From positions 62,001-126,000 of the forward strand of contig NZ_FODD01000026.1 in NCBI RefSeq assembly GCF_900110255.1: a DNA stretch of 64,000 bases. Direction: 5' to 3'. The stretch comes from Actinacidiphila rubida. Its GTDB lineage: Bacteria > Actinomycetota > Actinomycetes > Streptomycetales > Streptomycetaceae. The translations under genes and the position numbers were made by a program. The notes beneath the pieces are model-generated. The model had not been told where the DNA came from and did no database searches. It worked only from the letters and a program-made list of their open reading frames with translations. Below, one piece after another: positions 1 through 64,000 of this stretch (positions within the stretch are counted from its first letter, which is position 1; each line of letters starts with the position of its first letter).

Positions 1-635
1 GGAGGTGAGGAGCGGTGCCAGGGGGAATCAGGGGGGAGCACGTGCCGTGCGGCCGCCCACAGGGCGAGGTGGCCGCCCGCGCTGTGGCCGGTGAGTACGA
101 CGCGCCGGGGGTCGACGGTCTCGTCGCCGAGGGCGGCCACGGCGAGTCCGGGCAGCGCGTCGACGGCGGCGGCCACGTCGTCGAGCGTGTCGGGCCAGCG
201 GCCGGCGGGAGGCAGCGCGTCAGGGGCCTCACCCGCGGCCGGACCGGAGAGCGCGTCGGCGCCGTGGTCCGCGGGCTGCTGAGCGACCTGCGCGGCGCCG
301 CCGCGGCGGTACTCCAGCGACGCCACGGCGAAGCCCTGCGCGGCCAGGTGGGCGGCGAGCGGGGACACATGGCCGCGGTCGTAGGGGGCGCGCCAGGCGC
401 CGCCGTGCATGAGGACCACCAAGGGCGCGGGCCGGCCCGGCGCGGAGGCGGGCCGGTAGAAGTCCACCACCTGGTCGCGATGGTCGCCATAGGCCACGGT
501 GACGTCCGGCGGCACCTGTGCGTGCCCGAACGCCGACGCCTCCTCCGCCGCCTCCCGTTCGCCCGGATCCGGCGCATCGGAGCTGTGCCGGGACGCGGAG
601 GCGGGCGGGGACACGTCGGAGGCGGCGTCGGCCAT
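1..635 (-). CDS. Alpha/beta hydrolase, probable kynurenine formamidase (partial, 3' end outside window)
   Basis: ATG at 635 begins 3 bp after the kynU stop, so translation is probably coupled. The 211 visible residues contain an oxyanion-hole motif LMHGGAW near residue 75 and the nucleophile elbow GHSAGG near residue 181, as in HGG-type esterases. The frame runs off the left edge, so the acid and histidine of the catalytic triad are not seen. Inference from position: behind tdo and kynU, this enzyme would hydrolyse N-formylkynurenine to kynurenine, the step otherwise missing between the two. Mammalian-type formamidases belong to this fold. It could also be an unrelated esterase. Confidence 0.8.
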   Translation of the reverse strand, partial: MADAASDVSPPASASRHSSDAPDPGEREAAEEASAFGHAQVPPDVTVAYGDHRDQVVDFYRPASAPGRPAPLVVLMHGGAWRAPYDRGHVSPLAAHLAAQGFAVASLEYRRGGAAQVAQQPADHGADALSGPAAGEAPDALPPAGRWPDTLDDVAAAVDALPGLAVAALGDETVDPRRVVLTGHSAGGHLALWAAARHVLPPDSPWHRSSP

Positions 636-638
636 CGG

Positions 639-1907
639 TCAGGGGGTCCCTTCGAGTACGTCGGCCAGGACGCGTGCGGCCTGCAGCGCGTCGGCGAAGC
701 GGGTGTAGAGCGGGGTGAAGCCGAACCGCAGGATGTCCGGCCTGCGGTGGTCGCCGATGACGCCGCGCTCGAGGAGCACGCGCATGACCTCGCCGGCGTC
801 GTGGCAGCGCAGCGAGACCTGGCTGCCGCGTTCGGCGTGCTCCTGCGGCGTCACCGACTCCACGCGGCCGGCCGGCACCAGCGCGTCCACGCACTCCAGG
901 AAGAAGTCCGTCAGCGCCAGGCTCTTCGCCCGTACGTCGGCGACGGCCACCCCGTCCCAGGCGTCCAGGGCGGTGTCCAGGGCGAGCAGCGACAGGATCT
1001 CCGGGGTGCCGACGCGCCCGCGGACCGCGCCGTCCCCCGGCGCGTAGGCGGGGGCCATGCCGAACGGGTCGGCGTGCGAGTTCCAGCCCGGCAGCGGCGA
1101 GTCGAAGCGCGGCTGCAGCGCGCGGCGGACGTACAGGTACGCGGGCGAGCCGGGCCCGCCGTTGAGGTACTTGTAGGTGCAGCCGACGGCCAGGTCGACG
1201 CCGTCCGCGTCGAGGGCGACGGGCAGCGCGCCGGCGCTGTGGCACAGGTCCCAGACGGCCAGCGCGCCGGCCGCATGCAGGGCGGCGGTCACCGACGGCA
1301 GGTCGTGCAGCCGGCCGCTGCGGTAGTCGACGTGGTTGACCAGGGCCGCGGCGGTCCGCTCCCCCGCCGCCGCGCCGATCTCCGCCGCGGGCACGGGACG
1401 CACGTGGCAGCCGGTCATCCGGGCGGCGGACTCGGCGATGTAGCCGTCGGTCGGGAAGGTCGCGGCGTCCACGAGGATCTCGTCGCGGCCCTCCGGGGCC
1501 ATCCGCACCGCGGCGACGAGCGCCTTGAAGACGTTGACGCTGGTGGAGTCGCCGACGACGACCTGGCCGGGGGCCGCGCCGACGAGCGCGCCGACGCGGT
1601 CGCCGATGCGCTCGGGGGCCGTCCACCAGCCGCTGCCGTCCCAGGAGCGGATGCCGAGCCGGCCCCACTCGCGGCCGACGACGTCGGACAGCCGCTCCAT
1701 GACCCGGGTGGTGGGCGGGCCCAGCGAGTTGCCGTCGAGGTAGACCTCGTCCGCCACCAGCTCGAACCGGTCGCGGACGGATGCGAGCGGGTCGGCCGCG
1801 TCCAGTCCGGCGGCGCGGGCGGCGAGGCCGCCGGCGGCGGCTGTCGCGGACGGAGTGGCGCGCGCGTGGGGCTGCGTCAGCGGCCCGGTCGTCGTCGGCT
1901 CAGACAT
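639..1907 (-). CDS. kynU: Kynureninase
   Basis: 422-aa PLP enzyme that cleaves L-kynurenine to anthranilate and alanine in cytosolic tryptophan catabolism. The sequence has the family blocks: VYLDGNSLGP near residue 52, GDSTSVNVFKAL near 119 and CTYKYLNGGPGSPA near 238, whose Lys is the expected PLP Schiff-base residue. Length is normal. The ATG at 1907 overlaps the end of tdo by 8 bp, so the two are translationally coupled. Anthranilate made here could feed tryptophan re-synthesis or secondary metabolites. Confidence 0.95.
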   Translation of the reverse strand: MSEPTTTGPLTQPHARATPSATAAAGGLAARAAGLDAADPLASVRDRFELVADEVYLDGNSLGPPTTRVMERLSDVVGREWGRLGIRSWDGSGWWTAPERIGDRVGALVGAAPGQVVVGDSTSVNVFKALVAAVRMAPEGRDEILVDAATFPTDGYIAESAARMTGCHVRPVPAAEIGAAAGERTAAALVNHVDYRSGRLHDLPSVTAALHAAGALAVWDLCHSAGALPVALDADGVDLAVGCTYKYLNGGPGSPAYLYVRRALQPRFDSPLPGWNSHADPFGMAPAYAPGDGAVRGRVGTPEILSLLALDTALDAWDGVAVADVRAKSLALTDFFLECVDALVPAGRVESVTPQEHAERGSQVSLRCHDAGEVMRVLLERGVIGDHRRPDILRFGFTPLYTRFADALQAARVLADVLEGTP

Positions 1908-2736
1908 GGCTGCGGGCCGTCCACAGTTCGGGGAAGACGTTCTTGGTCGCGCGCTTCTCCAGCCAGGCCACCCCCGCGGAGCCGCCGGTGCCCTGCTTGG
2001 CGCCCATCGCGCGCCGCGTCGCGACCAGGTGGTCGTTGCGCCAGCGCCAGACGAGCTCGGCGACGTCGGTGAGCAGTTCGCCGAGGCGGACCAGGTCGGA
2101 GTCCTGGTCGGGGTCGGCGTAGACGCTCTGCCAGGCGGCCTCGACCTCGGGGTGCGGCTCGTAGCGCAGGCTCGGGTCCCGCTCGAGGACCACGGCCGGC
2201 ACGGCGTACCCGCGGCGGGCCAGCAGCCGCAGCACCTCGTCGTACAGGCTCGGCTCCGTGAGGGCCTTCTCCAGCTCGGCGTGGGCGCTGGGGGTGCCCC
2301 GGTGCGGCACGAGCATGGACGCGGACTTCTCGCCGAGCAGGAACTCCAGCCGCCGGTACATCGCGGACTGGAACCCGGAGCCCTCGCCGAGGGCCGAGCG
2401 GTACGCGTTGAACTGGGCGGGGGTGAGGTGGGCGATCGGCTTCCAGGAGGCGTTGAGCGACTCCAGCTCGGGCAGGCTGCGGCGCAGGGCGGCCATCGCC
2501 CGCGGCAGGTCGTCCCGGCGCAGGGCGGCGGCCGCGGTGGTCCACTCGTGGACCAGCAGGGTGAACCACAGCTCCATGACCTGCGTGGTGACGAGGAACG
2601 CCATCTCGCCTGGTTCGTCGGACAGCGGGTGCTGCAGGTGGGTGAGGACGGACGCCTGCACGTAGTCCTCGTAAGGGGTCGTGCCCTCGAACGAGAGGTT
2701 CGGGGTCGCCGCCTCTTCGGTCGGTGCATCGGACAT
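1900..2736 (-). CDS. Tryptophan 2,3-dioxygenase
   Basis: 278-aa heme dioxygenase converting L-tryptophan to N-formylkynurenine, first gene of the tdo-kynU-hydrolase operon. Typical motifs are YEDYVQ (substrate FxxY-type region), GEGSGFQSAMYR, and the C-terminal heme-ligand block WRNDHLVATRRAMG followed by GTGGSAG. The ATG at 2736 follows a good GGAGGT ribosome site. The upstream gap of about 85 bp must hold the operon promoter, but no clear hexamers or operator are seen. Confidence 0.95.
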   Translation of the reverse strand: MSDAPTEEAATPNLSFEGTTPYEDYVQASVLTHLQHPLSDEPGEMAFLVTTQVMELWFTLLVHEWTTAAAALRRDDLPRAMAALRRSLPELESLNASWKPIAHLTPAQFNAYRSALGEGSGFQSAMYRRLEFLLGEKSASMLVPHRGTPSAHAELEKALTEPSLYDEVLRLLARRGYAVPAVVLERDPSLRYEPHPEVEAAWQSVYADPDQDSDLVRLGELLTDVAELVWRWRNDHLVATRRAMGAKQGTGGSAGVAWLEKRATKNVFPELWTARSHV

Positions 2737-2821
2737 GGCTTACCTCCAGAGCGTGGCCCGGGGTCACCGGGCTGTGCCGAGATCATCTGCGGTCCCGGCC
2801 GATCCGGCAAGGCCCGCAGGA

Positions 2822-3688
2822 TCAGGCGGTCGGCGGTCCCTGGATGTAGTGTCCCGCGCTGTCGTACGGCCACGCGTTGGCGATGCACCCGTGCAGACCC
2901 TTGATCTGCTGCATCATCACGGGCGCGAGCTTGCCCGGACCCGGGCAGGCCTCGTGGCCGTGGCCGATGCGGTGCCCGACCTCGTGGTTGATGATCAGCG
3001 CCCGGTACTCACCGATCGGGCCGCTGAACTCCGGCGAGCCCAGCATCCAGCGCTTGAGGTTGACCACGACGGTCGCACCGACGTCGCAGTTCACCTCGCC
3101 GTGGGTGAGCAGGCCAGCCTGCCCGCAGATGGCGTCCACCGTGTTCGGGGTCGCGATCTTGATGACGAAGTCGGCGTATCCGGACGAGACGAGCTGGAAG
3201 CCGTCGTGGCCGTCCGCGGTCCAGCCGCGCGGGTTGGCCAGGATCTGCGCGATCTCCTGGGCCGCGGCGCTGGACGACAGGTCGATGCCGCCTTCGACCT
3301 GCACCTTGTAGCGGCGGATGCGGCCCTGCCCGGACGCGGTCCCGTTGGCCCTGGCCGTGGTGAAGGTGCCGCTGCCGGAGTTCGGGACCTTCGGCGGCGC
3401 CGTCTTCGTCGGCGTGGGCGTCGGGGACGGCGTGGTGCGGGTGGGGGTCGGCGTGGTCGCGGTCGCCGTACCTGGCAGGCTGCCCTCGACGTCCGAGGCC
3501 CCGGCCGGAGGTGTGGTGGCGGCGCTCATCCCGTCCTCGAGCGCGGCCGCGGAGCCGCCGTGCCGGGAGTCCCAGGCGGCGTACCCCACCCCGCAGCACA
3601 GGGCGACGACGCAGGCCGCGATGAATGCCGCTATCGCGGCACGACGAGTGGACCGTCCGCGGCTGCGCTGACGGCGGCGATCTGCCAC
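2822..3688 (-). CDS. DUF3152 secreted metalloprotease-like protein
   Basis: 288 aa. The basic N-terminus (RRRQRSRGRSTRR) is followed by a membrane helix near residues 20-40, a Pro/Thr-rich linker (PTPTRTTPSPTPTPTK) and an extracellular DUF3152 domain. The domain has NHEVGHRIGHGHEACPG, a zincin HExxHxxGxxH-like signature. Peptidase activity is inferred from this motif only. I chose GTG at 3688 because GGGGGGAG lies about 7 nt before it. An in-frame ATG at 3718 would add 10 residues. Several cysteines in the exported part could form disulfides. Confidence 0.85.
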   Translation of the reverse strand: MADRRRQRSRGRSTRRAAIAAFIAACVVALCCGVGYAAWDSRHGGSAAALEDGMSAATTPPAGASDVEGSLPGTATATTPTPTRTTPSPTPTPTKTAPPKVPNSGSGTFTTARANGTASGQGRIRRYKVQVEGGIDLSSSAAAQEIAQILANPRGWTADGHDGFQLVSSGYADFVIKIATPNTVDAICGQAGLLTHGEVNCDVGATVVVNLKRWMLGSPEFSGPIGEYRALIINHEVGHRIGHGHEACPGPGKLAPVMMQQIKGLHGCIANAWPYDSAGHYIQGPPTA

Positions 3689-3814
3689 CAAAACTCCCCC
3701 CAGGGGGCGCAGCGACATCCCTGGCCCCGGCCCCCCGCGGCGCTTCGGTGCTGCGCATCGACGTTCTGCGTGCAACAGGGGTCACCCTCGCACACAAGTA
3801 CGTGGATATGCCAA

Positions 3815-3856
3815 GCGGCGGCCGGCTGTGGCAAGACTGCGACAATCGGCCGCCGC
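3815..3856. terminator. Hairpin, 3' of the DUF3151 gene
   Basis: Perfect 10-bp inverted repeat, GCGGCGGCCG at 3815-3824 with its complement at 3847-3856, and a 22-nt loop. It lies just past the stop of the minus-strand DUF3151 gene. There is no T-run, which is usual for Streptomyces terminators. Confidence 0.6.
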
Positions 3857-3876
3857 GGAAGGGCTCTCGCCGCAGG

Positions 3877-4290
3877 TCAGCCCAGGGTGTCGGCCGCCGT
3901 CGGGGAGCTGTCGCGCAGGAAGGCGGTGCAGCGCTCGTACTCGTCGTCCTCGCCGATGGCCTGTGCGGCGCGGGCGAGGGCGTGCAGGGCCCGCAGGAAC
4001 CCGCGGTTCGGCTCGTGCTCGAACGGCACCGGGCCGTGGCCCTTCCAGCCCGCCCGGCGCAGCGCGTCCAGGCCGCGGTGGTATCCGGTGCGGGCGTAGG
4101 CGTACGACTCGACGACCCGGCCGCCCTCGAAGGCGTCGTCGGCCAGCCGGGCCCAGGCCAGCGAGGAGGTGGGGTAGCGCGCGGCGACCTCGGCGGGCGT
4201 GGCGCCGGAGGCGAACATCTCCCGCGGTCCCGGGTCGTCGGGCAGGTGCGTCGGGGCGGGACCCCCGAGCAGGTTCTCGTGAATGGACAT
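3877..4290 (-). CDS. DUF3151 family protein
   Basis: 137-aa cytosolic protein of an actinobacterial family of unknown function. It is recognisable from the N-terminal LLGGPAPTHLP, the central YPTSSLAWARLADDAF and the GYHRGLDALRRAGWKG segment. It is all-helical in appearance and resembles a TPR-like fold. Nothing in it shows a catalytic site. It lies downstream of fba on the same strand, but a strong hairpin at 4316-4353 separates them, so it probably has its own promoter in the short gap or depends on read-through. Confidence 0.85.
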   Translation of the reverse strand: MSIHENLLGGPAPTHLPDDPGPREMFASGATPAEVAARYPTSSLAWARLADDAFEGGRVVESYAYARTGYHRGLDALRRAGWKGHGPVPFEHEPNRGFLRALHALARAAQAIGEDDEYERCTAFLRDSSPTAADTLG

Positions 4291-4315
4291 GGACTCCAGT
4301 CTGCCCCAGCGGCCA

Positions 4316-4353
4316 CGCGAAGGGCCCCCGGCATCTGCCGGGGGCCCTTCGCG
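4316..4353. terminator. Strong terminator after fba
   Basis: 18-bp perfect inverted repeat (4316-4333 with 4336-4353) rich in GGGCCC, located about 45 bp past the fba stop. It should fold into a very stable hairpin and work in either direction. Confidence 0.85.
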
Positions 4354-4398
4354 TGCGACGTGGGACCGCGTCCTCCCGCGGAGGGGGCGCGGACGCCG

Positions 4399-5421
4399 TT
4401 ACTTCAGCTTCCGGCCCGTGGAGCGCAGGTTCTCGGCGGCGACGACCACGCGCGCGGCCATGCCCGCCTCGGCGGCCTTGCCCCAGACGCGCGGGTCGTA
4501 GGCCTTCTTGTTGCCGACCTCGCCGTCGACCTTCAGCACGCCGTCGTAGTTGGCGAACATGTGCCCCGCGACCGGCCGGGTGAAGGCGTACTGCAGGTCG
4601 GTGTCGATGTTCATCTTGACGACGCCGTTCTCCAGCGCCTCGTCGATCTCCTCCTGCGTGGAGCCGGAGCCGCCGTGGAAGACGAAGTCGAACGGGTTGG
4701 ACTTGCCGGCCTTCTGGCCGACCGCGTCCTGCAGCTCCTTGAGGATGCCCGGGCGCAGCACCACGTTGCCCGGCTTGTACACGCCGTGCACGTTGCCGAA
4801 GGAGGCGGCGAGCAGGTAGCGGCCGTGCTCGCCGAGGCCCACCGCGTCGACCGTGCGGAACGCGTCGTCGACCGTGGTGTAGAGGGACTCGTTGATCTCG
4901 TGCGAGACACCGTCCTCCTCACCGCCGGTCGGGGTGATCTCCATCTCCAGGATGATGTGGGCCTTCACGGCCTCGGCGAGCAGTTCCTTGGCGATGGCCA
5001 GGTTGTCGTCGAGGGTCTCCGCGGAGCCGTCCCACATGTGGGACTGGAACAGCGGGTCGCGGCCGGCGGCCACGCGGTCCTGGGAGATCTTCAGCAGCGG
5101 GCGGACGTAGCCGTCCAGCTTGTCCTTCGGGCAGTGGTCGGTGTGCAGCGCGACCGTGACCGGGTACTTCTCGGCGACGATGTGCGCGAACTCGGCGAGC
5201 GCCACCGCACCGGTGACCATGTCCTTGCTGTACTGGCCGCCCAGGAACTCGGCGCCGCCCGTGGAGATCTGGATGATGCCGTCGCTCTCCGCCTCGGCGA
5301 GACCGCGCAGCGCGGCGTGCAGCGTCTGCGACGAGGTGACGTTGATCGCCGGGTAGGCGAACTTGCCCGCCTTCGCGCGGTCGAGCATCTCGTTGTAGAC
5401 CTCGGGGGTTGCGATGGGCAT
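4399..5421 (-). CDS. fba: Fructose-bisphosphate aldolase, class II
   Basis: 340-aa zinc aldolase of glycolysis and gluconeogenesis, reversibly splitting fructose 1,6-bisphosphate to DHAP and glyceraldehyde 3-phosphate. Visible motifs are HTDHCP near residue 100 (catalytic Asp and zinc His), GGEEDGV, HGVYKPGNV with a zinc His, HGGSGS for phosphate binding and NIDTDLQYAF. The length fits the class IIA subgroup. The start is ATG 5421 with GAGGAGC just upstream. The gene stands alone between two strong hairpins. Confidence 0.97.
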   Translation of the reverse strand: MPIATPEVYNEMLDRAKAGKFAYPAINVTSSQTLHAALRGLAEAESDGIIQISTGGAEFLGGQYSKDMVTGAVALAEFAHIVAEKYPVTVALHTDHCPKDKLDGYVRPLLKISQDRVAAGRDPLFQSHMWDGSAETLDDNLAIAKELLAEAVKAHIILEMEITPTGGEEDGVSHEINESLYTTVDDAFRTVDAVGLGEHGRYLLAASFGNVHGVYKPGNVVLRPGILKELQDAVGQKAGKSNPFDFVFHGGSGSTQEEIDEALENGVVKMNIDTDLQYAFTRPVAGHMFANYDGVLKVDGEVGNKKAYDPRVWGKAAEAGMAARVVVAAENLRSTGRKLK

Positions 5422-5536
5422 CGTGTCCGCTCCTCGTGGTTCTGCGGGTGGTCCTGCTGGCGTGGCGACGTCATCGTCGCCCTTATCTTCCCAGACTCGA
5501 ACGGATACACCACCTCGGTGCCCGCCAGGCATGCGA

Positions 5537-5576
5537 CGGCCCCCGGAGGGTTTCACGTGAAACCCTCCGGGGGCCG
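5537..5576. terminator. Hairpin terminator after pyrE, built around a parS core
   Basis: A 40-nt perfect palindrome (20-bp arms centred at 5556/5557) between the pyrE stop and the fba start. As RNA it would be a terminator-like stem. At its centre is the parS sequence listed separately, so one palindrome may serve both purposes. Confidence 0.75.
5550..5563. promoter_or_regulatory. parS centromere-like site (ParB binding)
   Basis: GTTTCACGTGAAAC is an exact match to the 14-bp parS core bound by ParB in Streptomyces. In this genus many such sites cluster within a few hundred kb of oriC. The neighbouring core genes fit that region. The site is intergenic, as parS sites usually are. Confidence 0.8.
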
Positions 5577-5661
5577 CCCAACCGCAGGCCGGAGCAGGCG
5601 AGTCGGCCGTGCCGGCCACCGCGTGGCCGGCCACCGGCGGGTCGCCGCGGACCGGGTGCCG

Positions 5662-6204
5662 TCAGTCCAGGCCGAGGTCGGCGAGCGAGTACGCGGCGAG
5701 GTAGGGCAGGCCGGCCTCGGTGATCTTCGGCGCGGCGCCGCGGTCGACGATCACCGCGACCGCCACGACCTCGCCGCCCGCCTCCCGCACGGCCTCGACC
5801 GCGGTGAGCGGGGAGCCGCCGGTCGTCGAGGTGTCCTCGACGACCAGCACGCGGCGGCCCTTGACCTCGGTGCCCTCGATCCGGCGCTGCAGCCCGTGCG
5901 CCTTGGTGGCCTTGCGCACCACGAACGCGTCGAGCCGGCGGCCGCGCGCGGCGGCCGCGTGCAGCATCGAGGTGGCCACCGGGTCGGCGCCCAGCGTCAG
6001 GCCGCCGACCGCGTCGAAGTCCAGGTCCTCGGTCAGGTCGAGCATCACCTGCCCGGCGAGCGGCGCGGCCTCCCCGTCCAGCGTGATCCGGCGCAGGTCG
6101 ATGTAGAAGTCGGCCTCAAGCCCGGACGAGAGGGTCACCTTGCCGTGCACGACGGCCTTGTCCTTGATCTGCCCCAGCAGGGCAGCGCGTACGTCGTCGC
6201 TCAT
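5662..6204 (-). CDS. pyrE: Orotate phosphoribosyltransferase
   Basis: 180-aa enzyme of pyrimidine synthesis joining orotate and PRPP to give OMP. The PRPP-binding loop VLVVEDTSTTGG lies near residue 117, and KVTLSSGLEADFYIDLRR near 22 gives the orotate-binding N-terminal signature. KATKAHG near 98 carries the catalytic lysine. It starts at ATG 6204, about 35 bp after the epimerase gene ends, so the two are probably co-transcribed. Confidence 0.95.
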   Translation of the reverse strand: MSDDVRAALLGQIKDKAVVHGKVTLSSGLEADFYIDLRRITLDGEAAPLAGQVMLDLTEDLDFDAVGGLTLGADPVATSMLHAAAARGRRLDAFVVRKATKAHGLQRRIEGTEVKGRRVLVVEDTSTTGGSPLTAVEAVREAGGEVVAVAVIVDRGAAPKITEAGLPYLAAYSLADLGLD

Positions 6205-6240
6205 GCCGACGAGACTAACCGAGGCCGCGGCGCCGCCCGG

Positions 6241-7038
6241 TCAGCCGATGCGGTGCCAGGTCCACTCGGTGGTGATCTCCAGCGGGTCGATCGGGGTGAC
6301 CAGGCGCGGCAGCGTGTTGAGGCCGTTCGGCGGACCGGACTGCGGCTCGACGCAGACCGCCTCGGGCTGCTCGGTGTAGATCACCGCCCACTCGGACGGG
6401 CTGGTGATCCGCAGGCGCATCTCGCCCGGCCAGTTCAGCGTGACGTCGACGCCGTCGGGCATGCCGAAGCAGTCGTCCCACGGGCCCGGCTTGGGATCGA
6501 TCCGGTTGCCGTTCGGCAGGTGGTTGTCGCCCCGCTCCTCCTGCCAGTCCGCGCTGAACGTCAACTCGACGTCCTGGCCGCCCTGACCGAGGTTGCGCAG
6601 CCACCAGGGGTGCCAGCCCGCCTGCGCGGGGAAGGAGTCGCCGGTCGCCTCGACGCTCAGCGTCAGCTTCACGCTGTGCGGGGAGAGTTCGACGGTCTGG
6701 GTGACCCGGCCGGGGTACGGCCACGGGTCCGCGAGGTCGAAGTAGTGCGCCGCGGTGGTCTCCGTGGCGGGCGCGGCCTCGTGCCACACGGAGTGGCGGC
6801 CGGTGCCGTGGATCGCGTGCGGCGGCGCGTCGACGGGCAGCTGGTGCGTCACCTGCCCGTTGCGGAACTCGCCGTTCTCGGTCCTGCCGCACCACGGCAC
6901 CATGATGAAGGCGCCGAATTTCTCGCCCTGGCGCAGGAGTTCCGTCCCGCCGACCTTCAGCGAGGCGATCCGGCAACCGTGCTCGGGCTGCAAGGTCAGT
7001 TCGGCGTCGCCCGCCGTCAGCGTCGTGTCGTTGTGCAC
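6241..7038 (-). CDS. Aldose 1-epimerase family protein
   Basis: 265-aa beta-sandwich protein of the GalM fold that interconverts alpha and beta anomers of aldoses. HAIHGTGRHSVW near residue 73 and HPWWLRN near 144 carry the two expected active-site histidines. EPQSGPPN near 232 carries the expected catalytic glutamate. It is shorter than GalM (about 340 aa), as in the YeaD/LacX-like subgroup, so the sugar is not known. It lies directly upstream of pyrE on the same strand. Confidence 0.85.
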   Translation of the reverse strand: MHNDTTLTAGDAELTLQPEHGCRIASLKVGGTELLRQGEKFGAFIMVPWCGRTENGEFRNGQVTHQLPVDAPPHAIHGTGRHSVWHEAAPATETTAAHYFDLADPWPYPGRVTQTVELSPHSVKLTLSVEATGDSFPAQAGWHPWWLRNLGQGGQDVELTFSADWQEERGDNHLPNGNRIDPKPGPWDDCFGMPDGVDVTLNWPGEMRLRITSPSEWAVIYTEQPEAVCVEPQSGPPNGLNTLPRLVTPIDPLEITTEWTWHRIG

Positions 7039-7124
7039 ACGACGAGCCTAGCGGGCACCTCGCGGCGCCCCCACTCGGCGCACCTGCTCGGCCGGGGCTC
7101 CCCCGTGGGTCCCGCAGGCCGGGC

Positions 7125-8000
7125 TCACCTGCGGCGGCGCAGCACCCGTCCGACGACGACGGCCGAGGCCAGCAGCGCGGCGGCGGCGGGCGCGGCCCAG
7201 CGCAGGGTCGCCGTCGCGGTCCCGGAGTCCGGCGCGGGCACCGGCGCGTAGCGGCCGCGCGGCGGCGCGTGGTCGACCTCCTCGGCGCTGCGGCCGATCA
7301 TCGTGCGGCGGGCGTGCGCGGCCTCGGCCGGCGTCACCAGGTCGTCGAGCGCGGCGGCGCTCTCCGGCACCTCGACCTCCACCTCGACCAGCTCGAACTC
7401 TTCCAGGTCGGAGGACGGCACGGGCTCGCCGTCGTCGTCCACGACGTCGGGGACGTCGTCATCGTCGCGGGCGTCGGGGGCGTCGCCGGGGGGTGCGGGC
7501 TCCTCGGCCCGGTCCTCGGGGGCCTCCTCCGCCGCGACGGGCATGTCGCCCTCCGGGGCGTTGGCGGCCAGCTCCGCGGAGAAACGGTCCAGCAGGCGCC
7601 GCAGGGCGGACTCCACCACCGCGTCGTCGTACGAGGTCAGGCGGCCGTCGGCCTCGGCGCTGCCGCGGAACGTCAGCGCGGTGCCGGGCTCGGGCTGCTC
7701 GGTGGCCGCCAGGATCAGCTCGGCGCTGGCCTTCACCGTGCCGGTGCCGCGAACCTCCTCGCCCTGGGCCTCCAGGGTGAACGGGGACGCGTCGCCGGTC
7801 AGCGTGACGGTGCCGCGGTAGGTGACGGTCGAGCCGGCGACGCGCAGCCGCAGGCGGCCGCGGGCCCCGTTCGGCGGCGCGTCCGTGGCCTCGGCACGGT
7901 CGGGCTGCCAGCCCGGGAGGCTCGCGGCGAGCACCGCCGGTGAGCGGAGCGCCTGCGTCAGGCGGGCCGGGGGGATCGGGACGAAGGACTCGTGCTCCAT
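7125..8000 (-). CDS. SRPBCC (CoxG-like) protein with C-terminal membrane anchor
   Basis: 291 aa. Residues 1-150 match the CoxG/SRPBCC hot-dog-like lipid- or cofactor-binding family (start MEHESFVPIPPARL, then GDASPFTLEAQGEEVRGTGT). Next come an acidic linker rich in Glu, Asp and Pro (residues 160-260) and a final helix AAPAAAALLASAVVVG followed by RRRR, which should fix the protein in the membrane with its bulk in the cytoplasm. Members of the family are found with molybdenum hydroxylases, but none is nearby here. The ligand is unknown. Confidence 0.8.
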   Translation of the reverse strand: MEHESFVPIPPARLTQALRSPAVLAASLPGWQPDRAEATDAPPNGARGRLRLRVAGSTVTYRGTVTLTGDASPFTLEAQGEEVRGTGTVKASAELILAATEQPEPGTALTFRGSAEADGRLTSYDDAVVESALRRLLDRFSAELAANAPEGDMPVAAEEAPEDRAEEPAPPGDAPDARDDDDVPDVVDDDGEPVPSSDLEEFELVEVEVEVPESAAALDDLVTPAEAAHARRTMIGRSAEEVDHAPPRGRYAPVPAPDSGTATATLRWAAPAAAALLASAVVVGRVLRRRR

Positions 8001-8130
8001 GCGGCGGAGCCTACCCAGCCGGGGCCTTCCTTGACGTTCCACGTCCCCGGGTTTTCCTCTCCCCGTCCCCGTTCCGTCCAACGGGGTGCCAACGGGGTGC
8101 CCCCGGGGCTTGCTCGGGGTGTGCCGCGCC

Positions 8131-8164
8131 GTTGTGGCTTGTCGCGCAGTTCCTCGCGCCCCTG
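8131..8164 (-). repeat. 34-bp REP-like unit, copy 1
   Basis: First of seven copies in the window of a palindrome-rich unit with core GCGCAGTTCCYCGCGCCCCT. The others are at 8211-8244, 8571-8602 (opposite strand), 8758-8790 (opposite strand), 19408-19441, 19487-19520 and 19864-19897 (opposite strand). All lie in the two non-coding blocks. Strand is given as minus by convention, taking AGGGGCGCGGGGAACTGCGC as the forward form. Confidence 0.8.
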
Positions 8165-8210
8165 CGGCTTCCGGGGTGCCTCGCGCTGCGCGCTGCCGTC
8201 TGACGGTCTC

Positions 8211-8602
8211 GTCGTGGTTGCTCGCGCAGTTCCCCGCGCCCCTGGCGGTGCAGGTTCGTGGGTGGGGTCAGGGGCCACTCCGGGAGTGTCTCCTCGAACT
8301 GTGCGTGCACCGTTCCTTCGTTCGGCTGGGCGGGCGGATGCACAGTTCTGCGGGGACACACCCGGATCGTCCCCTTCCGGCCGGTCCCCGTCTGCGGGAG
8401 GGCGTGACCCGATCACGCACGGTGGATCAGCGGGAGGGGGTGGGGAGGAAGTGCTCCCCGCAGAGAAATGTGCGCGGCCCCCGGGCAACAACACGGACGA
8501 ACCCGTATGCACATTTCCGAGGAGACGCTTCCGGAGCGCCCCCGACCCCATGGACAAAGGGCACGAAAATGGGGGCGCGAGGAACTGCGCGAGCAACCCA
8601 CC
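8211..8602. repeat. Two-hairpin repeat element, copy A (MITE-like)
   Basis: A 392-bp non-coding element bounded by inverted copies of the 34-bp unit (8211-8244 and 8571-8602). Inside are two long imperfect hairpins. The first pairs GAACTGTGC (8295-8303) with GCACAGTTC (8340-8348). The second pairs GAAATGTGC (8465-8473) with GCACATTTC (8509-8517). The same element occurs at 19487-19897 in the same orientation and is close to identical except in loops and one spacer. No transposase and no plausible protein are encoded. Confidence 0.8.
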
Positions 8603-8629
8603 ACCGGCCGGGACACGGCAACGCACCGC

Positions 8630-8700
8630 AAGGGGCTGGACGAGCCCCGCAGGGGCGCGGGGTCCCCCAGCCTTCGGCCGGGAGGTGCCCCCAGCGCGAC
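8630..8700 (+). repeat. 71-bp inverted long-range repeat, copy 1
   Basis: Positions 8630-8700 are the reverse complement of 19198-19268 with a single mismatch that I can see. The sequence itself contains shorter internal palindromes (GAGCCCCGCAGGGGC type). Confidence 0.85.
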
Positions 8701-8757
8701 AAACCACGACGGCGCGGCACACGGCCGAACAAGCCCCGGGGGCACCCCGGAAGCCGA

Positions 8758-8790
8758 AGGGGCGCGGGGAACTGCGCGACAAGCCACGAC
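8758..8790 (+). repeat. 34-bp REP-like unit, inverted copy
   Basis: Core AGGGGCGCGGGGAACTGCGC followed by the GACAAGCCACGAC end. It is the reverse complement of the copies at 8131 and 19408. The remaining sequence between 8001 and 8908 is a mosaic of short GC-rich repeats also found at 19050-20030. I see no gene in it. Confidence 0.75.
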
Positions 8791-8908
8791 GAGACCCGCA
8801 GACGGCAGCGCGCAGCGCGTGGCACCCCGGATGCCGAGCCACCCACCCACCGGCCGGTGGACGGCCGACAAGCCCCGGAGGGGCAAATCCGGCGAACCCT
8901 GCGGGAGG

Positions 8909-10378
8909 CTAGACGCGGGGGCGGAGGAGGGTGGAGGGGGGTGGGGGCGGGGTCGCGGGTGGGGCGAGGGGGGTGACCGTCGGCGGCAGGGGAGCGCCGG
9001 CGAGGAGGAAGGTGGAGGGGCCACAGGCCGGGCCCGGGGCCCGGTACGCGGACGCGGAGACGCCTGCCGCGGCGAGCGTCGCGCGGACCGTCCACAGGGA
9101 GGACCCGCTGTGGACGGCGAGCCGCCCGCCGGGGGCGAGGGCGCGGCCGGCCAGTCCGTAGAACTCCTCGGAGTAGTACTTGGCGGACCGCGACTGCCCG
9201 GGCGCGGGCAGATCCGCCAGGATCACGTCGTACGTGCCGCGCGCAGCGCCCCGCAGCCAGTCGAAGGGGTCCGCGGCCACCGCGCGCACGCGCCCGTCGG
9301 CGAAGGCGTGCCCGTTGAGCGCGCCGAGCCCGGGATCGGTGCGGCCGAGCCGCAGCAGTCCGCCGTCCGCGTCGACGACCGTCACCTCGCGCACTCCGGT
9401 GTGCCGCAGCGCCTCGGCGGCGACGACACCGTCCCCGCCGCCCAGCACCAGCACCCGCGCGGCGCCGCCGGCCAGCGCGGGGCCGGCCAGGGCCCGGCCG
9501 TACGCGGCGGCGTCCGGGCCGCAGACGGCCAGCCGTCCGTCGAGGTAGAGCCGCAGCGGGCGTCCGGTCCCGCCGGTGAGCACGAGTTCCTGGAGGGGCG
9601 TCTGCTCGGCGACCCGCACGTCGCCGCCGTACACGGCGCGGCGCGCGGCCCGTTCGAAGGGCCCGGCGGCCCACGCAGCGCCGCCGAGGACGGCGAGCAC
9701 GGCCACGTTGGCGACGAGCAGCCGGACCCGTTCGCGGCGCGTGAGGTCCGCGCGGAACAGCCACAGCACGACGGCCCCGCCGGCGACGGCGTTCACGACG
9801 CCGGTGGCCAGCGCACCGGTCAGCTGGCCGAACCGGGGCAGCAGCAGGAACGGGAAGGCGAGCCCGCCGACGAGCGCGCCCACGTAGTCCGCGGCGAACA
9901 GGTCGGCGACGGCACCGCCCGCGTCCTGCCGTCTGATCCGCTGGACGAGCGTCATCAGCAGCGGCACCTCCGCGCCGATGAGCACCCCGATCGCGAACGC
10001 GCAGCCGACCATGGCCGGGCGGGCCTGCCCGTACCAGGCGAAGAAGCCGTAGAGCACCATCACCGAGAGGCCGCCGACGAGTGCGAGCACGGACTCCACG
10101 GCGGCGAACGCGGCGGCCGCGCGGGCCCGCAGGCGTTTGGCGAGCAGCGAGCCGCAGCCCATGGCGAAGACCATGACCGACAGGACGACGGAGGCCTGGG
10201 TGACGGAGTCGCCGACCAGGTACGAGGCGAGGGCGACGAGCTCCAGCTCGTAGACCAGGCCGCAGGCCGCGCAGACGAACACCGCGGCCAGGATCAGCGC
10301 GCGCGCCGCTGCCACGGGCACGGGCAGCCGTGCCGCGCGCCGCGGAGGGGCCGTGGTCCGGCCGTGCTGGTCGATCAT
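8909..10378 (-). CDS. Membrane-integrated spermidine-synthase-like protein
   Basis: 489 aa. Residues 20-235 form about seven membrane helices ([18 protein letters not shown] opens the segment). Residues 270-460 are a Rossmann methyltransferase-like domain of the polyamine aminopropyltransferase family with [14 protein letters not shown] (nucleotide loop) and [13 protein letters not shown]. The gate-keeper region reads ADLPAPG rather than the usual D-S-x-D-P form, so true aminopropyl transfer is doubtful. The fold could serve as a membrane methyltransferase-like enzyme. The C-terminus is Pro-rich. It starts at ATG 10378. Confidence 0.85.
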
Positions 10379-10460
10379 GAGTGCACGCTATGTCAGGGTC
10401 CGGTCGCCGCCCGTCACCCACAGGAGTGCAATACGGCGTCTGTTGACGGCGCTTGGAGGA

Positions 10461-10982
10461 TCACGGCAGCACGCTGATCCGGGTGCGGGTCGCCACCAGG
10501 CGCCCCTCCTGGGGGTAGGCGTGCCACGTACGCCAGCGCACACCGCCGTCCACGCACTGCACCAGCAGGGCGGTGAACGCGTGCGGGTCGCCGGGGAACG
10601 TGCCCGCCAGGCCCTGCGGGTGGTCGGCGACCAGCGCCAGCAACTCCTGGGCGCGGCCCGCGAACGAGCCCGCCGAGAGGGTCTCGATGCGCGCCGCGAA
10701 CTCGTAGTCCCAGGTCCCGATCCGGCGGGCCACCCCGAGCGGCAGCGGCGCCTGGCTGCCCGGCAGGCACGCCACGGTCTCCGAGCAGCCGTCGCTGCCG
10801 GCGTCGACGAGCACCTGGTGGGACGCCCCGAGGAGCCGTAACTCGACCTGGGCGCGCAGGTTCTGCCCGTCGCCGATCTCGACGTCGAGCACGGCGAGTG
10901 CCGGCAGGGGCTCCTTGCCGAGGCACCAGGCGAGGTCACCCGCGCGGGTGTCGGTGTAGGTGGTCTGAAGGGTGGTGAGCAT
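10461..10982 (-). CDS. DUF2617 family protein
   Basis: 173-aa actinobacterial protein of unknown function. It has the family pattern of an N-terminal MLTTLQTTYTDTRAGDLAW, a central ETVACLPG and the C-terminal VRWRTWHAYPQEGRLV block. No signal peptide, membrane helix or catalytic motif is seen. It lies 82 bp upstream of the spermidine-synthase-like gene on the same strand, and homologues are often paired with that gene, so a shared operon is likely. Confidence 0.85.
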   Translation of the reverse strand: MLTTLQTTYTDTRAGDLAWCLGKEPLPALAVLDVEIGDGQNLRAQVELRLLGASHQVLVDAGSDGCSETVACLPGSQAPLPLGVARRIGTWDYEFAARIETLSAGSFAGRAQELLALVADHPQGLAGTFPGDPHAFTALLVQCVDGGVRWRTWHAYPQEGRLVATRTRISVLP

Positions 10983-11381
10983 CGATCGGCTCCGCAAGCA
11001 CGCTGGGGAACAGGCACGCACTGGAACACGCACGGTTGAGGGATCGGCCGTAGCGCACCTCACCGTGAACCTCTCGGAGTGCCGGTCGGCGTCCTGTCGG
11101 GTGACCGGGAGAAGCGTCGGCTCGTGCCCCGTGGAGTCCACGGATCCGCGCGGGACCCAGTGGGTGTCGAGGCCCACGGAATCACGAAACGCGCGCCGTC
11201 CTCAGTGTTTTTACCCTTCTGTGCGTACTTTCCATCCCTTGGAGCGCTTGTGGGCTCAGGTGTTCCGATGGGGCGTCCGGGGATGTCCGGTTCGGCGGGG
11301 GAAGTACGCTCGACCGGTCGGAAGCGGGCAGCCCGGGCGGCGGCTGCCGGGAGGACGGACGCCGGAAGCGGGTGCGGGCTC
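10983..11381. other. Divergent intergenic region
   Basis: 399 bp between the minus-strand DUF2617 gene and the plus-strand aminotransferase. Both promoters must lie here. The least GC-rich stretch is around 11205-11235. I see no clear hairpin or repeat and no convincing small gene. Confidence 0.5.
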
Positions 11382-12563
<1,182 letters not shown>

Positions 12564-12618
12564 GCGCGATGCCGGCGACGCGCCGATACTGACTCCGCCG
12601 GGCAGGCCGGCAGCGGCG

Positions 12619-12660
12619 ACATGTACCACTCGTCACACATGTGTTAGCTTTAGTACATGT
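12619..12660 (+). promoter_or_regulatory. Triple ACATGT operator and promoter of the RHH/PIN pair
   Basis: ACATGT palindromes begin at 12619, 12637 and 12655, exactly 18 bp apart. The middle one extends to ACACATGTGT. A TANNNT -10-like hexamer, TAGCTT (12645-12650), lies between the second and third. It is correctly placed for a transcript starting at the ATG of 12657, which lies inside the third palindrome. Ribbon-helix-helix antitoxins usually bind such repeats to repress themselves. Confidence 0.65.
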
Positions 12661-12917
12661 CCATGAAGCGTACGAACGTCTACGCCGACCCCGAAGATCT
12701 CGGCATCATCAAAGAGGCCGCGGAGCGGCGTGGGATCAGCGAGGCAGAGATCATTCGCGAAGGGATCCACCTCGCGGCCATGGCCAACCGGGTCTGGGAC
12801 GAGCCCCTGTTCTCACGGACCTTCGAGGGCGCGGGCCGTACTCCCACCGGGGAAGACGTCCGTGACGCCGTTGCCGACGCCGTGCTGCACGACGACGAGC
12901 CCGGAAGCGCTGCGTGA
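12657..12917 (+). CDS. Ribbon-helix-helix antitoxin
   Basis: 86 aa. The N-terminal TNVYADPEDLGIIKEAAERRG..EAEIIREGI block is a ribbon-helix-helix DNA-binding domain (CopG/VapB type). The acidic C-terminus would wrap around the toxin. There is no ribosome-binding site before ATG 12657 or before the second Met at 12663, so translation is probably leaderless. The stop overlaps the PIN gene start by 4 bp (GTGA), typical of toxin-antitoxin pairs. Confidence 0.85.
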   Translation: MSMKRTNVYADPEDLGIIKEAAERRGISEAEIIREGIHLAAMANRVWDEPLFSRTFEGAGRTPTGEDVRDAVADAVLHDDEPGSAA

Positions 12918-13357
12918 TCGTCGTCGTCGCCGACACCTCGGGACTGCTCGCCGCACTCGACTCGACCCACCCGGAGCATCAGGGCGCGGGTGAGGCCCTG
13001 ATGGCCGCGGGTCTCCTCGTCATGTCGCCGTTGCTCCTCGCGGAGATCGACCACGTGGCCACCCGTGAGCTGGGGCGGGAGGCCGCGGTCAGCGCTGTCG
13101 ACGACATCCGGCGCTGGATGCGGGTGAGCAGGATCGTGGTGCCGGAGGTCACCGAGACCCATCTCGCGACCGCGCAGTCGCTGCGGGCCCGCTACCACGC
13201 CCTGAACCTCGACCTCGCCGACGCCGTGAACGTCGCGCTGGCCGCGGACTACGACACCGACGCCGTTCTCACCCTCGACCGCCGGGACTTCCGTGCCCTG
13301 CGCCCACTGGGTCGGCACAAGTGCTTCCGCCTCCTGCCGGACGACCTGCCTCTGTGA
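12914..13357 (+). CDS. PIN-domain toxin, VapC-like ribonuclease
   Basis: 147 aa with a complete PIN domain: VVADTSGLLAALD near residue 4 (first acidic residue), LLAEIDHV (second), LDLADAVNVALA near residue 98 (third) and LTLDRRDF (last). All four acidic positions are kept, so it should be an active Mg-dependent RNase checked by the upstream antitoxin. It starts at GTG 12914 overlapping the antitoxin stop. It lies within the 11-kb block bounded by long repeats. Confidence 0.9.
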   Translation: MIVVVADTSGLLAALDSTHPEHQGAGEALMAAGLLVMSPLLLAEIDHVATRELGREAAVSAVDDIRRWMRVSRIVVPEVTETHLATAQSLRARYHALNLDLADAVNVALAADYDTDAVLTLDRRDFRALRPLGRHKCFRLLPDDLPL

Positions 13358-13387
13358 CCGGATGAGTACGTGAACGAGGCCGAACGC

Positions 13388-13426
13388 CGGAGTGCCCGGC
13401 TCGCGTGATGCGGGCCGGGCACTCCG
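13388..13426. terminator. Shared terminator between PIN gene and GH92 gene
   Basis: Perfect 13-bp inverted repeat (CGGAGTGCCCGGC at 13388-13400 with its complement at 13414-13426), 13-nt loop, in the 81-bp gap between two converging genes. It should stop transcription from both sides. Confidence 0.85.
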
Positions 13427-13438
13427 TCTCGGGTCGGG

Positions 13439-16400
13439 TCAGGCCGACGCGCCCCCGGGCTTGGGGGTGCTGGTCGGGATGACCGGGGTGTCGTAGGAAG
13501 GTGCCGACGGGTGTGCGGTGGCGCCCAGCTGGACGGTGGCCGTCGACGGGGTCCGGGAGGACGAGCCGGTGGCGGTCACGGAGTAGCGGCCGGGCCGGGT
13601 GCCGTGGGGCACCGCGACCGTAGCCTCGATGTCACCGGACGACGTCGCCGTCACGGTGACGGCCGCGGCGGAGCCGGTGGACAGCTTCACCGTCACCCGC
13701 TCCCCCGCCTTGAACCCGCTGCCGGTCAGGACGACCGACGTGCCGGACGCCGCCTTGGCGGTGACGGCCGGGGCCGCGGCCTGGCCCGCCACGGTCACCG
13801 TGAAGGTGACGGTGGCGCTGGACTGCGTGTCCCAGGTGGTGACGTGCACCGTGTAGGTGCCCGGCTGCTGGTACGTGTGCTGGCCGGCCAGGGCGCCGGA
13901 GGAGCCGACGGTGACGTCCTCGGGGACGCCGCCGTCACCCCACTGCACCCGGGCCTGGTAGCCGCCGTCGCCGGGGACGCCGCCGGTGACCGAACCGAGG
14001 TCCGCCGTCAGGGCGTTCCCGGCCGTCGCCGTCTGGGCCTTCGGCGCGGTCGCCGCCAGCGGGGCGACGGGCGTGCCGTCGTCGGCGATGGCGAACACGT
14101 GGATCCTGCCGACGGTGCCGGGGTCGCCGGTCTGCTTCGGCAGGGTGATGGAGACGAGCTTCTTGCCGTCCGGGATCTGGTACGGGGTGGTGGCGAGCAG
14201 GAACGGCTGCGCGCCGTCCTTGGACGCCCCGGCCAGCCGGTACGCGGACTTGGCCACGACGATGTTGCCGAAGGCCGGCGTGCCGTTGGCGTTGCCGCCC
14301 AGCGTCCAGTCGCTGAACTGGATCGGGAGGCTGTCCGTGCTGCCGTCGGCGAACGTCGCGGTGGCGGTGGTGCTCTGGTTGCCCTCCGTGCCGGTGCCGA
14401 CGAAGGAGATGCTCTTCGCGTCGGACGGCAGGTCCAGCGCGATGGTGCTGCCGTTGCCGGTCGCGTCGTCGGGCGCACCCGGGGCGACCACCGGCAGGGT
14501 GAAGTGCAGGGACGTGCCCGGGACCTGCTCGGACGTGCCCTGCTTGACGCCGGCCGCGGCCAGCGCGGTGCGGGAGAACCCGTAGCCGACGGAGTCGCAG
14601 TCCGCCGCCAGCGACCCGTCGTCACCGATGCACGTGGTGTCGAACGCGGCGGTGAGGCCGGAGGCCGGGGCGTAGGAGACCTGGACGCCCACGGTCGTGG
14701 ACGCCTGGCTCGTGCCGTCGGTCACCTGCACGCTCGCCTGGTAGTAGCCGGGCTTGGCGTAGGTGTGCGATCCGCTGACGCTGGACACGGCCCGCGAGCT
14801 CGGCGCGATCGTGCCGGCGGTGGCCGGCGTGCCGTCGCCCCAGTTGACGGTGGCCTGGTAGCCGCTCGCCGTGCCGCCGACGATCGTCGCCAGCGGCGCG
14901 GAGACCGCGACGCCCGACGTGGCGGGCACCGGGTCCTGCGCGGCGCTGACGCTGACCGCGCCGCCGCCCAGCTGGACGTCGCCGCCGGCCAGCAGCTCGA
15001 CCTCGGCGAGGTTCGTCTGCGCCGCGCCCGCGGTCTTGGTCACCACGAGGCGGAACTGCCCGAAGCGGCCCGGGTTCTCGACGGTGAACGGCCGGGTCTG
15101 GTCGCGCCACGGGAACGTCTCGCCGCTGCGCGAGTCCACCGTCGTCCAGGTGATCCCGTCGTTCGAGCCCTGCAGCTTCCAGTCCTGCGGGTCACCGGCG
15201 GCCGCACCCGAGGTGAGGGTGTAGGTCGTCGGCGCCTGCTTGCCGCCCCGGTAGGCCCAGGTGACGGTCGGGGTGCCGGAGGCGAAGGTGACCTGCGTCG
15301 TCGACGAGTCGTCGAAGAGCTTCGAGGCGTCCTGGCCGCCGTCGGTGGTCGCGGTGCCGAGGCCCGGACCGGTGGTGTCCTGCAGCGGCTTGGGCACCGC
15401 CGCGCCCTTGGTGAGGGACGGCGGGGCGTCGTTGCTGCCGGTGCCCCACGTGGACGGCTTCGCGCCCATGCTGAAGTCGATCGTCCCGCCGTGCGCGAGC
15501 ACGGACGAGTCGATGGACGTGGTGCGCTGCGTCTTGCCGTTGACCGTCACGCCCTGCACGTAGACGTTCTGCGTGCTGTTGCCGGGCGCGTTGACGACGA
15601 TGTCGCCGGTGCTGCGGTGCACGGTCATCTGGGTGAACTGCGGCGAGCCGATGGCCCAGTTGGGCGAGCCGACCTGCAGCGGGTAGATGCCCAGCGAGCT
15701 GAGGATGTACCAGGACGACGTCTCGCCGTTGTCCTCGTCGCCCGCGTAGCCCTGGCCGATCTCGTCGCCCACATACAGGCGCTGCATGATCTCCCGGACG
15801 AGCGCCTGCGTCTTGGCGGGCGCGCCGGCGTAGTCGTACATGTACGGGATGTGGTGCGAGGGCTGGTTGCTCATGCCGAGCTGGCCCATGCGCACGGCCT
15901 GCGCCTCGACCATCTCGTGGATGGTGCCGCCGTAGCCGCCGGGGTGGTCGGCGTTCTCGGGCGTGGCGAAGAACTGGTCGAGCTTGTCCTCCAGGCCCTT
16001 CTGGCCGCCGTACAGGTTGGCCAGGCCCTGGCCGTCCTGCTGCGCGGTGAACGCGTAGTTCCAGCCGTCCGTCTCGGTGTAGACGCCGCCCCAGTCGAGC
16101 GGGTTGCCGGACAGGAAGTCGCCCTTGGCGGTGCGGCCCTGGAAGAACTTCGACTTGGGGTCGAAGAGGTTGACGTAGTCACGGGCGCGCTGCAGGAAGT
16201 ACGCGGACTCCTCCTTCAGCCGGCCGACCTCGGACTTCGGCGTCTTCGGGTCCTTGGCCAGGGCCGCGCCCATGTTGCCGATGCCGTAGTCGCTGATGAA
16301 GCCCTCGAGCGCCCACGACACCGACTCGCCGGTGCTGGTGGGGGTGTAGCCGAGGAAGAGCGAGGACTCGATGCCCTTGCGGCCGACCTCGCTGCGCCCG

Positions 16401-18850
16401 GAGGCGACGGTGGCGTCCTTGACGATCGCGTCGTACGCGGAGAGCGGGTCGGGCAGCTTCACGCCGTTGAGGTACGCCTCGGCGAGCGCGTTGTCGGCGC
16501 TGGTGCCGGTCATCAGGTCGGCGTAGCCCGGGGACGACCAGCGGGCGATCCAGCCGCCGTCGCGGTACTGCTGGACGAAGCCGTCGGCGATCTTGGCGGC
16601 GACGTCCGGGTACAGCAGCGAGTACGCGGGCCACACCGTGCGGTAGGTGTCCCAGAACCCGTTGTTGACGTAGATCTGGCCGTCGACGAGCTTCGCGCCG
16701 GTCGCGGTCGCGGTGGACGCGCCGGTCGCCGGCGACACCGGGCTGGCGTACTGCCAGTGCGGCGCGGCCGCGGTACCGGTGTTCTCCGACTGCGAGTTCG
16801 GGTACAGGTTCAGCCGGTACAGGTTGGAGTACAGCGTCACCCGCTGGGTCTGGGTAGCGCCCTCCACGGAGATCCGGCCGAGGCGGTCGTTCCAGGCCGC
16901 GGTGGCCGCGGTGTGCACCTGGTCGAGACTGCGGCCGGTGACCTCGAGGTCCAGGTTCTTGCGCGCCTGGGCGGTCGAGATGAACGACGTCGCGATGCGC
17001 ATCGTCACCTGCGAGTTCGACGAGGTGTCGAACGTCGCGGAGGTGGCGGTGGAGGCCGTCGGGGCGCGGTCGAACGCGCCGGAGACGAACATCCGGCTGC
17101 GGCCGGCGGACAGGCCGCTGCCGTTGTCGACCCACCCGGTGAACGTGCCGTCGGCAGCCAGGGTGAAGGTGCCGTTGAAGAACACCAGGCTGCCGGTGGA
17201 CTGCCCGGCCGGGAAGCTGAACTGCATGATGCCGCCGTGGTCGGTCGGCGACATCTGCGCGACCAGGCCGTTCTGCAGCTTCACGCGGTAGTAGTCGGGC
17301 TGCGCGGTCTCGTCGGCGTGGCTGAACGCGAGGGCGCGGCTGCTCGGCGAGCCGGTGAGCGACCCGCCGGCCGGGACCGGCATGACCGACATCTGGTCGC
17401 GGTCGCCCATCCACGGGCTGGGCTCGTGCGAGATCGCGAGGCCCTGCAGCGTCGGCAGGTTCGCCGCGTTGTTGCCCTGCTGGTAGGAGTACTCCCACGA
17501 GTTGGACGACGCGTCGGTGACCGGCGTGAAGAAGTTGAAGCCGTTCGGCACCGCCGCGATCGGCAGGTTGTTGCCGCGCGAGAACGAGCCGGAGGCGTTG
17601 GTGCCGCGGCGCGTGTCCACGAAGTTGGTCAGGCTGGAGCCGTCGATCGGGGTGGGCGTCCCGGTGACGGTGAGGTCGTCGATCCAGCCCTGGAAGCGGG
17701 TCGCGGCCTTCGCCTTCGGGTCGTCGTACGACAGCAGGACGCGGTCGATCGTCTTGCCCGCGGCGACCTTGCCGATCTCGGACGACACGGCGTTCCACTG
17801 GTCGGCGTAGAGCACCTTCGACGCGCCCTGGCCGTCCGGCGTGAGGGCGTAGCCGTGCTGGTCGACCGGCTTCAGCGCGCTCAGGTACGTGCCGTCGGTG
17901 AAGTGCAGGTTCACGGCGGCGAACTGCGACGGGTACTGGGTGTCGCGGCCGGTGAACTCCGGGAAGATCTTGTACGACAGCTGGGTCTTCGGGCCGACCG
18001 GGATGTCGACGTCGAACAGCTTGTTGGTCGCGGACGACTCGCCGTCGGCCTGCGCGCCACCGGAGTACCGCAGCGAAGCGGTGCCGGTGAAGCCGGCGTT
18101 GGGCTTCATGTTGTAGCCGCTGACCGGGCCGGAGCCGGACTTGGTGACCATCGGCGTGGCCGGCGGCACGGTGGTGGTGCCGTCGCTGATGTCCCAGTCG
18201 GCGAGCTGGATGAGCGAGTCGCCGGAGTTCGCGGTGACGTTCAGCCGGTAGTACGGGTAGGCCGTGGTGTTGGTGAAGTCGTAGGTGTTGGTGGCGAAGC
18301 GGCCGCTGAAGGTCACGCCGGTCCGCTTGTCCAGGTCCACCCAGTCGGTGCCGTTGGCGGAGCCCTGGAGGGTGAAGTCCTTGGGGTCGCGGGTCGGCGA
18401 GTCGTTCGCGGAGGTCAGCGAGTACTTGACCACCGCGGCGGGCTTGGACAGCTGGTAGGCCGCCCAGCCGGTCGGGTTGAACGCGAGCCACTTGGTGGAC
18501 GGGTTGCCGTCCTTGAGGTTCGCCGCGACCTCGCCGGGCGGGTTCTCGGCGCTGGCGGTCACCGCGGTGACCTGGCCGAGGAGGCTGCCGGACAGGCCGG
18601 AGGGGCTGGTGCCGCTCAGGTTCTTCTGCATCGGGTCGCCGTGCGCGTCGACCTCGACGGTGTTGGTGGCCGGCTGCGGGTCGGCCGACTCGAAGGAGGA
18701 GCTGAAACTGCCCGCCGCGGGTGCGGCGTTCGCCGGCGCGGCAAAGGCCGCCGGTGCGGCGGCGAGCGCCAGCACGGGCAGCGACAGTGCCGCTGTCGCA
18801 CTCACCCACCGTCTCAGGGACAGGAGATGAGCAGGGGGATGTTCTGACAC
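13439..18850 (-). CDS. Secreted GH92 family alpha-mannosidase with accessory modules
   Basis: About 1803 aa, one of the largest genes here. Order: signal peptide (about 1-40, ending AFAAPANA); discoidin-like F5/8C module (about 60-215); a second beta-sandwich (to about 390); GH92 catalytic region (about 405-1130) with VDTRRGTNASG, FWDTYRTVWPAYSLL, HHIPYMYDYAG and DEDNGETSSWYILSSLGIYP; another F5/8C module (1150-1297); PKD repeats (about 1307-1397 and 1610-1683); and an Ig-like end domain. GH92 enzymes are Ca-dependent exo-alpha-mannosidases, so fungal or plant mannans and N-glycans are likely targets. Start: GTG 18850 after GAAAGG. There is no sorting signal. Confidence 0.92.
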   Translation of the reverse strand: MSEHPPAHLLSLRRWVSATAALSLPVLALAAAPAAFAAPANAAPAAGSFSSSFESADPQPATNTVEVDAHGDPMQKNLSGTSPSGLSGSLLGQVTAVTASAENPPGEVAANLKDGNPSTKWLAFNPTGWAAYQLSKPAAVVKYSLTSANDSPTRDPKDFTLQGSANGTDWVDLDKRTGVTFSGRFATNTYDFTNTTAYPYYRLNVTANSGDSLIQLADWDISDGTTTVPPATPMVTKSGSGPVSGYNMKPNAGFTGTASLRYSGGAQADGESSATNKLFDVDIPVGPKTQLSYKIFPEFTGRDTQYPSQFAAVNLHFTDGTYLSALKPVDQHGYALTPDGQGASKVLYADQWNAVSSEIGKVAAGKTIDRVLLSYDDPKAKAATRFQGWIDDLTVTGTPTPIDGSSLTNFVDTRRGTNASGSFSRGNNLPIAAVPNGFNFFTPVTDASSNSWEYSYQQGNNAANLPTLQGLAISHEPSPWMGDRDQMSVMPVPAGGSLTGSPSSRALAFSHADETAQPDYYRVKLQNGLVAQMSPTDHGGIMQFSFPAGQSTGSLVFFNGTFTLAADGTFTGWVDNGSGLSAGRSRMFVSGAFDRAPTASTATSATFDTSSNSQVTMRIATSFISTAQARKNLDLEVTGRSLDQVHTAATAAWNDRLGRISVEGATQTQRVTLYSNLYRLNLYPNSQSENTGTAAAPHWQYASPVSPATGASTATATGAKLVDGQIYVNNGFWDTYRTVWPAYSLLYPDVAAKIADGFVQQYRDGGWIARWSSPGYADLMTGTSADNALAEAYLNGVKLPDPLSAYDAIVKDATVASGRSEVGRKGIESSLFLGYTPTSTGESVSWALEGFISDYGIGNMGAALAKDPKTPKSEVGRLKEESAYFLQRARDYVNLFDPKSKFFQGRTAKGDFLSGNPLDWGGVYTETDGWNYAFTAQQDGQGLANLYGGQKGLEDKLDQFFATPENADHPGGYGGTIHEMVEAQAVRMGQLGMSNQPSHHIPYMYDYAGAPAKTQALVREIMQRLYVGDEIGQGYAGDEDNGETSSWYILSSLGIYPLQVGSPNWAIGSPQFTQMTVHRSTGDIVVNAPGNSTQNVYVQGVTVNGKTQRTTSIDSSVLAHGGTIDFSMGAKPSTWGTGSNDAPPSLTKGAAVPKPLQDTTGPGLGTATTDGGQDASKLFDDSSTTQVTFASGTPTVTWAYRGGKQAPTTYTLTSGAAAGDPQDWKLQGSNDGITWTTVDSRSGETFPWRDQTRPFTVENPGRFGQFRLVVTKTAGAAQTNLAEVELLAGGDVQLGGGAVSVSAAQDPVPATSGVAVSAPLATIVGGTASGYQATVNWGDGTPATAGTIAPSSRAVSSVSGSHTYAKPGYYQASVQVTDGTSQASTTVGVQVSYAPASGLTAAFDTTCIGDDGSLAADCDSVGYGFSRTALAAAGVKQGTSEQVPGTSLHFTLPVVAPGAPDDATGNGSTIALDLPSDAKSISFVGTGTEGNQSTTATATFADGSTDSLPIQFSDWTLGGNANGTPAFGNIVVAKSAYRLAGASKDGAQPFLLATTPYQIPDGKKLVSITLPKQTGDPGTVGRIHVFAIADDGTPVAPLAATAPKAQTATAGNALTADLGSVTGGVPGDGGYQARVQWGDGGVPEDVTVGSSGALAGQHTYQQPGTYTVHVTTWDTQSSATVTFTVTVAGQAAAPAVTAKAASGTSVVLTGSGFKAGERVTVKLSTGSAAAVTVTATSSGDIEATVAVPHGTRPGRYSVTATGSSSRTPSTATVQLGATAHPSAPSYDTPVIPTSTPKPGGASA

Positions 18851-18920
18851 AGCAGTGTGCCTTTCGGTGGGAACGCCGTCGCGGCCGGGGAGAGAAATCC
18901 GCGCTAGCGTCACCCGCGTC

Positions 18921-18932
18921 GACAACGTTGTC
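18921..18932. promoter_or_regulatory. LacI-type operator upstream of the GH92 gene
   Basis: GACAACGTTGTC is a perfect 12-bp palindrome with the central CG step usual for LacI-family sugar repressors of actinomycetes. It lies 71 bp upstream of the GH92 start. It suggests induction by the released sugar. The regulator gene is not in the window. Confidence 0.6.
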
Positions 18933-19197
18933 AAGAGCCACGAAGCGAGAAGGTGCGGATGTTCCGGATGTGGCGCCCCGCCGCCTGGCGGCGGGGGGCC
19001 GCCCTTGCTCGTTCGGGCGCCTGCCGCGGCGGCGCGGCTTTCCGCTTCAACGGGCTGCGCCCGGGGCTTGGTTGGCTCGTGCCGCGGCGTCGTGGCTCGT
19101 CGCGCCAACGGGGTGCCGCGCGCTGCGCGGGGCTTGCTGGGTCTGCCTCCGGGGTGCCCCGCGCTGCGCGCTGCCGTCTGCCGCGCCGTCGTGGCTG

Positions 19198-19268
19198 GTC
19201 GCGTTGGGGGCACCTCCCGGCCGAAGGCTGGGGGACCCCGCGCCCCTGCGGGGCTCGTCCAGCCCCTT
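19198..19268 (-). repeat. 71-bp inverted long-range repeat, copy 2
   Basis: Reverse-complement partner of 8630-8700 (one mismatch seen). Surrounding sequence from 18950 to 19400 is a patchwork of short repeats such as CAACGGGGTGC and GCGCTGCGCGCTGCCGTCTG that also occur near 8100-8200. Confidence 0.85.
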
Positions 19269-19407
19269 GCTCGCCATCGCCGTCCCACGGTTCGCCGTGG
19301 TCGCTCGCGCCAACGGGGTGCCCCCAGGGCTTGTCGGCCGCCTGCCGGCCGGTGGTGGTCTCGGCCTACGGGGTGCCCCCGGGGCTTGATCCGGCGTGTG
19401 CCGCGCC

Positions 19408-19441
19408 GTCGTGGCTTGTCGCGCAGTTCCCCGCGCCCCTG
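19408..19441 (-). repeat. 34-bp REP-like unit
   Basis: Same unit and orientation as 8131-8164 and 19487-19520, from GTCGTGGCTTGTCGCG to CCGCGCCCCTG. It precedes element copy B by 45 bp. Confidence 0.75.
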
Positions 19442-19486
19442 CGGCTTCTGGGCTGCCCCCGGGCCGCCATACCCGTCTGCCGCGCC

Positions 19487-19897
19487 GTCGTGGCTTGTCG
19501 CGCAGTTCCCCGCGCCCCTGGCGGTGCAGGTTCGTGGGTGGGGTCAGGGGCCACTCCGGGTGTGTCTCCTCGAACTGTGCGTGCACCGTTCTTCCGTGCC
19601 CTTACCCGGGCGGATGCACAGTTCTGCGGGGACACACCCGGATCGTCCCCCTCCGGCCCGTCCCCGTCTGCGGGAAGACAGAGCCTGGCCGTGTCCCATG
19701 TCCCCCGCCGCACGGTGGATCAGCGGGAGGGGGTGGGGAGGAAGTGCTCCCCGCAGAGAAATGTGCGCGGCCCCCGGGCAAGCCGATGGACGAACCCGTA
19801 TGCACATTTCCGAGGAGACGCTTCCGGAGCGCCCCCGACCCCACGGACAAAGGGCACGCATATCAGGGGCGCGAGGAACTGCGCGAGCAACCACGAC
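19487..19897. repeat. Two-hairpin repeat element, copy B (MITE-like)
   Basis: A 411-bp copy of the element at 8211-8602. It is bounded by 34-bp units in inverted orientation (19487-19520 and 19864-19897). Both hairpins are kept: GAACTGTGC/GCACAGTTC at about 19572-19624 and GAAATGTGC/GCACATTTC at about 19758-19809. The spacer between the hairpins (about 19675-19710) differs from copy A, while the stems are conserved. From 18851 to 20031 I see no gene. Confidence 0.8.
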
Positions 19898-20031
19898 GAG
19901 ACCGGCAGACGGCAGCGCGCAGCGCGGGGCACCCCGGAAGCCGTAGCCACCCACCGGCCGGTGGACGGCCGACAAGCCCCGGGCGCACCCCGGAAGCCGA
20001 CCCAGCAAGCCCCGGGGGCACCCCGCCGTCG

Positions 20032-20619
20032 TCAGACGGCTACGCGGGCGTGGAGGTGGGAGTCGTGGCGGACGCCGTCGGGGGCGAGGAAGGAGCCGCG
20101 CATGGTGCCCTCCACGAGGAAGCCCGCACGCTCGGCGACCCGGCAGGATGCCACATTCGCGAGGGAGTGGTCCAGGCTGATCCGGTAGAGGCCGAGACCG
20201 CCCTCGGCGGGGGGCGAGAACGCCCACAGCGTGGCCGCGTCCAGCGCCCGCGCGGCGACGCCGCGGCCGCGGCCCGCGGGAGTGGTCCAGTACGCGGCGA
20301 CGGCCTGGTCCGGCACGCGGCGGATGTCGCGCAGGCCGAGGTAGCCGAGCAGGGTGCCGTCGGCCGCGTCGGCGACGGCGAACGGCGCGACGCCGGAGGA
20401 CCAGCCGGTGAGCCGGGGCAGCAGCCAGACGCGCCCGCGGTCGGCGGGCGCCGCGCCGGCGACGGCTGTGCCGGCGGCCCAGGACAGGATGGCCGGGTCG
20501 TTCATCGCCACGCCGACGGCCGCCTCGTCCGCCTCGGTGAACGGGCGCAGCAGCAGGTCACCGGCCTGGAGTGTGGTGGGTGTGATCTCGGAGCTGGGTA
20601 TCCCGGATGCCATGGCCAT
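20032..20619 (-). CDS. GNAT family N-acetyltransferase
   Basis: 195 aa, RimJ/RimL-like. TLQAGDLLLRPFTEADEAAV opens the domain. AAYWTTPAGRGRGVAARAL near residue 112 is the acetyl-CoA (V/I)xxxxRGxG/A motif, and RISLDHSLANVASCRVAERAGF near 147 is the usual end. The substrate (an amine or protein N-terminus) cannot be told from sequence. I chose ATG 20619. ATG 20613 is equally possible. It is divergent from the mannosyltransferase gene. Confidence 0.88.
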   Translation of the reverse strand: MAMASGIPSSEITPTTLQAGDLLLRPFTEADEAAVGVAMNDPAILSWAAGTAVAGAAPADRGRVWLLPRLTGWSSGVAPFAVADAADGTLLGYLGLRDIRRVPDQAVAAYWTTPAGRGRGVAARALDAATLWAFSPPAEGGLGLYRISLDHSLANVASCRVAERAGFLVEGTMRGSFLAPDGVRHDSHLHARVAV

Positions 20620-20767
20620 AGCCTCGCACGAGGTCACCGCGCGACGCGCGGTTGATTCACCCGCGGGCGCGGGCGTGTCGCCTCGGGCCGGACCTGAGGC
20701 ATCACCGATAGTCGCTTTGTACGACGATCCCGCCATTCGCACCGGTTCTTTCCCCGAGGAGCGCCGC

Positions 20768-22042
20768 GTGTTCACCCCTGGACCGGTCTCCGAGTCCGTC
20801 TCCGTGCCGGAGCAGGTCGCAGGGCCCGTCCCGGCCAGGCCGCACGGCCCCCGGCGGCGGATGCCCGGCAGGGACCGGGCCAGGTCCGCCGCCGCCGCGG
20901 CGGTCGCGTCGGGCCGCAGGGCGCTGCCGGCGGTCACCGCGTTCCTGGTGGCGCGGCTCGCGGGCGTCGCGGTGCTGACCCTGTGGGCACACCGGCGCGG
21001 CGGCCATCCGCGCGACCTGCTCGCCCTGAAGTGGGACGGGCTCTGGTACCACCGCATCGCGGAGTGGGGCTACGGCACCTTCATCCCGTCGTGGGAGGCC
21101 CCGGGCCTGCGCTACAGCGACCTGGCGTTCTTCCCGCTGTACCCGATGACGGTGCGGGCCGCCGACGCCGTGCTGCCCGGCGGCTCGGTGGCGTCCGCGC
21201 TCGCGGTCGCGTGGGCGGGGGCGCTGCTCGCGGCGTGGGGGATCTTCGCGGTCGTCGACCACTGCTACGGGCGGCGCACCGCAACCGCGCTGGTCGTGCT
21301 GTGGAGCCTGCTGCCGTACTCGATCGTGCTGTCGATGGCCTACACCGAGCCGGTGATGACGGCCCTGGCCGCCTGGGCGCTGTACGCGACGGTGACCCGG
21401 CACTGGCTGGCGGCGGGCGTGCTGAGCGTCCTCGCGGGCCTGTCGCGGCCGAACGCGGTCGCGGTGCCGGCCGCGGTGACGGCGGCGGTGCTCGCCGACG
21501 CCTGGCACCGGCGGCGCACCGGCCGGCGGCAGGAGCCGGGGGCGTGGTGCGCGGCGCTCGTGGCGCCCGCCGGGTGGTGCGGCTACCTCGCGTGGGTCGG
21601 CCTGCAGACGGGCAGCGGGACGCACGCGGCCCTGCACGGGTACTTCGAGGTGCAGAGCCGCTGGGGCTCGACCTTCGACTTCGGGCGCTACGCGCTGAAG
21701 TACGTCAGGCACCAGGTGCTGTTCCCCGACACGCTCTCCGCCTACATGGCGACGGTGCTGTGCTGCGGCGCGGTGCTGCTGCTGGCGCTGGCGGTGCTGG
21801 ACCGGATGCCGCTGCCGCTGCTGGTCTACTCGGCCGTCCTGGTGGTGATCGCGCTGGGCGGGGCGAACTTCTTCTCCTGCAAGCCGCGCTTCCTGCTGCC
21901 CGCGTTCCCGCTGCTCGTGCCCTGCGCGGCGGGGCTCGCCGGGGCCCGGCCGCGCGCCGCCGCCTTGGCGGTGGTCACGCTGGCCGGTGTGTCCCTCGGC
22001 TACGGCGCCTACCTGCTGACCGTGGTCACCGTGCCGCTGTAG
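20768..22042 (+). CDS. Integral membrane mannosyltransferase-like protein (PIG-V / GT-C type)
   Basis: 424 aa with a basic, Pro-rich cytoplasmic N-terminus and about eight to ten membrane helices from residue 60 on. LALKWDGLWYHRIAEWGYG near residue 80 carries the early-loop WD motif of GT-C and PIG-V-like enzymes that take sugars from polyprenyl phosphate. LAFFPLYPM and LSRPNA further support the family. GTG 20768 follows GAGGAG at 6 nt. Donor and acceptor are unknown; lipid-linked mannose transfer on the outer face is the usual reading. Confidence 0.8.
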   Translation: MFTPGPVSESVSVPEQVAGPVPARPHGPRRRMPGRDRARSAAAAAVASGRRALPAVTAFLVARLAGVAVLTLWAHRRGGHPRDLLALKWDGLWYHRIAEWGYGTFIPSWEAPGLRYSDLAFFPLYPMTVRAADAVLPGGSVASALAVAWAGALLAAWGIFAVVDHCYGRRTATALVVLWSLLPYSIVLSMAYTEPVMTALAAWALYATVTRHWLAAGVLSVLAGLSRPNAVAVPAAVTAAVLADAWHRRRTGRRQEPGAWCAALVAPAGWCGYLAWVGLQTGSGTHAALHGYFEVQSRWGSTFDFGRYALKYVRHQVLFPDTLSAYMATVLCCGAVLLLALAVLDRMPLPLLVYSAVLVVIALGGANFFSCKPRFLLPAFPLLVPCAAGLAGARPRAAALAVVTLAGVSLGYGAYLLTVVTVPL

Positions 22043-22079
22043 CGGCGGGCACGGTCAGGACGGGCCGGTGCCGGACGGT

Positions 22080-22619
22080 TCAGGACTCGGTCTCGCCCGC
22101 GTCGCCCTCACCGTCGTCGCCCTCGGCGTCCTTCTCCAGGCCGAGGGTCTCGCCGACCCACTGGTCGAACTCGATCGACGCGCGGACCCAGCTGACGGTG
22201 CTGGACACGAAGTGCTCCAGGCTGACGCCGAGGCCGATGATGGTCTGGGCCTCGCCGATCAGGCGGACGGAGCCGTCGTCGTGCGTGTGGGTGTAGACCT
22301 TGGGCCACAGGGTGCGGCGGTTCCAGTCGTCGATGACCTCGTGCAGCTGCGGCTTGTCGTCGACGCTGTAGGCACGCTCGTAGAAGGTGCGGACGGCGAA
22401 GACCGCCTGCTCCCCCTCCCCGCGGAACATGAAGTAGGTGCGGAACTCCTCCCACGGAGCCGCCAGGTCGCCTTCCTCGTCGACCAGGTACTTCAGCTCC
22501 ATCTGGTCCAGCAGCTGCTTGACCAGCTCCTGGTCGGGGATGACCACGCTGCCGGTGGGTCCGGTCTGCTCGGGATCCTGGCCCCCGAAACTGGGAATCG
22601 AGGACGGGTCGATGCTCAC
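22080..22619 (-). CDS. YbjN domain-containing protein
   Basis: 179 aa of the YbjN / type III secretion chaperone-like fold (PDQELVKQLLDQMELKYLVDEEGDL, then FRTYFMFRG and RTLWPKVYTHTHDDG). The C-terminal tail is very acidic. No enzyme motif is present, and in actinobacteria such proteins are conserved without known role. GTG 22619 was chosen for the GAAGGGA site 8 nt upstream. ATG 22652 would place the purine run directly against the start. Confidence 0.8.
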   Translation of the reverse strand: MSIDPSSIPSFGGQDPEQTGPTGSVVIPDQELVKQLLDQMELKYLVDEEGDLAAPWEEFRTYFMFRGEGEQAVFAVRTFYERAYSVDDKPQLHEVIDDWNRRTLWPKVYTHTHDDGSVRLIGEAQTIIGLGVSLEHFVSSTVSWVRASIEFDQWVGETLGLEKDAEGDDGEGDAGETES

Positions 22620-22677
22620 GGTGAAGGTCCCTTCGTGACGTCTCCCAGCCATCCTCCCTCATCCCGGGGCACACATG

Positions 22678-22730
22678 GCAACCCCGGCAGGTTCGCGCTG
22701 CGCGTACCTGCCGGGGTTGCGGCCGCGGCC
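22678..22730. terminator. Terminator after clpB
   Basis: 15-bp perfect inverted repeat (GCAACCCCGGCAGGT at 22678-22692 with 22716-22730), 23-nt loop, 28 bp past the clpB stop. Confidence 0.8.
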
Positions 22731-22757
22731 CCCGTGGGGCCGCGGGTCACGCCGGTG

Positions 22758-25373
<2,616 letters not shown>

Positions 25374-25427
25374 GGGCGTGGTGACCTCCCTCTCCTGGCT
25401 AAACCTGCTCGAAGCAACATGAAGCAA

Positions 25428-25448
25428 GTTGAGTCTATTCCACTCAAG
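25428..25448 (-). promoter_or_regulatory. HAIR operator of clpB (HspR binding)
   Basis: Read on the minus strand this is CTTGAGT-N7-ACTCAAC, matching the HAIR consensus CTTGAGT-N7-ACTCAAG at all but the last base. It lies upstream of the clpB start, where HspR binding would block the promoter until heat shock. Confidence 0.9.
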
Positions 25449-25712
25449 GTGGTGAAGGCACCCGCGGACACGCATTCCGCGGCGGGCGAACCCCCGGCGA
25501 CCCCCGGCGGACCCCCGGCGGACCCCCGAACCACCGGCCGGCCCCGCTCACGGACCGCGACCGGACGGTGGCCGAGGATGACGGGTGGACCTTGGCGGAA
25601 CCGCGGGCCGGTGCCAGAATGCGGACCTCAACCCCGCTGGGGACGGCCGTAGTTGCGCAGAGGGTCCCATGGAGCGCGCCACGCGTGCCATGGACCCGCG
25701 GGAAGGTGCTCC

Positions 25713-27053
25713 ATGGACACAGCGCACCCGGCACCCGGTCCGGCGGGCGCGGGCCCCGGCCCGGCGGCCCGCCCGATGGACCCGGCCGGAACGGCGGTGC
25801 AGGCCGAGGCCGCCGCCCTGCGGGAGACCGCGGCCGCCTGCCCGGTGACGCTGCCCGGAGGGGTACCGGGAATGATCGTCACCCGGCACCGCGAGCTGCG
25901 CGAGTTCCTGGCCGATCCGCGGGTCGCCAAGAACGCCCGGCACTTCGGCGCCCACCAGCGCGGCGAGCTCCCCGAGCAGTGGCAGCTCAATGCGTTCGCG
26001 CTGGTCAGAGGAATGACGACGGCCGACGGCGACGATCACAGGCGGCTGCGCGGCCTGGCCGCGAAGGCGTTCACCCCGCGCCGGGTGGCCGCGCTCCGCC
26101 CCTGGATCGAGCGGCTCACCGGCGACCTGATCGCCGCCCTGCCCGGACGGCGGGACGCCGGCGGTGTGGTCGACCTGCGCCGCTGGTTCGCCTACCCGCT
26201 GCCGATGGGCGTGATCAGCGAACTGCTGGGCGTCGACGCGGTCCACCGCGACCGGCTGCACGGCCTCACCCACCGGCTGGTGAGCACGTCCAGCACGGCG
26301 GCCGACGCGATGGCCACGCAGGCCGGCATCCACGAGGTGCTGGCGCAGGTGGTCGCCGCCCGCCGGGCGACCCCCGGCGACGACCTGACCAGCGCGCTCA
26401 TCGCCGCCCGCGGCGACGCACCCGCCGGCGCTCACGGGGACGACGGGGCGCGTGACGGGTCCGGGGACGGGTCCGGGTCCGGGGACGGGTCCGGGGACGG
26501 CGCCGAACGCCTCGACGACGCCGAGCTGACCGGCACCCTGCTGCTGATGATCGTCGCCGGCCACGAGACGACCCTGAACCTGATCACCAACGCGGTCCGG
26601 GCGCTCAGCGCGCACCCCGAGCAACTCGGCCCGGTGCTGCGCGGCGAGACCGGCTGGGACGCGGTGGTCGAGGAGACGCTGCGCTGGGACAGCCCCGTCG
26701 CCAACTTCCCGTTCCGCTACCCGACGGCGGACATCGAGGTCGACGGCGTCACCGTCCCGCGGGGCACGCCCGTGCTGGCCGGGTACGCGGCGGCCGGCCG
26801 CGACCCGCGCGAGTACGGCCCGGACGCCGGCCGGTTCGACGTCACCCGGCCCGCCAACCGCCACCTCGCCTTCGGCCACGGCGCGCACTACTGCCTGGGC
26901 GCGCCGCTGGCCCGCCTGGAGGCGGTGATCGCGCTGCGCGAACTTTTCGCGGCGTATCCGCGGCTGCGGGTGGCGGTGCCCGAAGACGCGCTGCCGCCGC
27001 TGCCGGGCTTCATCGGCAACAGCGTCGCCGCGCTGCCCGTCACCCTGGAGTGA
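25713..27053 (+). CDS. Cytochrome P450
   Basis: 446-aa soluble bacterial P450. The I-helix AGHETT is near residue 285, ETLRW (ExxR) near 324, and the heme-ligand block FGHGAHYCLGAPLAR with the Cys near 395. A low-complexity Asp-Gly-Ser stretch (about residues 247-264), coded by a 12-bp tandem repeat, is inserted before the I-helix. ATG 25713 has GGAAGG 7 nt upstream. No ferredoxin gene is adjacent, so electrons must come from elsewhere. The substrate is unknown. Confidence 0.93.
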   Translation: MDTAHPAPGPAGAGPGPAARPMDPAGTAVQAEAAALRETAAACPVTLPGGVPGMIVTRHRELREFLADPRVAKNARHFGAHQRGELPEQWQLNAFALVRGMTTADGDDHRRLRGLAAKAFTPRRVAALRPWIERLTGDLIAALPGRRDAGGVVDLRRWFAYPLPMGVISELLGVDAVHRDRLHGLTHRLVSTSSTAADAMATQAGIHEVLAQVVAARRATPGDDLTSALIAARGDAPAGAHGDDGARDGSGDGSGSGDGSGDGAERLDDAELTGTLLLMIVAGHETTLNLITNAVRALSAHPEQLGPVLRGETGWDAVVEETLRWDSPVANFPFRYPTADIEVDGVTVPRGTPVLAGYAAAGRDPREYGPDAGRFDVTRPANRHLAFGHGAHYCLGAPLARLEAVIALRELFAAYPRLRVAVPEDALPPLPGFIGNSVAALPVTLE

Positions 27054-27106
27054 ACGCATCGGACCGCCCGGCCCGGGGCCGCCCGCGGCTCGGCTACGGT
27101 CGTGCC

Positions 27107-27538
27107 ATGGCGCCCCGCGACCCCCGCTCCCCCGAACCCGGCTACCTCGCCTTCTGGCGTGAGCGCCACCTGTGCACGCTCACCACGCACCGGCCCGACG
27201 GCAGCCCGCACGTCGTGCCGGTCGGCGTCACGTACGACCCGGAGGCCGGTCTCGCGCGGGTCATCACCAGCGGCCGCAGCGCGAAGGCCGCGCATGTGCG
27301 GGCGGCCGGGCCCGGCGGTGCGCGGGTCGCGGTCTGCCAGGTGGAGCGCGCCACGTGGGCGACGCTGGAGGGGCTGGCCACGGTCTCCGAGGACCCGGAG
27401 CGGGTCGCGGACGCGGTCCGCCGCTACGCCGAGCGCTACGGCCGCACGCCCTCGCCCAACCCCGAGCGGATCGTCATCGAGATCGCGCTGACCCGGGCGA
27501 TGGGCAACGCGGGCAGGCCGCCGGCCCAGCCGCGCTAG
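27107..27538 (+). CDS. PPOX-class F420-dependent oxidoreductase
   Basis: 143-aa split-barrel flavin/deazaflavin-binding protein: LCTLTTHRPDGSPHVVPVGV near residue 22 and VITSGRSAKAAHVRAAG near 52 are the cofactor-binding regions, and EGLATVSEDPE near 89 is typical of the family. F420H2 rather than FMN is inferred from the actinobacterial subgroup. It sits 53 bp after the P450 and may share its transcript. It has no known redox partnership with P450s. Confidence 0.82.
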   Translation: MAPRDPRSPEPGYLAFWRERHLCTLTTHRPDGSPHVVPVGVTYDPEAGLARVITSGRSAKAAHVRAAGPGGARVAVCQVERATWATLEGLATVSEDPERVADAVRRYAERYGRTPSPNPERIVIEIALTRAMGNAGRPPAQPR

Positions 27539-27575
27539 CCCCTGACGGGTCCCGTGCCCCGGGCCCGAACCCCGT

Positions 27576-28103
27576 CTACGCGGCGGTCTGCAGCACCTTG
27601 CCGAGGAACCCGTCGAGGTTGCGGCGGGTGCGGGCGATCTGCTCGTCGAGGGTGAGCGTCTCCTCCAGGCGCTTGGCCAGCGCCGACGTCTTCCTGCCGC
27701 GGACGTACAGCGAGCACGCGAGGTCCGCGCACATGTACAGCGCGACGGTGTTGCCCTGCCGCCCGGCCGGCCCGGCCAGCGGTGCCGCGAGCAGGTCCAC
27801 CCCGCCTCCCGAGTGCCCGGTCAGGCACAACCCGCACAGGCTGCTGCGCAGCAGGTTGCGCCGCGCCCCGGGTGCCACCCGCAGCGTCAGCCCGACCGGC
27901 TCGCCGCCGTCCACCGGGCCGCCCGGGCCGGTGGCGCTGACCAGGTAGGCGCGGTCCGGCGCCCCGGCGTCCCGCCACCCGAGGAAGTCCAGGTCCCCCC
28001 ACGGCAGCTCCGCCAGGCCCCGCGGCATGCTCAGCCGCTTGGCCTCGCCCTTGGAGCAGTTGACGAACGAGCCGCGGATCTCGGCTTCTGTGAGGGGGTC
28101 CAT
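27576..28103 (-). CDS. FBP-domain zinc protein (EF-G-binding-like)
   Basis: 175 aa. The N-terminal MDPLTEAEIRGSFVNCSKGEA matches the FBP domain. The C-terminal half has CGLCLTGH and CADLACSLYVRGRK, a four-cysteine treble-clef zinc finger like that of FusB-type elongation factor G-binding proteins. It may act on the ribosome or on EF-G, but direct resistance function is not implied. It converges with the oxidoreductase gene. The final helix LDEQIARTRRNLDGFLGKVL is typical of the family. Confidence 0.8.
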   Translation of the reverse strand: MDPLTEAEIRGSFVNCSKGEAKRLSMPRGLAELPWGDLDFLGWRDAGAPDRAYLVSATGPGGPVDGGEPVGLTLRVAPGARRNLLRSSLCGLCLTGHSGGGVDLLAAPLAGPAGRQGNTVALYMCADLACSLYVRGRKTSALAKRLEETLTLDEQIARTRRNLDGFLGKVLQTAA

Positions 28104-28404
28104 GCCCGCGACGCTACCCGGCACGCGGCCCGCCAGTCGCCCGGTTTTCCGCCCGCCGGTGACCCGGTCCGCCGCCCGCCGGGCCGGGCGCCCACCTGCC
28201 ACGGTGCGACACCCGTCCGCAACCCGTTCGCCCACTGTTCGCCGAACTCTCAGTCCGGCAGCGTTACTTCTTCGCGTCCGGCGGTTCTGATCGGTGGTGA
28301 TCAGCTCCGCTCAGGACCGAGGGAACCGCCGAACCGATCGAACCGGCCGATCGAACCGATCGCACCGATCGCACCGATCGAGAAGCTGCACGGAAGAGGG
28401 ACTC
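28104..28404. other. Divergent intergenic region with 9-bp tandem repeats
   Basis: 301 bp between the FBP gene and the plus-strand NAGPA gene. Positions 28332-28380 carry AACCGATCG/CACCGATCG units (28332, 28354, 28363, 28372, plus an interrupted one from 28341). This could be a repeated operator or simple slippage. No other structure is seen. Confidence 0.6.
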
Positions 28405-30012
28405 ATGAACAGAGCCAAGGGCGGCCCCCGCGCGGGCACCCGCACCGCGCTGGCCGTCGCCGTCGCGCTGGCCGCCGTGACACCCGTCGCGTTCGAGGCC
28501 GCGGCGGCGCAGGCGGCCGACGCCGGACCAGCGGCGGGACCCGTGCCGGCGCAGTGGACGACGCAGGACGTCGCGCCCGGCGTCCAGGTGCGGACCGGGA
28601 CGCTGCGGAACGCGGCGGCGGCCCCGTCGTGGACGGTGACGGTGAAGGTGCCGTCCACCAGCCGGCTGACCGGCGCGCCGGTGGACGTCGAGGTGGGCGG
28701 CGCGGACTGGGTGCGGGACACCACCGCGAAGCTGCAGGCCGCCGGCTACCAGCCGCGCGTGGAGACCGTGGAGTGGCCCGGCTACGCCGACACCCCGCAC
28801 GGCGTGATGGGCCGGCGGGTGCGGATCGGCACGTTCGCCACCCAGGCCGCCGCGCAGGGCACCGCCTCGGCGGTGGCCGCCGCCGGCTTCCACACCGCGG
28901 TGGAGTGGACCGGCTACGACGCCGAGCAGCCGGCCGACGTGGAGAACATCCACGTCGCGGTCGTCGACCCGCACACGTTCTCGGGCACGATCGCCGGAAC
29001 CCACGACGGCAACGTGGCGCAGCGCGAGACGACGTCCTCGGTCGCGGCGAAGCTGGGCTCCCTGGTCGGCGTCAACGCCGGTTTCTTCGTCACCTCCAAC
29101 GCCGACGGCGTGCAGGGCACCCAGTCCGGGATCGCCGCCTACGACGGCGAGCTGGAGTCGATGGCGGCCGGCTCGCGGGCCGCCCTGGTCGTCGGCGACG
29201 GCGGGCGGCACATCCGGGTCGCGGACCTGACGAGCACCGTCACCGCCCGCGCGGGCGCGGCCCGTTACGCGGTGCAGGGCATCAACCGGGTGCCGGGCAC
29301 CGTGCGGGACTGCGGGCGCCCCGGCGCCACGCCCAGCTCCCTGCCGTGGCAGGACGTCACCTGCCACGAGACGGACGACCTGGTGCTGTTCACCCCGGCG
29401 TTCGGCGCGGCCCTGCCGACGGGCGCGGGAGTGCAGGCGGTCCTCGACGCGCGGGGCCGCGTGGTGGCGACGGGCGCGCGCGGCGGGAGCGTCCCGGCCG
29501 GCGGCTCGGTGCTGCAGGGCATCGGCACCGCGGCGGACTGGCTGACCGCGCACGCGGTGCCGGGCGCGCGGGTGGACGTCGACGAGGCCGTCCGCGACAC
29601 CGAGGGCCGCCGCGTCCCGCTGGGTCCGGGCGACAGCATCGTCAGCGCGGCTCCCACGCTGGTCAAGGACGGCCGGGTCGACATCGACGCGGCCACCGAG
29701 GGCACCGTCGACCCGCAGGACCTGTCGTTCGGCTACGCCTGGGCGAACGTGCGCCAGCCGCGCACCATGGCCGGCGTCGACGCCCGCGGCCGGCTGCTGC
29801 TGGTCACCGTGGACGGGCGGCTCACCGGCGGCAGCGAGGGCTTCACCATCGCCGAGGCGGCCGCCTTCATGCGCTCGCTCGGCGCGGTCCAGGCCCTCAA
29901 CCTGGACGGCGGCGGCTCCACCGCGATGGCGGTGAACGGCGTGCTGGTCAACCGCACCTCCGACGCGACCGGCGAGCGGGCGGTCGGCGACACCCTCCAG
30001 GTCCTGCCGTAG
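28405..30012 (+). CDS. Secreted SPOR/NAGPA-domain protein (phosphodiester glycosidase family)
   Basis: 535 aa. A signal peptide (about 1-38) is followed by an SPOR-like segment (about 80-170) and a C-terminal NAGPA / phosphodiester alpha-GlcNAcase domain with VGVNAGFFVTSN near residue 214 and the signature LNLDGGGSTAM near 500. The family removes GlcNAc from phosphodiester links or trims exopolysaccharide. Here the role is probably cell-wall or extracellular glycan turnover. ATG 28405 follows GGAAGAGGG. The SPOR part suggests binding to peptidoglycan. Confidence 0.85.
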   Translation: MNRAKGGPRAGTRTALAVAVALAAVTPVAFEAAAAQAADAGPAAGPVPAQWTTQDVAPGVQVRTGTLRNAAAAPSWTVTVKVPSTSRLTGAPVDVEVGGADWVRDTTAKLQAAGYQPRVETVEWPGYADTPHGVMGRRVRIGTFATQAAAQGTASAVAAAGFHTAVEWTGYDAEQPADVENIHVAVVDPHTFSGTIAGTHDGNVAQRETTSSVAAKLGSLVGVNAGFFVTSNADGVQGTQSGIAAYDGELESMAAGSRAALVVGDGGRHIRVADLTSTVTARAGAARYAVQGINRVPGTVRDCGRPGATPSSLPWQDVTCHETDDLVLFTPAFGAALPTGAGVQAVLDARGRVVATGARGGSVPAGGSVLQGIGTAADWLTAHAVPGARVDVDEAVRDTEGRRVPLGPGDSIVSAAPTLVKDGRVDIDAATEGTVDPQDLSFGYAWANVRQPRTMAGVDARGRLLLVTVDGRLTGGSEGFTIAEAAAFMRSLGAVQALNLDGGGSTAMAVNGVLVNRTSDATGERAVGDTLQVLP

Positions 30013-30045
30013 TCTCCGCACGCCCGCCGGCCTCCGGCACGCGCG

Positions 30046-30093
30046 ACGGCGGACGGCCCGCCACCCCGTGAAGGGTGGCGGGCCGTCCGCCGT
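30046..30093. terminator. Bidirectional terminator between the NAGPA gene and hspR
   Basis: Perfect 21-bp stem (30046-30066 with 30073-30093) and a 6-nt loop, between converging genes. It ends both the NAGPA transcript and the dnaK operon. Confidence 0.92.
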
Positions 30094-30153
30094 AAGGAAG
30101 CGGGTGACGCGGACGACACCGACGGCTCAGCCGTGAGGGCCGTGAGCGCGGTC

Positions 30154-30636
30154 TCAGCCGTCGCGCTTGGGCCGCCAGACCACCAGCGCGCTGGTGTGCT
30201 GGACGTCCTGGTACGGGACCAGGTCGCGGCGGTACGAGGCGTGGACCGCCGCCTCGCGCTGCTGGATGACGGCGGCGGCGCCCTCGACGGCGGCGGTCAG
30301 CTCGGCGACCCGGGACTGCAGGGCCGCGACCTGGTTCTCCAGCTCGATGATCCGCTTGATGCCGGCCAGGTTGATGCCCTCGTCCTGCGACAGCCGCTGC
30401 ACCTCGCGCAGCTGCTCGATGTCGCGGGCCGAGTAGCGGCGGCCGCGGCCGGCCGCGCGGTCCGGGGAGACCAGCCCGAGGCGGTCGTACTGCCGCAGGG
30501 TCTGCGGGTGCAGCCCGGACAGCTCGGCCGCCACCGAGATGACGTAGACCGGGGTCTCCTCGGTCAGCTGGTAGGGATTGCGGCCGGGCCGGGGACCGCG
30601 CCCCGGACCGGCGCCCATGCCGCCGTCGATGCCCAT
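30154..30636 (-). CDS. hspR: Heat-shock repressor HspR (MerR family)
   Basis: 160 aa. A Gly/Pro-rich N-terminal extension is followed by a MerR winged helix (VYVISVAAELSGLHPQTLRQYDRLGLV, then GRGRRYSARDIEQL) and a coiled coil (about 90-130). HspR binds HAIR sites with DnaK as co-repressor. Candidate sites are present before dnaK (34464-34484, 34516-34536) and clpB (25428-25448). It is the last gene of the operon, 4 bp after dnaJ, so it limits its own synthesis. Confidence 0.97.
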   Translation of the reverse strand: MGIDGGMGAGPGRGPRPGRNPYQLTEETPVYVISVAAELSGLHPQTLRQYDRLGLVSPDRAAGRGRRYSARDIEQLREVQRLSQDEGINLAGIKRIIELENQVAALQSRVAELTAAVEGAAAVIQQREAAVHASYRRDLVPYQDVQHTSALVVWRPKRDG

Positions 30637-30640
30637 AGCG

Positions 30641-31831
30641 TCATGCTCCCTTCGCGGCCTTGAACAGTTCGGCCCGCGGGTCGTGGCCCGCGGTGGCCTC
30701 CCGGTAGGACTCCAGGGCGTCCAGCGCCTTGCCCTCGGTCGTGTCGGGCACGGCCACCTCGACGGTGACCAGCAGGTCGCCCCGCGAACCGTCCTTGCGC
30801 ACGGCGCCCTTGCCGCGGGCGCGCAGCGTCCGGCCGTTGGGAGTGCCGGCCGGCAGCTTCAGGGTGACCGGGGGCCCGCCCAGGGTGGGCACCTTGATCT
30901 CGCCGCCGAGGGCGGCCTCCACGAAGCTGACCGGGACGGTCACCGTCAGGTTGGCGTCCTTGCGGCCGAACACCGCGTGGCGCCCGACGTGCACGACCAC
31001 GTACAGGTCGCCGGCCGGGCCGCCGCGCTCGCCGGGAGCGCCCTTGCCGCGCAGCCGGATCCGCTGCCCGTCCGTGACGCCGGCCGGGATGCGGACCTGC
31101 ATGGTGCGCGAACTCTTCGCCCGTCCGCTGCCGTTGCAGACCTCGCAGGGGTTCTCCGCGATCAGGCCGCGGCCCTTGCAGTCCACGCACGGGTCGGTGA
31201 GCGAGAAGCCGCCACCGCCGCCGCGCGAGACCTGACCGGTGCCGACGCAGGTCGGGCACACCCGGGGCGTGCCGTTCTTGTCGCCGGTGCCCGAACACGC
31301 CTTGCACGCCGCCGAACTGGACATCCGCAGCGGGACGGTGGCCCCGTCGACGGCCTCGGTGAAGCTGAGCGTCACCTCGGACTCGATGTCCTGGCCGCGG
31401 CGCGGCTGCACGCGGGTGCCGGTGCCGCGGTTGAACAGCCCGCCGAACACGTCGCCCAGGCCGCCGCCGAAGCCGCCGCCCTGGCCGCCACCGGTCGGGG
31501 TGGTGCCGCCGGCGCCGCCGAACAGGTCGCCCAGGTCGAAGTTGAAGCCGCCGGTGCCGCCCGCGCCCGGACCCGGGCGGAAGCCGCCGTTGCCGAACAG
31601 GGCGCGGCCCTCGTCGTACTCCTTGCGCCGCTTGGTGTCCGAGAGCACGTCGTTGGCCTCGGAGATCTCCTTGAAGCGCTCCTCGGCCTTGGCGTCGCCC
31701 TTGTTGGCGTCCGGGTGGAACTCCCGGGCGAGCTTGCGGTAGGCCTTCTTGATCTCCGCGTCGGTGGCGTCCTTCGGAACGCCGAGAACCTTGTACAGGT
31801 CCTTTTCGAGCAGATCCCTGCTGATGCTCAT
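30641..31831 (-). CDS. dnaJ: Chaperone DnaJ
   Basis: 396-aa type I J-protein. The J domain has HPD near residue 38. It is followed by a Gly/Phe-rich region, four zinc-finger repeats (CKACSGTG, CPTCVGTG, CVDCKGRG, CEVCNGSG at about 160-225) and the client-binding C-terminal domain. It delivers unfolded proteins to DnaK and stimulates its ATPase. It is the third gene of the dnaK operon. Confidence 0.97.
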   Translation of the reverse strand: MSISRDLLEKDLYKVLGVPKDATDAEIKKAYRKLAREFHPDANKGDAKAEERFKEISEANDVLSDTKRRKEYDEGRALFGNGGFRPGPGAGGTGGFNFDLGDLFGGAGGTTPTGGGQGGGFGGGLGDVFGGLFNRGTGTRVQPRRGQDIESEVTLSFTEAVDGATVPLRMSSSAACKACSGTGDKNGTPRVCPTCVGTGQVSRGGGGGFSLTDPCVDCKGRGLIAENPCEVCNGSGRAKSSRTMQVRIPAGVTDGQRIRLRGKGAPGERGGPAGDLYVVVHVGRHAVFGRKDANLTVTVPVSFVEAALGGEIKVPTLGGPPVTLKLPAGTPNGRTLRARGKGAVRKDGSRGDLLVTVEVAVPDTTEGKALDALESYREATAGHDPRAELFKAAKGA

Positions 31832-31900
31832 CGCCGACGTCCCTCCTCTCCGTCACCCCTGCCGGGCCGGGGCCGCTCGCGCAGCCCCGGCCCGAATCCG

Positions 31901-32569
31901 TCAGCCCTGGTCCGGGCCACCGTTCTCCTCGCCGTCCGCATTCTGGTCGTCAGCGTCCTCCTTCGCCTGGCTGCCGGGCTGCGGTTCGGCGACCGCGACC
32001 CGCGCCGGGCGCAGATTGCGCTCCCCGATGCGGTACCCGGGCTGGAGGATCTGCACGCATGTCGTCTGCGTGACATCCGGCGAGTAACTGTGCATCAGGG
32101 CCTCGTGCACCAGCGGGTCGAAGGGCTCGCCCTCCTTGCCGAACTGCTGCAGCCCCAGCTTCGCCGCGACCGTCTCCAGCGATTCCGCCACCGACTTGAA
32201 CCCGCCGACCAGCTCGCCGTGCTCGCGGGCCCGGCCGATGTCGTCCAGGACCGGCAGCAGCTCGGTGAGCAGGTTGGCGATCGCGATCTCCTTGACCGCC
32301 ACCCGGTCCCGCTCCACCCTGCGGCGGTAGTTCTGGTACTCGGCCTGGAGGCGCTGGACGTCCGCGGTGCGCTCGTTGAGCGCGGTACGCACCTGGTCCA
32401 GCTGTGCCCTGACGGCCGCCAGCTCCTTGGCCGCACCCGGCTGCTCGGCGCCCTGGCCGCCGCTGCCGGCCTTGTCGGCGGATGCGGCGTCCTTGGCGTC
32501 CTCGTCCTCCGGCTGCGTGGCCTCAGAGGGGACCTCGGGCTCCTCGAAGCCCTTCGGTTCCTCCGTCAC
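31901..32569 (-). CDS. grpE: Nucleotide exchange factor GrpE
   Basis: 222 aa. An acidic disordered N-terminus (1-55) is followed by a long coiled coil ([19 protein letters not shown] to YRRRVERDR) and the beta wing with [11 protein letters not shown] and [18 protein letters not shown]. It releases ADP from DnaK. Its start overlaps the dnaK stop by 4 bp, so synthesis is coupled. Confidence 0.96.
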
Positions 32570-34440
32570 GCGGCACCGTCCCTCTTGCCGTTCTCGTCGT
32601 CCACGATCTCGGCGTCGACGACGTCGTCGTCGGCCGCGGCCTGCTCGGCACCCGGCTCACCGGCGCCCGCGCCGGCCGCGCCGCCGTCGGCCTGGGCGTT
32701 GGCGTAGAGCGCCTGGCCCAGCTTCTGGCTGGTGGCGGCGACCTTCTCGGTCGCCTCGCGGATCGCGGCGGTGTTGCCGTCGTCCGTGGACTCGTTCTTC
32801 AGCTTCTCCTTGAGGTCCGCGATCGCGGTCTCGACCTCGCCCTTCACGTCCTCAGGAAGCTTGTCCTGGTTGTCCGCGATGAACTTCTCGGTCTGGTAGA
32901 CGAGCTGCTCGCCCTGGTTGCGGGTCTCGGCGGCCTCGCGGCGGCGGTGGTCCTCCTCCGCGTACTGCTCGGCCTCCTGCCGCATGCGGTCGACCTCGTC
33001 CTTGGGCAGAGACGAACCGCCGGTGACGGTCATCTTCTGCTCCTTGCCCGTGCCCAGGTCCTTCGCGGTCACGTGCATGATGCCGTTGGCGTCGATGTCG
33101 AACGCGACCTCGATCTGGGGCATGCCGCGCGGGGCCGGCGGCAGACCGGTCAGCTCGAACATCCCGAGCTTCTTGTTGTACGCGGCGATCTCGCGCTCGC
33201 CCTGGTAGACCTGGATCTGCACCGACGGCTGGTTGTCCTCGGCGGTGGTGAAGATCTCGGAGCGCTTGGTCGGGATCGTGGTGTTGCGCTCGATCAGCTT
33301 GGTCATGATGCCGCCCTTGGTCTCGATACCGAGGGACAGCGGGGTGACGTCGAGCAGCAGGACGTCCTTGACCTCGCCCTTGAGCACACCGGCCTGCAGG
33401 GACGCGCCGATGGCGACGACCTCGTCCGGGTTGACGCCCTTGTTGGCCTCCTTGCCGCCGGTCAGCTCGCGGACGAGCTCGGCGACGGCGGGCATGCGGG
33501 TGGAGCCGCCGACCAGGACCACGTGGTCGATCTCGGACAGCTGGATGCCGGCGTCCTTGATGACGTTGTGGAAGGGGGTCTTGCAGCGCTCCAGCAGGTC
33601 CGCGGTGAGCTGCTGGAACTGGGCGCGCGTCAGGCGCTCGTCCAGGTGCAGCGGGCCCTCGGCGGACGCCGTGATGTAGGGCAGGTTGATCGAGGTCTCG
33701 GTGGACGAGGACAGCTCGATCTTCGCCTTCTCCGCCGCCTCACGCAGGCGCTGGAGGGCCATCTTGTCCCTGCCCAGGTCCACGCCGTGGCCGGACTGGA
33801 ACTGCTTGACCAGGTAGTCGACGACGCGCTGGTCCCAGTCGTCGCCACCGAGGTGGTTGTCGCCGTTGGTCGCCTTGACCTCGACCACGCCGTCGCCGAT
33901 CTCCAGCAGCGACACGTCGAAGGTGCCGCCGCCGAGGTCGAAGACCAGGATCGTCTGGTCGTCCTTGTCCAGACCGTAGGCCAGCGCGGCCGCGGTCGGC
34001 TCGTTGACGATGCGCAGCACGTTCAGGCCGGCGATCTCGCCGGCCTCCTTCGTGGCCTGGCGCTCGGAGTCGTTGAAGTACGCGGGGACGGTGATCACCG
34101 CGTCGGTGACCTTCTCGCCCAGGTACGACTCGGCGTCCCGCTTCAGCTTCTGCAGGATGAACGCGGAGATCTGCTGCGGGTTGAAGTCCTTGCCGTCGAG
34201 GTTGATCTTCCAGTCGGTGCCCATGTGGCGCTTGACCGACCGGATGGTCCTGTCGACGTTGGTGACGGCCTGGCGCTTGGCGACCTCGCCGACCAGCACC
34301 TCGCCGTTCTTCGCGAAGGCGACGACGGACGGCGTGGTCCTGGCGCCCTCTGCGTTGGTGATGACGGTGGGCTCGCCGCCTTCGAGAACGCTGACGACGG
34401 AGTTAGTCGTGCCCAGGTCGATGCCGACCGCACGTGCCAT
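32566..34440 (-). CDS. dnaK: Chaperone DnaK (Hsp70)
   Basis: 624 aa. The ATPase domain has [11 protein letters not shown] at the N-terminus and [15 protein letters not shown] near 168. These are followed by the substrate-binding domain ([13 protein letters not shown] near 370) and an acidic C-terminus ([21 protein letters not shown]). It is the first gene of dnaK-grpE-dnaJ-hspR. The ATG at 34440 has GGAGGA 7 nt upstream. Promoter control by HspR is indicated by the two HAIR-like sites upstream. Confidence 0.98.
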
Positions 34441-34463
34441 GGTGAATCCTCCAGCTGACCTGA

Positions 34464-34484
34464 CTTGAGTGAATCTGGCTCAAG
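34464..34484 (-). promoter_or_regulatory. HAIR operator 1 of the dnaK operon
   Basis: CTTGAGT-N7-GCTCAAG: one mismatch to the palindromic HAIR consensus. It lies 24 bp upstream of the dnaK start. Confidence 0.88.
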
Positions 34485-34515
34485 AGTGCACGACGAGAGA
34501 TCGGCTGTCAACAGA

Positions 34516-34536
34516 GGTGAGTCTCAGCGACTCAAC
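34516..34536 (-). promoter_or_regulatory. HAIR-like operator 2 of the dnaK operon
   Basis: GGTGAGT-N7-ACTCAAC, a weaker match with the same 7-bp spacer, centred 52 bp upstream of operator 1. It overlaps the stop codon of the preceding LCP-like gene (34532-34534). Confidence 0.75.
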
Positions 34537-35560
34537 TTTGCGGCGCCTCACTCGCGCACCTCGGGGTCCCGGCCCCTGCGGTGCCGTCCCCGCGGCTACC
34601 CCCGCCACCCCTCCCCGCGCTTTCCCCGAGTTCCTGTTGGTCCTCTTGGTCCTCTTGTTCCTCTTTCTCTGCGCAACGAAGGGGACCTTCCGGATGTTTC
34701 AGGATCTCCGCGGCACCTTGGACGGGCCGGTCCTCGCGTACCGCGGTGAACAGCCGCCCGGCGTCTGGCTCACGCACCGCACCCCGGCCCCCGACCGGGA
34801 CCGAGCGCACCACCAGGCCGTCCTGCGGCAGCTCGCGCAGGTTCCCGGCCAGCTCGTACAGCGCGGGCAGCGAGCTGAGGCCGGGGTCCGCGGTGATCGA
34901 GGACGTCGCCGAATCGAGGAAGCCGTACAGCTTCTTCGGGTGCGCCAGCGTCCGCGGTCCGCCGCGCGCCTCGGCGGCGAGCGCCCGCAGCAGCGCGGCG
35001 CTGCGGTCGGCCGGCGGCCCGCCGACCGCGGCGGAGATGCGCTGGAACCCGTCCATGTCCACCACCAGGTGGTGGTCCACCCGGATGCCGCTGAGCCGCT
35101 CGAAGGCGCGGATCGTGCAGGCCGCGCCGCCGCCGCGGAAGGCCGCGCCGAAGGTCTCGTCGGCCCCCGCCCCCGGCCCGGCCCCAGCCCCCACTCCTCC
35201 GCCCACCGGCGCTTCCCGCCGGGTGCCGGCGGGCCGCGGCGCGCAGTCCGGGACGCTCACCCGCAGCTCGCGCGGCACCCCGATGGCCGCCGCGCGCTGC
35301 CGGTCGGCCGACAGGTGCAGCAGCACCGCCGAGTCCGCGCCGCCGCCCGTCGTGCCGTCCGCGCCCATCACCAGGATGTTGCGGGCCCCCGGCACCAGCG
35401 AGCGCGGCCGCTCCGCGGCGTACCGGCTGAGCACCTGTTCGGCGGCACGGTCCGTCCTGATGTTGCCGCTGAACTTGCGGTAGGCGGCCCACCCCACTCC
35501 GGCGGCGACGACCAGCACCAGCCCGGCGCCGATCGCCGTCCAGCGCAGCACCGCGCGCAT
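34532..35560 (-). CDS. LytR-CpsA-Psr (LCP) family protein, internally shortened
   Basis: 342 aa with one N-terminal membrane helix (about 7-27) and an extracytoplasmic LCP domain. Recognisable parts are DSAVLLHLSADRQRAAAIGVPREL near 78 and FGAAFRGGGAACTIRAFERL near 138. DHHLVVDMDGFQRISAAVGG and the later LDSATSSITADPGL also fit. The usual stretch between them, with the LxAG..LDG..ALAYVR.R and DxxRxxRQ motifs that bind polyprenyl phosphate, is missing. About 60 residues are gone. The C-terminus is a Gln/Glu/Asp-rich tail. Transferase activity is therefore doubtful. Confidence 0.78.
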   Translation of the reverse strand: MRAVLRWTAIGAGLVLVVAAGVGWAAYRKFSGNIRTDRAAEQVLSRYAAERPRSLVPGARNILVMGADGTTGGGADSAVLLHLSADRQRAAAIGVPRELRVSVPDCAPRPAGTRREAPVGGGVGAGAGPGAGADETFGAAFRGGGAACTIRAFERLSGIRVDHHLVVDMDGFQRISAAVGGPPADRSAALLRALAAEARGGPRTLAHPKKLYGFLDSATSSITADPGLSSLPALYELAGNLRELPQDGLVVRSVPVGGRGAVREPDAGRLFTAVREDRPVQGAAEILKHPEGPLRCAEKEEQEDQEDQQELGESAGRGGGGSRGDGTAGAGTPRCASEAPQS

Positions 35561-35873
35561 CTCCGGTTCACCTCCCGCGACCGTCGCAAACCGTTGTCCG
35601 TTGCCTCCATGTTTGTCACGATGAGAGGACCTTCAACCGCGTCCGCGGCGGGCGGGCCGGCACCCGCCCGCACCCCGCATCCGCCCTGGCCGCCGGGACG
35701 TGCGGCGCGCGACACAGATCACCAGCAGTGCGGCTTTATGGGGCCGGGAATCCCGGGTAACCTCAGCCGAGACCGGAGTAAGTTACCGCTTAGTACGTTC
35801 CCGAGCGGACTTCCCGAGCAGACATCCCGAACAGACACCGTCCGTCCCCGCCGCGCAGGCCCGAGGAGCCCCC
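35561..35873. other. Divergent intergenic region with an inverted repeat
   Basis: 313 bp between the LCP-like gene and the Fe-S oxidoreductase. At 35779-35792 lies TAAG-TTACCG-CTTA, inside an AT-richer stretch (35778-35800), which is a candidate TetR-type operator or promoter. Nothing else is visible. Confidence 0.45.
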
Positions 35874-38132
35874 ATGCAACTCGCCGCGATCATCGTGTCG
35901 CTGGTCCTCACCGCGGTCGGCGTCGCGCTCATCAGCCTCGCCGTCCTGCAGATCTACCGGAACATCCGGATCGGCCAGCCGGTGCTCCAGGGCACCCGCA
36001 CGAACGAGCCCCGCGCGCGCACCCTGACGCTGGCCCGCGAGTTCGTGGCCCACACGCGGATGAACAAGTGGGGCGTCATCGGCGTCGCCCACTGGTTCGT
36101 GGCGGTCGGCTTCCTGACCCTGGGCCTGACGATCCTCAACGCCTACGGGCAGCTCTTCAAGGCCGACTGGATCCTGCCGGTCATCGGCACCTGGCTGCCG
36201 TACGAGGTCTACACCGAGCTCATCACCGCGCTCACCACCGTCGGCATCATCACGCTCATCGTGATCCGGCTGCTCAACCTGCCCTCGCGGGCCGGCCGCA
36301 AGTCGCGCTTCGCCGGCTCCACGGCCTGGCAGGCGTACTTCGTCGAGTACGTCGTGCTGGTCATCGGCCTGGCGATCCTGACGCTGCGCGGCCTGGAGGG
36401 CGCCCTGCACGGCGTCGACCACTACGAGGCCGGCTACTTCGTCTCGTACCCGCTGGTCGCCGGCTTCCGCGGCCTGAGCACCGGCACGCTGCAGAACCTC
36501 GTCTACCTCACCGCGATGATCAAGCTCTCGGTGACGATGATCTGGGCGATCGTGCTCGGCCTGAACACCACGATGAGCGTCGCCTGGCACCGCTTCCTGG
36601 CGTTCCCCAACATCTGGTTCAAGCGCGACGCCGCCGGCGAGGTCGCGCTCGGCGCCCTGCAGCCCATGGCCAGCGGCGGCGTCCCCATCGACTTCGAGGA
36701 CCCGGGAGAGGACGACCAGTTCGGCGTCTCCCAGGTCGAGCACTTCACCTGGAAGGGCATCCTCGACTTCTCCACCTGCACCGAGTGCGGCCGCTGCCAG
36801 TCGCAGTGCCCCGCCTGGAACACGGGCAAGCCGCTCTCCCCGAAGCTGCTCATCATGTCGCTGCGCGACCACGCGCACGCCAAGGCGCCGTACCTGCTGG
36901 CCGGCGGCGGCAAGGACGCCGAGGGCGCGGAGAAGGGCACCGAGGAGCAGCTGGCCGGCGTGCCCGCGGCCGCGCTCGCCGAGGCCGAGCGCCCGCTGAT
37001 CGGCACCGCCGAGGAGAACGGCGTCATCGACCCCGACGTGCTGTGGTCCTGCACCACGTGCGGCGCCTGCGTCGAGCAGTGCCCGGTGGACATCGAGCAC
37101 GTCGACCACATCGTCGACATGCGCCGCTACCAGGTGATGATCGAGAGCGCGTTCCCGTCCGAGGCCGGGACGATGCTCAAGAACCTGGAGAAGAAGGGCA
37201 ACCCCTGGGGCCTGCCCAAGAAGCAGCGGCTGGCCTGGGCCAAGGAGGTCGACTTCGAGGTGCCGGTCGTCGGCGAGGACATCGAGGACCTCACCGAGGT
37301 GGAGTACCTCTACTGGGTCGGCTGCGCCGGCTCCCTGGAGGACCGCGCCAAGAAGACCACCAAGGCGTTCGCCGAACTGCTGCACATCGCGGGCGTGAAG
37401 TTCGCGATCATGGGCGGTGAGGAGAACTGCACCGGTGACTCCGCCCGCCGCCTGGGCAACGAGTTCCTGTTCCAGCAGCTCGGCGCCGAGAACGTCGCGA
37501 TGCTGAACATGGCGTTCGGCGAGGATGACGAGGACGCCTCGACGAAGAAGCCCAAGGCGTCCAAGAAGATCGTCGCGACCTGCCCGCACTGCTTCAACAC
37601 GATCTCCAACGAGTACCCGCAGCTCGGCGGCGAGTACGAGGTCATCCACCACACGCAGCTGCTGCAGCACCTGGTGGACGAGGGCCGGCTCGTCCCGGTC
37701 ACCCCGGTCGAGGGCCTGATCACCTACCACGACCCGTGCTACCTGGGCCGTCACAACAAGGTCTACACGCCGCCGCGCGACATCATCGCGAAGGTGCCGG
37801 GCCTGCGGAACGAGGAGATGCACCGCCACAAGGAGCGCGGCTTCTGCTGCGGTGCCGGCGGCGCCCGGATGTGGATGGAGGAGCGGATCGGCAAGCGCAT
37901 CAACAACGAGCGCGTCGACGAGGCCCTGTCCCTCAACCCGGACATCGTCTCCACCGCGTGCCCGTTCTGCCTGGTGATGCTCTCCGACTCCGTCAACGGC
38001 AAGAAGAACGAGGGCACCGCGAAGGAGAGCCTGCAGGTCGTGGACGTCGCCCAGTTGCTGCTGGACTCCGTCAGGACCGGGCCGGGCGACCCGGTGGACG
38101 TCGCCGAGGAGGAGCCCGCGGGCACGGCGTGA
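35874..38132 (+). CDS. EtfD-like membrane Fe-S oxidoreductase
   Basis: 752 aa. The N-terminal 280 residues hold about six membrane helices of a NarI/heme-b-like domain with several histidines. Two 4Fe-4S motifs follow: CTECGRCQSQCP near 303 and CTTCGACVEQCP near 392. Two CCG domains follow, with VGCAGSLEDR near 483 and CCGAGGARMWMEE near 657. This is the layout of mycobacterial EtfD, which passes electrons from electron-transfer flavoprotein (fatty-acid oxidation) to menaquinone. ATG 35874 follows GAGGAG. The role is inferred from family architecture; no etfAB genes are nearby. Confidence 0.85.
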   Translation: MQLAAIIVSLVLTAVGVALISLAVLQIYRNIRIGQPVLQGTRTNEPRARTLTLAREFVAHTRMNKWGVIGVAHWFVAVGFLTLGLTILNAYGQLFKADWILPVIGTWLPYEVYTELITALTTVGIITLIVIRLLNLPSRAGRKSRFAGSTAWQAYFVEYVVLVIGLAILTLRGLEGALHGVDHYEAGYFVSYPLVAGFRGLSTGTLQNLVYLTAMIKLSVTMIWAIVLGLNTTMSVAWHRFLAFPNIWFKRDAAGEVALGALQPMASGGVPIDFEDPGEDDQFGVSQVEHFTWKGILDFSTCTECGRCQSQCPAWNTGKPLSPKLLIMSLRDHAHAKAPYLLAGGGKDAEGAEKGTEEQLAGVPAAALAEAERPLIGTAEENGVIDPDVLWSCTTCGACVEQCPVDIEHVDHIVDMRRYQVMIESAFPSEAGTMLKNLEKKGNPWGLPKKQRLAWAKEVDFEVPVVGEDIEDLTEVEYLYWVGCAGSLEDRAKKTTKAFAELLHIAGVKFAIMGGEENCTGDSARRLGNEFLFQQLGAENVAMLNMAFGEDDEDASTKKPKASKKIVATCPHCFNTISNEYPQLGGEYEVIHHTQLLQHLVDEGRLVPVTPVEGLITYHDPCYLGRHNKVYTPPRDIIAKVPGLRNEEMHRHKERGFCCGAGGARMWMEERIGKRINNERVDEALSLNPDIVSTACPFCLVMLSDSVNGKKNEGTAKESLQVVDVAQLLLDSVRTGPGDPVDVAEEEPAGTA

Positions 38133-38188
38133 CGCCGGCGGCGGCGCTGCTTCGGGGCCGCGCCGCCAGTACCAGAGGGTGCCGAAGG

Positions 38189-38228
38189 GCATCTGAGGGC
38201 GCCTGAGAGCACCTGAGAGCACCTGATG
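38189..38228 (+). repeat. Four tandem 10-bp units
   Basis: Consecutive units GCATCTGAGG, GCGCCTGAGA, GCACCTGAGA and GCACCTGATG between the oxidoreductase stop and its terminator. Confidence 0.7.
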
Positions 38229-38267
38229 AGGGGCGGCACCTCCCGCGCGGGGGGGGTGCCGCCCCTC
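38228..38267. terminator. Terminator after the Fe-S oxidoreductase
   Basis: 13-bp perfect inverted repeat GAGGGGCGGCACC (38228-38240) with 38255-38267, 14-nt loop. Confidence 0.8.
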
Positions 38268-38359
38268 CCGTGTGTCCCACGTGTCACAGGTTGGCAGCAA
38301 AGGCCCCGGGCCCCACATCTCCCGGTACGGGCACCGGAATCAGCGGGTACGTTCGAAGG

Positions 38360-39301
38360 GTGGCTGGATTCTCGAACCGACAGGGCAGGCGCGGCCGGCA
38401 CCCGCAGGGCGGGGGCCAAGGCGCTCCGCACGCCGGGCAGGGGTACCCGGGGTACCCCGCCGGACACCCCGGCGCATCCGGGTACTCCGGCGCGTCGGGC
38501 CGCTCCGGCTCCCCCGCGTACGACGGCTCCGGCCAGGCGGGCGCGGGCCAGGCGGGCGCGGGCCAGGCGGCACCGCACTACGACGACGCCCCGGGCCACA
38601 CACGGGCGTTCACCCTGGGCGAGCCGACGCCGCTGGCCGGCGCGGCCGGGGCGGGCGCGGCTCCCGGCGGCGGGTACGACCCGTACACGTCCTACGGGGA
38701 CGGCGGGTACGACAACGTGGCGACCTACCGGGCCGGCCAGTCCGCCGCACCGCCGGCAGGACCGCGACTGCACTGGAAGGACCTGCTGCGCGGCATCGTG
38801 CTGCGCCCCGGCCGCACCTTCTGGCAGATGCGTGACCACACGGTGTGGGGCCCCGCGCTCATCGTCACGTTCCTCTACGGGCTCGTCGCCGTCTTCGGCT
38901 TCGACGCCGCCCGCAGCGACATCCTCAGCGCCACGCTGTCCACCAGCATCCCGTGGGTGCTGACGACGGGCGTCGCCGTGGTGCTGTGCGGCCTCATGCT
39001 CGGCACGGTCACCAACACCCTGGCCCGCCAGATGGGCGGCGACGGTGCCTGGGGGCCCACGATCGGCCTCGCGATGCTGATCACGACGCTCACCGACGCC
39101 CCGCGCCTGCTGTTCGCCCTCTTCCTCGGCGGCGGCAACGGCTTCGTCCAACTCGTCGGCTGGGCCACCTGGTTCGCCTGCGGCGCGCTGCTGACGTCGA
39201 TGGTCGCCAAGTCCCACGACCTGCCGTGGCCGAAGGCGCTGGGCGCGTCCGCGATCCAACTGGTGGCGCTGCTGATGCTGTTCAAGCTGCCGCTGATCTG
39301 A
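38360..39301 (+). CDS. Yip1-domain integral membrane protein
   Basis: 313 aa. The first 135 residues are a disordered Gly/Pro/Tyr/Gln-rich region with GQAGAGQAGAGQ repeats, and the remainder holds five membrane helices of the Yip1 family (HWKDLLRGIVLRPGRTFWQM precedes the first). Function in bacteria is unknown. The GTG 38360 start has no usable ribosome site. TACGTT (38348-38353) is correctly placed as a -10 box for a leaderless transcript. Confidence 0.82.
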   Translation: MAGFSNRQGRRGRHPQGGGQGAPHAGQGYPGYPAGHPGASGYSGASGRSGSPAYDGSGQAGAGQAGAGQAAPHYDDAPGHTRAFTLGEPTPLAGAAGAGAAPGGGYDPYTSYGDGGYDNVATYRAGQSAAPPAGPRLHWKDLLRGIVLRPGRTFWQMRDHTVWGPALIVTFLYGLVAVFGFDAARSDILSATLSTSIPWVLTTGVAVVLCGLMLGTVTNTLARQMGGDGAWGPTIGLAMLITTLTDAPRLLFALFLGGGNGFVQLVGWATWFACGALLTSMVAKSHDLPWPKALGASAIQLVALLMLFKLPLI

Positions 39302-39447
39302 TCCGGGGGACGGGCGGGCCGGGCGCGGGAGTCGGGGGCCGGGAGTCGGGAGTCGGGAGTCGGGGGCCGGGTCCGAGGCCGCGATCCCGCGGCAGGACGT
39401 CAGGAACGTACAAGACGCGGGTGCGGGTCGGCGGCGAGATTCGTGGC

Positions 39448-39960
39448 ATGACCACCGAGCACACCGAGCACATCGAACGCGCCGAACGCACCGAAGCCGT
39501 CGCCGTCACCGAAAGGGCCGAAGGCACCGAGAGCACCGGAGCAGCCCCCGTCCGCTTCGACACCAAGATCGCCGTCCTGCTGCGGGACGACCTGGCCCTC
39601 TGGCAGAAGCTGAACGCGACCGCGTTCCTGGTCAGTGGACTGGGCTCCACGCTGCCCGAGGTGATCGGCCGGCCCTACGAGGACGCCGACGGGACGCCGT
39701 ACCAGGCGATGTTCCGGCAGCCCGTGCTCGTCTTCGAGGGCTCGAAGGAGACGCTGCAACGGGCCCTGGACCGGACGCTGTCCCGGGCCCTGCCGCGCGC
39801 GGTGTTCACCGCGGACCTGTTCTCCACGGGCCACGACGCCGACAACCGGGCGGCGGTGAAGGCCGTTCCGCGCGCCGACCTCGATCTCGTCGGGCTGGCC
39901 GTGTACGGGCCGCGCAACGCCGTGGACAAGGTGCTCAAGGGCGCGCGGATGCACCCCTGA
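39448..39960 (+). CDS. DUF2000 family protein
   Basis: 170 aa. The first 30 residues are a charged Glu/Thr/Arg repeat (EHTEHIERAERTEA). The rest matches DUF2000 (KIAVLLRDDLALWQKLNATAFLVSG, PVLVFEGSKETLQ, LVGLAVYGPRNAVDKVLKGA), whose members resemble peptidyl-tRNA hydrolase II-like folds. Function is unknown. A tandem GGGAGTCGGGAGTCGG repeat lies upstream at about 39329-39370. ATG 39448 lacks a strong ribosome site. Confidence 0.78.
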   Translation: MTTEHTEHIERAERTEAVAVTERAEGTESTGAAPVRFDTKIAVLLRDDLALWQKLNATAFLVSGLGSTLPEVIGRPYEDADGTPYQAMFRQPVLVFEGSKETLQRALDRTLSRALPRAVFTADLFSTGHDADNRAAVKAVPRADLDLVGLAVYGPRNAVDKVLKGARMHP

Positions 39961-39983
39961 CGCCGTCGTGCCGCGGCGAGGCC

Positions 39984-40559
39984 TCAGACCTGGGTGCGGT
40001 GGAAGTTCATGTACGAGCGGGACGGTGTCGGGCCGCGCTGCCCCTGGTAGCGCGAGCCGTACTGCTGCGAGCCGTACGGGAACTCCGCCGGGGAGCTCAG
40101 CCGGAACAGGCACAGCTGCCCGATCTTCATCCCGGGCCACAGCTTGATCGGCAGCGTCGCGACGTTGGACAGCTCCAGGGTGACGTGCCCGGAGAAGCCC
40201 GGGTCGATGAACCCGGCCGTGGAGTGCGTGAGCAGGCCCAGCCGCCCCAGGCTCGACTTCCCCTCCAGGCGGGAGGCGATGTCGTCCGGCAGCGTGATGA
40301 CCTCGTACGTGGAGGCGAGCACGAACTCGCCCGGGTGCAGGATGAACGCGTCGTCGCCCTCGGGCTCCACCAGCCGCGTCAGGTCCGGCTGTTCCACCGC
40401 GGGGTCGATGTGCGGGTAGCGGTGGTTCTCGAACACCCGGAACAGCCGGTCCAGGCGCACGTCGATGCTGGACGGCTGCACCATGCCCGGCTCGAACGGG
40501 TCGACGCGCACGCGCCCGTTGTCGATCTCGGTCCGGATGTCCTTGTCTGAGAGAAGCAC
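39984..40559 (-). CDS. dcd: dCTP deaminase
   Basis: 191 aa, full length. It deaminates dCTP to dUTP for thymidylate synthesis. Motifs include [57 protein letters not shown] (catalytic Arg/Ser/Glu region) and a C-terminal [10 protein letters not shown]. It starts at GTG 40559 (M-LLSDKDI). It is a stand-alone core gene. Confidence 0.96.
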
Positions 40560-40611
40560 GCCCCCGAGACTAACGCCCCGAGCCGCACCCGACGGCCCGG
40601 GGCGCTCCGGC

Positions 40612-40779
40612 CTACTTCCCCTCGGACGTCGCGACCGGCACGGCATGCCGCAGCCGGGCGCACTTCGGGCACCTCAACAGCCGCCCGGGCCCCAGCCGAT
40701 CAGTCCCCAGGTGCTGCATCGGAAAAGAAGCCGTGCTGAACACGTGCCCTTCGACACAACGAACAACGGTGCGCTCCAT
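40612..40779 (-). CDS. Small zinc-ribbon-like protein
   Basis: 55 aa. [15 protein letters not shown] and [15 protein letters not shown] give a CxxxH..CxxC set that could bind zinc. The ATG at 40779 has GGAAGGGA 6 nt upstream. Similar small proteins occur next to tRNA-Gly in Streptomyces, but I know of no function. Confidence 0.7.
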
Positions 40780-40973
40780 GAAGTCCCTTCCCCAACTCCG
40801 CGTGGCCGACAAACCCACACATTAGGGGATCCCCCAGGGGTCCCTCGGGACCACCACACCGCCCCCTCAACCTACCCCCACACCCCGTCCCCCCGCCCCC
40901 CGATCCCTCCCTCCCCCCGCCCGGAGGATGCGGTACAGTATCCGTGGAGCAGCCCCCTCAAGGGCCGTTTTCT

Positions 40974-41044
40974 GCGGATGTAGTTTAATGGTAGAACATG
41001 AGCTTCCCAAGCTCAGAGCGCGGGTTCGATTCCCGTCATCCGCT
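40974..41044 (+). tRNA. tRNA-Gly (anticodon CCC)
   Basis: 71-nt cloverleaf. The acceptor is GCGGATG/CATCCGC with discriminator T, the anticodon arm is TGAGC-TTCCCAA-GCTCA, and the T arm is CGGG-TTCGATT-CCCG. CCA is not encoded. The 3' end borders a region that looks like a decayed integration site. Confidence 0.95.
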
Positions 41045-41051
41045 CCATAAA

Positions 41052-41079
41052 GAAGCCCCAGGTCACAGACTTGGGGCTT
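41052..41079 (+). terminator. Terminator of tRNA-Gly
   Basis: AAGCCCCAGGTC pairs with GACTTGGGGCTT (one wobble), followed by TGTTGTTG. A T-rich terminator suits a tRNA gene. Confidence 0.8.
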
Positions 41080-41108
41080 TGTTGTTGTCCAGTCCAATTT
41101 CGTGACCG

Positions 41109-41127
41109 CGTGCCATTCGCGTGCCAT
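41109..41127 (+). repeat. Direct CGTGCCAT repeats beside tRNA-Gly
   Basis: CGTGCCAT at 41109-41116 and 41120-41127, 11 bp apart. Short direct repeats of this kind next to a tRNA 3' end resemble integrase arm-binding sites. No integrase gene remains. Confidence 0.4.
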
Positions 41128-41226
41128 AGCGCGCCCGCAAAACCCGGGCCCGGGCGTCGAATTACCGTGATTGACCGACGGGGGCTTGTCGGCCGCTCCA
41201 TTCTGGACCGACGCCTATACGCGACC

Positions 41227-41316
41227 CGAGCAGTACCCGCGGATGCGGGGAGCAGGGACGGAACTCCACTCCCGCCGGACGTTCTTCGGGCCCATCCCCG
41301 CGGGCGCGGGGAGCAG
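41227..41316 (-). CRISPR. Two-repeat type I-E CRISPR vestige
   Basis: Repeat at 41288-41316, whose complement begins CTGCTCCCCGCGCCCGCGGG, and a degenerate one at 41227-41255, separated by a 32-nt spacer (41256-41287). The 61-bp period and the CCCCGCG..CGCGGGG palindrome match type I-E arrays of Streptomyces. On the minus strand the second repeat decays at its 3' end, as expected of the leader-distal repeat. No cas genes are present in the window. The rest of 41128-41462 holds no gene that I can support. Confidence 0.65.
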
Positions 41317-41462
41317 CCCTTCCCGAACAGCCCCGCACTGTCGTCGATCACGGAATTCCCCGGTCTCGGCGAATTGGCCGTCACGTGATTCCCCACCCCA
41401 ACGGTGACGTCTCCCCATGGGGACGCCGGAGACGATGCGCGTCCGGTCGAGCCGAGCAGCCT

Positions 41463-41963
41463 TCACACGGTGAACATCGAGCCGTTCGTCACCACGTAGT
41501 GCTGACCCCCTCCGGCTGAACTGAGGAAGCGCCAGTCTTCCCATCCTTCACGTCCTGCCGGGAACACCTCCAAGGTCATGCCGGACGACAGCGTCAGCTG
41601 AAGGTCGAACTCGTCGCCGATGCTCACGGCGTCGACCACCGGCTCTTCGGCAGCGACAAGCTGCGCGACGGCAGCGGCGCGGTCATCGAATCGAGCAGTG
41701 CCGATCTCGTTCCCGGCAGCGAACTCAGCTGCGGCGCACGCTCCAGGAACATAGAGATCGCCCGCTTCGACCAACACCGCGGCGCCGCGGATGAGTCGCC
41801 ACCGGCATTGCAGGTGGACAGCCAGCTCGCGCACCATCTGCTCGCCGCGATGGTTCACCCACGGCACCTCATCGCCGAAGGTGAGCCAGACAAGCGTTGC
41901 AGCTCGGCCGATGGCAGTGAGGGGACGCCCCCACAGCTCACCCAGCGCAGCGCGGGCAACCAC
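41463..41963 (-). CDS. Hypothetical protein (DUF6188-like)
   Basis: 166 aa, cytosolic, no signal. The pattern of a conserved DRAAAVAQLVAAEEPVVDAV helix followed by FDLQLTLSSGMTLEVFPAGREGWEDWRF and a final GGGQHYVVTNGSM resembles DUF6188 beta proteins, which have no known function. The start is uncertain: GTG 41963 is the longest choice. GC content and codon use are lower than in neighbours, in keeping with acquired DNA. Confidence 0.55.
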   Translation of the reverse strand: MVARAALGELWGRPLTAIGRAATLVWLTFGDEVPWVNHRGEQMVRELAVHLQCRWRLIRGAAVLVEAGDLYVPGACAAAEFAAGNEIGTARFDDRAAAVAQLVAAEEPVVDAVSIGDEFDLQLTLSSGMTLEVFPAGREGWEDWRFLSSAGGGQHYVVTNGSMFTV

Positions 41964-42220
41964 GAGGCTCGACAGGGCGCTTCCCCCTTCTCTGATGCTG
42001 ACGTGGGTCCGACTGCACGCGCGGGCAGGGCGGCACCATCAGGAGAGCAGGATACGAAGCACCGTCTCGGGGACCTGGGGAATTACGTGCGAAGAAGGCA
42101 GCCCAGGTCATTACGCAGCGGAAGCGTGCCAGATCCCGCACGATCCACCTGGGCATGCCGCACGTGGGCGCACTCGCCCCTGCCGAAGCATCATGTGCCG
42201 CACGGTCCTACATTGGAGCA
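41964..42220. other. Intergenic region of the tRNA-Gly island
   Basis: 257 bp of less GC-rich sequence between the hypothetical gene and the antitoxin. No motif is seen beyond the antitoxin's ribosome-binding GGAG at 42216-42219. Confidence 0.4.
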
Positions 42221-42490
42221 ATGCCAGCGCAGCCCGAGATCACCCGGCGGGATCTGAGCAGCCGATCCAAAGAGATCATGGATGCCGTCCTGGGTGGGGA
42301 GTCCTTCATCGTCACGCGTGACGGGCGCCAGATCGGGGAGCTGATCCCGCTGCGCAGGGGCCGGCGGTTCGTCCCGCGGTCGGAGTTCGCCGCGATGTCC
42401 CGTACCGCGTCGAACGTCTCGCTGGAGGCGTTCCGGGCCGACCAGGACGCCACAGCCGAGCAGGAGACGGACGACCCCTGTGCCCGCTGA
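42221..42490 (+). CDS. Phd/YefM-type antitoxin
   Basis: 89 aa. ITRRDLSSRSKEIMDAVLGGESFIVTRDGRQIGELIPL is the DNA-binding half of Phd/YefM antitoxins. The C-terminal FRADQDATAEQETDDPCAR is the toxin-contacting tail. ATG 42221 is preceded by GGAG. Its usual partner, a PIN toxin, overlaps the 3' end but is broken, so this antitoxin is an orphan. Confidence 0.85.
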   Translation: MPAQPEITRRDLSSRSKEIMDAVLGGESFIVTRDGRQIGELIPLRRGRRFVPRSEFAAMSRTASNVSLEAFRADQDATAEQETDDPCAR

Positions 42491-42665
42491 GTACGCCCAG
42501 GGCCTGCTCGACGCCAACATCGTCATCCTGCGCAAGCACCTTGCCCCCTCGGAACTCCCCGCAGAAGTGGCGATCAGCACCATGACGTCGGCAGCGCTGT
42601 CATGCGCGGGGAGCAGTCCTTCGGCAGGACCTCCCGCAGTGCCGCGCGGTCCCAGCGGGCGATGA
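42480..42665 (+). pseudogene. Truncated PIN-domain toxin (vapC remnant)
   Basis: GTG 42480 overlaps the antitoxin by 11 bp. The first 41 residues (LLDANIVILRKHLAPSELP, then EVAISTMTSAALS) are a good VapC start with the first conserved Asp. After about 42600 the similarity stops and the frame continues into unrelated Pro/Ser-rich sequence to a stop at 42665. The remaining acidic residues of the active site are missing, so no activity is expected. The break falls at TGCGCGGGGAGCAG, the end sequence of the CRISPR repeat. Confidence 0.7.
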
Positions 42666-42727
42666 GGCGAGATCGTTCATCCGACGTCAAAACGATGCCT
42701 CCGGCGGGGGTCCTCAGGCTCCCCACC

Positions 42728-42946
42728 TCACGGGAGCCTTCTCATCACGCGCAGTCCCGCCCAGTATGCGAGGGTCGCAACCACGAAGCTGACGAGTGCC
42801 GCGACCACGTGGGCGTAGTCCGGAACCAGCTGTTTCGTCGTTTCAAGAGCTGGTGGGAGAGTGAAGAAGAACCCGGTCGTGGCAGCCAGCACGGCTCCCA
42901 GCTTGTCCTTGGTCCACCGTCCGTTCGGCGTAGAGGCGCTTGTCAC
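42728..42946 (-). CDS. Small two-helix membrane protein
   Basis: 72 aa from GTG 42946. Two hydrophobic helices (KLGAVLAATTGFFFTLPPAL and VVAALVSFVVATLAYWAGL) are separated by a short loop with a basic end (RVMRRLP). The size and layout resemble phage holins or other small phage/plasmid membrane proteins. No ribosome site is seen. ATAAAA upstream could act as a -10 for a leaderless message, and a longer start at 42982 is possible. Confidence 0.5.
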   Translation of the reverse strand: MTSASTPNGRWTKDKLGAVLAATTGFFFTLPPALETTKQLVPDYAHVVAALVSFVVATLAYWAGLRVMRRLP

Positions 42947-43195
42947 CCGATGTGTTTTATCGGGCGCCCTTGGGACGCGCAATGCCCTACAGCAGCGCCG
43001 CCGCCGGCAGCGAAGCGCATCCGCTCAGCCCGTTCTCCGGCGCCCGCGGCGCAGGCGGCGCGGTGGCAGTGGTGGGGGCGCGGTCGTATAACGGGGGGCA
43101 GGCCGCCCGGTCGGGCGCGGGGAGCCGTCGGCCGCGGCCGGGACGGCGGCGCACGGCCGCCGAAGCGGCGCCGCGCCAACGGAGGACCTGCTGCC

Positions 43196-43774
43196 ATGAG
43201 CGCCGACGCGACCACCTCGTACGCGCGGATGGAGCCGCGGCAGCGCCGGCGGCTGCTGCTGGGTGCGGTGCTGCGCGCGGTCGTCACCCCGGCTGTTCTG
43301 CTGGTCCTCTACTACACGCTGCCGCTGGACCACCCCCTGACGCCGGCGAAGGCCGGCTGGTTCGTGCTCGGCTTCCTGGTGTTCGCCGCCGCCGTCACCT
43401 GGCAGGTGTACTCCATCACCCGCTCCGCACACCCGCGCCTGCGCGCGATCGAGGCGCTCGTCGTGCTGGTGCCGGTCTTCCTGCTGATGTTCGCCGGGAC
43501 GTACTACCTGCTCGCCGCCGATCACCAGGGCTCCTTCACCCAGCCGCTGAGCCGCACCGACGCGCTCTACTTCACGGTCACCGTCTTCGCGACCGTCGGG
43601 TTCGGCGACATCGCCGCGAAGACCACGACCGCACGCGTCCTGGTGACGCTCCAGATGATCGCCGACCTGGTGCTGGTCGGCCTGGTCGCCAAGCTTCTCC
43701 TCGGCGCGGTGCAGGTTGCCGTCCACCGCGCCCCGCCGCCGACCCCGCCGGCAACCCCGCCGGAGGAACGGTGA
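43196..43774 (+). CDS. Two-TM potassium channel family protein
   Basis: 192 aa. About four hydrophobic segments are present, the last two forming a pore module with selectivity filter TVFATVGFGD near residue 128. An ion-channel-2 domain follows the order TM, pore loop, TM. The C-terminus is short and Pro-rich with no RCK domain, so gating by ligand is unlikely. ATG 43196 follows GGAGG. Tetrameric K+ conduction is inferred from the filter. Confidence 0.9.
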   Translation: MSADATTSYARMEPRQRRRLLLGAVLRAVVTPAVLLVLYYTLPLDHPLTPAKAGWFVLGFLVFAAAVTWQVYSITRSAHPRLRAIEALVVLVPVFLLMFAGTYYLLAADHQGSFTQPLSRTDALYFTVTVFATVGFGDIAAKTTTARVLVTLQMIADLVLVGLVAKLLLGAVQVAVHRAPPPTPPATPPEER

Positions 43775-44004
43775 CGCCTTTCCGAGGACCGGCAGGATGG
43801 CAGGCGGCCCCCTTGGCGGTCGCGGCCGCGCCCCGTGACGGGCCGGGTACCCCGGTCCGTCACCCCGGAAGGACCGGCCGGCTGGCATCCGATGAACGTC
43901 TTTGCTTCGCGAAATCGCAGGTCAGCGGCATGATGATGCTTGTCTCACGCGAATCTGTGTCCACGACCACGACGAACGGGACACCCATGGGCTCATACTG
44001 AGTC

Positions 44005-44226
44005 ATGACAAGGCCTGCTGCACCAAAGCGTCATTTGCCTACCAGCCCCTTCAAAGCCCCCGTCGAGCCAGTTCCCAAACACTTCGCCGCGGGGGACCAG
44101 GTCACGCACGACGTGTACGGTCTCGGCCGGGTGATCGGCATCGAGGACGGGGTCGCGGCGCTCGTGGATTTCGGCTCCGACCGACGGCGGATCCTGAGCC
44201 CGTACGCCAGGATGACCAAGCTGTAG
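44005..44226 (+). CDS. Small SH3/Tudor-like protein (CarD/UvrD C-terminal type)
   Basis: 73 aa. HFAAGDQVTHDVYGLGRVIGIE, then GVAALVDFGSDRRRI.SPYARMTKL form a small beta barrel like the Tudor end of UvrD/PcrA helicases and CarD-type RNA polymerase binders. It could bind RNA polymerase or another protein partner. Conserved small proteins of this type are common in Streptomyces. The start at ATG 44005 lacks a strong ribosome site. Confidence 0.7.
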   Translation: MTRPAAPKRHLPTSPFKAPVEPVPKHFAAGDQVTHDVYGLGRVIGIEDGVAALVDFGSDRRRILSPYARMTKL

Positions 44227-44281
44227 GACCCGCTCCGCCCCACCACTCCCCCACCAGGTCACTCCGGGGCCTGCCACGAAA

Positions 44282-44467
44282 GTGAGACCTCTCATCGATC
44301 TGACGTCGTTGTTCTCCGCTCAGGAAGGGCAGCCCCTGGCTGCCGCTTCCCCCTCGCCGCCTCCGACGACACACCCCTTCCAGGCCCCGGACTTCGGGGA
44401 GGACGAGACCTTCCTTCACCAGGAATCCGTCGGTGTCGGGGGCATGCCGGACGACTCCGACGTGTAG
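44282..44467 (+). CDS. Possible small protein, unrecognised
   Basis: 61 codons from GTG 44282 to TAG 44465-44467. The sequence (MRPLIDLTSLFSAQEGQPL, a Pro/Ser stretch, then PDFGEDETFLHQESVGVGG) has moderate third-position GC and no known domain. It might be a real small gene, or the tail of a lost one in the worn island. Confidence 0.3.
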   Translation: MRPLIDLTSLFSAQEGQPLAAASPSPPPTTHPFQAPDFGEDETFLHQESVGVGGMPDDSDV

Positions 44468-44499
44468 GCAAGGAGCTCCTGAGGAACACCCCGCGCTCT

Positions 44500-45747
44500 C
44501 TAGGACAGGAGGAGGGCGCGGTGCTGGACGGCAAGGTGGAGCAGGCCGGCCGCAGGGGACGACATACGGTGCTTCGGGAGGTCGGCGACGGTCTCCGCGG
44601 TCAGCGGAAGACCGGTGAGGGTGCCGCGTGAGCGGAGGCCCCCGACGACCTTTCCCTCGTCGTTCTGTTCCACGGCCCGCGCGAAGATCGTGTCGAAGGC
44701 GGCGGCGTCGAAGACGGCCACCGTCAGGATGCACACGGCCAGGTTCAGCGGCTCCAGGCCCATGCCCAGGCACCACACGCGGAGCGACCCGTCGGCGAGG
44801 GCCGATTCCATGTGGTCGTACGGAGGCTGGGAGTAGTCGACCTGGCTGCCCGCATCGCCTATGGCGTCGGGAGCGCCGAGGAACTCCTCGTTGTACTCGC
44901 GCATCAGTGTGCGCCACAGGTCCAGGTCCTCGCGGTGGGCCAACGGTGAGAGCGACGCGGGCTGGAACATCCCCGCGGGCAGCGGTCCGTAGGTGTCCTC
45001 CCCCGTCGCCACCTGCCCCTTTCCGCGCAGGAGGAGGAAGAACGTCCCCTCGCCGTCAGGGGTGCGGCGAACGGTCAGCGTCCCCACGGACGGCAGCACG
45101 ACGCGGCGGGTGAGCGACAGGGGGTCGTCCGCCATGAGCCGGCGCATCGGCGTCCGGCGCCAGGCGGGGGTGCGGTGGGGCGCGGCGCGCGTGGCATGGG
45201 CGAGCTCGTGGGCGACGGCCTCGTTCTGGTCGACGAGGTCGAAGTACCGGGCGCGGCTGAACGCCATCCGCGGTCCCCCCGTCGCGTGCCAGTCGGCGGC
45301 CACGAGCCGGAACGACGGGCGGTTCTCGAAGAGCGCCGGCCGTGCCAGCACCCCGAGCGCGGACGAGTAGGTCTCGTACCGCTGCCACTTCGACTCCCTG
45401 GGCAGGCCCCGCCGGGCGGCCCGCAGGATCGCGGGGTCCCCCGGCGGAGCGCCGGGCCGCCATTCGGCCGTGACGGACGACAGCGGGAGGGGAGCCGGCG
45501 GGCGCATCGACGGCTCCCACAGGAGCGAGGTGCCGCCGATGCGCTCCAGCCCGGCCCGCGCTGCCGTGTGCATGTCCGCCGCCGTCTCGCACAACTCGAC
45601 GTAGCGCTCGCGAAGATCGTCCCGCTCCTTGCGGAAGGCCGCGTGCGACTTCTCGACCGCGTCCTGGTCCAGCGCCCGCCACCCGTAGTAGGCGCCGCCA
45701 ACTCCCGTCGCTGCGCCCAGAATTGCCAGACCCATCTCCGCACTCAT
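44500..45747 (-). CDS. Membrane-anchored protein with NUDIX-like C-terminal domain
   Basis: 415 aa. One N-terminal helix (GLAILGAATGVGGAYYGWRAL) and a short coiled coil (residues 30-60) come before a middle region with GLPRESKWQRYETYSSALG. The C-terminal part reads DLWRTLMREYNEEFLGAPDA, then GLEPLNLAVCILTVAVFDAAAF. The REYNEEFLG helix resembles a NUDIX box lacking several of the usual acids, so catalysis is uncertain. ATG 45747 was chosen over GTG 45753 for spacing to GGGGG. The family is known from actinomycetes without function. Confidence 0.6.
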   Translation of the reverse strand: MSAEMGLAILGAATGVGGAYYGWRALDQDAVEKSHAAFRKERDDLRERYVELCETAADMHTAARAGLERIGGTSLLWEPSMRPPAPLPLSSVTAEWRPGAPPGDPAILRAARRGLPRESKWQRYETYSSALGVLARPALFENRPSFRLVAADWHATGGPRMAFSRARYFDLVDQNEAVAHELAHATRAAPHRTPAWRRTPMRRLMADDPLSLTRRVVLPSVGTLTVRRTPDGEGTFFLLLRGKGQVATGEDTYGPLPAGMFQPASLSPLAHREDLDLWRTLMREYNEEFLGAPDAIGDAGSQVDYSQPPYDHMESALADGSLRVWCLGMGLEPLNLAVCILTVAVFDAAAFDTIFARAVEQNDEGKVVGGLRSRGTLTGLPLTAETVADLPKHRMSSPAAGLLHLAVQHRALLLS

Positions 45748-45970
45748 GCGCACCCCCGGTCGGCGTTGGGACAGTTGCGTAGCCGCCTTACCCGGTCGGG
45801 CTCCGCGGCAATCAGCCGCCGCTCACACCGGGCCCGGCAGGGAGCGGACGCGGGGAGGGTTTCCGTGGCCGGGCTGCGCTCCGGCCGGCGCGGCTGGCAG
45901 GATGCGGACGTTCGGGACGACGCGCGGCGGCACGGCCGGCGATCGCCACGGCGGGGAGGGGGAGGACGGC

Positions 45971-46531
45971 ATGGCCGGAGGCACGGGGGCCGCTGACGCG
46001 GGAGCCGGCGACTCGGGGGCATCGCGGAGAGCGACGCGGCGGCGCATCATCGCGGTGACGGCCGTCCTGGTGGTGCTGCTCGGCGTCTGGCTGGGGCCGG
46101 CCGCGTGGCGGAAGGCCCGGGACTACTCCGAGGGGCCGGACGCGGCGGGGCGGTCGTGTGCGTGGCAGGTCGACGTACGGGCGGGCGATGCGGACCAGGC
46201 CGGACTCATCCGCTGCTATCTGCGCGCACTCGCCCATCACAGCCCGAGCGAACTGCGCGCGGTGGTCCCGTCCCGGGACGACGGCGGCCCGACCGGTTTC
46301 CCGACGTCCGACTTCGCCCACACGCACGACGCCAACAGCGGCACCGCGACGGCGACCGTCGTCGCCAACGACTCCGACAGCGCGGACGCCACCGTGCTGA
46401 TCCGGTACGCCGACCAGGCGCGGGACCAGCTGGAGATCCACCTGGCGAGTCCGTCCTCGCGAGCGTCCTGGCGGTTCTGGAACCTCGGCACCCCTCCGGA
46501 CGCCGCGAATCCCCCGCCCGCGGCGCGCTGA
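45971..46531 (+). CDS. Hypothetical single-pass membrane protein
   Basis: 186 aa. A basic cytoplasmic start (SRRATRRR) is followed by one membrane helix (IIAVTAVLVVLLGVWLGPAAW, about 27-47). The extracytoplasmic domain has two cysteines and an RYADQARDQLEIHLA end. The first half of this domain (LIRCYLRALAHHSPSELRAVVP) is helical. I do not recognise it. ATG 45971 follows GGGGGAGGAC. It is divergent from the NUDIX-like gene. Confidence 0.65.
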   Translation: MAGGTGAADAGAGDSGASRRATRRRIIAVTAVLVVLLGVWLGPAAWRKARDYSEGPDAAGRSCAWQVDVRAGDADQAGLIRCYLRALAHHSPSELRAVVPSRDDGGPTGFPTSDFAHTHDANSGTATATVVANDSDSADATVLIRYADQARDQLEIHLASPSSRASWRFWNLGTPPDAANPPPAAR

Positions 46532-46657
46532 CGGTGCGCCGCCGAGGCCTCTGACACCACGCAAATCCCCTTGGTGTTGCCGGGACTCGCAGCCCGCGCC
46601 GGTCAAGGTGGGGGGAACGCCTGACAGCGTCACAGCCAGGCCTGCACGGAAACAGAC

Positions 46658-46684
46658 GGACGGCCGTCGGCGCGGCGGCCGTCC
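46658..46684. terminator. Hairpin downstream of the FG-GAP gene
   Basis: GGACGGCCG at 46658-46666 pairs with CGGCCGTCC at 46676-46684. It lies past the stop of the minus-strand FG-GAP gene. Confidence 0.55.
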
Positions 46685-46714
46685 TGCTCCTCGGTGCCGC
46701 CTTCGCGGCGGCGG

Positions 46715-48385
46715 TCAGGTGATGTCGTGGAAGCCGTTCCAGCCGGCGGTGCCGATCTCGACGCGGGTGCCGAAGTGGCCGTTGCCGAGGCCGGGGTAGA
46801 GCCACAGGCGGCCGGCGGAGTCGGCGGCCGCCAGGTCGCTCTTGCCGTCGCCGGTGAGGTCGCCCGGCGCGGCGATCCTGGTGTAGCCCTGCCAGCCCGA
46901 GCCGACGTGGACCCGGCTCGCGAACGTGCCGTTGCCCAGGCCCGCGTACAGGTACATGTCGCCGCCGGGTGTCGTGGCGACGATGTCCGCCACGCCGTCG
47001 CCGCTCAGGTCGCCGGCGCCGGCGATGGTGCGGTAGCCGTTCCAGCCGGCGCCGATCAGGTGGCGCGTGTTGGTGCCGAGCGTGCCGTCGGCGTGGCCTG
47101 CGATGAACCACAGGTGGCCGCCGGTGTCGCGGGCGACCATGTCGCCGTGGCCGTCGCCGTTGAGGTCGCCGGGGCCGGCGATCGCCGAGTAGTAGTACAG
47201 CGAGAGGTCCTGGCCGTCTTCGCTGTAGAGGTTGAGCAGCATCCCGCCGTAGGTCGGACCCGGGTTCGTCGTGACGACGAGCCCGGGCGCACCGTCGTCC
47301 CCGAAGGCCGCGGACGAGGTCATCAACGGATACCGGGATGGGGCGTAGCCGAAGGCGATCCCCTGACGCGGGAAGAACGTCCCGTCCTCCCGGCCCTCGT
47401 AGAGGTACGCGTCGCCGTTGGGCATGCGGCCGAGGAGCTGCCCCTTGCCGAAGTCCGGCTGGTGGCCCTCGTCGGCGATGGCGTCGTACCGCCAGTCCGC
47501 GGTGGAGCCCGCGTCCCGAACGCGGCCGGCGTATCCCCCGGCTCCGTCGCCCGCGTAGAGGTAGAACGCGCCGGCCTCGGTCCGGCCGAGGATGTCACCG
47601 TGGCCGTCCTGGTTCCGGTCGAGACCGATGAGCTGGTTGTAGATGTTCCAGCCCGTGCCGATCTGACGGCGGACGGTGAGCGTGCCGTTCGACCGGCCGT
47701 CGTACAGCCACAGCCGGCCCTGCAGGTCGCGGGCCACGAGCGAGCCGCGCGCGGACCCGTCGAAGTTCGCGGCACCGATGATCTGGTCGTAGACGTTCCA
47801 GCTGCTGCCGACCTGGACGCGTGGCCGGAACGGCTGGCTGAGGCTGTTCTGGCTGGCGTAGAACCAGAGGCGGCCGTGGGTGTCGCGGGCCATCAGGTCG
47901 GCCCGCCCGTCCCCGGTCAGGTCACCGACGACGGTGACCTGGTTGTAGGTCTGCCAACCGCCGCCGACGGCGGTGTACGGCGAGTTCGACGGCCGCCGCA
48001 CACTGCTCGCGTACAGCCGCAACTGCCCGGTGGCGGTGAGGGCGAGGATGTCGTCGCCGGTGCCACCGCTCATGTCGCCGATGTCGAGCAACTGGCGGTA
48101 CTCGTCCGTGCACGGATCGCAGATCGACGTGGAGGTGCCGTCGTTCGCGACCGTCTGCACCAGCAAGGTGGACGACTCTGTCGTGATCAACCCCGGCTCG
48201 GTCCACGCGGTGACCGCGGACGCGGGGCCCGCCGTCGAGACGGAGAGCGCCGTGGCGGCCGTCAGCCCGAGCGCGGCGCCCGCGGCCCAGACCGCGAGCC
48301 GCCTCCCCGGCGTCCTCGCCGTTCCCGGCGTCCTCCCCGTTCCCGGCGTTCCCGGCGTCTCCGGCGTCCGTGTGGATCGACGCAT
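46715..48385 (-). CDS. Secreted FG-GAP/VCBS repeat protein
   Basis: 556 aa. It has a basic N-terminus with TPGTPGTGRTPGTARTPG, a signal helix ending near residue 55 (AGPASAVTA), and then seven or so beta-propeller blades. The Ca-binding DxDGxxD motifs are in GDLTGDGRADL, LDRNQDGHGDI, GDLNGDGHGDM, GDLSGDGVADI and GDLTGDGKSDL. No catalytic domain is seen, so binding of polysaccharide or protein outside the cell is the likely role. ATG 48385 follows GGGAGGAAACGTG. Confidence 0.88.
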   Translation of the reverse strand: MRRSTRTPETPGTPGTGRTPGTARTPGRRLAVWAAGAALGLTAATALSVSTAGPASAVTAWTEPGLITTESSTLLVQTVANDGTSTSICDPCTDEYRQLLDIGDMSGGTGDDILALTATGQLRLYASSVRRPSNSPYTAVGGGWQTYNQVTVVGDLTGDGRADLMARDTHGRLWFYASQNSLSQPFRPRVQVGSSWNVYDQIIGAANFDGSARGSLVARDLQGRLWLYDGRSNGTLTVRRQIGTGWNIYNQLIGLDRNQDGHGDILGRTEAGAFYLYAGDGAGGYAGRVRDAGSTADWRYDAIADEGHQPDFGKGQLLGRMPNGDAYLYEGREDGTFFPRQGIAFGYAPSRYPLMTSSAAFGDDGAPGLVVTTNPGPTYGGMLLNLYSEDGQDLSLYYYSAIAGPGDLNGDGHGDMVARDTGGHLWFIAGHADGTLGTNTRHLIGAGWNGYRTIAGAGDLSGDGVADIVATTPGGDMYLYAGLGNGTFASRVHVGSGWQGYTRIAAPGDLTGDGKSDLAAADSAGRLWLYPGLGNGHFGTRVEIGTAGWNGFHDIT

Positions 48386-48634
48386 CACGTTTCCTCCCCC
48401 AACCCGTCCCGCCCAGGCCGTGCCGTCCGCACGCCGGTCGCGGGTGACCCCCCGGTCGGCGCGAGGATAGCCGGTGGCGCCGTCGGGCACACCGCGGGAT
48501 CGGCGCACCTCCGTCGGAGACATGCGTGGCCCGGCGTGCCGCGCGCCGGCGCCCGGCCACTGACAACGACCGCCACCGCGCGGGGTTCCGCGTGTGCGCA
48601 GGAAGTTGGGATATGTCCGTTTTACGGTAGTCAC

Positions 48635-49309
48635 ATGGGACGCGTGACATGGTGGGCGGTGCTCTCGTCCGCGTGTGCGCCGGTCGTGCTGATCGGTGGG
48701 TCGATGACGGCGACGCTGCTGGAGGAGCCCTCGTACAACCCCGTCCATCAGACGATCAGCGTGCTGGCGGCCACCGGGCCCACCGGGTACTGGGCGCTGA
48801 CCTCCACGCTGATCCTGCTCGGCGTGTGCCATCTGACCACCGCATTCGGGCTGCGGGCGGCCGCGCCCGCGGGGCGTCTGGCGCTCGGCGCGGGCGGCCT
48901 CTGCGCGATGCTGCTGGCGCTGTTCCCGGCGCCGCTGACCGGGGGCTCGTTCTCGCACGGCTCGGTGGTCACGGTCGGGTTCTCGCTGCTGGCCGTGTGG
49001 CCGGTGCTGGCGTGCGGCCGCGGGGTGCGCGCGTCCCGGCGCGCGCGCTCGGGCCGGAGGCCGGACGCGGGGACGGGCCGGGGGCCGGGGGCCGCCTACG
49101 CACCCCGCTGGGCGGACACGCCCTGGGCGCTCAGACCCGTGCCGTCCTACACGGTGTCGGCGCTGATAGGGGCCGGCGCCGCATGGTTTCTGGTCGCGCT
49201 GGAGCTGCACAGCGCCCCGGGCATCGCCGAGCGCGTGCTGACGACCGTGCAGTCCCTGTGGCCCGTCATCGTGGTCGGCTCCTGCCTGCTCCACGCCCGC
49301 CGGGCGTGA
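48635..49309 (+). CDS. DUF998 membrane protein
   Basis: 224 aa, six membrane helices with a Gly/Arg/Pro-rich loop after the fourth. SYNPVHQTISVLAATGPTGYW near residue 32 is the family signature. Function is unknown. TACGGT (48623-48628) ends 6 nt before ATG 48635 and no ribosome site is present, so a leaderless transcript is likely. Confidence 0.85.
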   Translation: MGRVTWWAVLSSACAPVVLIGGSMTATLLEEPSYNPVHQTISVLAATGPTGYWALTSTLILLGVCHLTTAFGLRAAAPAGRLALGAGGLCAMLLALFPAPLTGGSFSHGSVVTVGFSLLAVWPVLACGRGVRASRRARSGRRPDAGTGRGPGAAYAPRWADTPWALRPVPSYTVSALIGAGAAWFLVALELHSAPGIAERVLTTVQSLWPVIVVGSCLLHARRA

Positions 49310-49325
49310 CCCGCGGGCGCCGTCG

Positions 49326-49751
49326 CTAGCGCTCGTCCGACACCTCGACGCCGAGCTCGGCGAGGAGGCCCGCGACGCGGCGGTGGATCTCGTCGCGGAT
49401 GGGGCGCACCGCGTCGACCCCCTGACCGGCCGGGTCGTCGAGCCGCCAGTCGAGATACCGCTTGCCGGGGAAGACGGGGCAGGCGTCGCCGCAGCCCATG
49501 GTGATGACGACGTCGGAGGCCTGGACGGCGTCGGAGGTCAGCACCTTGGGCACCTCGGCGGAGATGTCGATGCCCACTTCCTCCATGGCCGCCACGACGG
49601 CGGGGTTGACCGCGTCGGCGGGCGCCGAGCCGGCCGAGCGGACCTCGGCGCGGTCACCGGCGAGGTGGGTCAGGAAGGCCGCGGCCATCTGCGAACGCCC
49701 GGCGTTGTGGACGCAGACGAACAGCACGGTCGGGACGGCGGGGGTGCTCAC
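49326..49751 (-). CDS. arsC: Arsenate reductase, LMW-phosphatase fold
   Basis: 141 aa. CVHNAGRSQ near residue 13 is the CX5R phosphate/arsenate loop, and MGCGDACPVFPGKRYLDWRLDDP near 84 carries the two resolving cysteines and the general acid of thioredoxin- or mycothiol-linked reductases. It turns arsenate to arsenite in the cytosol. It is the last gene of the arsR-aquaporin-arsC operon. Confidence 0.93.
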   Translation of the reverse strand: MSTPAVPTVLFVCVHNAGRSQMAAAFLTHLAGDRAEVRSAGSAPADAVNPAVVAAMEEVGIDISAEVPKVLTSDAVQASDVVITMGCGDACPVFPGKRYLDWRLDDPAGQGVDAVRPIRDEIHRRVAGLLAELGVEVSDER

Positions 49752-49770
49752 AGAAGTTCCTCGGGTCGGG

Positions 49771-50616
49771 TCAGGGGTTGGTGGGGGCGGGGCCGGTCTC
49801 CCCGCGGGCGGGGACGGCGGCGGGTGCGGGGACGGCCGCGGCTGCGGGGACGGCGGCGGCTGCGGGGACGGCGGCGGGTGCGGCGGTCGGTGCGGCCGCG
49901 GTCGGTGCGGCCGCGGGTGAGGCGGCCGCGGGGGTGGCGCGGCCGAAGACCGCCGCGACGAGGACGAGGCCGGCCACGGCCCCGGCGCACTGCGCGGCGA
50001 CGAAGGGTGCGACCGAGGCGGGGGCGATGCCTGCGAAGGTGTCGGAGAAGGCGCGGCCGATCGTCACCGCGGGATTGGCGAAGCTGGTGGAGGACGTGAA
50101 CCAGTACGCGGCGCCGATGTACGAGGCGACCGCGACGGGGGCCGCGCGCCGCTGTCCGGTGCGGCCGAGGCCGAGGACCAGCAGGATCAGGCCCGCCGTC
50201 GCCACGACCTCGCCGAGCAGCAGGTGCCCGGCCGACCGGTCGTGCGCGGACCAGCGGACCAGCGGGTGGGCGAACATCGCGTCGGCCAGGACCGCACCGC
50301 CGATCGCGCCCGCGATCTGCGCGGGGACGTAGACGGCGAGGTCCCGGGCGGGCAGGCCGTCCCCGTCCGCCCGGCCGGTCCACCACGCGGCGAGGCTGAC
50401 GACCGGGTTGAAGTGCGCGCCGGAGACCGGGCCGAGCAGCGCGATCAGCACGCCGAGGCCGAAGACGGTGGCCAGGGAGTTGGCGAGCAGTTGCACGCCG
50501 ACGTCGTGGGACAGGCTCGCGGCCTGGATTCCCGAGCCGACGACCACCGCGACCAGAGCGGCCGTGCCGGCACACTCCGCGACCGCCCTGCGGCGCAGCG
50601 GAACCGCGTCGCTCAT
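49771..50616 (-). CDS. Aquaporin-family channel (MIP), arsenite channel-like
   Basis: 281 aa, six membrane helices with the two pore loops HFNPVVSL near residue 69 and FANPAVTI near 175. The C-terminal tail is a long Ala/Pro/Val repeat. It overlaps arsR by 4 bp and precedes arsC, the same setting as AqpS of rhizobia, where the channel lets arsenite leave the cell down its gradient. No ArsB or Acr3 pump is present here, which supports that reading. Channel selectivity itself is not shown by the sequence. Confidence 0.88.
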   Translation of the reverse strand: MSDAVPLRRRAVAECAGTAALVAVVVGSGIQAASLSHDVGVQLLANSLATVFGLGVLIALLGPVSGAHFNPVVSLAAWWTGRADGDGLPARDLAVYVPAQIAGAIGGAVLADAMFAHPLVRWSAHDRSAGHLLLGEVVATAGLILLVLGLGRTGQRRAAPVAVASYIGAAYWFTSSTSFANPAVTIGRAFSDTFAGIAPASVAPFVAAQCAGAVAGLVLVAAVFGRATPAAASPAAAPTAAAPTAAPAAVPAAAAVPAAAAVPAPAAVPARGETGPAPTNP

Positions 50617-51056
50617 GCCGGGGCACCGGCCCGCTCGGGGGCCGGTGCGGTCCGCAGGAGCGAGGAGAGGCGGGCGAGGGCGTCCGGGATCACCCAGTAA
50701 TAGACCCAGGTCGCCCGCCGCTCGCTGCCGACCAGGCCCGCTTCCCGCAGCACCTTCAGGTGGTGGGAGATCGTCGGCTGGGACACGTCGAACGGGCCGG
50801 TCAGGTCGCAGACGCACGCCTCGCCGCCCTCGTGGGAGGCGATCAGCGAGAGCAGGCGCAGGCGCACCGGGTCGGACAGCGCCTTGAACATGCGCGCCAG
50901 GTCGGCGGCGTCGGAGGCGTCGAGGGGTTCGCGGACCATCGGCGAGCAGCACGCCGCGTCGGCGGGGGTGCCGGCTCCTGCGCCGCTGCCGGTGCCGGTG
51001 CCGGTCTCGTCCTGGCCGAGGATCGGCAGCTCTGTCCGCTGCCCTGACTTAGACAT
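50613..51056 (-). CDS. arsR: ArsR-family repressor
   Basis: 147 aa. The disordered N-terminus contains a Cys pair (DAACCS) and is followed by a winged helix: MFKALSDPVRLRLLSLIA, CVCDLTGPFDVSQPTISHHLKVL. The CVCDL cysteines are the classic arsenite sensor. It probably represses this operon and the divergent arsI gene from sites in the 97-bp shared promoter. ATG 51056. It is the first gene of the operon. Confidence 0.92.
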   Translation of the reverse strand: MSKSGQRTELPILGQDETGTGTGSGAGAGTPADAACCSPMVREPLDASDAADLARMFKALSDPVRLRLLSLIASHEGGEACVCDLTGPFDVSQPTISHHLKVLREAGLVGSERRATWVYYWVIPDALARLSSLLRTAPAPERAGAPA

Positions 51057-51107
51057 GCGTCTATGTTGACACCTGTCGAATCCCCTGGCAACCTCGGACG
51101 TGTCGAG

Positions 51108-51131
51108 CTGTATCGATGAACGTCGATACAG
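51108..51131. promoter_or_regulatory. Candidate ArsR operator in the arsR-arsI intergenic region
   Basis: CTGTATCGA (51108-51116) and its complement TCGATACAG (51123-51131), spaced by 6 bp, between divergent genes. This is the best dyad in the region. Confidence 0.65.
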
Positions 51132-51153
51132 AAGTCCTGTCAGAGGAGACGCC

Positions 51154-51642
51154 ATGTCCCGCGTCCAGCTCGCCCTGCGTGTCGCAGACCTCGAAGGCTC
51201 CGTCGCCTTCTACTCCCGGCTCTTCGGTACCGAGCCGGCCAAGCGCCGCCCCGGCTACGCCAACTTCGCCATCGCCGAGCCCCCGCTCAAGCTCGTCCTC
51301 ATCGAAGGCGGGGGCGACGACGAGGGCGGCTCCACCCGGCTCGACCACCTGGGCGTCGAGGTGGAGTCCACCGAGGAGGTCGCCGCCGCGACCGGCCGCC
51401 TCCGGGAAGCGGGCCTGGCGACGTTCGAGGAGAACGACACCTCCTGCTGCTACGCCCTCCAGGACAAGGTCTGGGTCACCGCCCCCGGCAACGAGCCCTG
51501 GGAGGTCTACGTGGTGAAGGCCGACGCCGGCACCCTCGGCAAGAGCGCACCGGCGTCCGCGCCCGACGCCACCTGCTGCGCGGCCGGCGGCCGCCCCGAG
51601 CCCGCCTCCACCGCCACCGGCGGCTGCTCCTGCGGCGGCTGA
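51154..51642 (+). CDS. arsI: ArsI/CadI-like vicinal-oxygen-chelate protein (C-As lyase)
   Basis: 162 aa. VOC fold (LALRVADLEGSVAFYSRLFG, DHLGVEVESTEEV). DTSCCYALQDKVWVTAPG near residue 107 holds the paired cysteines that bind trivalent arsenicals in ArsI, and EPWEVYVV holds the metal-site Glu. ArsI uses Fe and O2 to cut methyl or aromatic groups from arsenic. The C-terminus adds CC and CSC cysteines. ATG 51154 follows GAGGAG. CadI (cadmium-induced) is the alternative name, but the arsenic context favours ArsI. Confidence 0.85.
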   Translation: MSRVQLALRVADLEGSVAFYSRLFGTEPAKRRPGYANFAIAEPPLKLVLIEGGGDDEGGSTRLDHLGVEVESTEEVAAATGRLREAGLATFEENDTSCCYALQDKVWVTAPGNEPWEVYVVKADAGTLGKSAPASAPDATCCAAGGRPEPASTATGGCSCGG

Positions 51643-51786
51643 CCGACGGCGCGGCCGCCGCCGGCAGCCCGCCGGAGCGCGTCTCCGCACGATGTGGATG
51701 CCCCGTTCCCGCCCTCGCCGTCGCGGATCTGCACATGGTGATGTGCTGTGCGGTGTGCGCGCTCACTTGTGCGCGGTGCGGAGCTG

Positions 51787-51862
51787 CGTTGTGATGGGGA
51801 GTCGAACCCCCGCGCTGCTCTCCGCGCGCCAAGAGAGGGCCGGATATACCGCCGGCCCACGG
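51787..51862 (-). other. tRNA-like sequence (probable pseudo-tRNA)
   Basis: On the minus strand a T arm (GGGG-TTCGACT-CCCC), a CTCTC/GAGAG stem and a GGGCCGG/CCGGCCC stem stand in tRNA order. The acceptor ends do not pair, and the anticodon loop is not 7 nt. It reads as a tRNA remnant or a mimic. Confidence 0.35.
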
Positions 51863-51919
51863 TGCGTGCACGCCTCCGCCACGGCTACCTGCTCCCCATC
51901 GTCCGGTTCGCCGCCCCGG

Positions 51920-52387
51920 TCAGTCCACGAGGTCGGCCTCCCAGTTGGTGCGCTGGATACGCATGTCCAGCTCGCGGATCTCGCGGGCGAGCACGTCGGC
52001 CTGCCCGCGCAGTTCCGCGACCGGCAGTGCGGACAGCATGGTCAGCTCGGAGCGCAGCTGGCGGACGGCGCGCTGGTCGCGGCCCGCCGCGGCCTCCGCG
52101 GCCGACGTGATCACGGCGTGCCGCAGCCGGAGGACGTCACGGCGGGCGAGCGCGTCGGTCAGCGTGCTGCCGTCGCCCATCACCACCGCGGCGTTGGTCC
52201 GGTTGATGCGGCGGATCAGCGACTCCAGGGTGTCGAGCACCTCACCGGCCTCCGCCAGGAGCGACGCCGCGTCCTCGGCGGGGGCTTCGCCCTCCTGATA
52301 CCGCGCGCTGCTCACCACCCGCGAACGCAACTGCTCCACGCGCCGGGCCGCGTCCGCCCGCTCTGCCAGCGCTTCTGCGAGTTTCAC
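51920..52387 (-). CDS. DIP1984 family protein
   Basis: 155-aa helical protein of unknown function found across actinobacteria and firmicutes. The family pattern is the N-terminal LAEALAERADAARRVEQLRSR, the central LIRRINRTNAAVV and the C-terminal LAREIRELDMRIQRTNWEADL. Several heptads suggest an antiparallel coiled-coil. GTG 52387 follows GGGGAGG. Confidence 0.85.
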   Translation of the reverse strand: MKLAEALAERADAARRVEQLRSRVVSSARYQEGEAPAEDAASLLAEAGEVLDTLESLIRRINRTNAAVVMGDGSTLTDALARRDVLRLRHAVITSAAEAAAGRDQRAVRQLRSELTMLSALPVAELRGQADVLAREIRELDMRIQRTNWEADLVD

Positions 52388-52524
52388 TTCTGCGCCTCCC
52401 CTTGGTCCGAGGCGCACCGTAGCACCGGGCGCCGCGGGGCTCCGGCGCCGCCCCCGCGCGCACACGGCACCACAAGCCCGCCCCGGTCCCGGCCGATCGG
52501 CAGGCCCGTGCGCCGATCGCCGGA

Positions 52525-54102
52525 TCAGGGTGGGGTGTTGGCGCGGGAGGCGGCTTCGTCGAGGAGGGCGGGGAGGTCGGTGAGGCGGTCCAGGCCGTGG
52601 ACGGCACGGGCGGTGCGGGGGTTGGCGGCGAGGCGGGTGCGGTGGCGGTGCAGGAAGGACCAGTAGCCGGCGGTGTAGGGGCAGGCGTGCTCGCCGGTGC
52701 GGTCGGTGGGGCGGTAGGCGCAGGCGCCGCAGAGGTCGCTCATGCGGTGGAGGTAGGCGCCGCCCGAGGTGTACGGCTTGGTGGTCATCAGGCCGCCGTC
52801 GGCGTACTGCGACATGCCGACGACGTTCGGCAGCATCACCCAGTCGTAGCCGTCGACGAAGCAGCGGTGGAACCAGTCGGTGACGGCGGCGGGGTCCCAG
52901 CCGTCCTGCAGCGCACGGCTGCCGAGGACCATCAGCCGGGGGATGTGGTGGGTCCAGCCGGTGTCGCGCACCTGGGCCAGCACCGTGGACAGGCAGTTCG
53001 CGGTGACCGCGTCGGCGTCCAGTTCCAGGAACCACTCCGGCAGCGGCGCGGTGTGGCGCAGCACGTTGCGGTGCCGGTAGTCCTCACCGAAGTGCCAGTA
53101 CAGGTGCCAGACGTACTCGCGCCAGCCGGCGATCTGCCGGACGAAGCCCTCGACGCTGTTGAGCGGCGCGTCGCCCGCGCGGTAGGCGTGTTCGGCGCGC
53201 TCCACGCACTCGGCCGGGTCGAGGAGGCCGAGGTTGAGGGGCGCGGACAGCAGGCTGTGGCTCATGACGGGGTCGGCCGCGAGCATGGCGTCCTCGTAGC
53301 GGCCGAAGTCGGGCAGCCGGTGGGTGACGAAGCGGCGCAGCGCGGACAGGGCCTCGCGCCGGGTCGCGGGGAAGCGGCGCGGGCCGTCGCGGCCGACGAA
53401 CGCGATGTCGCCGGCCCGCTCCCAGCGGTCGAGGTCGCGGCGGACCTCGTCGTCGACGGCGTCCTCGTGGGGCTGCCAGGGGCCTTCGACGTCGAGGGTG
53501 TCGCGCCCGCGCGGCGGGGGCTCGCGGTTGTCGTGGTCGAGGTTCCACCGGCCGCCGGCCGGCTCGCCGCCGTCCATGAGGAGGCCGTGGCGCTCGCGCA
53601 CCCAGCGGTAGAAGCCCTCCAGCCGCAGGCTCCGCCCGCCGCCGCGGCCGGCCCACCCCGCGAAGTCGTCGTGCGACACCAGGAAGCCCCTGGCCGGCAG
53701 GACGTCGACGCCGACATCCCCGCGCGCGCTCGCGTTCCCGTTCCCGTTCGCATTCCCGTCGCCGCCCAGCGCCCGGACGAAGTCCAGCGCCGCGCGTGAC
53801 GTGGGATGGCACACCGTCATCCGGCGCCCGCGCCCGGCGCGCCCGAGCGCCTGCTCGAGACCTTCGGCGTACGTCTCCGCCTTGACGTACGTCACCCGGT
53901 CGCCCAGCTCGGCGGCGCGGTGCCGCATCGCCGACAGCACCAGATGCGCCTTGGCCCGGTGGAAGCGGCGGCGGCGCAGCACCGACCGGGCCTCGACCAT
54001 CACGACCGGCGCCTGCGCGTCCGGCCCGCCGTGGCGCGGGTCGAGGAAGTGCGGGCCCAACTGGTCCCCGAACAGCCAGTGCGGGCGTGGCGCCACGGAC
54101 AC
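52525..54102 (-). CDS. Fe-S cluster photolyase/cryptochrome (PhrB/FeS-BCP type)
   Basis: 525 aa. The N-terminal antenna domain (LFGDQLGPHFLD) lies before the helical FAD domain. NSVEGFVRQIAGWREYVWHLYW near residue 300 and VMLPNVVGMSQYADGGLMTTKPYTSGGAYLHRMSDLC near 430 are typical. The four cluster cysteines appear in NCLSTV, LCGACAY and HACPY. Members repair (6-4) photoproducts or sense light. A Gly/Asn repeat (GNANGNGNAS) interrupts the antenna domain. Start GTG 54102 or 54096. Confidence 0.9.
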   Translation of the reverse strand: MSVAPRPHWLFGDQLGPHFLDPRHGGPDAQAPVVMVEARSVLRRRRFHRAKAHLVLSAMRHRAAELGDRVTYVKAETYAEGLEQALGRAGRGRRMTVCHPTSRAALDFVRALGGDGNANGNGNASARGDVGVDVLPARGFLVSHDDFAGWAGRGGGRSLRLEGFYRWVRERHGLLMDGGEPAGGRWNLDHDNREPPPRGRDTLDVEGPWQPHEDAVDDEVRRDLDRWERAGDIAFVGRDGPRRFPATRREALSALRRFVTHRLPDFGRYEDAMLAADPVMSHSLLSAPLNLGLLDPAECVERAEHAYRAGDAPLNSVEGFVRQIAGWREYVWHLYWHFGEDYRHRNVLRHTAPLPEWFLELDADAVTANCLSTVLAQVRDTGWTHHIPRLMVLGSRALQDGWDPAAVTDWFHRCFVDGYDWVMLPNVVGMSQYADGGLMTTKPYTSGGAYLHRMSDLCGACAYRPTDRTGEHACPYTAGYWSFLHRHRTRLAANPRTARAVHGLDRLTDLPALLDEAASRANTPP

Positions 54103-54221
54103 CGCCTCTCCCGCGCGGGCGCGCCGCACTCGTCGTCCCGCGCGCCGCCGTCACCACTGGCGTCGCGCGCCGCCGATGCTGCCAGCCGCGCACCGCGACC
54201 GCACGCCGCCGCTCCGGGCGC

Positions 54222-54986
54222 TCAGCCGAACGTCGCGATCACCCGGCCGTGCGCGTCCCAGACCGTGAGGTTCAGGGGCGGGAACGTGTCCTGTCCCGCG
54301 GCGGACGCCGGGACGTCGACGTACCCGGCCGCCCATCCCGGCCGGCCCGCCGGGAACAGCACCAGCGCGGGCCGGACGCGGCCGTCGACGGTGACGGCCA
54401 TCCGCGCGGGCGCCTGCGCCCCCCGGTACGTCAGCAGGTAGCGCACGCCGCCGTCGTAGCTGTGCGTCAGGGCGCTGACCGAATCCGCCGGCTGGTTCCC
54501 GTCCCGGTCGGACTCGTCGCGGCAGTCCCATCCGCCGCCCTCGTTCCAGTCGACGCAGCCCTCGACGGGCGTGAGCCGCAGCTTTTCGCCGTGGCCGCCG
54601 ACGTCGACGACCGCGCCCGGCGCGACCACGCGCACCGACGGCCAGTCGACGCGGGGCGACGGGGCGGCGCTCGCCGGGGGCGCCGGGGCGGCCGGTACGG
54701 ACGGGGCGTGGCGGGCCGCCGCCGGGCGGGACGCGTCGGGGCCGAGGGCCACGCCGCCCGCCACCGCGGCGACGGCGGCCACCGCGCCGACGAGGGGCAG
54801 GCAGGCCGCGATCCGCCGGTTCCGCCGGCGTCGTGCCGCACGTCCCCGCACCTCGCGGGACGGCCAGGCGTGCGGATCGATGGTGTCCGCGGCGTCGTGC
54901 AGGGCGCGCCGCATGCGTTCCTCGGGCCCGTCCGCAGCGGCCGCGTCACCGGGGCCAGCGGCCGGGTCCCAGGGCCGTCCGTTCAC
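54222..54986 (-). CDS. Membrane-anchored sensor-like protein, partner of the ECF sigma factor
   Basis: 254 aa. The cytoplasmic N-terminal 60 residues (RMRRALHDAADTIDPHAWP, then RRRRNRR) lead to one membrane helix (about 62-82). A Pro/Ala linker and an extracytoplasmic beta domain with paired cysteines (EGCVDW..WDC) follow. It is the gene after the sigma factor and so is a candidate regulator or anti-sigma-like factor. Its outer domain is paralogous to the secreted protein at 55626-56222. GTG 54986 follows GGGAGG. No zinc anti-sigma (HxxxCxxC) motif is seen. Confidence 0.7.
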   Translation of the reverse strand: MNGRPWDPAAGPGDAAAADGPEERMRRALHDAADTIDPHAWPSREVRGRAARRRRNRRIAACLPLVGAVAAVAAVAGGVALGPDASRPAAARHAPSVPAAPAPPASAAPSPRVDWPSVRVVAPGAVVDVGGHGEKLRLTPVEGCVDWNEGGGWDCRDESDRDGNQPADSVSALTHSYDGGVRYLLTYRGAQAPARMAVTVDGRVRPALVLFPAGRPGWAAGYVDVPASAAGQDTFPPLNLTVWDAHGRVIATFG

Positions 54987-55048
54987 GTCGCCTCCCACCT
55001 GCCCGTACCCACCGGTCCTTCCCCTTCCGCGTCCCCCCGCCGCGGGCC

Positions 55049-55639
55049 TCACCGCTCGCCGCCCTCGCCCGCGGCGAGCGCGGGGTGGTCGCGGAGTTTG
55101 CGCAGGCCGCGGCTGGCCTGGCTCTTGACGTTCCCGGTCGTGCAGCCCAGCACGTCGGCGACCTGCTGCTCGCTGAGGTCCTCCCAGTAGCGCAGCACGA
55201 CCACCGCCCTCATCCGCGGCGGGAGCGCGGCGAGGGCGGTGACCAGTGCGGTCCGGTTCTCGACGTCGGCGGTGGTCTCGGGCCGGCTCCGCTCCGGCAG
55301 CCGGGACGTGAGCAGGTGGACGACGCGGCGCCGGCGGAACCGGCTGAGGTTGTTGTTGGCCAGCGCGCGGTGGACGTAGGCGTCGGGCTCGTCGAGCCGG
55401 CTGATGCGCGGCCAGGCGAGATAGACCTTGGCGAGCGTCGTCTGGACCAGGTCCTCCGCCTCGTGGTGGTCGCCGGTCAGCAGGTAGGCGGTCCGCACCA
55501 GGCGCGGCCAGCGGGCCGCCGCCCAGGACTCGAAGTCCGGGTGGGCGCCCAGCGCGGCGCGGCCCCGGGACGGTACGTGTCCCGGAGCCGTGCCGCCGCG
55601 CGTGGACGCGGCGAGAGGGGGGCTCTCACAGGTGCGCAA
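55049..55639 (-). CDS. ECF RNA polymerase sigma factor (SigE/SigM-like)
   Basis: About 196 aa. Region 2 (RTAYLLTGDHHEAEDLVQTTLAKVYLAWPRI) and region 4 (RMRAVVVLRYWEDLSEQQVADVLGCTTGNVKSQASRGLRKLR) are complete. These are the marks of the actinobacterial SigE-type 'sigma-70 family, SigE subfamily' proteins. The start is unclear: TTG 55639 is a guess, with GTG 55684 inside the upstream gene also open. The gene overlaps or abuts the end of 55626-56222, so coupling with it is likely. Confidence 0.88.
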   Translation of the reverse strand: MRTCESPPLAASTRGGTAPGHVPSRGRAALGAHPDFESWAAARWPRLVRTAYLLTGDHHEAEDLVQTTLAKVYLAWPRISRLDEPDAYVHRALANNNLSRFRRRRVVHLLTSRLPERSRPETTADVENRTALVTALAALPPRMRAVVVLRYWEDLSEQQVADVLGCTTGNVKSQASRGLRKLRDHPALAAGEGGER

Positions 55640-56222
55640 GGACCGTGCCCGCGGCGTCGTACACGGTGACCTCGGGCGTCTCACCGGGGAACTGGGTGGT
55701 GGGCGGGCCCCAGACGTACCCGGTCGCGTAGCCGGGGTGGCCGGCGAGCGTGACCACGTGGACCTGGTAGGTGACGCCTCCGGCCGTCACCGTCATGCGG
55801 GCCGCCCGGCCGTCGCCGATGTACAGCGGGGAGTACAGGGTGCCGGACGCGTCGCCGTCGGACTGCAGGCTCACCGTGCCCGCGGGCTGGTTGCCGTCCG
55901 ACACGCTCTTGCAGCTGACCCACAGGGACGGCGTGCCGACGCACCGCTCGGTGCGGGTGAGCTTCAGGTACTGGCCGTGGCCGGCGTCCACCAGCTGCCC
56001 GGGCCGCACCACCTGCACGGCCGGCGCGCCGGCCGTCGAGACGGCCGCGGCGGCCCGGGCGGGCGCGGCGGCGGCCCGGGCGGGCGCGGCGGCGGCCCGG
56101 GCGGCGGCGGGGACGGCGGCGTGGGCGGCCGGGGCGGGGGCCGCGGACGCGTGAGCGGCGGTCGCGCCGAGCGTGGCCGTCGCAGCGAGGGCCGCGGCGG
56201 ATGCGAGGGTGCGCAGGTTCAT
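55626..56222 (-). CDS. Secreted protein paralogous to the sensor domain of 54222-54986
   Basis: 198 aa. A signal peptide (about 1-28, AAHASA) is followed by an Ala/Pro repeat (AAAAPARAAAAPARAAAA) and a beta domain. Shared features with the downstream paralogue are GQYLKLT.TERCVG..WVSCKS, SDGNQPAGTVSL, RAARMTVT and GHPGYATGYV. It has no membrane helix besides the signal. It precedes the sigma gene in the same operon. Function is unknown. It may be a target or a soluble mimic in the signalling circuit. Confidence 0.72.
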   Translation of the reverse strand: MNLRTLASAAALAATATLGATAAHASAAPAPAAHAAVPAAARAAAAPARAAAAPARAAAAVSTAGAPAVQVVRPGQLVDAGHGQYLKLTRTERCVGTPSLWVSCKSVSDGNQPAGTVSLQSDGDASGTLYSPLYIGDGRAARMTVTAGGVTYQVHVVTLAGHPGYATGYVWGPPTTQFPGETPEVTVYDAAGTVLAHL

Positions 56223-56372
56223 GATGCTCCTTCGATACGGTCGTTCCGGTCGCGCGGAGGACCGGGCGCCTCGTTCCTCCACCCCCTTCACTCCCGTGGC
56301 GCCGACGAGGTTGCACGGCGGGCGGGACTCCTTCTCCGCGGCTTCCCCAACACCCTTGGCAGCCGGGTCCGT

Positions 56373-57848
56373 TCAGCCGATGGTGACGACCCGGGCCCAG
56401 GACGGCGGGGTGTCCGGGACGTACACGGAGTCGTCCTCGTGCACACGGCGGGGCGGACGGGGGAAGAGGCCGACGACGGTGCGGCACGGCGGCTGTTCGG
56501 AGGGCCACGGCGTCTGCCCGTCCGTCAGCGCCACGACCACGTCCGGGCGGGGCCGGGACCGCAGGGCGCGGGTGAACCCGGAGCGCAGGTCCGTGCCCCC
56601 GCCGCCGACCAGCTCGATGCCCTCGGCCCGGCAGATCGGGACGGCGATCCCGGCGGCCGCGTCGCAGGAGACGACCGAGACCAGGTCGCGCCGCCCGCCC
56701 ACTGCCCGCGAGATCGCCGCCACCTCCAGCAGCGCGCCGCCCAGTTCGGCGTCGCTCACCGACCCCGAGGTGTCGATCACGACGCAGACCCGCGGCGGCA
56801 TGCGGCGCAGGCTCGGCAGCAGCACGCCGGGAACGGCCGTGCCCCGCCGGGACGGGCGCCCGTAGCTGTGGTCCTCGCCGACCCCGGGCGCGCCCGCCGC
56901 CGCGCGGACCGCGGCGCCCAGCAACTGCCGCCAGGGCTGCGGCGGATGGAACGCCTCGTCGGCCCACCGGCGCCAGCCCTGCGGGGCGTCCCCCGGCCGC
57001 CCCTTGATCCCCTCGGCGACCCGGAACCGGATCGCGTCCTGCTGCTGCCTGCTCAGCCCGTGCGCCCCGTCCGGCCCCAGGTCCCACGGCCGGACGTGCC
57101 CGTCGGCACCGCTGCCGCAGTCGAGCCAGGCCAGGTCCGCGTGGGGCCCGGACATCGACGCCCGCCGCAGGTACTCCTCCATCAGCAGCCCCTCGTCCAG
57201 CCGCAGCAGCGACGGCAGCACGGCGCCCGCGGGCCGGGGCAGCCCGTCGCCGTAGATGTCGTCGTTGATCTCGAAGTCGGCGGCGATGTTGCGGCGCAGC
57301 TTCTCCCCCGGCCCGTACGCCTCGTGCTCCCGCGCGTACCGCTCACCCCGCCCGTGGTGGTCCCGCAGCAGGTGCGACACCTCGTGCACCCAGACGCCCG
57401 CCAGCTCCTCCGGCGGGATGCGGGCGACGAACGCCGGGGAGACGTAGCAGCGCCAGTGCGCGTCGACCGCCATCGTCGGCACCGACCGGTCCTCCACCAC
57501 CCGCAGGGCGAAGAGGGCCGCGGCGAGGTACGGACGGACCTTCACCGCGTGCAGGCGGGCGGCGAGCAACTTCTCCATGTCGAGGGGAAGTCCGGGCGAC
57601 GGGGCGAGGCCGGACGCGGCGGGGCGGTACGGGGCGCCGGCGGAGGGGTGACGGGCGCCGGGACGGGCGGGCGGCGCCGGGACGGCGGACGGGCCCGGGC
57701 GGGGCGGGGCGGGCTTGGGCCGCGCGGGCGTGGGGGCGGGCCGCGGGGGCGCGGGCCGTGGCCGTTCGGAGTGCGGCCCCGGGCCGGGTCGCGCGGGCTG
57801 GGGCGCGGGCTTCGCGTGCGGCAGCGGCCGCCCCTCGGGCGCCGTCAT
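56373..57848 (-). CDS. VWA-like/DUF2201 putative metallopeptidase
   Basis: 491 aa. The first 100 residues are Pro/Arg-rich and disordered. Next comes a peptidase-like domain with VWVHEVSHLLRDHHGRG near residue 142 (HExxH zinc site). The C-terminal VWA-like domain has VIDTSGSVSDAE near 355 (MIDAS DxSxS) and VVALTDGQTPW near 440. It overlaps the MoxR gene by 4 bp (ATGA). MoxR-VWA pairs act as chaperones that insert metals or remodel partners. The target here is not known. Confidence 0.85.
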   Translation of the reverse strand: MTAPEGRPLPHAKPAPQPARPGPGPHSERPRPAPPRPAPTPARPKPAPPRPGPSAVPAPPARPGARHPSAGAPYRPAASGLAPSPGLPLDMEKLLAARLHAVKVRPYLAAALFALRVVEDRSVPTMAVDAHWRCYVSPAFVARIPPEELAGVWVHEVSHLLRDHHGRGERYAREHEAYGPGEKLRRNIAADFEINDDIYGDGLPRPAGAVLPSLLRLDEGLLMEEYLRRASMSGPHADLAWLDCGSGADGHVRPWDLGPDGAHGLSRQQQDAIRFRVAEGIKGRPGDAPQGWRRWADEAFHPPQPWRQLLGAAVRAAAGAPGVGEDHSYGRPSRRGTAVPGVLLPSLRRMPPRVCVVIDTSGSVSDAELGGALLEVAAISRAVGGRRDLVSVVSCDAAAGIAVPICRAEGIELVGGGGTDLRSGFTRALRSRPRPDVVVALTDGQTPWPSEQPPCRTVVGLFPRPPRRVHEDDSVYVPDTPPSWARVVTIG

Positions 57849-59209
57849 CGCCGCACCGGCGCGCGTCGTGCGTCCGCCGCGGCCTTCGCGGCCGCGACCC
57901 GCTCCACCGACCGGTCCGCCCGCCGGGAGAGGCCGATCACATCGGTGAGGCGCACCACGGCCTCCGGCACCTCCCAGTCGTCGCGCCGCAGTCCGGCCAG
58001 TGCCGTCGCGGGCGCGACGAGAAGATCCGGGGCGCCGGTCTCCAGCGCGCGGACCAGCACCGCCCACCCCGCCTCCCAGCGTTCCCGCACCGGCCGCGCC
58101 CCCACCGCCGCGACCACCGCCTCCAGGGCCGCCTGGCGCAGATCGCCCCGCTCGGGCAGGTCCGCCGCGGCCGGGTCGGCGAGCAGGGACTCCGGGTCCG
58201 GCAGCTCCATCCGGTCCAGATGCGCGAGGAGTTCGAGTCCCGGTCCGTCCCCGACCGCACCCCGCACCACCAGCGCCAGCACCTCCCGGGAGACGCCGGC
58301 GGCCGTGCCGAACGCCAGCAGCGTCAGCGCGGCCTCCCAGCTGCGCGGCGACGGCCAGGCGCCGCCGCGGCGGGTCTCGGTGCTCGGCAGCCGGTGGATC
58401 AGCGTCGGCCGCGCCTCCAGGAAGCCGCAGACCGCGGTCCGGGCGTACGCCACCGCGTCGGGCAGCCGTTCCGGAACCAGCCGGGGCAGCTCGGCCCGGG
58501 GCCAGGTCCCGCCCAGCCCGCGCACTACCACCTCGCGGTCGTGCACCCAGTACAAGTGCACGAACCGGTTGGCCAGCGGCGGGCTCAGCTCCCAGCCGTC
58601 CGCCGCCGAGGCGCGCGGATTCGCGGCGGCCACGATCCTTACGCCCGGCGGCAGTTGGAGCGCGCCGACCCTTCGCTCCAGGACGACGCGGAGCAGCGCG
58701 GCCTGAACGGCCGGGGTGGCGGTGGAGAGTTCGTCGAGGAAGAGCAACCCCCGTCCGGCCCGCACGAGTTCGACGGCCCACTTCGGCGGCGCCATCGGCA
58801 CGCCCCGCACCTCCGGGTCGTCGCCGACGATGGGCAGCCCGGAGAAGTCCGTCGGCTCGTGGACGCTGGCGATGACGGTCGTCAGCGGGAGGTCGAGGGT
58901 GGCGGCGAGGTGCGTCAAGGCCGCCGTCTTGCCGATGCCCGGCTCGCCCCAGAGCAGCACGGGCAGGTCGGCGGCGACGGCCAGGGTGAGGGCCTCCAGC
59001 TGCTCGTCGGGGCGCGGCTCCGTGGTGGTCGTCCGGAGCAGGGTCAACAGATCGTCGGCGAGCACGAGTTGGGGATCGGGGACGAGCGCGCGGGGTTCCC
59101 GGGCGGCGGGTTCGGGGACGGCGGGTTCGGGGACGGCGGCGGGCTCGGCCGTCACGGCTTCGGCCGTCGCGGGCTCAACGGGCGCGGGCAGGAGGGTGCT
59201 GGAAGTCAT
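57845..59209 (-). CDS. MoxR-type AAA+ ATPase
   Basis: 454 aa. An Ala/Pro/Glu-rich N-terminus (repeated PEPA) is followed by Walker A WGEPGIGKTAA near residue 88, Walker B LLFLDELSTA near 155, sensor 1 VAAANPRASA near 190 and LANRFVHLYW near 208 (arginine-finger region). The helical lid follows. MoxR ATPases work with the VWA protein encoded next. ATG 59209. A 215-bp gap separates it from the gene upstream, within which no promoter is evident. Confidence 0.88.
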   Translation of the reverse strand: MTSSTLLPAPVEPATAEAVTAEPAAVPEPAVPEPAAREPRALVPDPQLVLADDLLTLLRTTTTEPRPDEQLEALTLAVAADLPVLLWGEPGIGKTAALTHLAATLDLPLTTVIASVHEPTDFSGLPIVGDDPEVRGVPMAPPKWAVELVRAGRGLLFLDELSTATPAVQAALLRVVLERRVGALQLPPGVRIVAAANPRASAADGWELSPPLANRFVHLYWVHDREVVVRGLGGTWPRAELPRLVPERLPDAVAYARTAVCGFLEARPTLIHRLPSTETRRGGAWPSPRSWEAALTLLAFGTAAGVSREVLALVVRGAVGDGPGLELLAHLDRMELPDPESLLADPAAADLPERGDLRQAALEAVVAAVGARPVRERWEAGWAVLVRALETGAPDLLVAPATALAGLRRDDWEVPEAVVRLTDVIGLSRRADRSVERVAAAKAAADARRAPVRR

Positions 59210-59424
59210 GGCATCACCTGGTGTGGGAAGGGAGGACGAGGACGCCCGTCCTCCGGGCGGTGGCAGGGGCGGGCCGGGTCGGCCCGTGAGGGCGGCACGC
59301 GCCGGGCGGGTGCGTGCCGGGGGGCTGCGGCAGGTTCGGCGGGAACGCCGGGACGGTCAGGACGGATCGGCTGACGGGCGACGGCGGCCGGGCGACCGGA
59401 CGGACTCGCGCGGCCGCGCGGTCG

Positions 59425-60986
59425 TCAGACCGGCCGGCGCCGGGGCACGGCGGGCGGGAACAGGCCGGCTCGCGGTCGCGTCCGGGTCCTCCGTTTGTGG
59501 TTCAGCACGGGAGGTGTGCGGCGGTCGAGCCGCGGCCGGTGGCCGGACGCCGTGCCTCCCGCGCCGGACGCGTCGCCGTTTGCGGCCCGGGCGGCCGCTC
59601 CGGCCGCGGCCGGGTGGACGGCGACCAGCCCGGAGCGGAACAGCCCGTGCGCGACGCGCCCGGCCGCGGCCGCCTCCAGTTCCTCCCGGAGCGGCCCCTC
59701 ACGCAGGATCGCGGCGGGTCCGAGCAGCCCTTCGAGCACGTCGAGCGCCCCGGCGACGTCACCGTGACCGAGCCGCTCCCGCACCGCGGGCAGCGCCTCG
59801 GGCTCGCGGTGCGCCACGTCGATCGCCCGCAGGCACGGCAGCGCCGGGCCGCCGAGCGCCACCAGCAGTTCCTCGCCGCGCAGTTCGGCGGGGTCGTGGT
59901 CGACGGCCGTCAGAGCCCCGTCGCGCAGCGCGATCCGGTGGACCGCGCCGCGGCACTCGACCCGGTGCGGGTCGGCCGCGGCGGGCGCCACGGCTTCGAG
60001 GGCCCCCGGGGTATCCGGGGCCGGGCCGCGGCCCGCACCGTTCTGCGGGGCGACGTCCCGCAACGCCGTCGCGACGAGCGGATGCAGCCGGTCGAGGGCG
60101 ACGAGCCCTGCCCGCAGCAGTTCCAGATCCGGGAGGGCCCGGGCCGCCGCCTCCGGCAGCAGCGGCAGATCGTCGACCTCCCGCGACGACGGTGCCGGCC
60201 GCAGCGGCCGGGCCGTCGGGGCATGGCTGCCGTCGGGGGCGACGAGGTCGAACGCGGCGCGATGGCGGGGTCCGAGCCGCACGGCGAAGGCCCCGCGGGG
60301 ACGCCCCTCGGCCGCGAGCAGCACCTCGGCCTCGGCGGCCCACCGTTCCGGCGCCCACCCGGCGTCGCCGGTCAGGTCGTGCGCGCCGTCGCACCCCTCG
60401 GCGGCGCACGCCGGTCCGTCCGGCGCCGGTGATGTCAACCCGCCGGTTCGCAGGGCGAGTTCGCCGATGCGCGTGGCGTCCCAGAGGTGCCGGTGCAGGT
60501 CGAGACGGAACCGCCGGTCGGGATGCGGGTGCGGGTGGTGGTGCGCGGCGGCGTCCGCGGACGCGGCGGCCTCGTCCCACAGCGCGAGGGACAGCCGCTG
60601 ACCGGTGTCGGCCCAGGCGGGCGGCGTCCGTACGACCAGCTGGGGCGAGGTGCCGGCGTGGCCCCCGTACCGGGCGAGGGAGAGCGTCAGGCCGGGCCGG
60701 AGCCGTCCGTCAGGGGCGATCCGGGGCAGGTGCCAGCGCAGCAGATCCGGCGCCAGCCGGCGCAGGTCCGCCCGGAGGCGTCGGGTGAGTTCGGTGCCGT
60801 GGCGGTCGCGCACGGCGCGCAGATCGGATCGGCGTCGACCCGGGCGGCGGCGCAGGCCCCCGCCCAGTCCCCCACCGCACGCCGTGCGGTCGCGGTCTCG
60901 ATCATGGACGGTGGCACGGCGTACGCGCGCACGCGCCGCCACATCAGAAGCCGGGCGGGAATCGTGTTCGCGAAGTGAGCTGCCAT
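59425..60986 (-). pseudogene. Frameshifted conserved hypothetical gene of the MoxR/VWA operon
   Basis: From ATG 60986 (AAGGTGAG upstream) the protein reads MAAHFANT, then MWRRVRAYAVPPSMIETATARRAVGDWAGACAAARVDAD in one frame. The matching continuation (DLRAVRDRHGTELTRRLRADL to the stop at 59425) is in another. The change falls near 60823-60828 and would be mended by one extra base. The main frame is also open upstream to 60996, so a differently started protein of up to 523 aa could be made. The family is common in Streptomyces next to MoxR genes; its function is unknown. Confidence 0.6.
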
Positions 60987-61300
60987 CAGCACTCACCTTG
61001 CGCGAACGATTCCCCCGATCCGGACGAGGAGTTGGTGTTCATCCCCGGCATCATAAGCACCCCGCCCGCCATCCGTCAGTCCCCTTTTCCGCGGTCCCGC
61101 TTGCCCGCCGGCCCGCCGTCCGGCGACGGAGGGGCACGGCGGCTGTGTCCCTGCCGCCCGGAGAGCCCCGAGGAACGCATCCGTCCGCAACGGCGCCGCC
61201 CGCATCTGTTCACCTGAGTGCGACCGGAGACTCCCTCAGGCAACAGAGGCCACTGCTAGCGTCATTCGCACATGCGTTCACACCAGGGGTGGGGATCTCG
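60987..61300. other. Divergent intergenic region
   Basis: 314 bp before the LamG-like gene. CTAGCGTCATTCG around 61255-61270 may hold its promoter (-10-like TAGCGT). No repeat or operator is obvious. Confidence 0.4.
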
Positions 61301-63565
61301 ATGCGTAGACGACTGTGGCCATCCGGCATACCCAAGGGGCGGTTCCGGGCGTGGCCTGCGGCTCTTGCGACAGGCGTACTGCTCGCGGTGCTGCCGGTGT
61401 CGGCGGCCGGCGCGCAGTCGGCCGGGAAGCCGGACGTCCCCGCGCCACAAGTGCCCACAGCCCAGGGCTTCGTGGCATCAGGCACACCCGCGTGCTCGAC
61501 CGACAAGAGCGCGCCGACCGTCCTGGGCGATCCGACTCCACAGCTGACTGCGGTGGTTCACGCAGCGGCGGGCGGTGCCCAACCAGCACTGCTGAAGGCG
61601 AACTTCGTCATCCAGGCCCACCAGACGTCGACGCCGGCATGGGTCGCGGCCGTGCCGGCCCCGTCGAGCGCGGGCACGGCCACGGATGGCCAGGAGGTGA
61701 GCGCGTCGGTCGCGACCCCGCTGTCCGATGGCACGCTGTACCGGATGGCGGCCTCCACCTGGTCGTACACCAGCGACGGCACGCAGCACGTCAGCTCGCC
61801 GAGCACCGCCACCACCGCGGGGTGGTGCTACTTCACCGTGGACACCACCGCGCCGCTCGCGCCGACGGTCACCTTCGGCGGGCCGTACACCCCCTGCGGC
61901 GCGGACGACTGCGCGGCCCACGGCGGCCCCGGCGTCCCCGGCACGTTCACGTTCTCGCCCGGGGCGGGGGACTCAGGCGTCGTGGCGTACGAGTACTGGC
62001 TCGCCGGCTCGGCCACGGTCGAGGTTCCGGGCTCTCCCGCGACCGTGACGATCGCACCGAGCTCCGAGGGAACGGCCGCGCTGACCGTGCGGGCCCAGGA
62101 CGCGACCGGCGCCTGGGGAGCGCAGACGCAGGTACTGTTCCGCGTTGCCCCGCCCGCTCCGTCCGTGGGCCTCTGGCACTTCGACGACGGGCGGCCCGGC
62201 GACACCTCGACGGTCGCGGCCGACACCGCCACGGGCGCCGGCGACCGCCACGCGGCGGCGCTGTCCGCCACGGGCGCGGACTGGTCCGCACAAGGCCGGC
62301 GGGGTGACGGCGACGAGTCCCTCGCTCTGGACGGGACGTCAGGTCACGCCGCGACGGACAGCCAGGTCCTCGACCCGGCCTCGTCCTTCGCCGTGTCCGC
62401 ATGGGTGTTCCCCTTCGACCTGACTCAGGACCGCACCGTCCTGTCCCAGACCGGCGACGACGGCTCGGGCTTCGCCCTGAGCTATGCCGCGGCCGATCAC
62501 GCCTGGCAGTTCACGTATGCATGGCACGACACCGGCGGGACCAGGCACGTCGCCTACGCCCGGGCGACGGCGGGTGCCGAGCGCGTATGGACCCAGCTCG
62601 CCGGCTCCTACGACTCCGTCGCCCACACCCTCACGCTCTACATGAACGGTCGTCCGCAAGGTTCCCCCACCACGCTCCCGGCCACCGCGGCGGCTCAAGC
62701 GATCTCCGGGGACGTGGAGTTCGGGCGGGGTACCGTCGGCGGCGCCGCCGGGTCGTACGGCGCCTACTGGCACGGCCTCCTCGACGAGGTGCGGGTCTGG
62801 CAACGGACACTGTCCGCAGCCGACGCCGTTCAGGAGGCCCGCCTGGAGGACCCCGCCACCGGTGCCGTGGACGTCGCGCGGGTCGCCGCGTGGAACGCGG
62901 CGGGCGCGAGCGGCACCACGCTGCCCGACACCACAACGGGCTACGGCCGCACCCTCACCACGGAAGGCGGCGCCCTGCTGGACGGCGACTCCCTCGTCCT
63001 TGACGGTGTGGACGACGCGGCCGGAACGCCCGGTCCCGTGGTGGACGACAGCGGGTCCTTCACCGTCAGCGTCGTCGCCCAGCCGGACCTGTCGGTGATC
63101 GCCGGCAAGCCCGACGGGTGGATGGGTCAGGTCGCCGGACAGAGCTCGGCGGACGGCTCGGCGTGGGGCATCTGGTACCAGGTCGTAGGCCACGAGGACT
63201 TCCCCGACCCCGACTCCGACGGCACCCTGTCCGTCCCCGTCACCACCTGGCTCCTCGGGCGGATGGGGAACGACGGCGCCTTCACCGGGGTGAGGTCCCA
63301 GGACGTCACGGAGTGGACCCCTGGAAGCGTGAGCCTTCCGGTGCGGGTGACGGGCGTCTTGGACGCCCAGGCGGGCACGGCCTCGCTCTTCACCGGCGCC
63401 GCCCGGACCGGCGGCGGGCCCTTCACCCCGGTGCCCGGCGCCGGCGACCTCATCGTGGGGAAGGCCCACGTCAACGGCGCCTGGACCGCCTACTTCCCGG
63501 GCCGCGTCACGTCACTGGACGTGTGGGCCGGCGCGATGAGCGACACCCGGATCCCTTCCGCCTGA
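61301..63565 (+). CDS. Secreted LamG-like jelly-roll protein
   Basis: 754 aa. The signal peptide ends near residue 36 (SAAGAQSA). The following module contains TSTPAWVAAVPAPSSAGTA and VTFGGPYTPCGADDC. Two concanavalin-A-like LamG domains follow, the first with VGLWHFDDGRPGD, then SFAVSAWVFPFDLTQDRTVLSQTG and LLDEVRVWQRTLSAADAV (about residues 285-510). The second, weaker one is at about 525-754. No catalytic site is seen. It probably binds glycans or surfaces. ATG 61301 with GGGGTGGGGAT upstream. Confidence 0.85.
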   Translation: MRRRLWPSGIPKGRFRAWPAALATGVLLAVLPVSAAGAQSAGKPDVPAPQVPTAQGFVASGTPACSTDKSAPTVLGDPTPQLTAVVHAAAGGAQPALLKANFVIQAHQTSTPAWVAAVPAPSSAGTATDGQEVSASVATPLSDGTLYRMAASTWSYTSDGTQHVSSPSTATTAGWCYFTVDTTAPLAPTVTFGGPYTPCGADDCAAHGGPGVPGTFTFSPGAGDSGVVAYEYWLAGSATVEVPGSPATVTIAPSSEGTAALTVRAQDATGAWGAQTQVLFRVAPPAPSVGLWHFDDGRPGDTSTVAADTATGAGDRHAAALSATGADWSAQGRRGDGDESLALDGTSGHAATDSQVLDPASSFAVSAWVFPFDLTQDRTVLSQTGDDGSGFALSYAAADHAWQFTYAWHDTGGTRHVAYARATAGAERVWTQLAGSYDSVAHTLTLYMNGRPQGSPTTLPATAAAQAISGDVEFGRGTVGGAAGSYGAYWHGLLDEVRVWQRTLSAADAVQEARLEDPATGAVDVARVAAWNAAGASGTTLPDTTTGYGRTLTTEGGALLDGDSLVLDGVDDAAGTPGPVVDDSGSFTVSVVAQPDLSVIAGKPDGWMGQVAGQSSADGSAWGIWYQVVGHEDFPDPDSDGTLSVPVTTWLLGRMGNDGAFTGVRSQDVTEWTPGSVSLPVRVTGVLDAQAGTASLFTGAARTGGGPFTPVPGAGDLIVGKAHVNGAWTAYFPGRVTSLDVWAGAMSDTRIPSA

Positions 63566-63639
63566 CCGACGGCCGAGTCGCCGCACGGTGGCCGCGCACC
63601 CCTGTCCCGTTGCGGCAGGGGCGCGCGGCTCTCGCTGGG

Positions 63640-63725
63640 AGCTCCGGGAGGCCGACCAGCGGCACCTGCCCGCGCCGTTCGGGCGCGAACTCGCCGTCTC
63701 CGTGCGGCTGCGCCGCCCGGGAAGC
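63640..63725 (+). pseudogene. Possible gene fragment (Uma2-like C-terminus)
   Basis: A short frame reads ELREADQRHLPAPFGRELAVSVRLRR with nearly every codon ending in G or C. It lacks a start and lies between two genes. The wording resembles the end of Uma2/DUF820 nuclease-like proteins. Confidence 0.3.
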
Positions 63726-63734
63726 GTCCGCGGG

Positions 63735-64000
63735 TCAGGGGGTCACACGGTGCAGGGCCGTCAGGGCCGTGCGGACGGATGTGGCGATGAGGGCGTCGTC
63801 GGAGGCGGCGGCCGGGTCGTCGCGGTCGGTGAGGACGGAGACGAGGATCGGGGCGCCGGCGGGGGGCCAGGCGACGGCGATGTCGTTGCGGGTGCCGTGG
63901 CCGCCGCTGCCGGTCTTGTCCGCGGCCTTCCAGCCCTTGGGGAGGGCCGCTCGGACGTAGGGGCCGCCGGTGGTGTTGCGGAGCATCCAGTCGGTGAGCC
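63735..64000 (-). CDS. Class A beta-lactamase-family serine hydrolase (partial, 5' end outside window)
   Basis: The visible C-terminal 87 residues contain WMLRNTTGG, ADKTGSGGHGTRNDIAVAWPP (the KTG box) and ILVSVLTDRDDPAA, which are the closing strand and helix of class A beta-lactamases. The active-site Ser-x-x-Lys and SDN loop are beyond the right edge. It probably acts in the cell envelope or outside, hydrolysing beta-lactams. Confidence 0.88.
   Translation of the reverse strand, partial: LTDWMLRNTTGGPYVRAALPKGWKAADKTGSGGHGTRNDIAVAWPPAGAPILVSVLTDRDDPAAASDDALIATSVRTALTALHRVTP

Follow-up and report, generated by a model that had tools for sequence, protein, structure and literature searches.

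A SigE-family ECF sigma factor encoded between secreted and membrane-anchored copies of one outer domain in Actinacidiphila rubida: a candidate self-contained signalling module

Many Streptomyces SigE-family ECF sigma factors have, to our knowledge, no known regulator. In this study, we asked what might control one such sigma factor of Actinacidiphila rubida, which is encoded between a secreted protein and a membrane-anchored protein that share an outer domain, and what the secreted copy of that domain might do. The locus lies in a stretch of 64,000 nucleotides (the window, positions 62,001 to 126,000 of contig NZ_FODD01000026.1). We call the three genes SEC, SIG and MEM, and on balance we favour a compact, self-contained ECF module in which MEM is the cognate regulator of SIG, SIG transcribes its own operon and SEC is a soluble copy of the sensor. 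The parts to which we refer are as follows.

56289..56315, minus strand: putative ECF-type operon promoter, TGCAACC-N14-GGAGTG (also conserved ahead of orthologous operons; single strict match in the 9-Mb genome)
55626..56222, minus strand: SEC, secreted protein of 198 amino acids (open reading frame and translation; orthologues)
55629..56030, minus strand: SEC outer domain, predicted Ig-like beta sandwich (AlphaFold2, mean pLDDT 91.8)
55049..55639, minus strand: SIG, SigE-family ECF sigma factor (TIGR02983, 190.6 bits; orthologues L020 and L021)
54222..54986, minus strand: MEM, single-pass membrane protein of 254 amino acids (open reading frame, translation, BLASTP, AlphaFold2 prediction)
54813..54986, minus strand: MEM cytoplasmic segment, residues 1-58, candidate sigma-binding part (prediction and conservation; also in fusions and other ECF-linked membrane proteins)
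54225..54644, minus strand: MEM outer domain (41% identity to the SEC outer domain; profile match 154 bits)

The locus and its conservation

Open reading frames and translations place SEC, SIG and MEM in this order of transcription on the minus strand, packed as an operon, in agreement with the first-pass annotation, which had proposed a secreted protein, an ECF sigma factor and a membrane-anchored protein. SEC begins with a plain Sec-type signal peptide that lacks a lipobox cysteine, continues with a linker rich in Ala and Pro and ends in an outer domain of 134 residues; it has orthologues at 77-79% identity in two genomes of the window's genus. The score of SIG against TIGR02983 (SigE-fam_strep) lies well above the cut-off of 141.55 bits, which places it in the SigE family. 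Its longest open reading frame begins at GTG 55684; translation probably starts instead from the TTG at 55639, which gives a 14-nt overlap with SEC, since the orthologues L020 and L021 overlap by the same length. MEM comprises a cytoplasmic segment, a membrane helix, a Pro/Ala-rich linker and the outer domain, and could start either at GTG 54986, preceded by a good ribosome-binding site, or at GTG 55052, where the start codon and the stop codon of SIG overlap. A basic run directly ahead of the membrane helix places the N-terminus inside by the positive-inside rule.

To place the locus among other genomes, we searched samples of the genus (35 genomes in the collection), its relatives, the order and the class. 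An outer-domain profile, built from alignment A1, had matches in 47 of the 198 genomes sampled from the order, and the class-wide sample of 246 genomes gave four borderline matches beyond the window's family; a scan of the genome contigs with the single SEC protein returned no relatives. Arrangements were read from fetched regions with the sigma and domain profiles. They comprised 22 complete SEC-SIG-MEM trios and one more interrupted by a contig end; 15 SIG-MEM pairs without SEC, in two of which the sigma match is truncated; 18 proteins that fuse sigma, membrane helix and outer domain; and 5 solo outer domains. The trios, pairs and fusions all come from one actinobacterial order. Gene order and strand are identical in all trios and the genes flanking the trio in the window found no match in 11 related loci, indicating that the trio is the conserved unit. 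The earlier suggestion of a module, and of two paralogues conserved together, therefore holds. SEC is not essential to every version of it, since some loci have MEM without SEC and a few have SEC without the sigma factor.

The neighbours of the trio in the window are a DPRP gene and a DUF2201/AAA pair, and no response regulator or kinase adjoins it among the neighbouring genes. The DPRP gene, downstream of MEM (52525-54129, minus strand), encodes a photolyase-related protein and does not lie beside the trio elsewhere; a link between this gene and the module was rejected, as the flanks are not conserved with the trio. Further along, positions 49326-51642 hold a likely arsenic-resistance cluster, with genes for a protein of the low-molecular-weight phosphatase/arsenate-reductase type, an aquaporin-like MIP, an ArsR-type regulator and a glyoxalase-fold protein. 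The same genome contains a further SIG-MEM pair (G000, contig C41, L018:7403-9234), which has diverged and has an altered sigma recognition helix and neither of the promoter forms described below. Contigs C14 and C81 of G000 (L089, L090) both carry two SigE-family genes with identical scores, reflecting terminal inverted repeats or assembly duplication.

An outer domain kept in two copies

The outer domain that the annotation had attributed to both SEC and MEM is indeed common to them (BLASTP, 41% identity over 137 residues, E = 1e-18), and the sequence blocks named for it, SDGNQPA or DGNQPA, RMTVT/RMAVT and GxPGxAxGYV, were all found. The paired cysteines also named are present in the window's clade; as a hallmark of the whole family they were rejected, being absent from the Streptomyces-type and Catenulispora-like copies. 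AlphaFold2 predicts an all-beta, Ig-like sandwich (mean pLDDT 91.8). No specific structural relative stands out (best Foldseek E = 0.02, best VIA-align Z 6.4), the matches lying within the range of common Ig-like arrangements, and when 29 members were compared with Pfam, no family was hit by more than two of them (best E = 4.6e-4, BiPBP_C). The idea that SEC and the lipoprotein CseA share an ancestor found no support: the domain profile scored -1.0, below the inclusion threshold, against the CseA-like protein taken from this genome's sigE-type locus.

BlaR1 senses what its relative BlaZ destroys. In that pair and in RsgI-type pairs, a membrane sensor likewise has an outer domain related to a secreted partner; unlike these, no enzyme or carbohydrate-binding module was recognised in SEC or MEM.

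The two copies of the domain have evolved together in several lineages. Within single loci, the SEC and MEM domains are 90% (L131), 85% (L138) and 83% (L042) identical, above the identity of either to any other locus, and their silent sites are alike at 89% in L131 and 88% in L138 (87-89% across the homogenised loci). L131 and L138 are sister loci, but a comparison of the two gives a silent-site agreement of just 64-68% for SIG, SEC and MEM. On the sigma tree, 6 switches between trio and pair are needed, whereas on the domain tree SEC and MEM interchange 15 times. One ancient duplication that gave rise to SEC and MEM, followed by independent drift, was rejected, as enforcing one SEC clade costs 943 log-likelihood units (p-AU 1e-91). 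Our reading is that an old trio has probably been homogenised repeatedly, by gene conversion or re-duplication, in several lineages. Matched domains would be required if SEC and MEM shared a ligand or made a homotypic contact. In the window's lineage, the outer domains have drifted to about 41% identity with silent sites near background (46%); homogenisation is therefore not recent there, and SEC and MEM may no longer share a ligand in this lineage.

Re-duplication could also be the whole story, with SEC a redundant tandem duplicate of the MEM outer domain that has no role. The variable copy numbers, with trios, pairs and solo genes, fit this idea. We consider it very improbable, however, given that 22 loci retain the order, strand, signal peptide and promoter (although no promoter motif was found for the most divergent trios) and that SEC also persists as a solo gene with no sigma factor beside it, in one case (L022) with the same promoter. 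A soluble sensor copy with a function of its own, as the module would have it, could act as a matched ligand-binder, a decoy or a self-signal.

The cytoplasmic segment and natural sigma fusions

If MEM is the regulator of SIG, contact would be expected through the part of MEM that lies in the cytoplasm. This segment has the consensus LRxAL..AA..vxPspvPL..IerxGRxRRRRR, followed by the membrane helix, and is conserved at least as well as the outer domain and better than the linker. AlphaFold2 predicts helices at residues 21-35 (a block with pLDDT of about 85-91) and 43-77, with a turn at P..WP and the second, basic helix continuous with the membrane helix. The cytoplasmic part, of about 58 residues, contains no Pfam anti-sigma domain and no HxxxCxxC, and MEM thus falls outside class I anti-sigma factors, which have a domain of roughly 100 residues, often with Hx3Cx2C. 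The two-helix cytoplasmic segment ahead of a membrane helix that characterises class II (CnrY-like) factors is present in the AlphaFold2 model. In CnrY, the two helices contact sigma domains 4 and 2 (PMC7406223), and MEM resembles it in its predicted short two-helix segment on a membrane-anchored protein, a likeness of topology that we regard as a lead. No PDB chain was matched in a sequence search with the segment, which is too short for a firm negative.

A profile of the segment, built from the separate MEM proteins, recovered 13 of the 18 fusions (best E 3.5e-11). The remaining matches at E < 0.2, against a background of 473 genes, were all membrane proteins encoded directly downstream of an ECF gene, one of them carrying an L,D-transpeptidase (YkuD) domain. 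Elsewhere in the A. rubida genome, several SigE-family genes are followed by single-pass membrane proteins, only one of which the profile matched well. The fusions are found at these loci.

L133, L135, L139-L146, L149, L152-L157 and L160 (for example, L146:2697-3788): fusion proteins of a sigma part, a MEM-like segment, a membrane helix and the outer domain

In the fusions, the MEM-type cytoplasmic segment sits between the sigma part and the membrane. The 18 fusions are like the membrane-fused ECFs of groups ECF48, ECF52 (SCO4117) and ECF53 in that a sigma factor, a membrane helix and an outer domain form one protein; those groups have a zinc-finger anti-sigma domain (PMC8999054), whereas the fusions described here have the short basic two-helix segment only, and the window encodes sigma factor and membrane protein separately. 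Most fusions have almost no linker left between sigma regions 2 and 4, and in three that were scanned with Pfam region 4 alone was recognised, for which reasons the fusions may be degenerate sigma factors. Most are accompanied by a divergent second ECF gene, followed by one for a membrane protein whose cytoplasmic segment is of this type; at L144:1033-2569 this membrane protein carries a YkuD L,D-transpeptidase domain.

A probably near-private promoter and a proposed sensing loop

A two-block, ECF-type promoter lies upstream of the operons, and its form follows the sigma factor encoded with it. Loci whose SIG has a KSQ recognition helix carry TGCAACC-N14/15-GGAGTG or a close form in 7 of 9 cases, and all 14 loci with a KTH helix carry TGTCATC[CG]-N15-GGNGTT. 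The -35 element thus tracks the recognition helix of the operon's own sigma (CAACC with KSQ, CATCC with KTH, none crossed; Fisher p = 9e-6, a statistic that ignores shared ancestry). The search did not reveal the motif in the trios that diverge most (L042, L046 and L161-L164); the recognition helices of L161-L164 differ from both KSQ and KTH, and these loci show neither form. Of seven genomes, six contain the strict KSQ motif a single time and one contains it twice, the module always being among the matches; in G034 it lies at an orphan SEC gene instead of the module. The KTH motif is at the module in all 14 searched genomes whose module carries it and nowhere else in 13, while G029 has two further identical copies near the two chromosome ends. 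A search for a wider regulon at one mismatch found none: with the modules set aside, the 25 matches in all did not clearly exceed the 17 of a reversed-pattern control. With the strict motif present about once per genome, at the operon, SIG probably serves mainly its own operon.

Some leaders and solo genes carry elements of their own. No leader structure common to all loci was found. Shortly after the promoter, where the mRNA presumably begins, the leaders of L125, L126, L131, L134, L136, L138 and L148 contain a conserved element that is in part palindromic, GGAGAGGCGCCC(C)TCC. Two solo SEC genes from two genera (L027:7534-8286 and L148:3194-3829) have in common a third upstream motif, CAACCGATC...GGTCTGG, which suggests control by another sigma factor.

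A relative in S. coelicolor would argue for a different kind of control. There, SigE lacks an anti-sigma factor and a two-component system controls it (PMC6767563, PMC8999054). The SigE-CseA-CseBC system (ECF39) is like the module in having a related sigma factor and an exported protein, CseA, encoded in the sigma operon. By analogy, SIG might be governed transcriptionally, with SEC and MEM merely surface products and MEM exerting no control, and that SIG belongs to the same family and MEM has no recognised anti-sigma domain speaks for this. We nevertheless judge it distinctly unlikely. CseBC is a two-component system and the module has no such genes beside it; the sigE promoter is driven by CseBC and is not a SigE target (PMC6767563), whereas the operon promoter here matches its own sigma; and the sigma-MEM fusions, together with the conserved ECF-associated cytoplasmic segment, point to MEM.

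The module that we favour would therefore work as a loop at the cell surface. The two-helix cytoplasmic segment of MEM would bind SIG, holding or activating it, while the Ig-like outer domain would sense a ligand outside, and the signal would release or activate SIG. Active SIG would then transcribe its own operon and, judging from the strict motif, hardly any other gene, so that SEC, the soluble copy of the sensor domain, would be the main exported product. SEC and MEM would bind the same ligand, or each other. Most likely, SEC would capture the ligand of MEM, and the signal would be both answered and damped.

Alternatively, SEC could itself be the ligand of MEM through domain-domain contact, such that the module reports its own secretion, diffusion in the wall or cell density and needs no outside ligand. 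That the sole strict target of SIG is the operon making SEC lends support to this idea, and homotypic contact would also predict the homogenisation of the two domains. It is rather unlikely in our view, as SIG and MEM occur without SEC in 15 loci, where MEM would have to work without it.

A description of the SEC-SIG-MEM module was not found in the open-access literature that we searched, which did not include the main ECF reclassification paper. The sigma family of SIG is already known; what sets the module apart is the combination of the candidate regulator segment, the outer domain, its soluble copy and the near-private promoter. We put forward, tentatively and with less confidence than the module itself, that these amount to a distinct ECF system, in which a sigma factor regulates essentially its own operon and a soluble and a tethered sensor are kept matched by repeated gene conversion. 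Such a system would form a closed surface-sensing loop with the secreted copy as its output or signal, controlled via a minimal segment that many Streptomyces ECF-linked membrane proteins would share.

Altogether, the module predicts for SigE-family sigma factors the kind of regulator that we set out to find, namely a short cytoplasmic segment on single-pass membrane proteins, which stands beside several ECF genes and within sigma fusions. It also offers a bacterial example of a receptor whose match to its own secreted copy is apparently maintained by gene conversion. The sigma factor, with a promoter that seems almost private to it, would be useful as an orthogonal switch.
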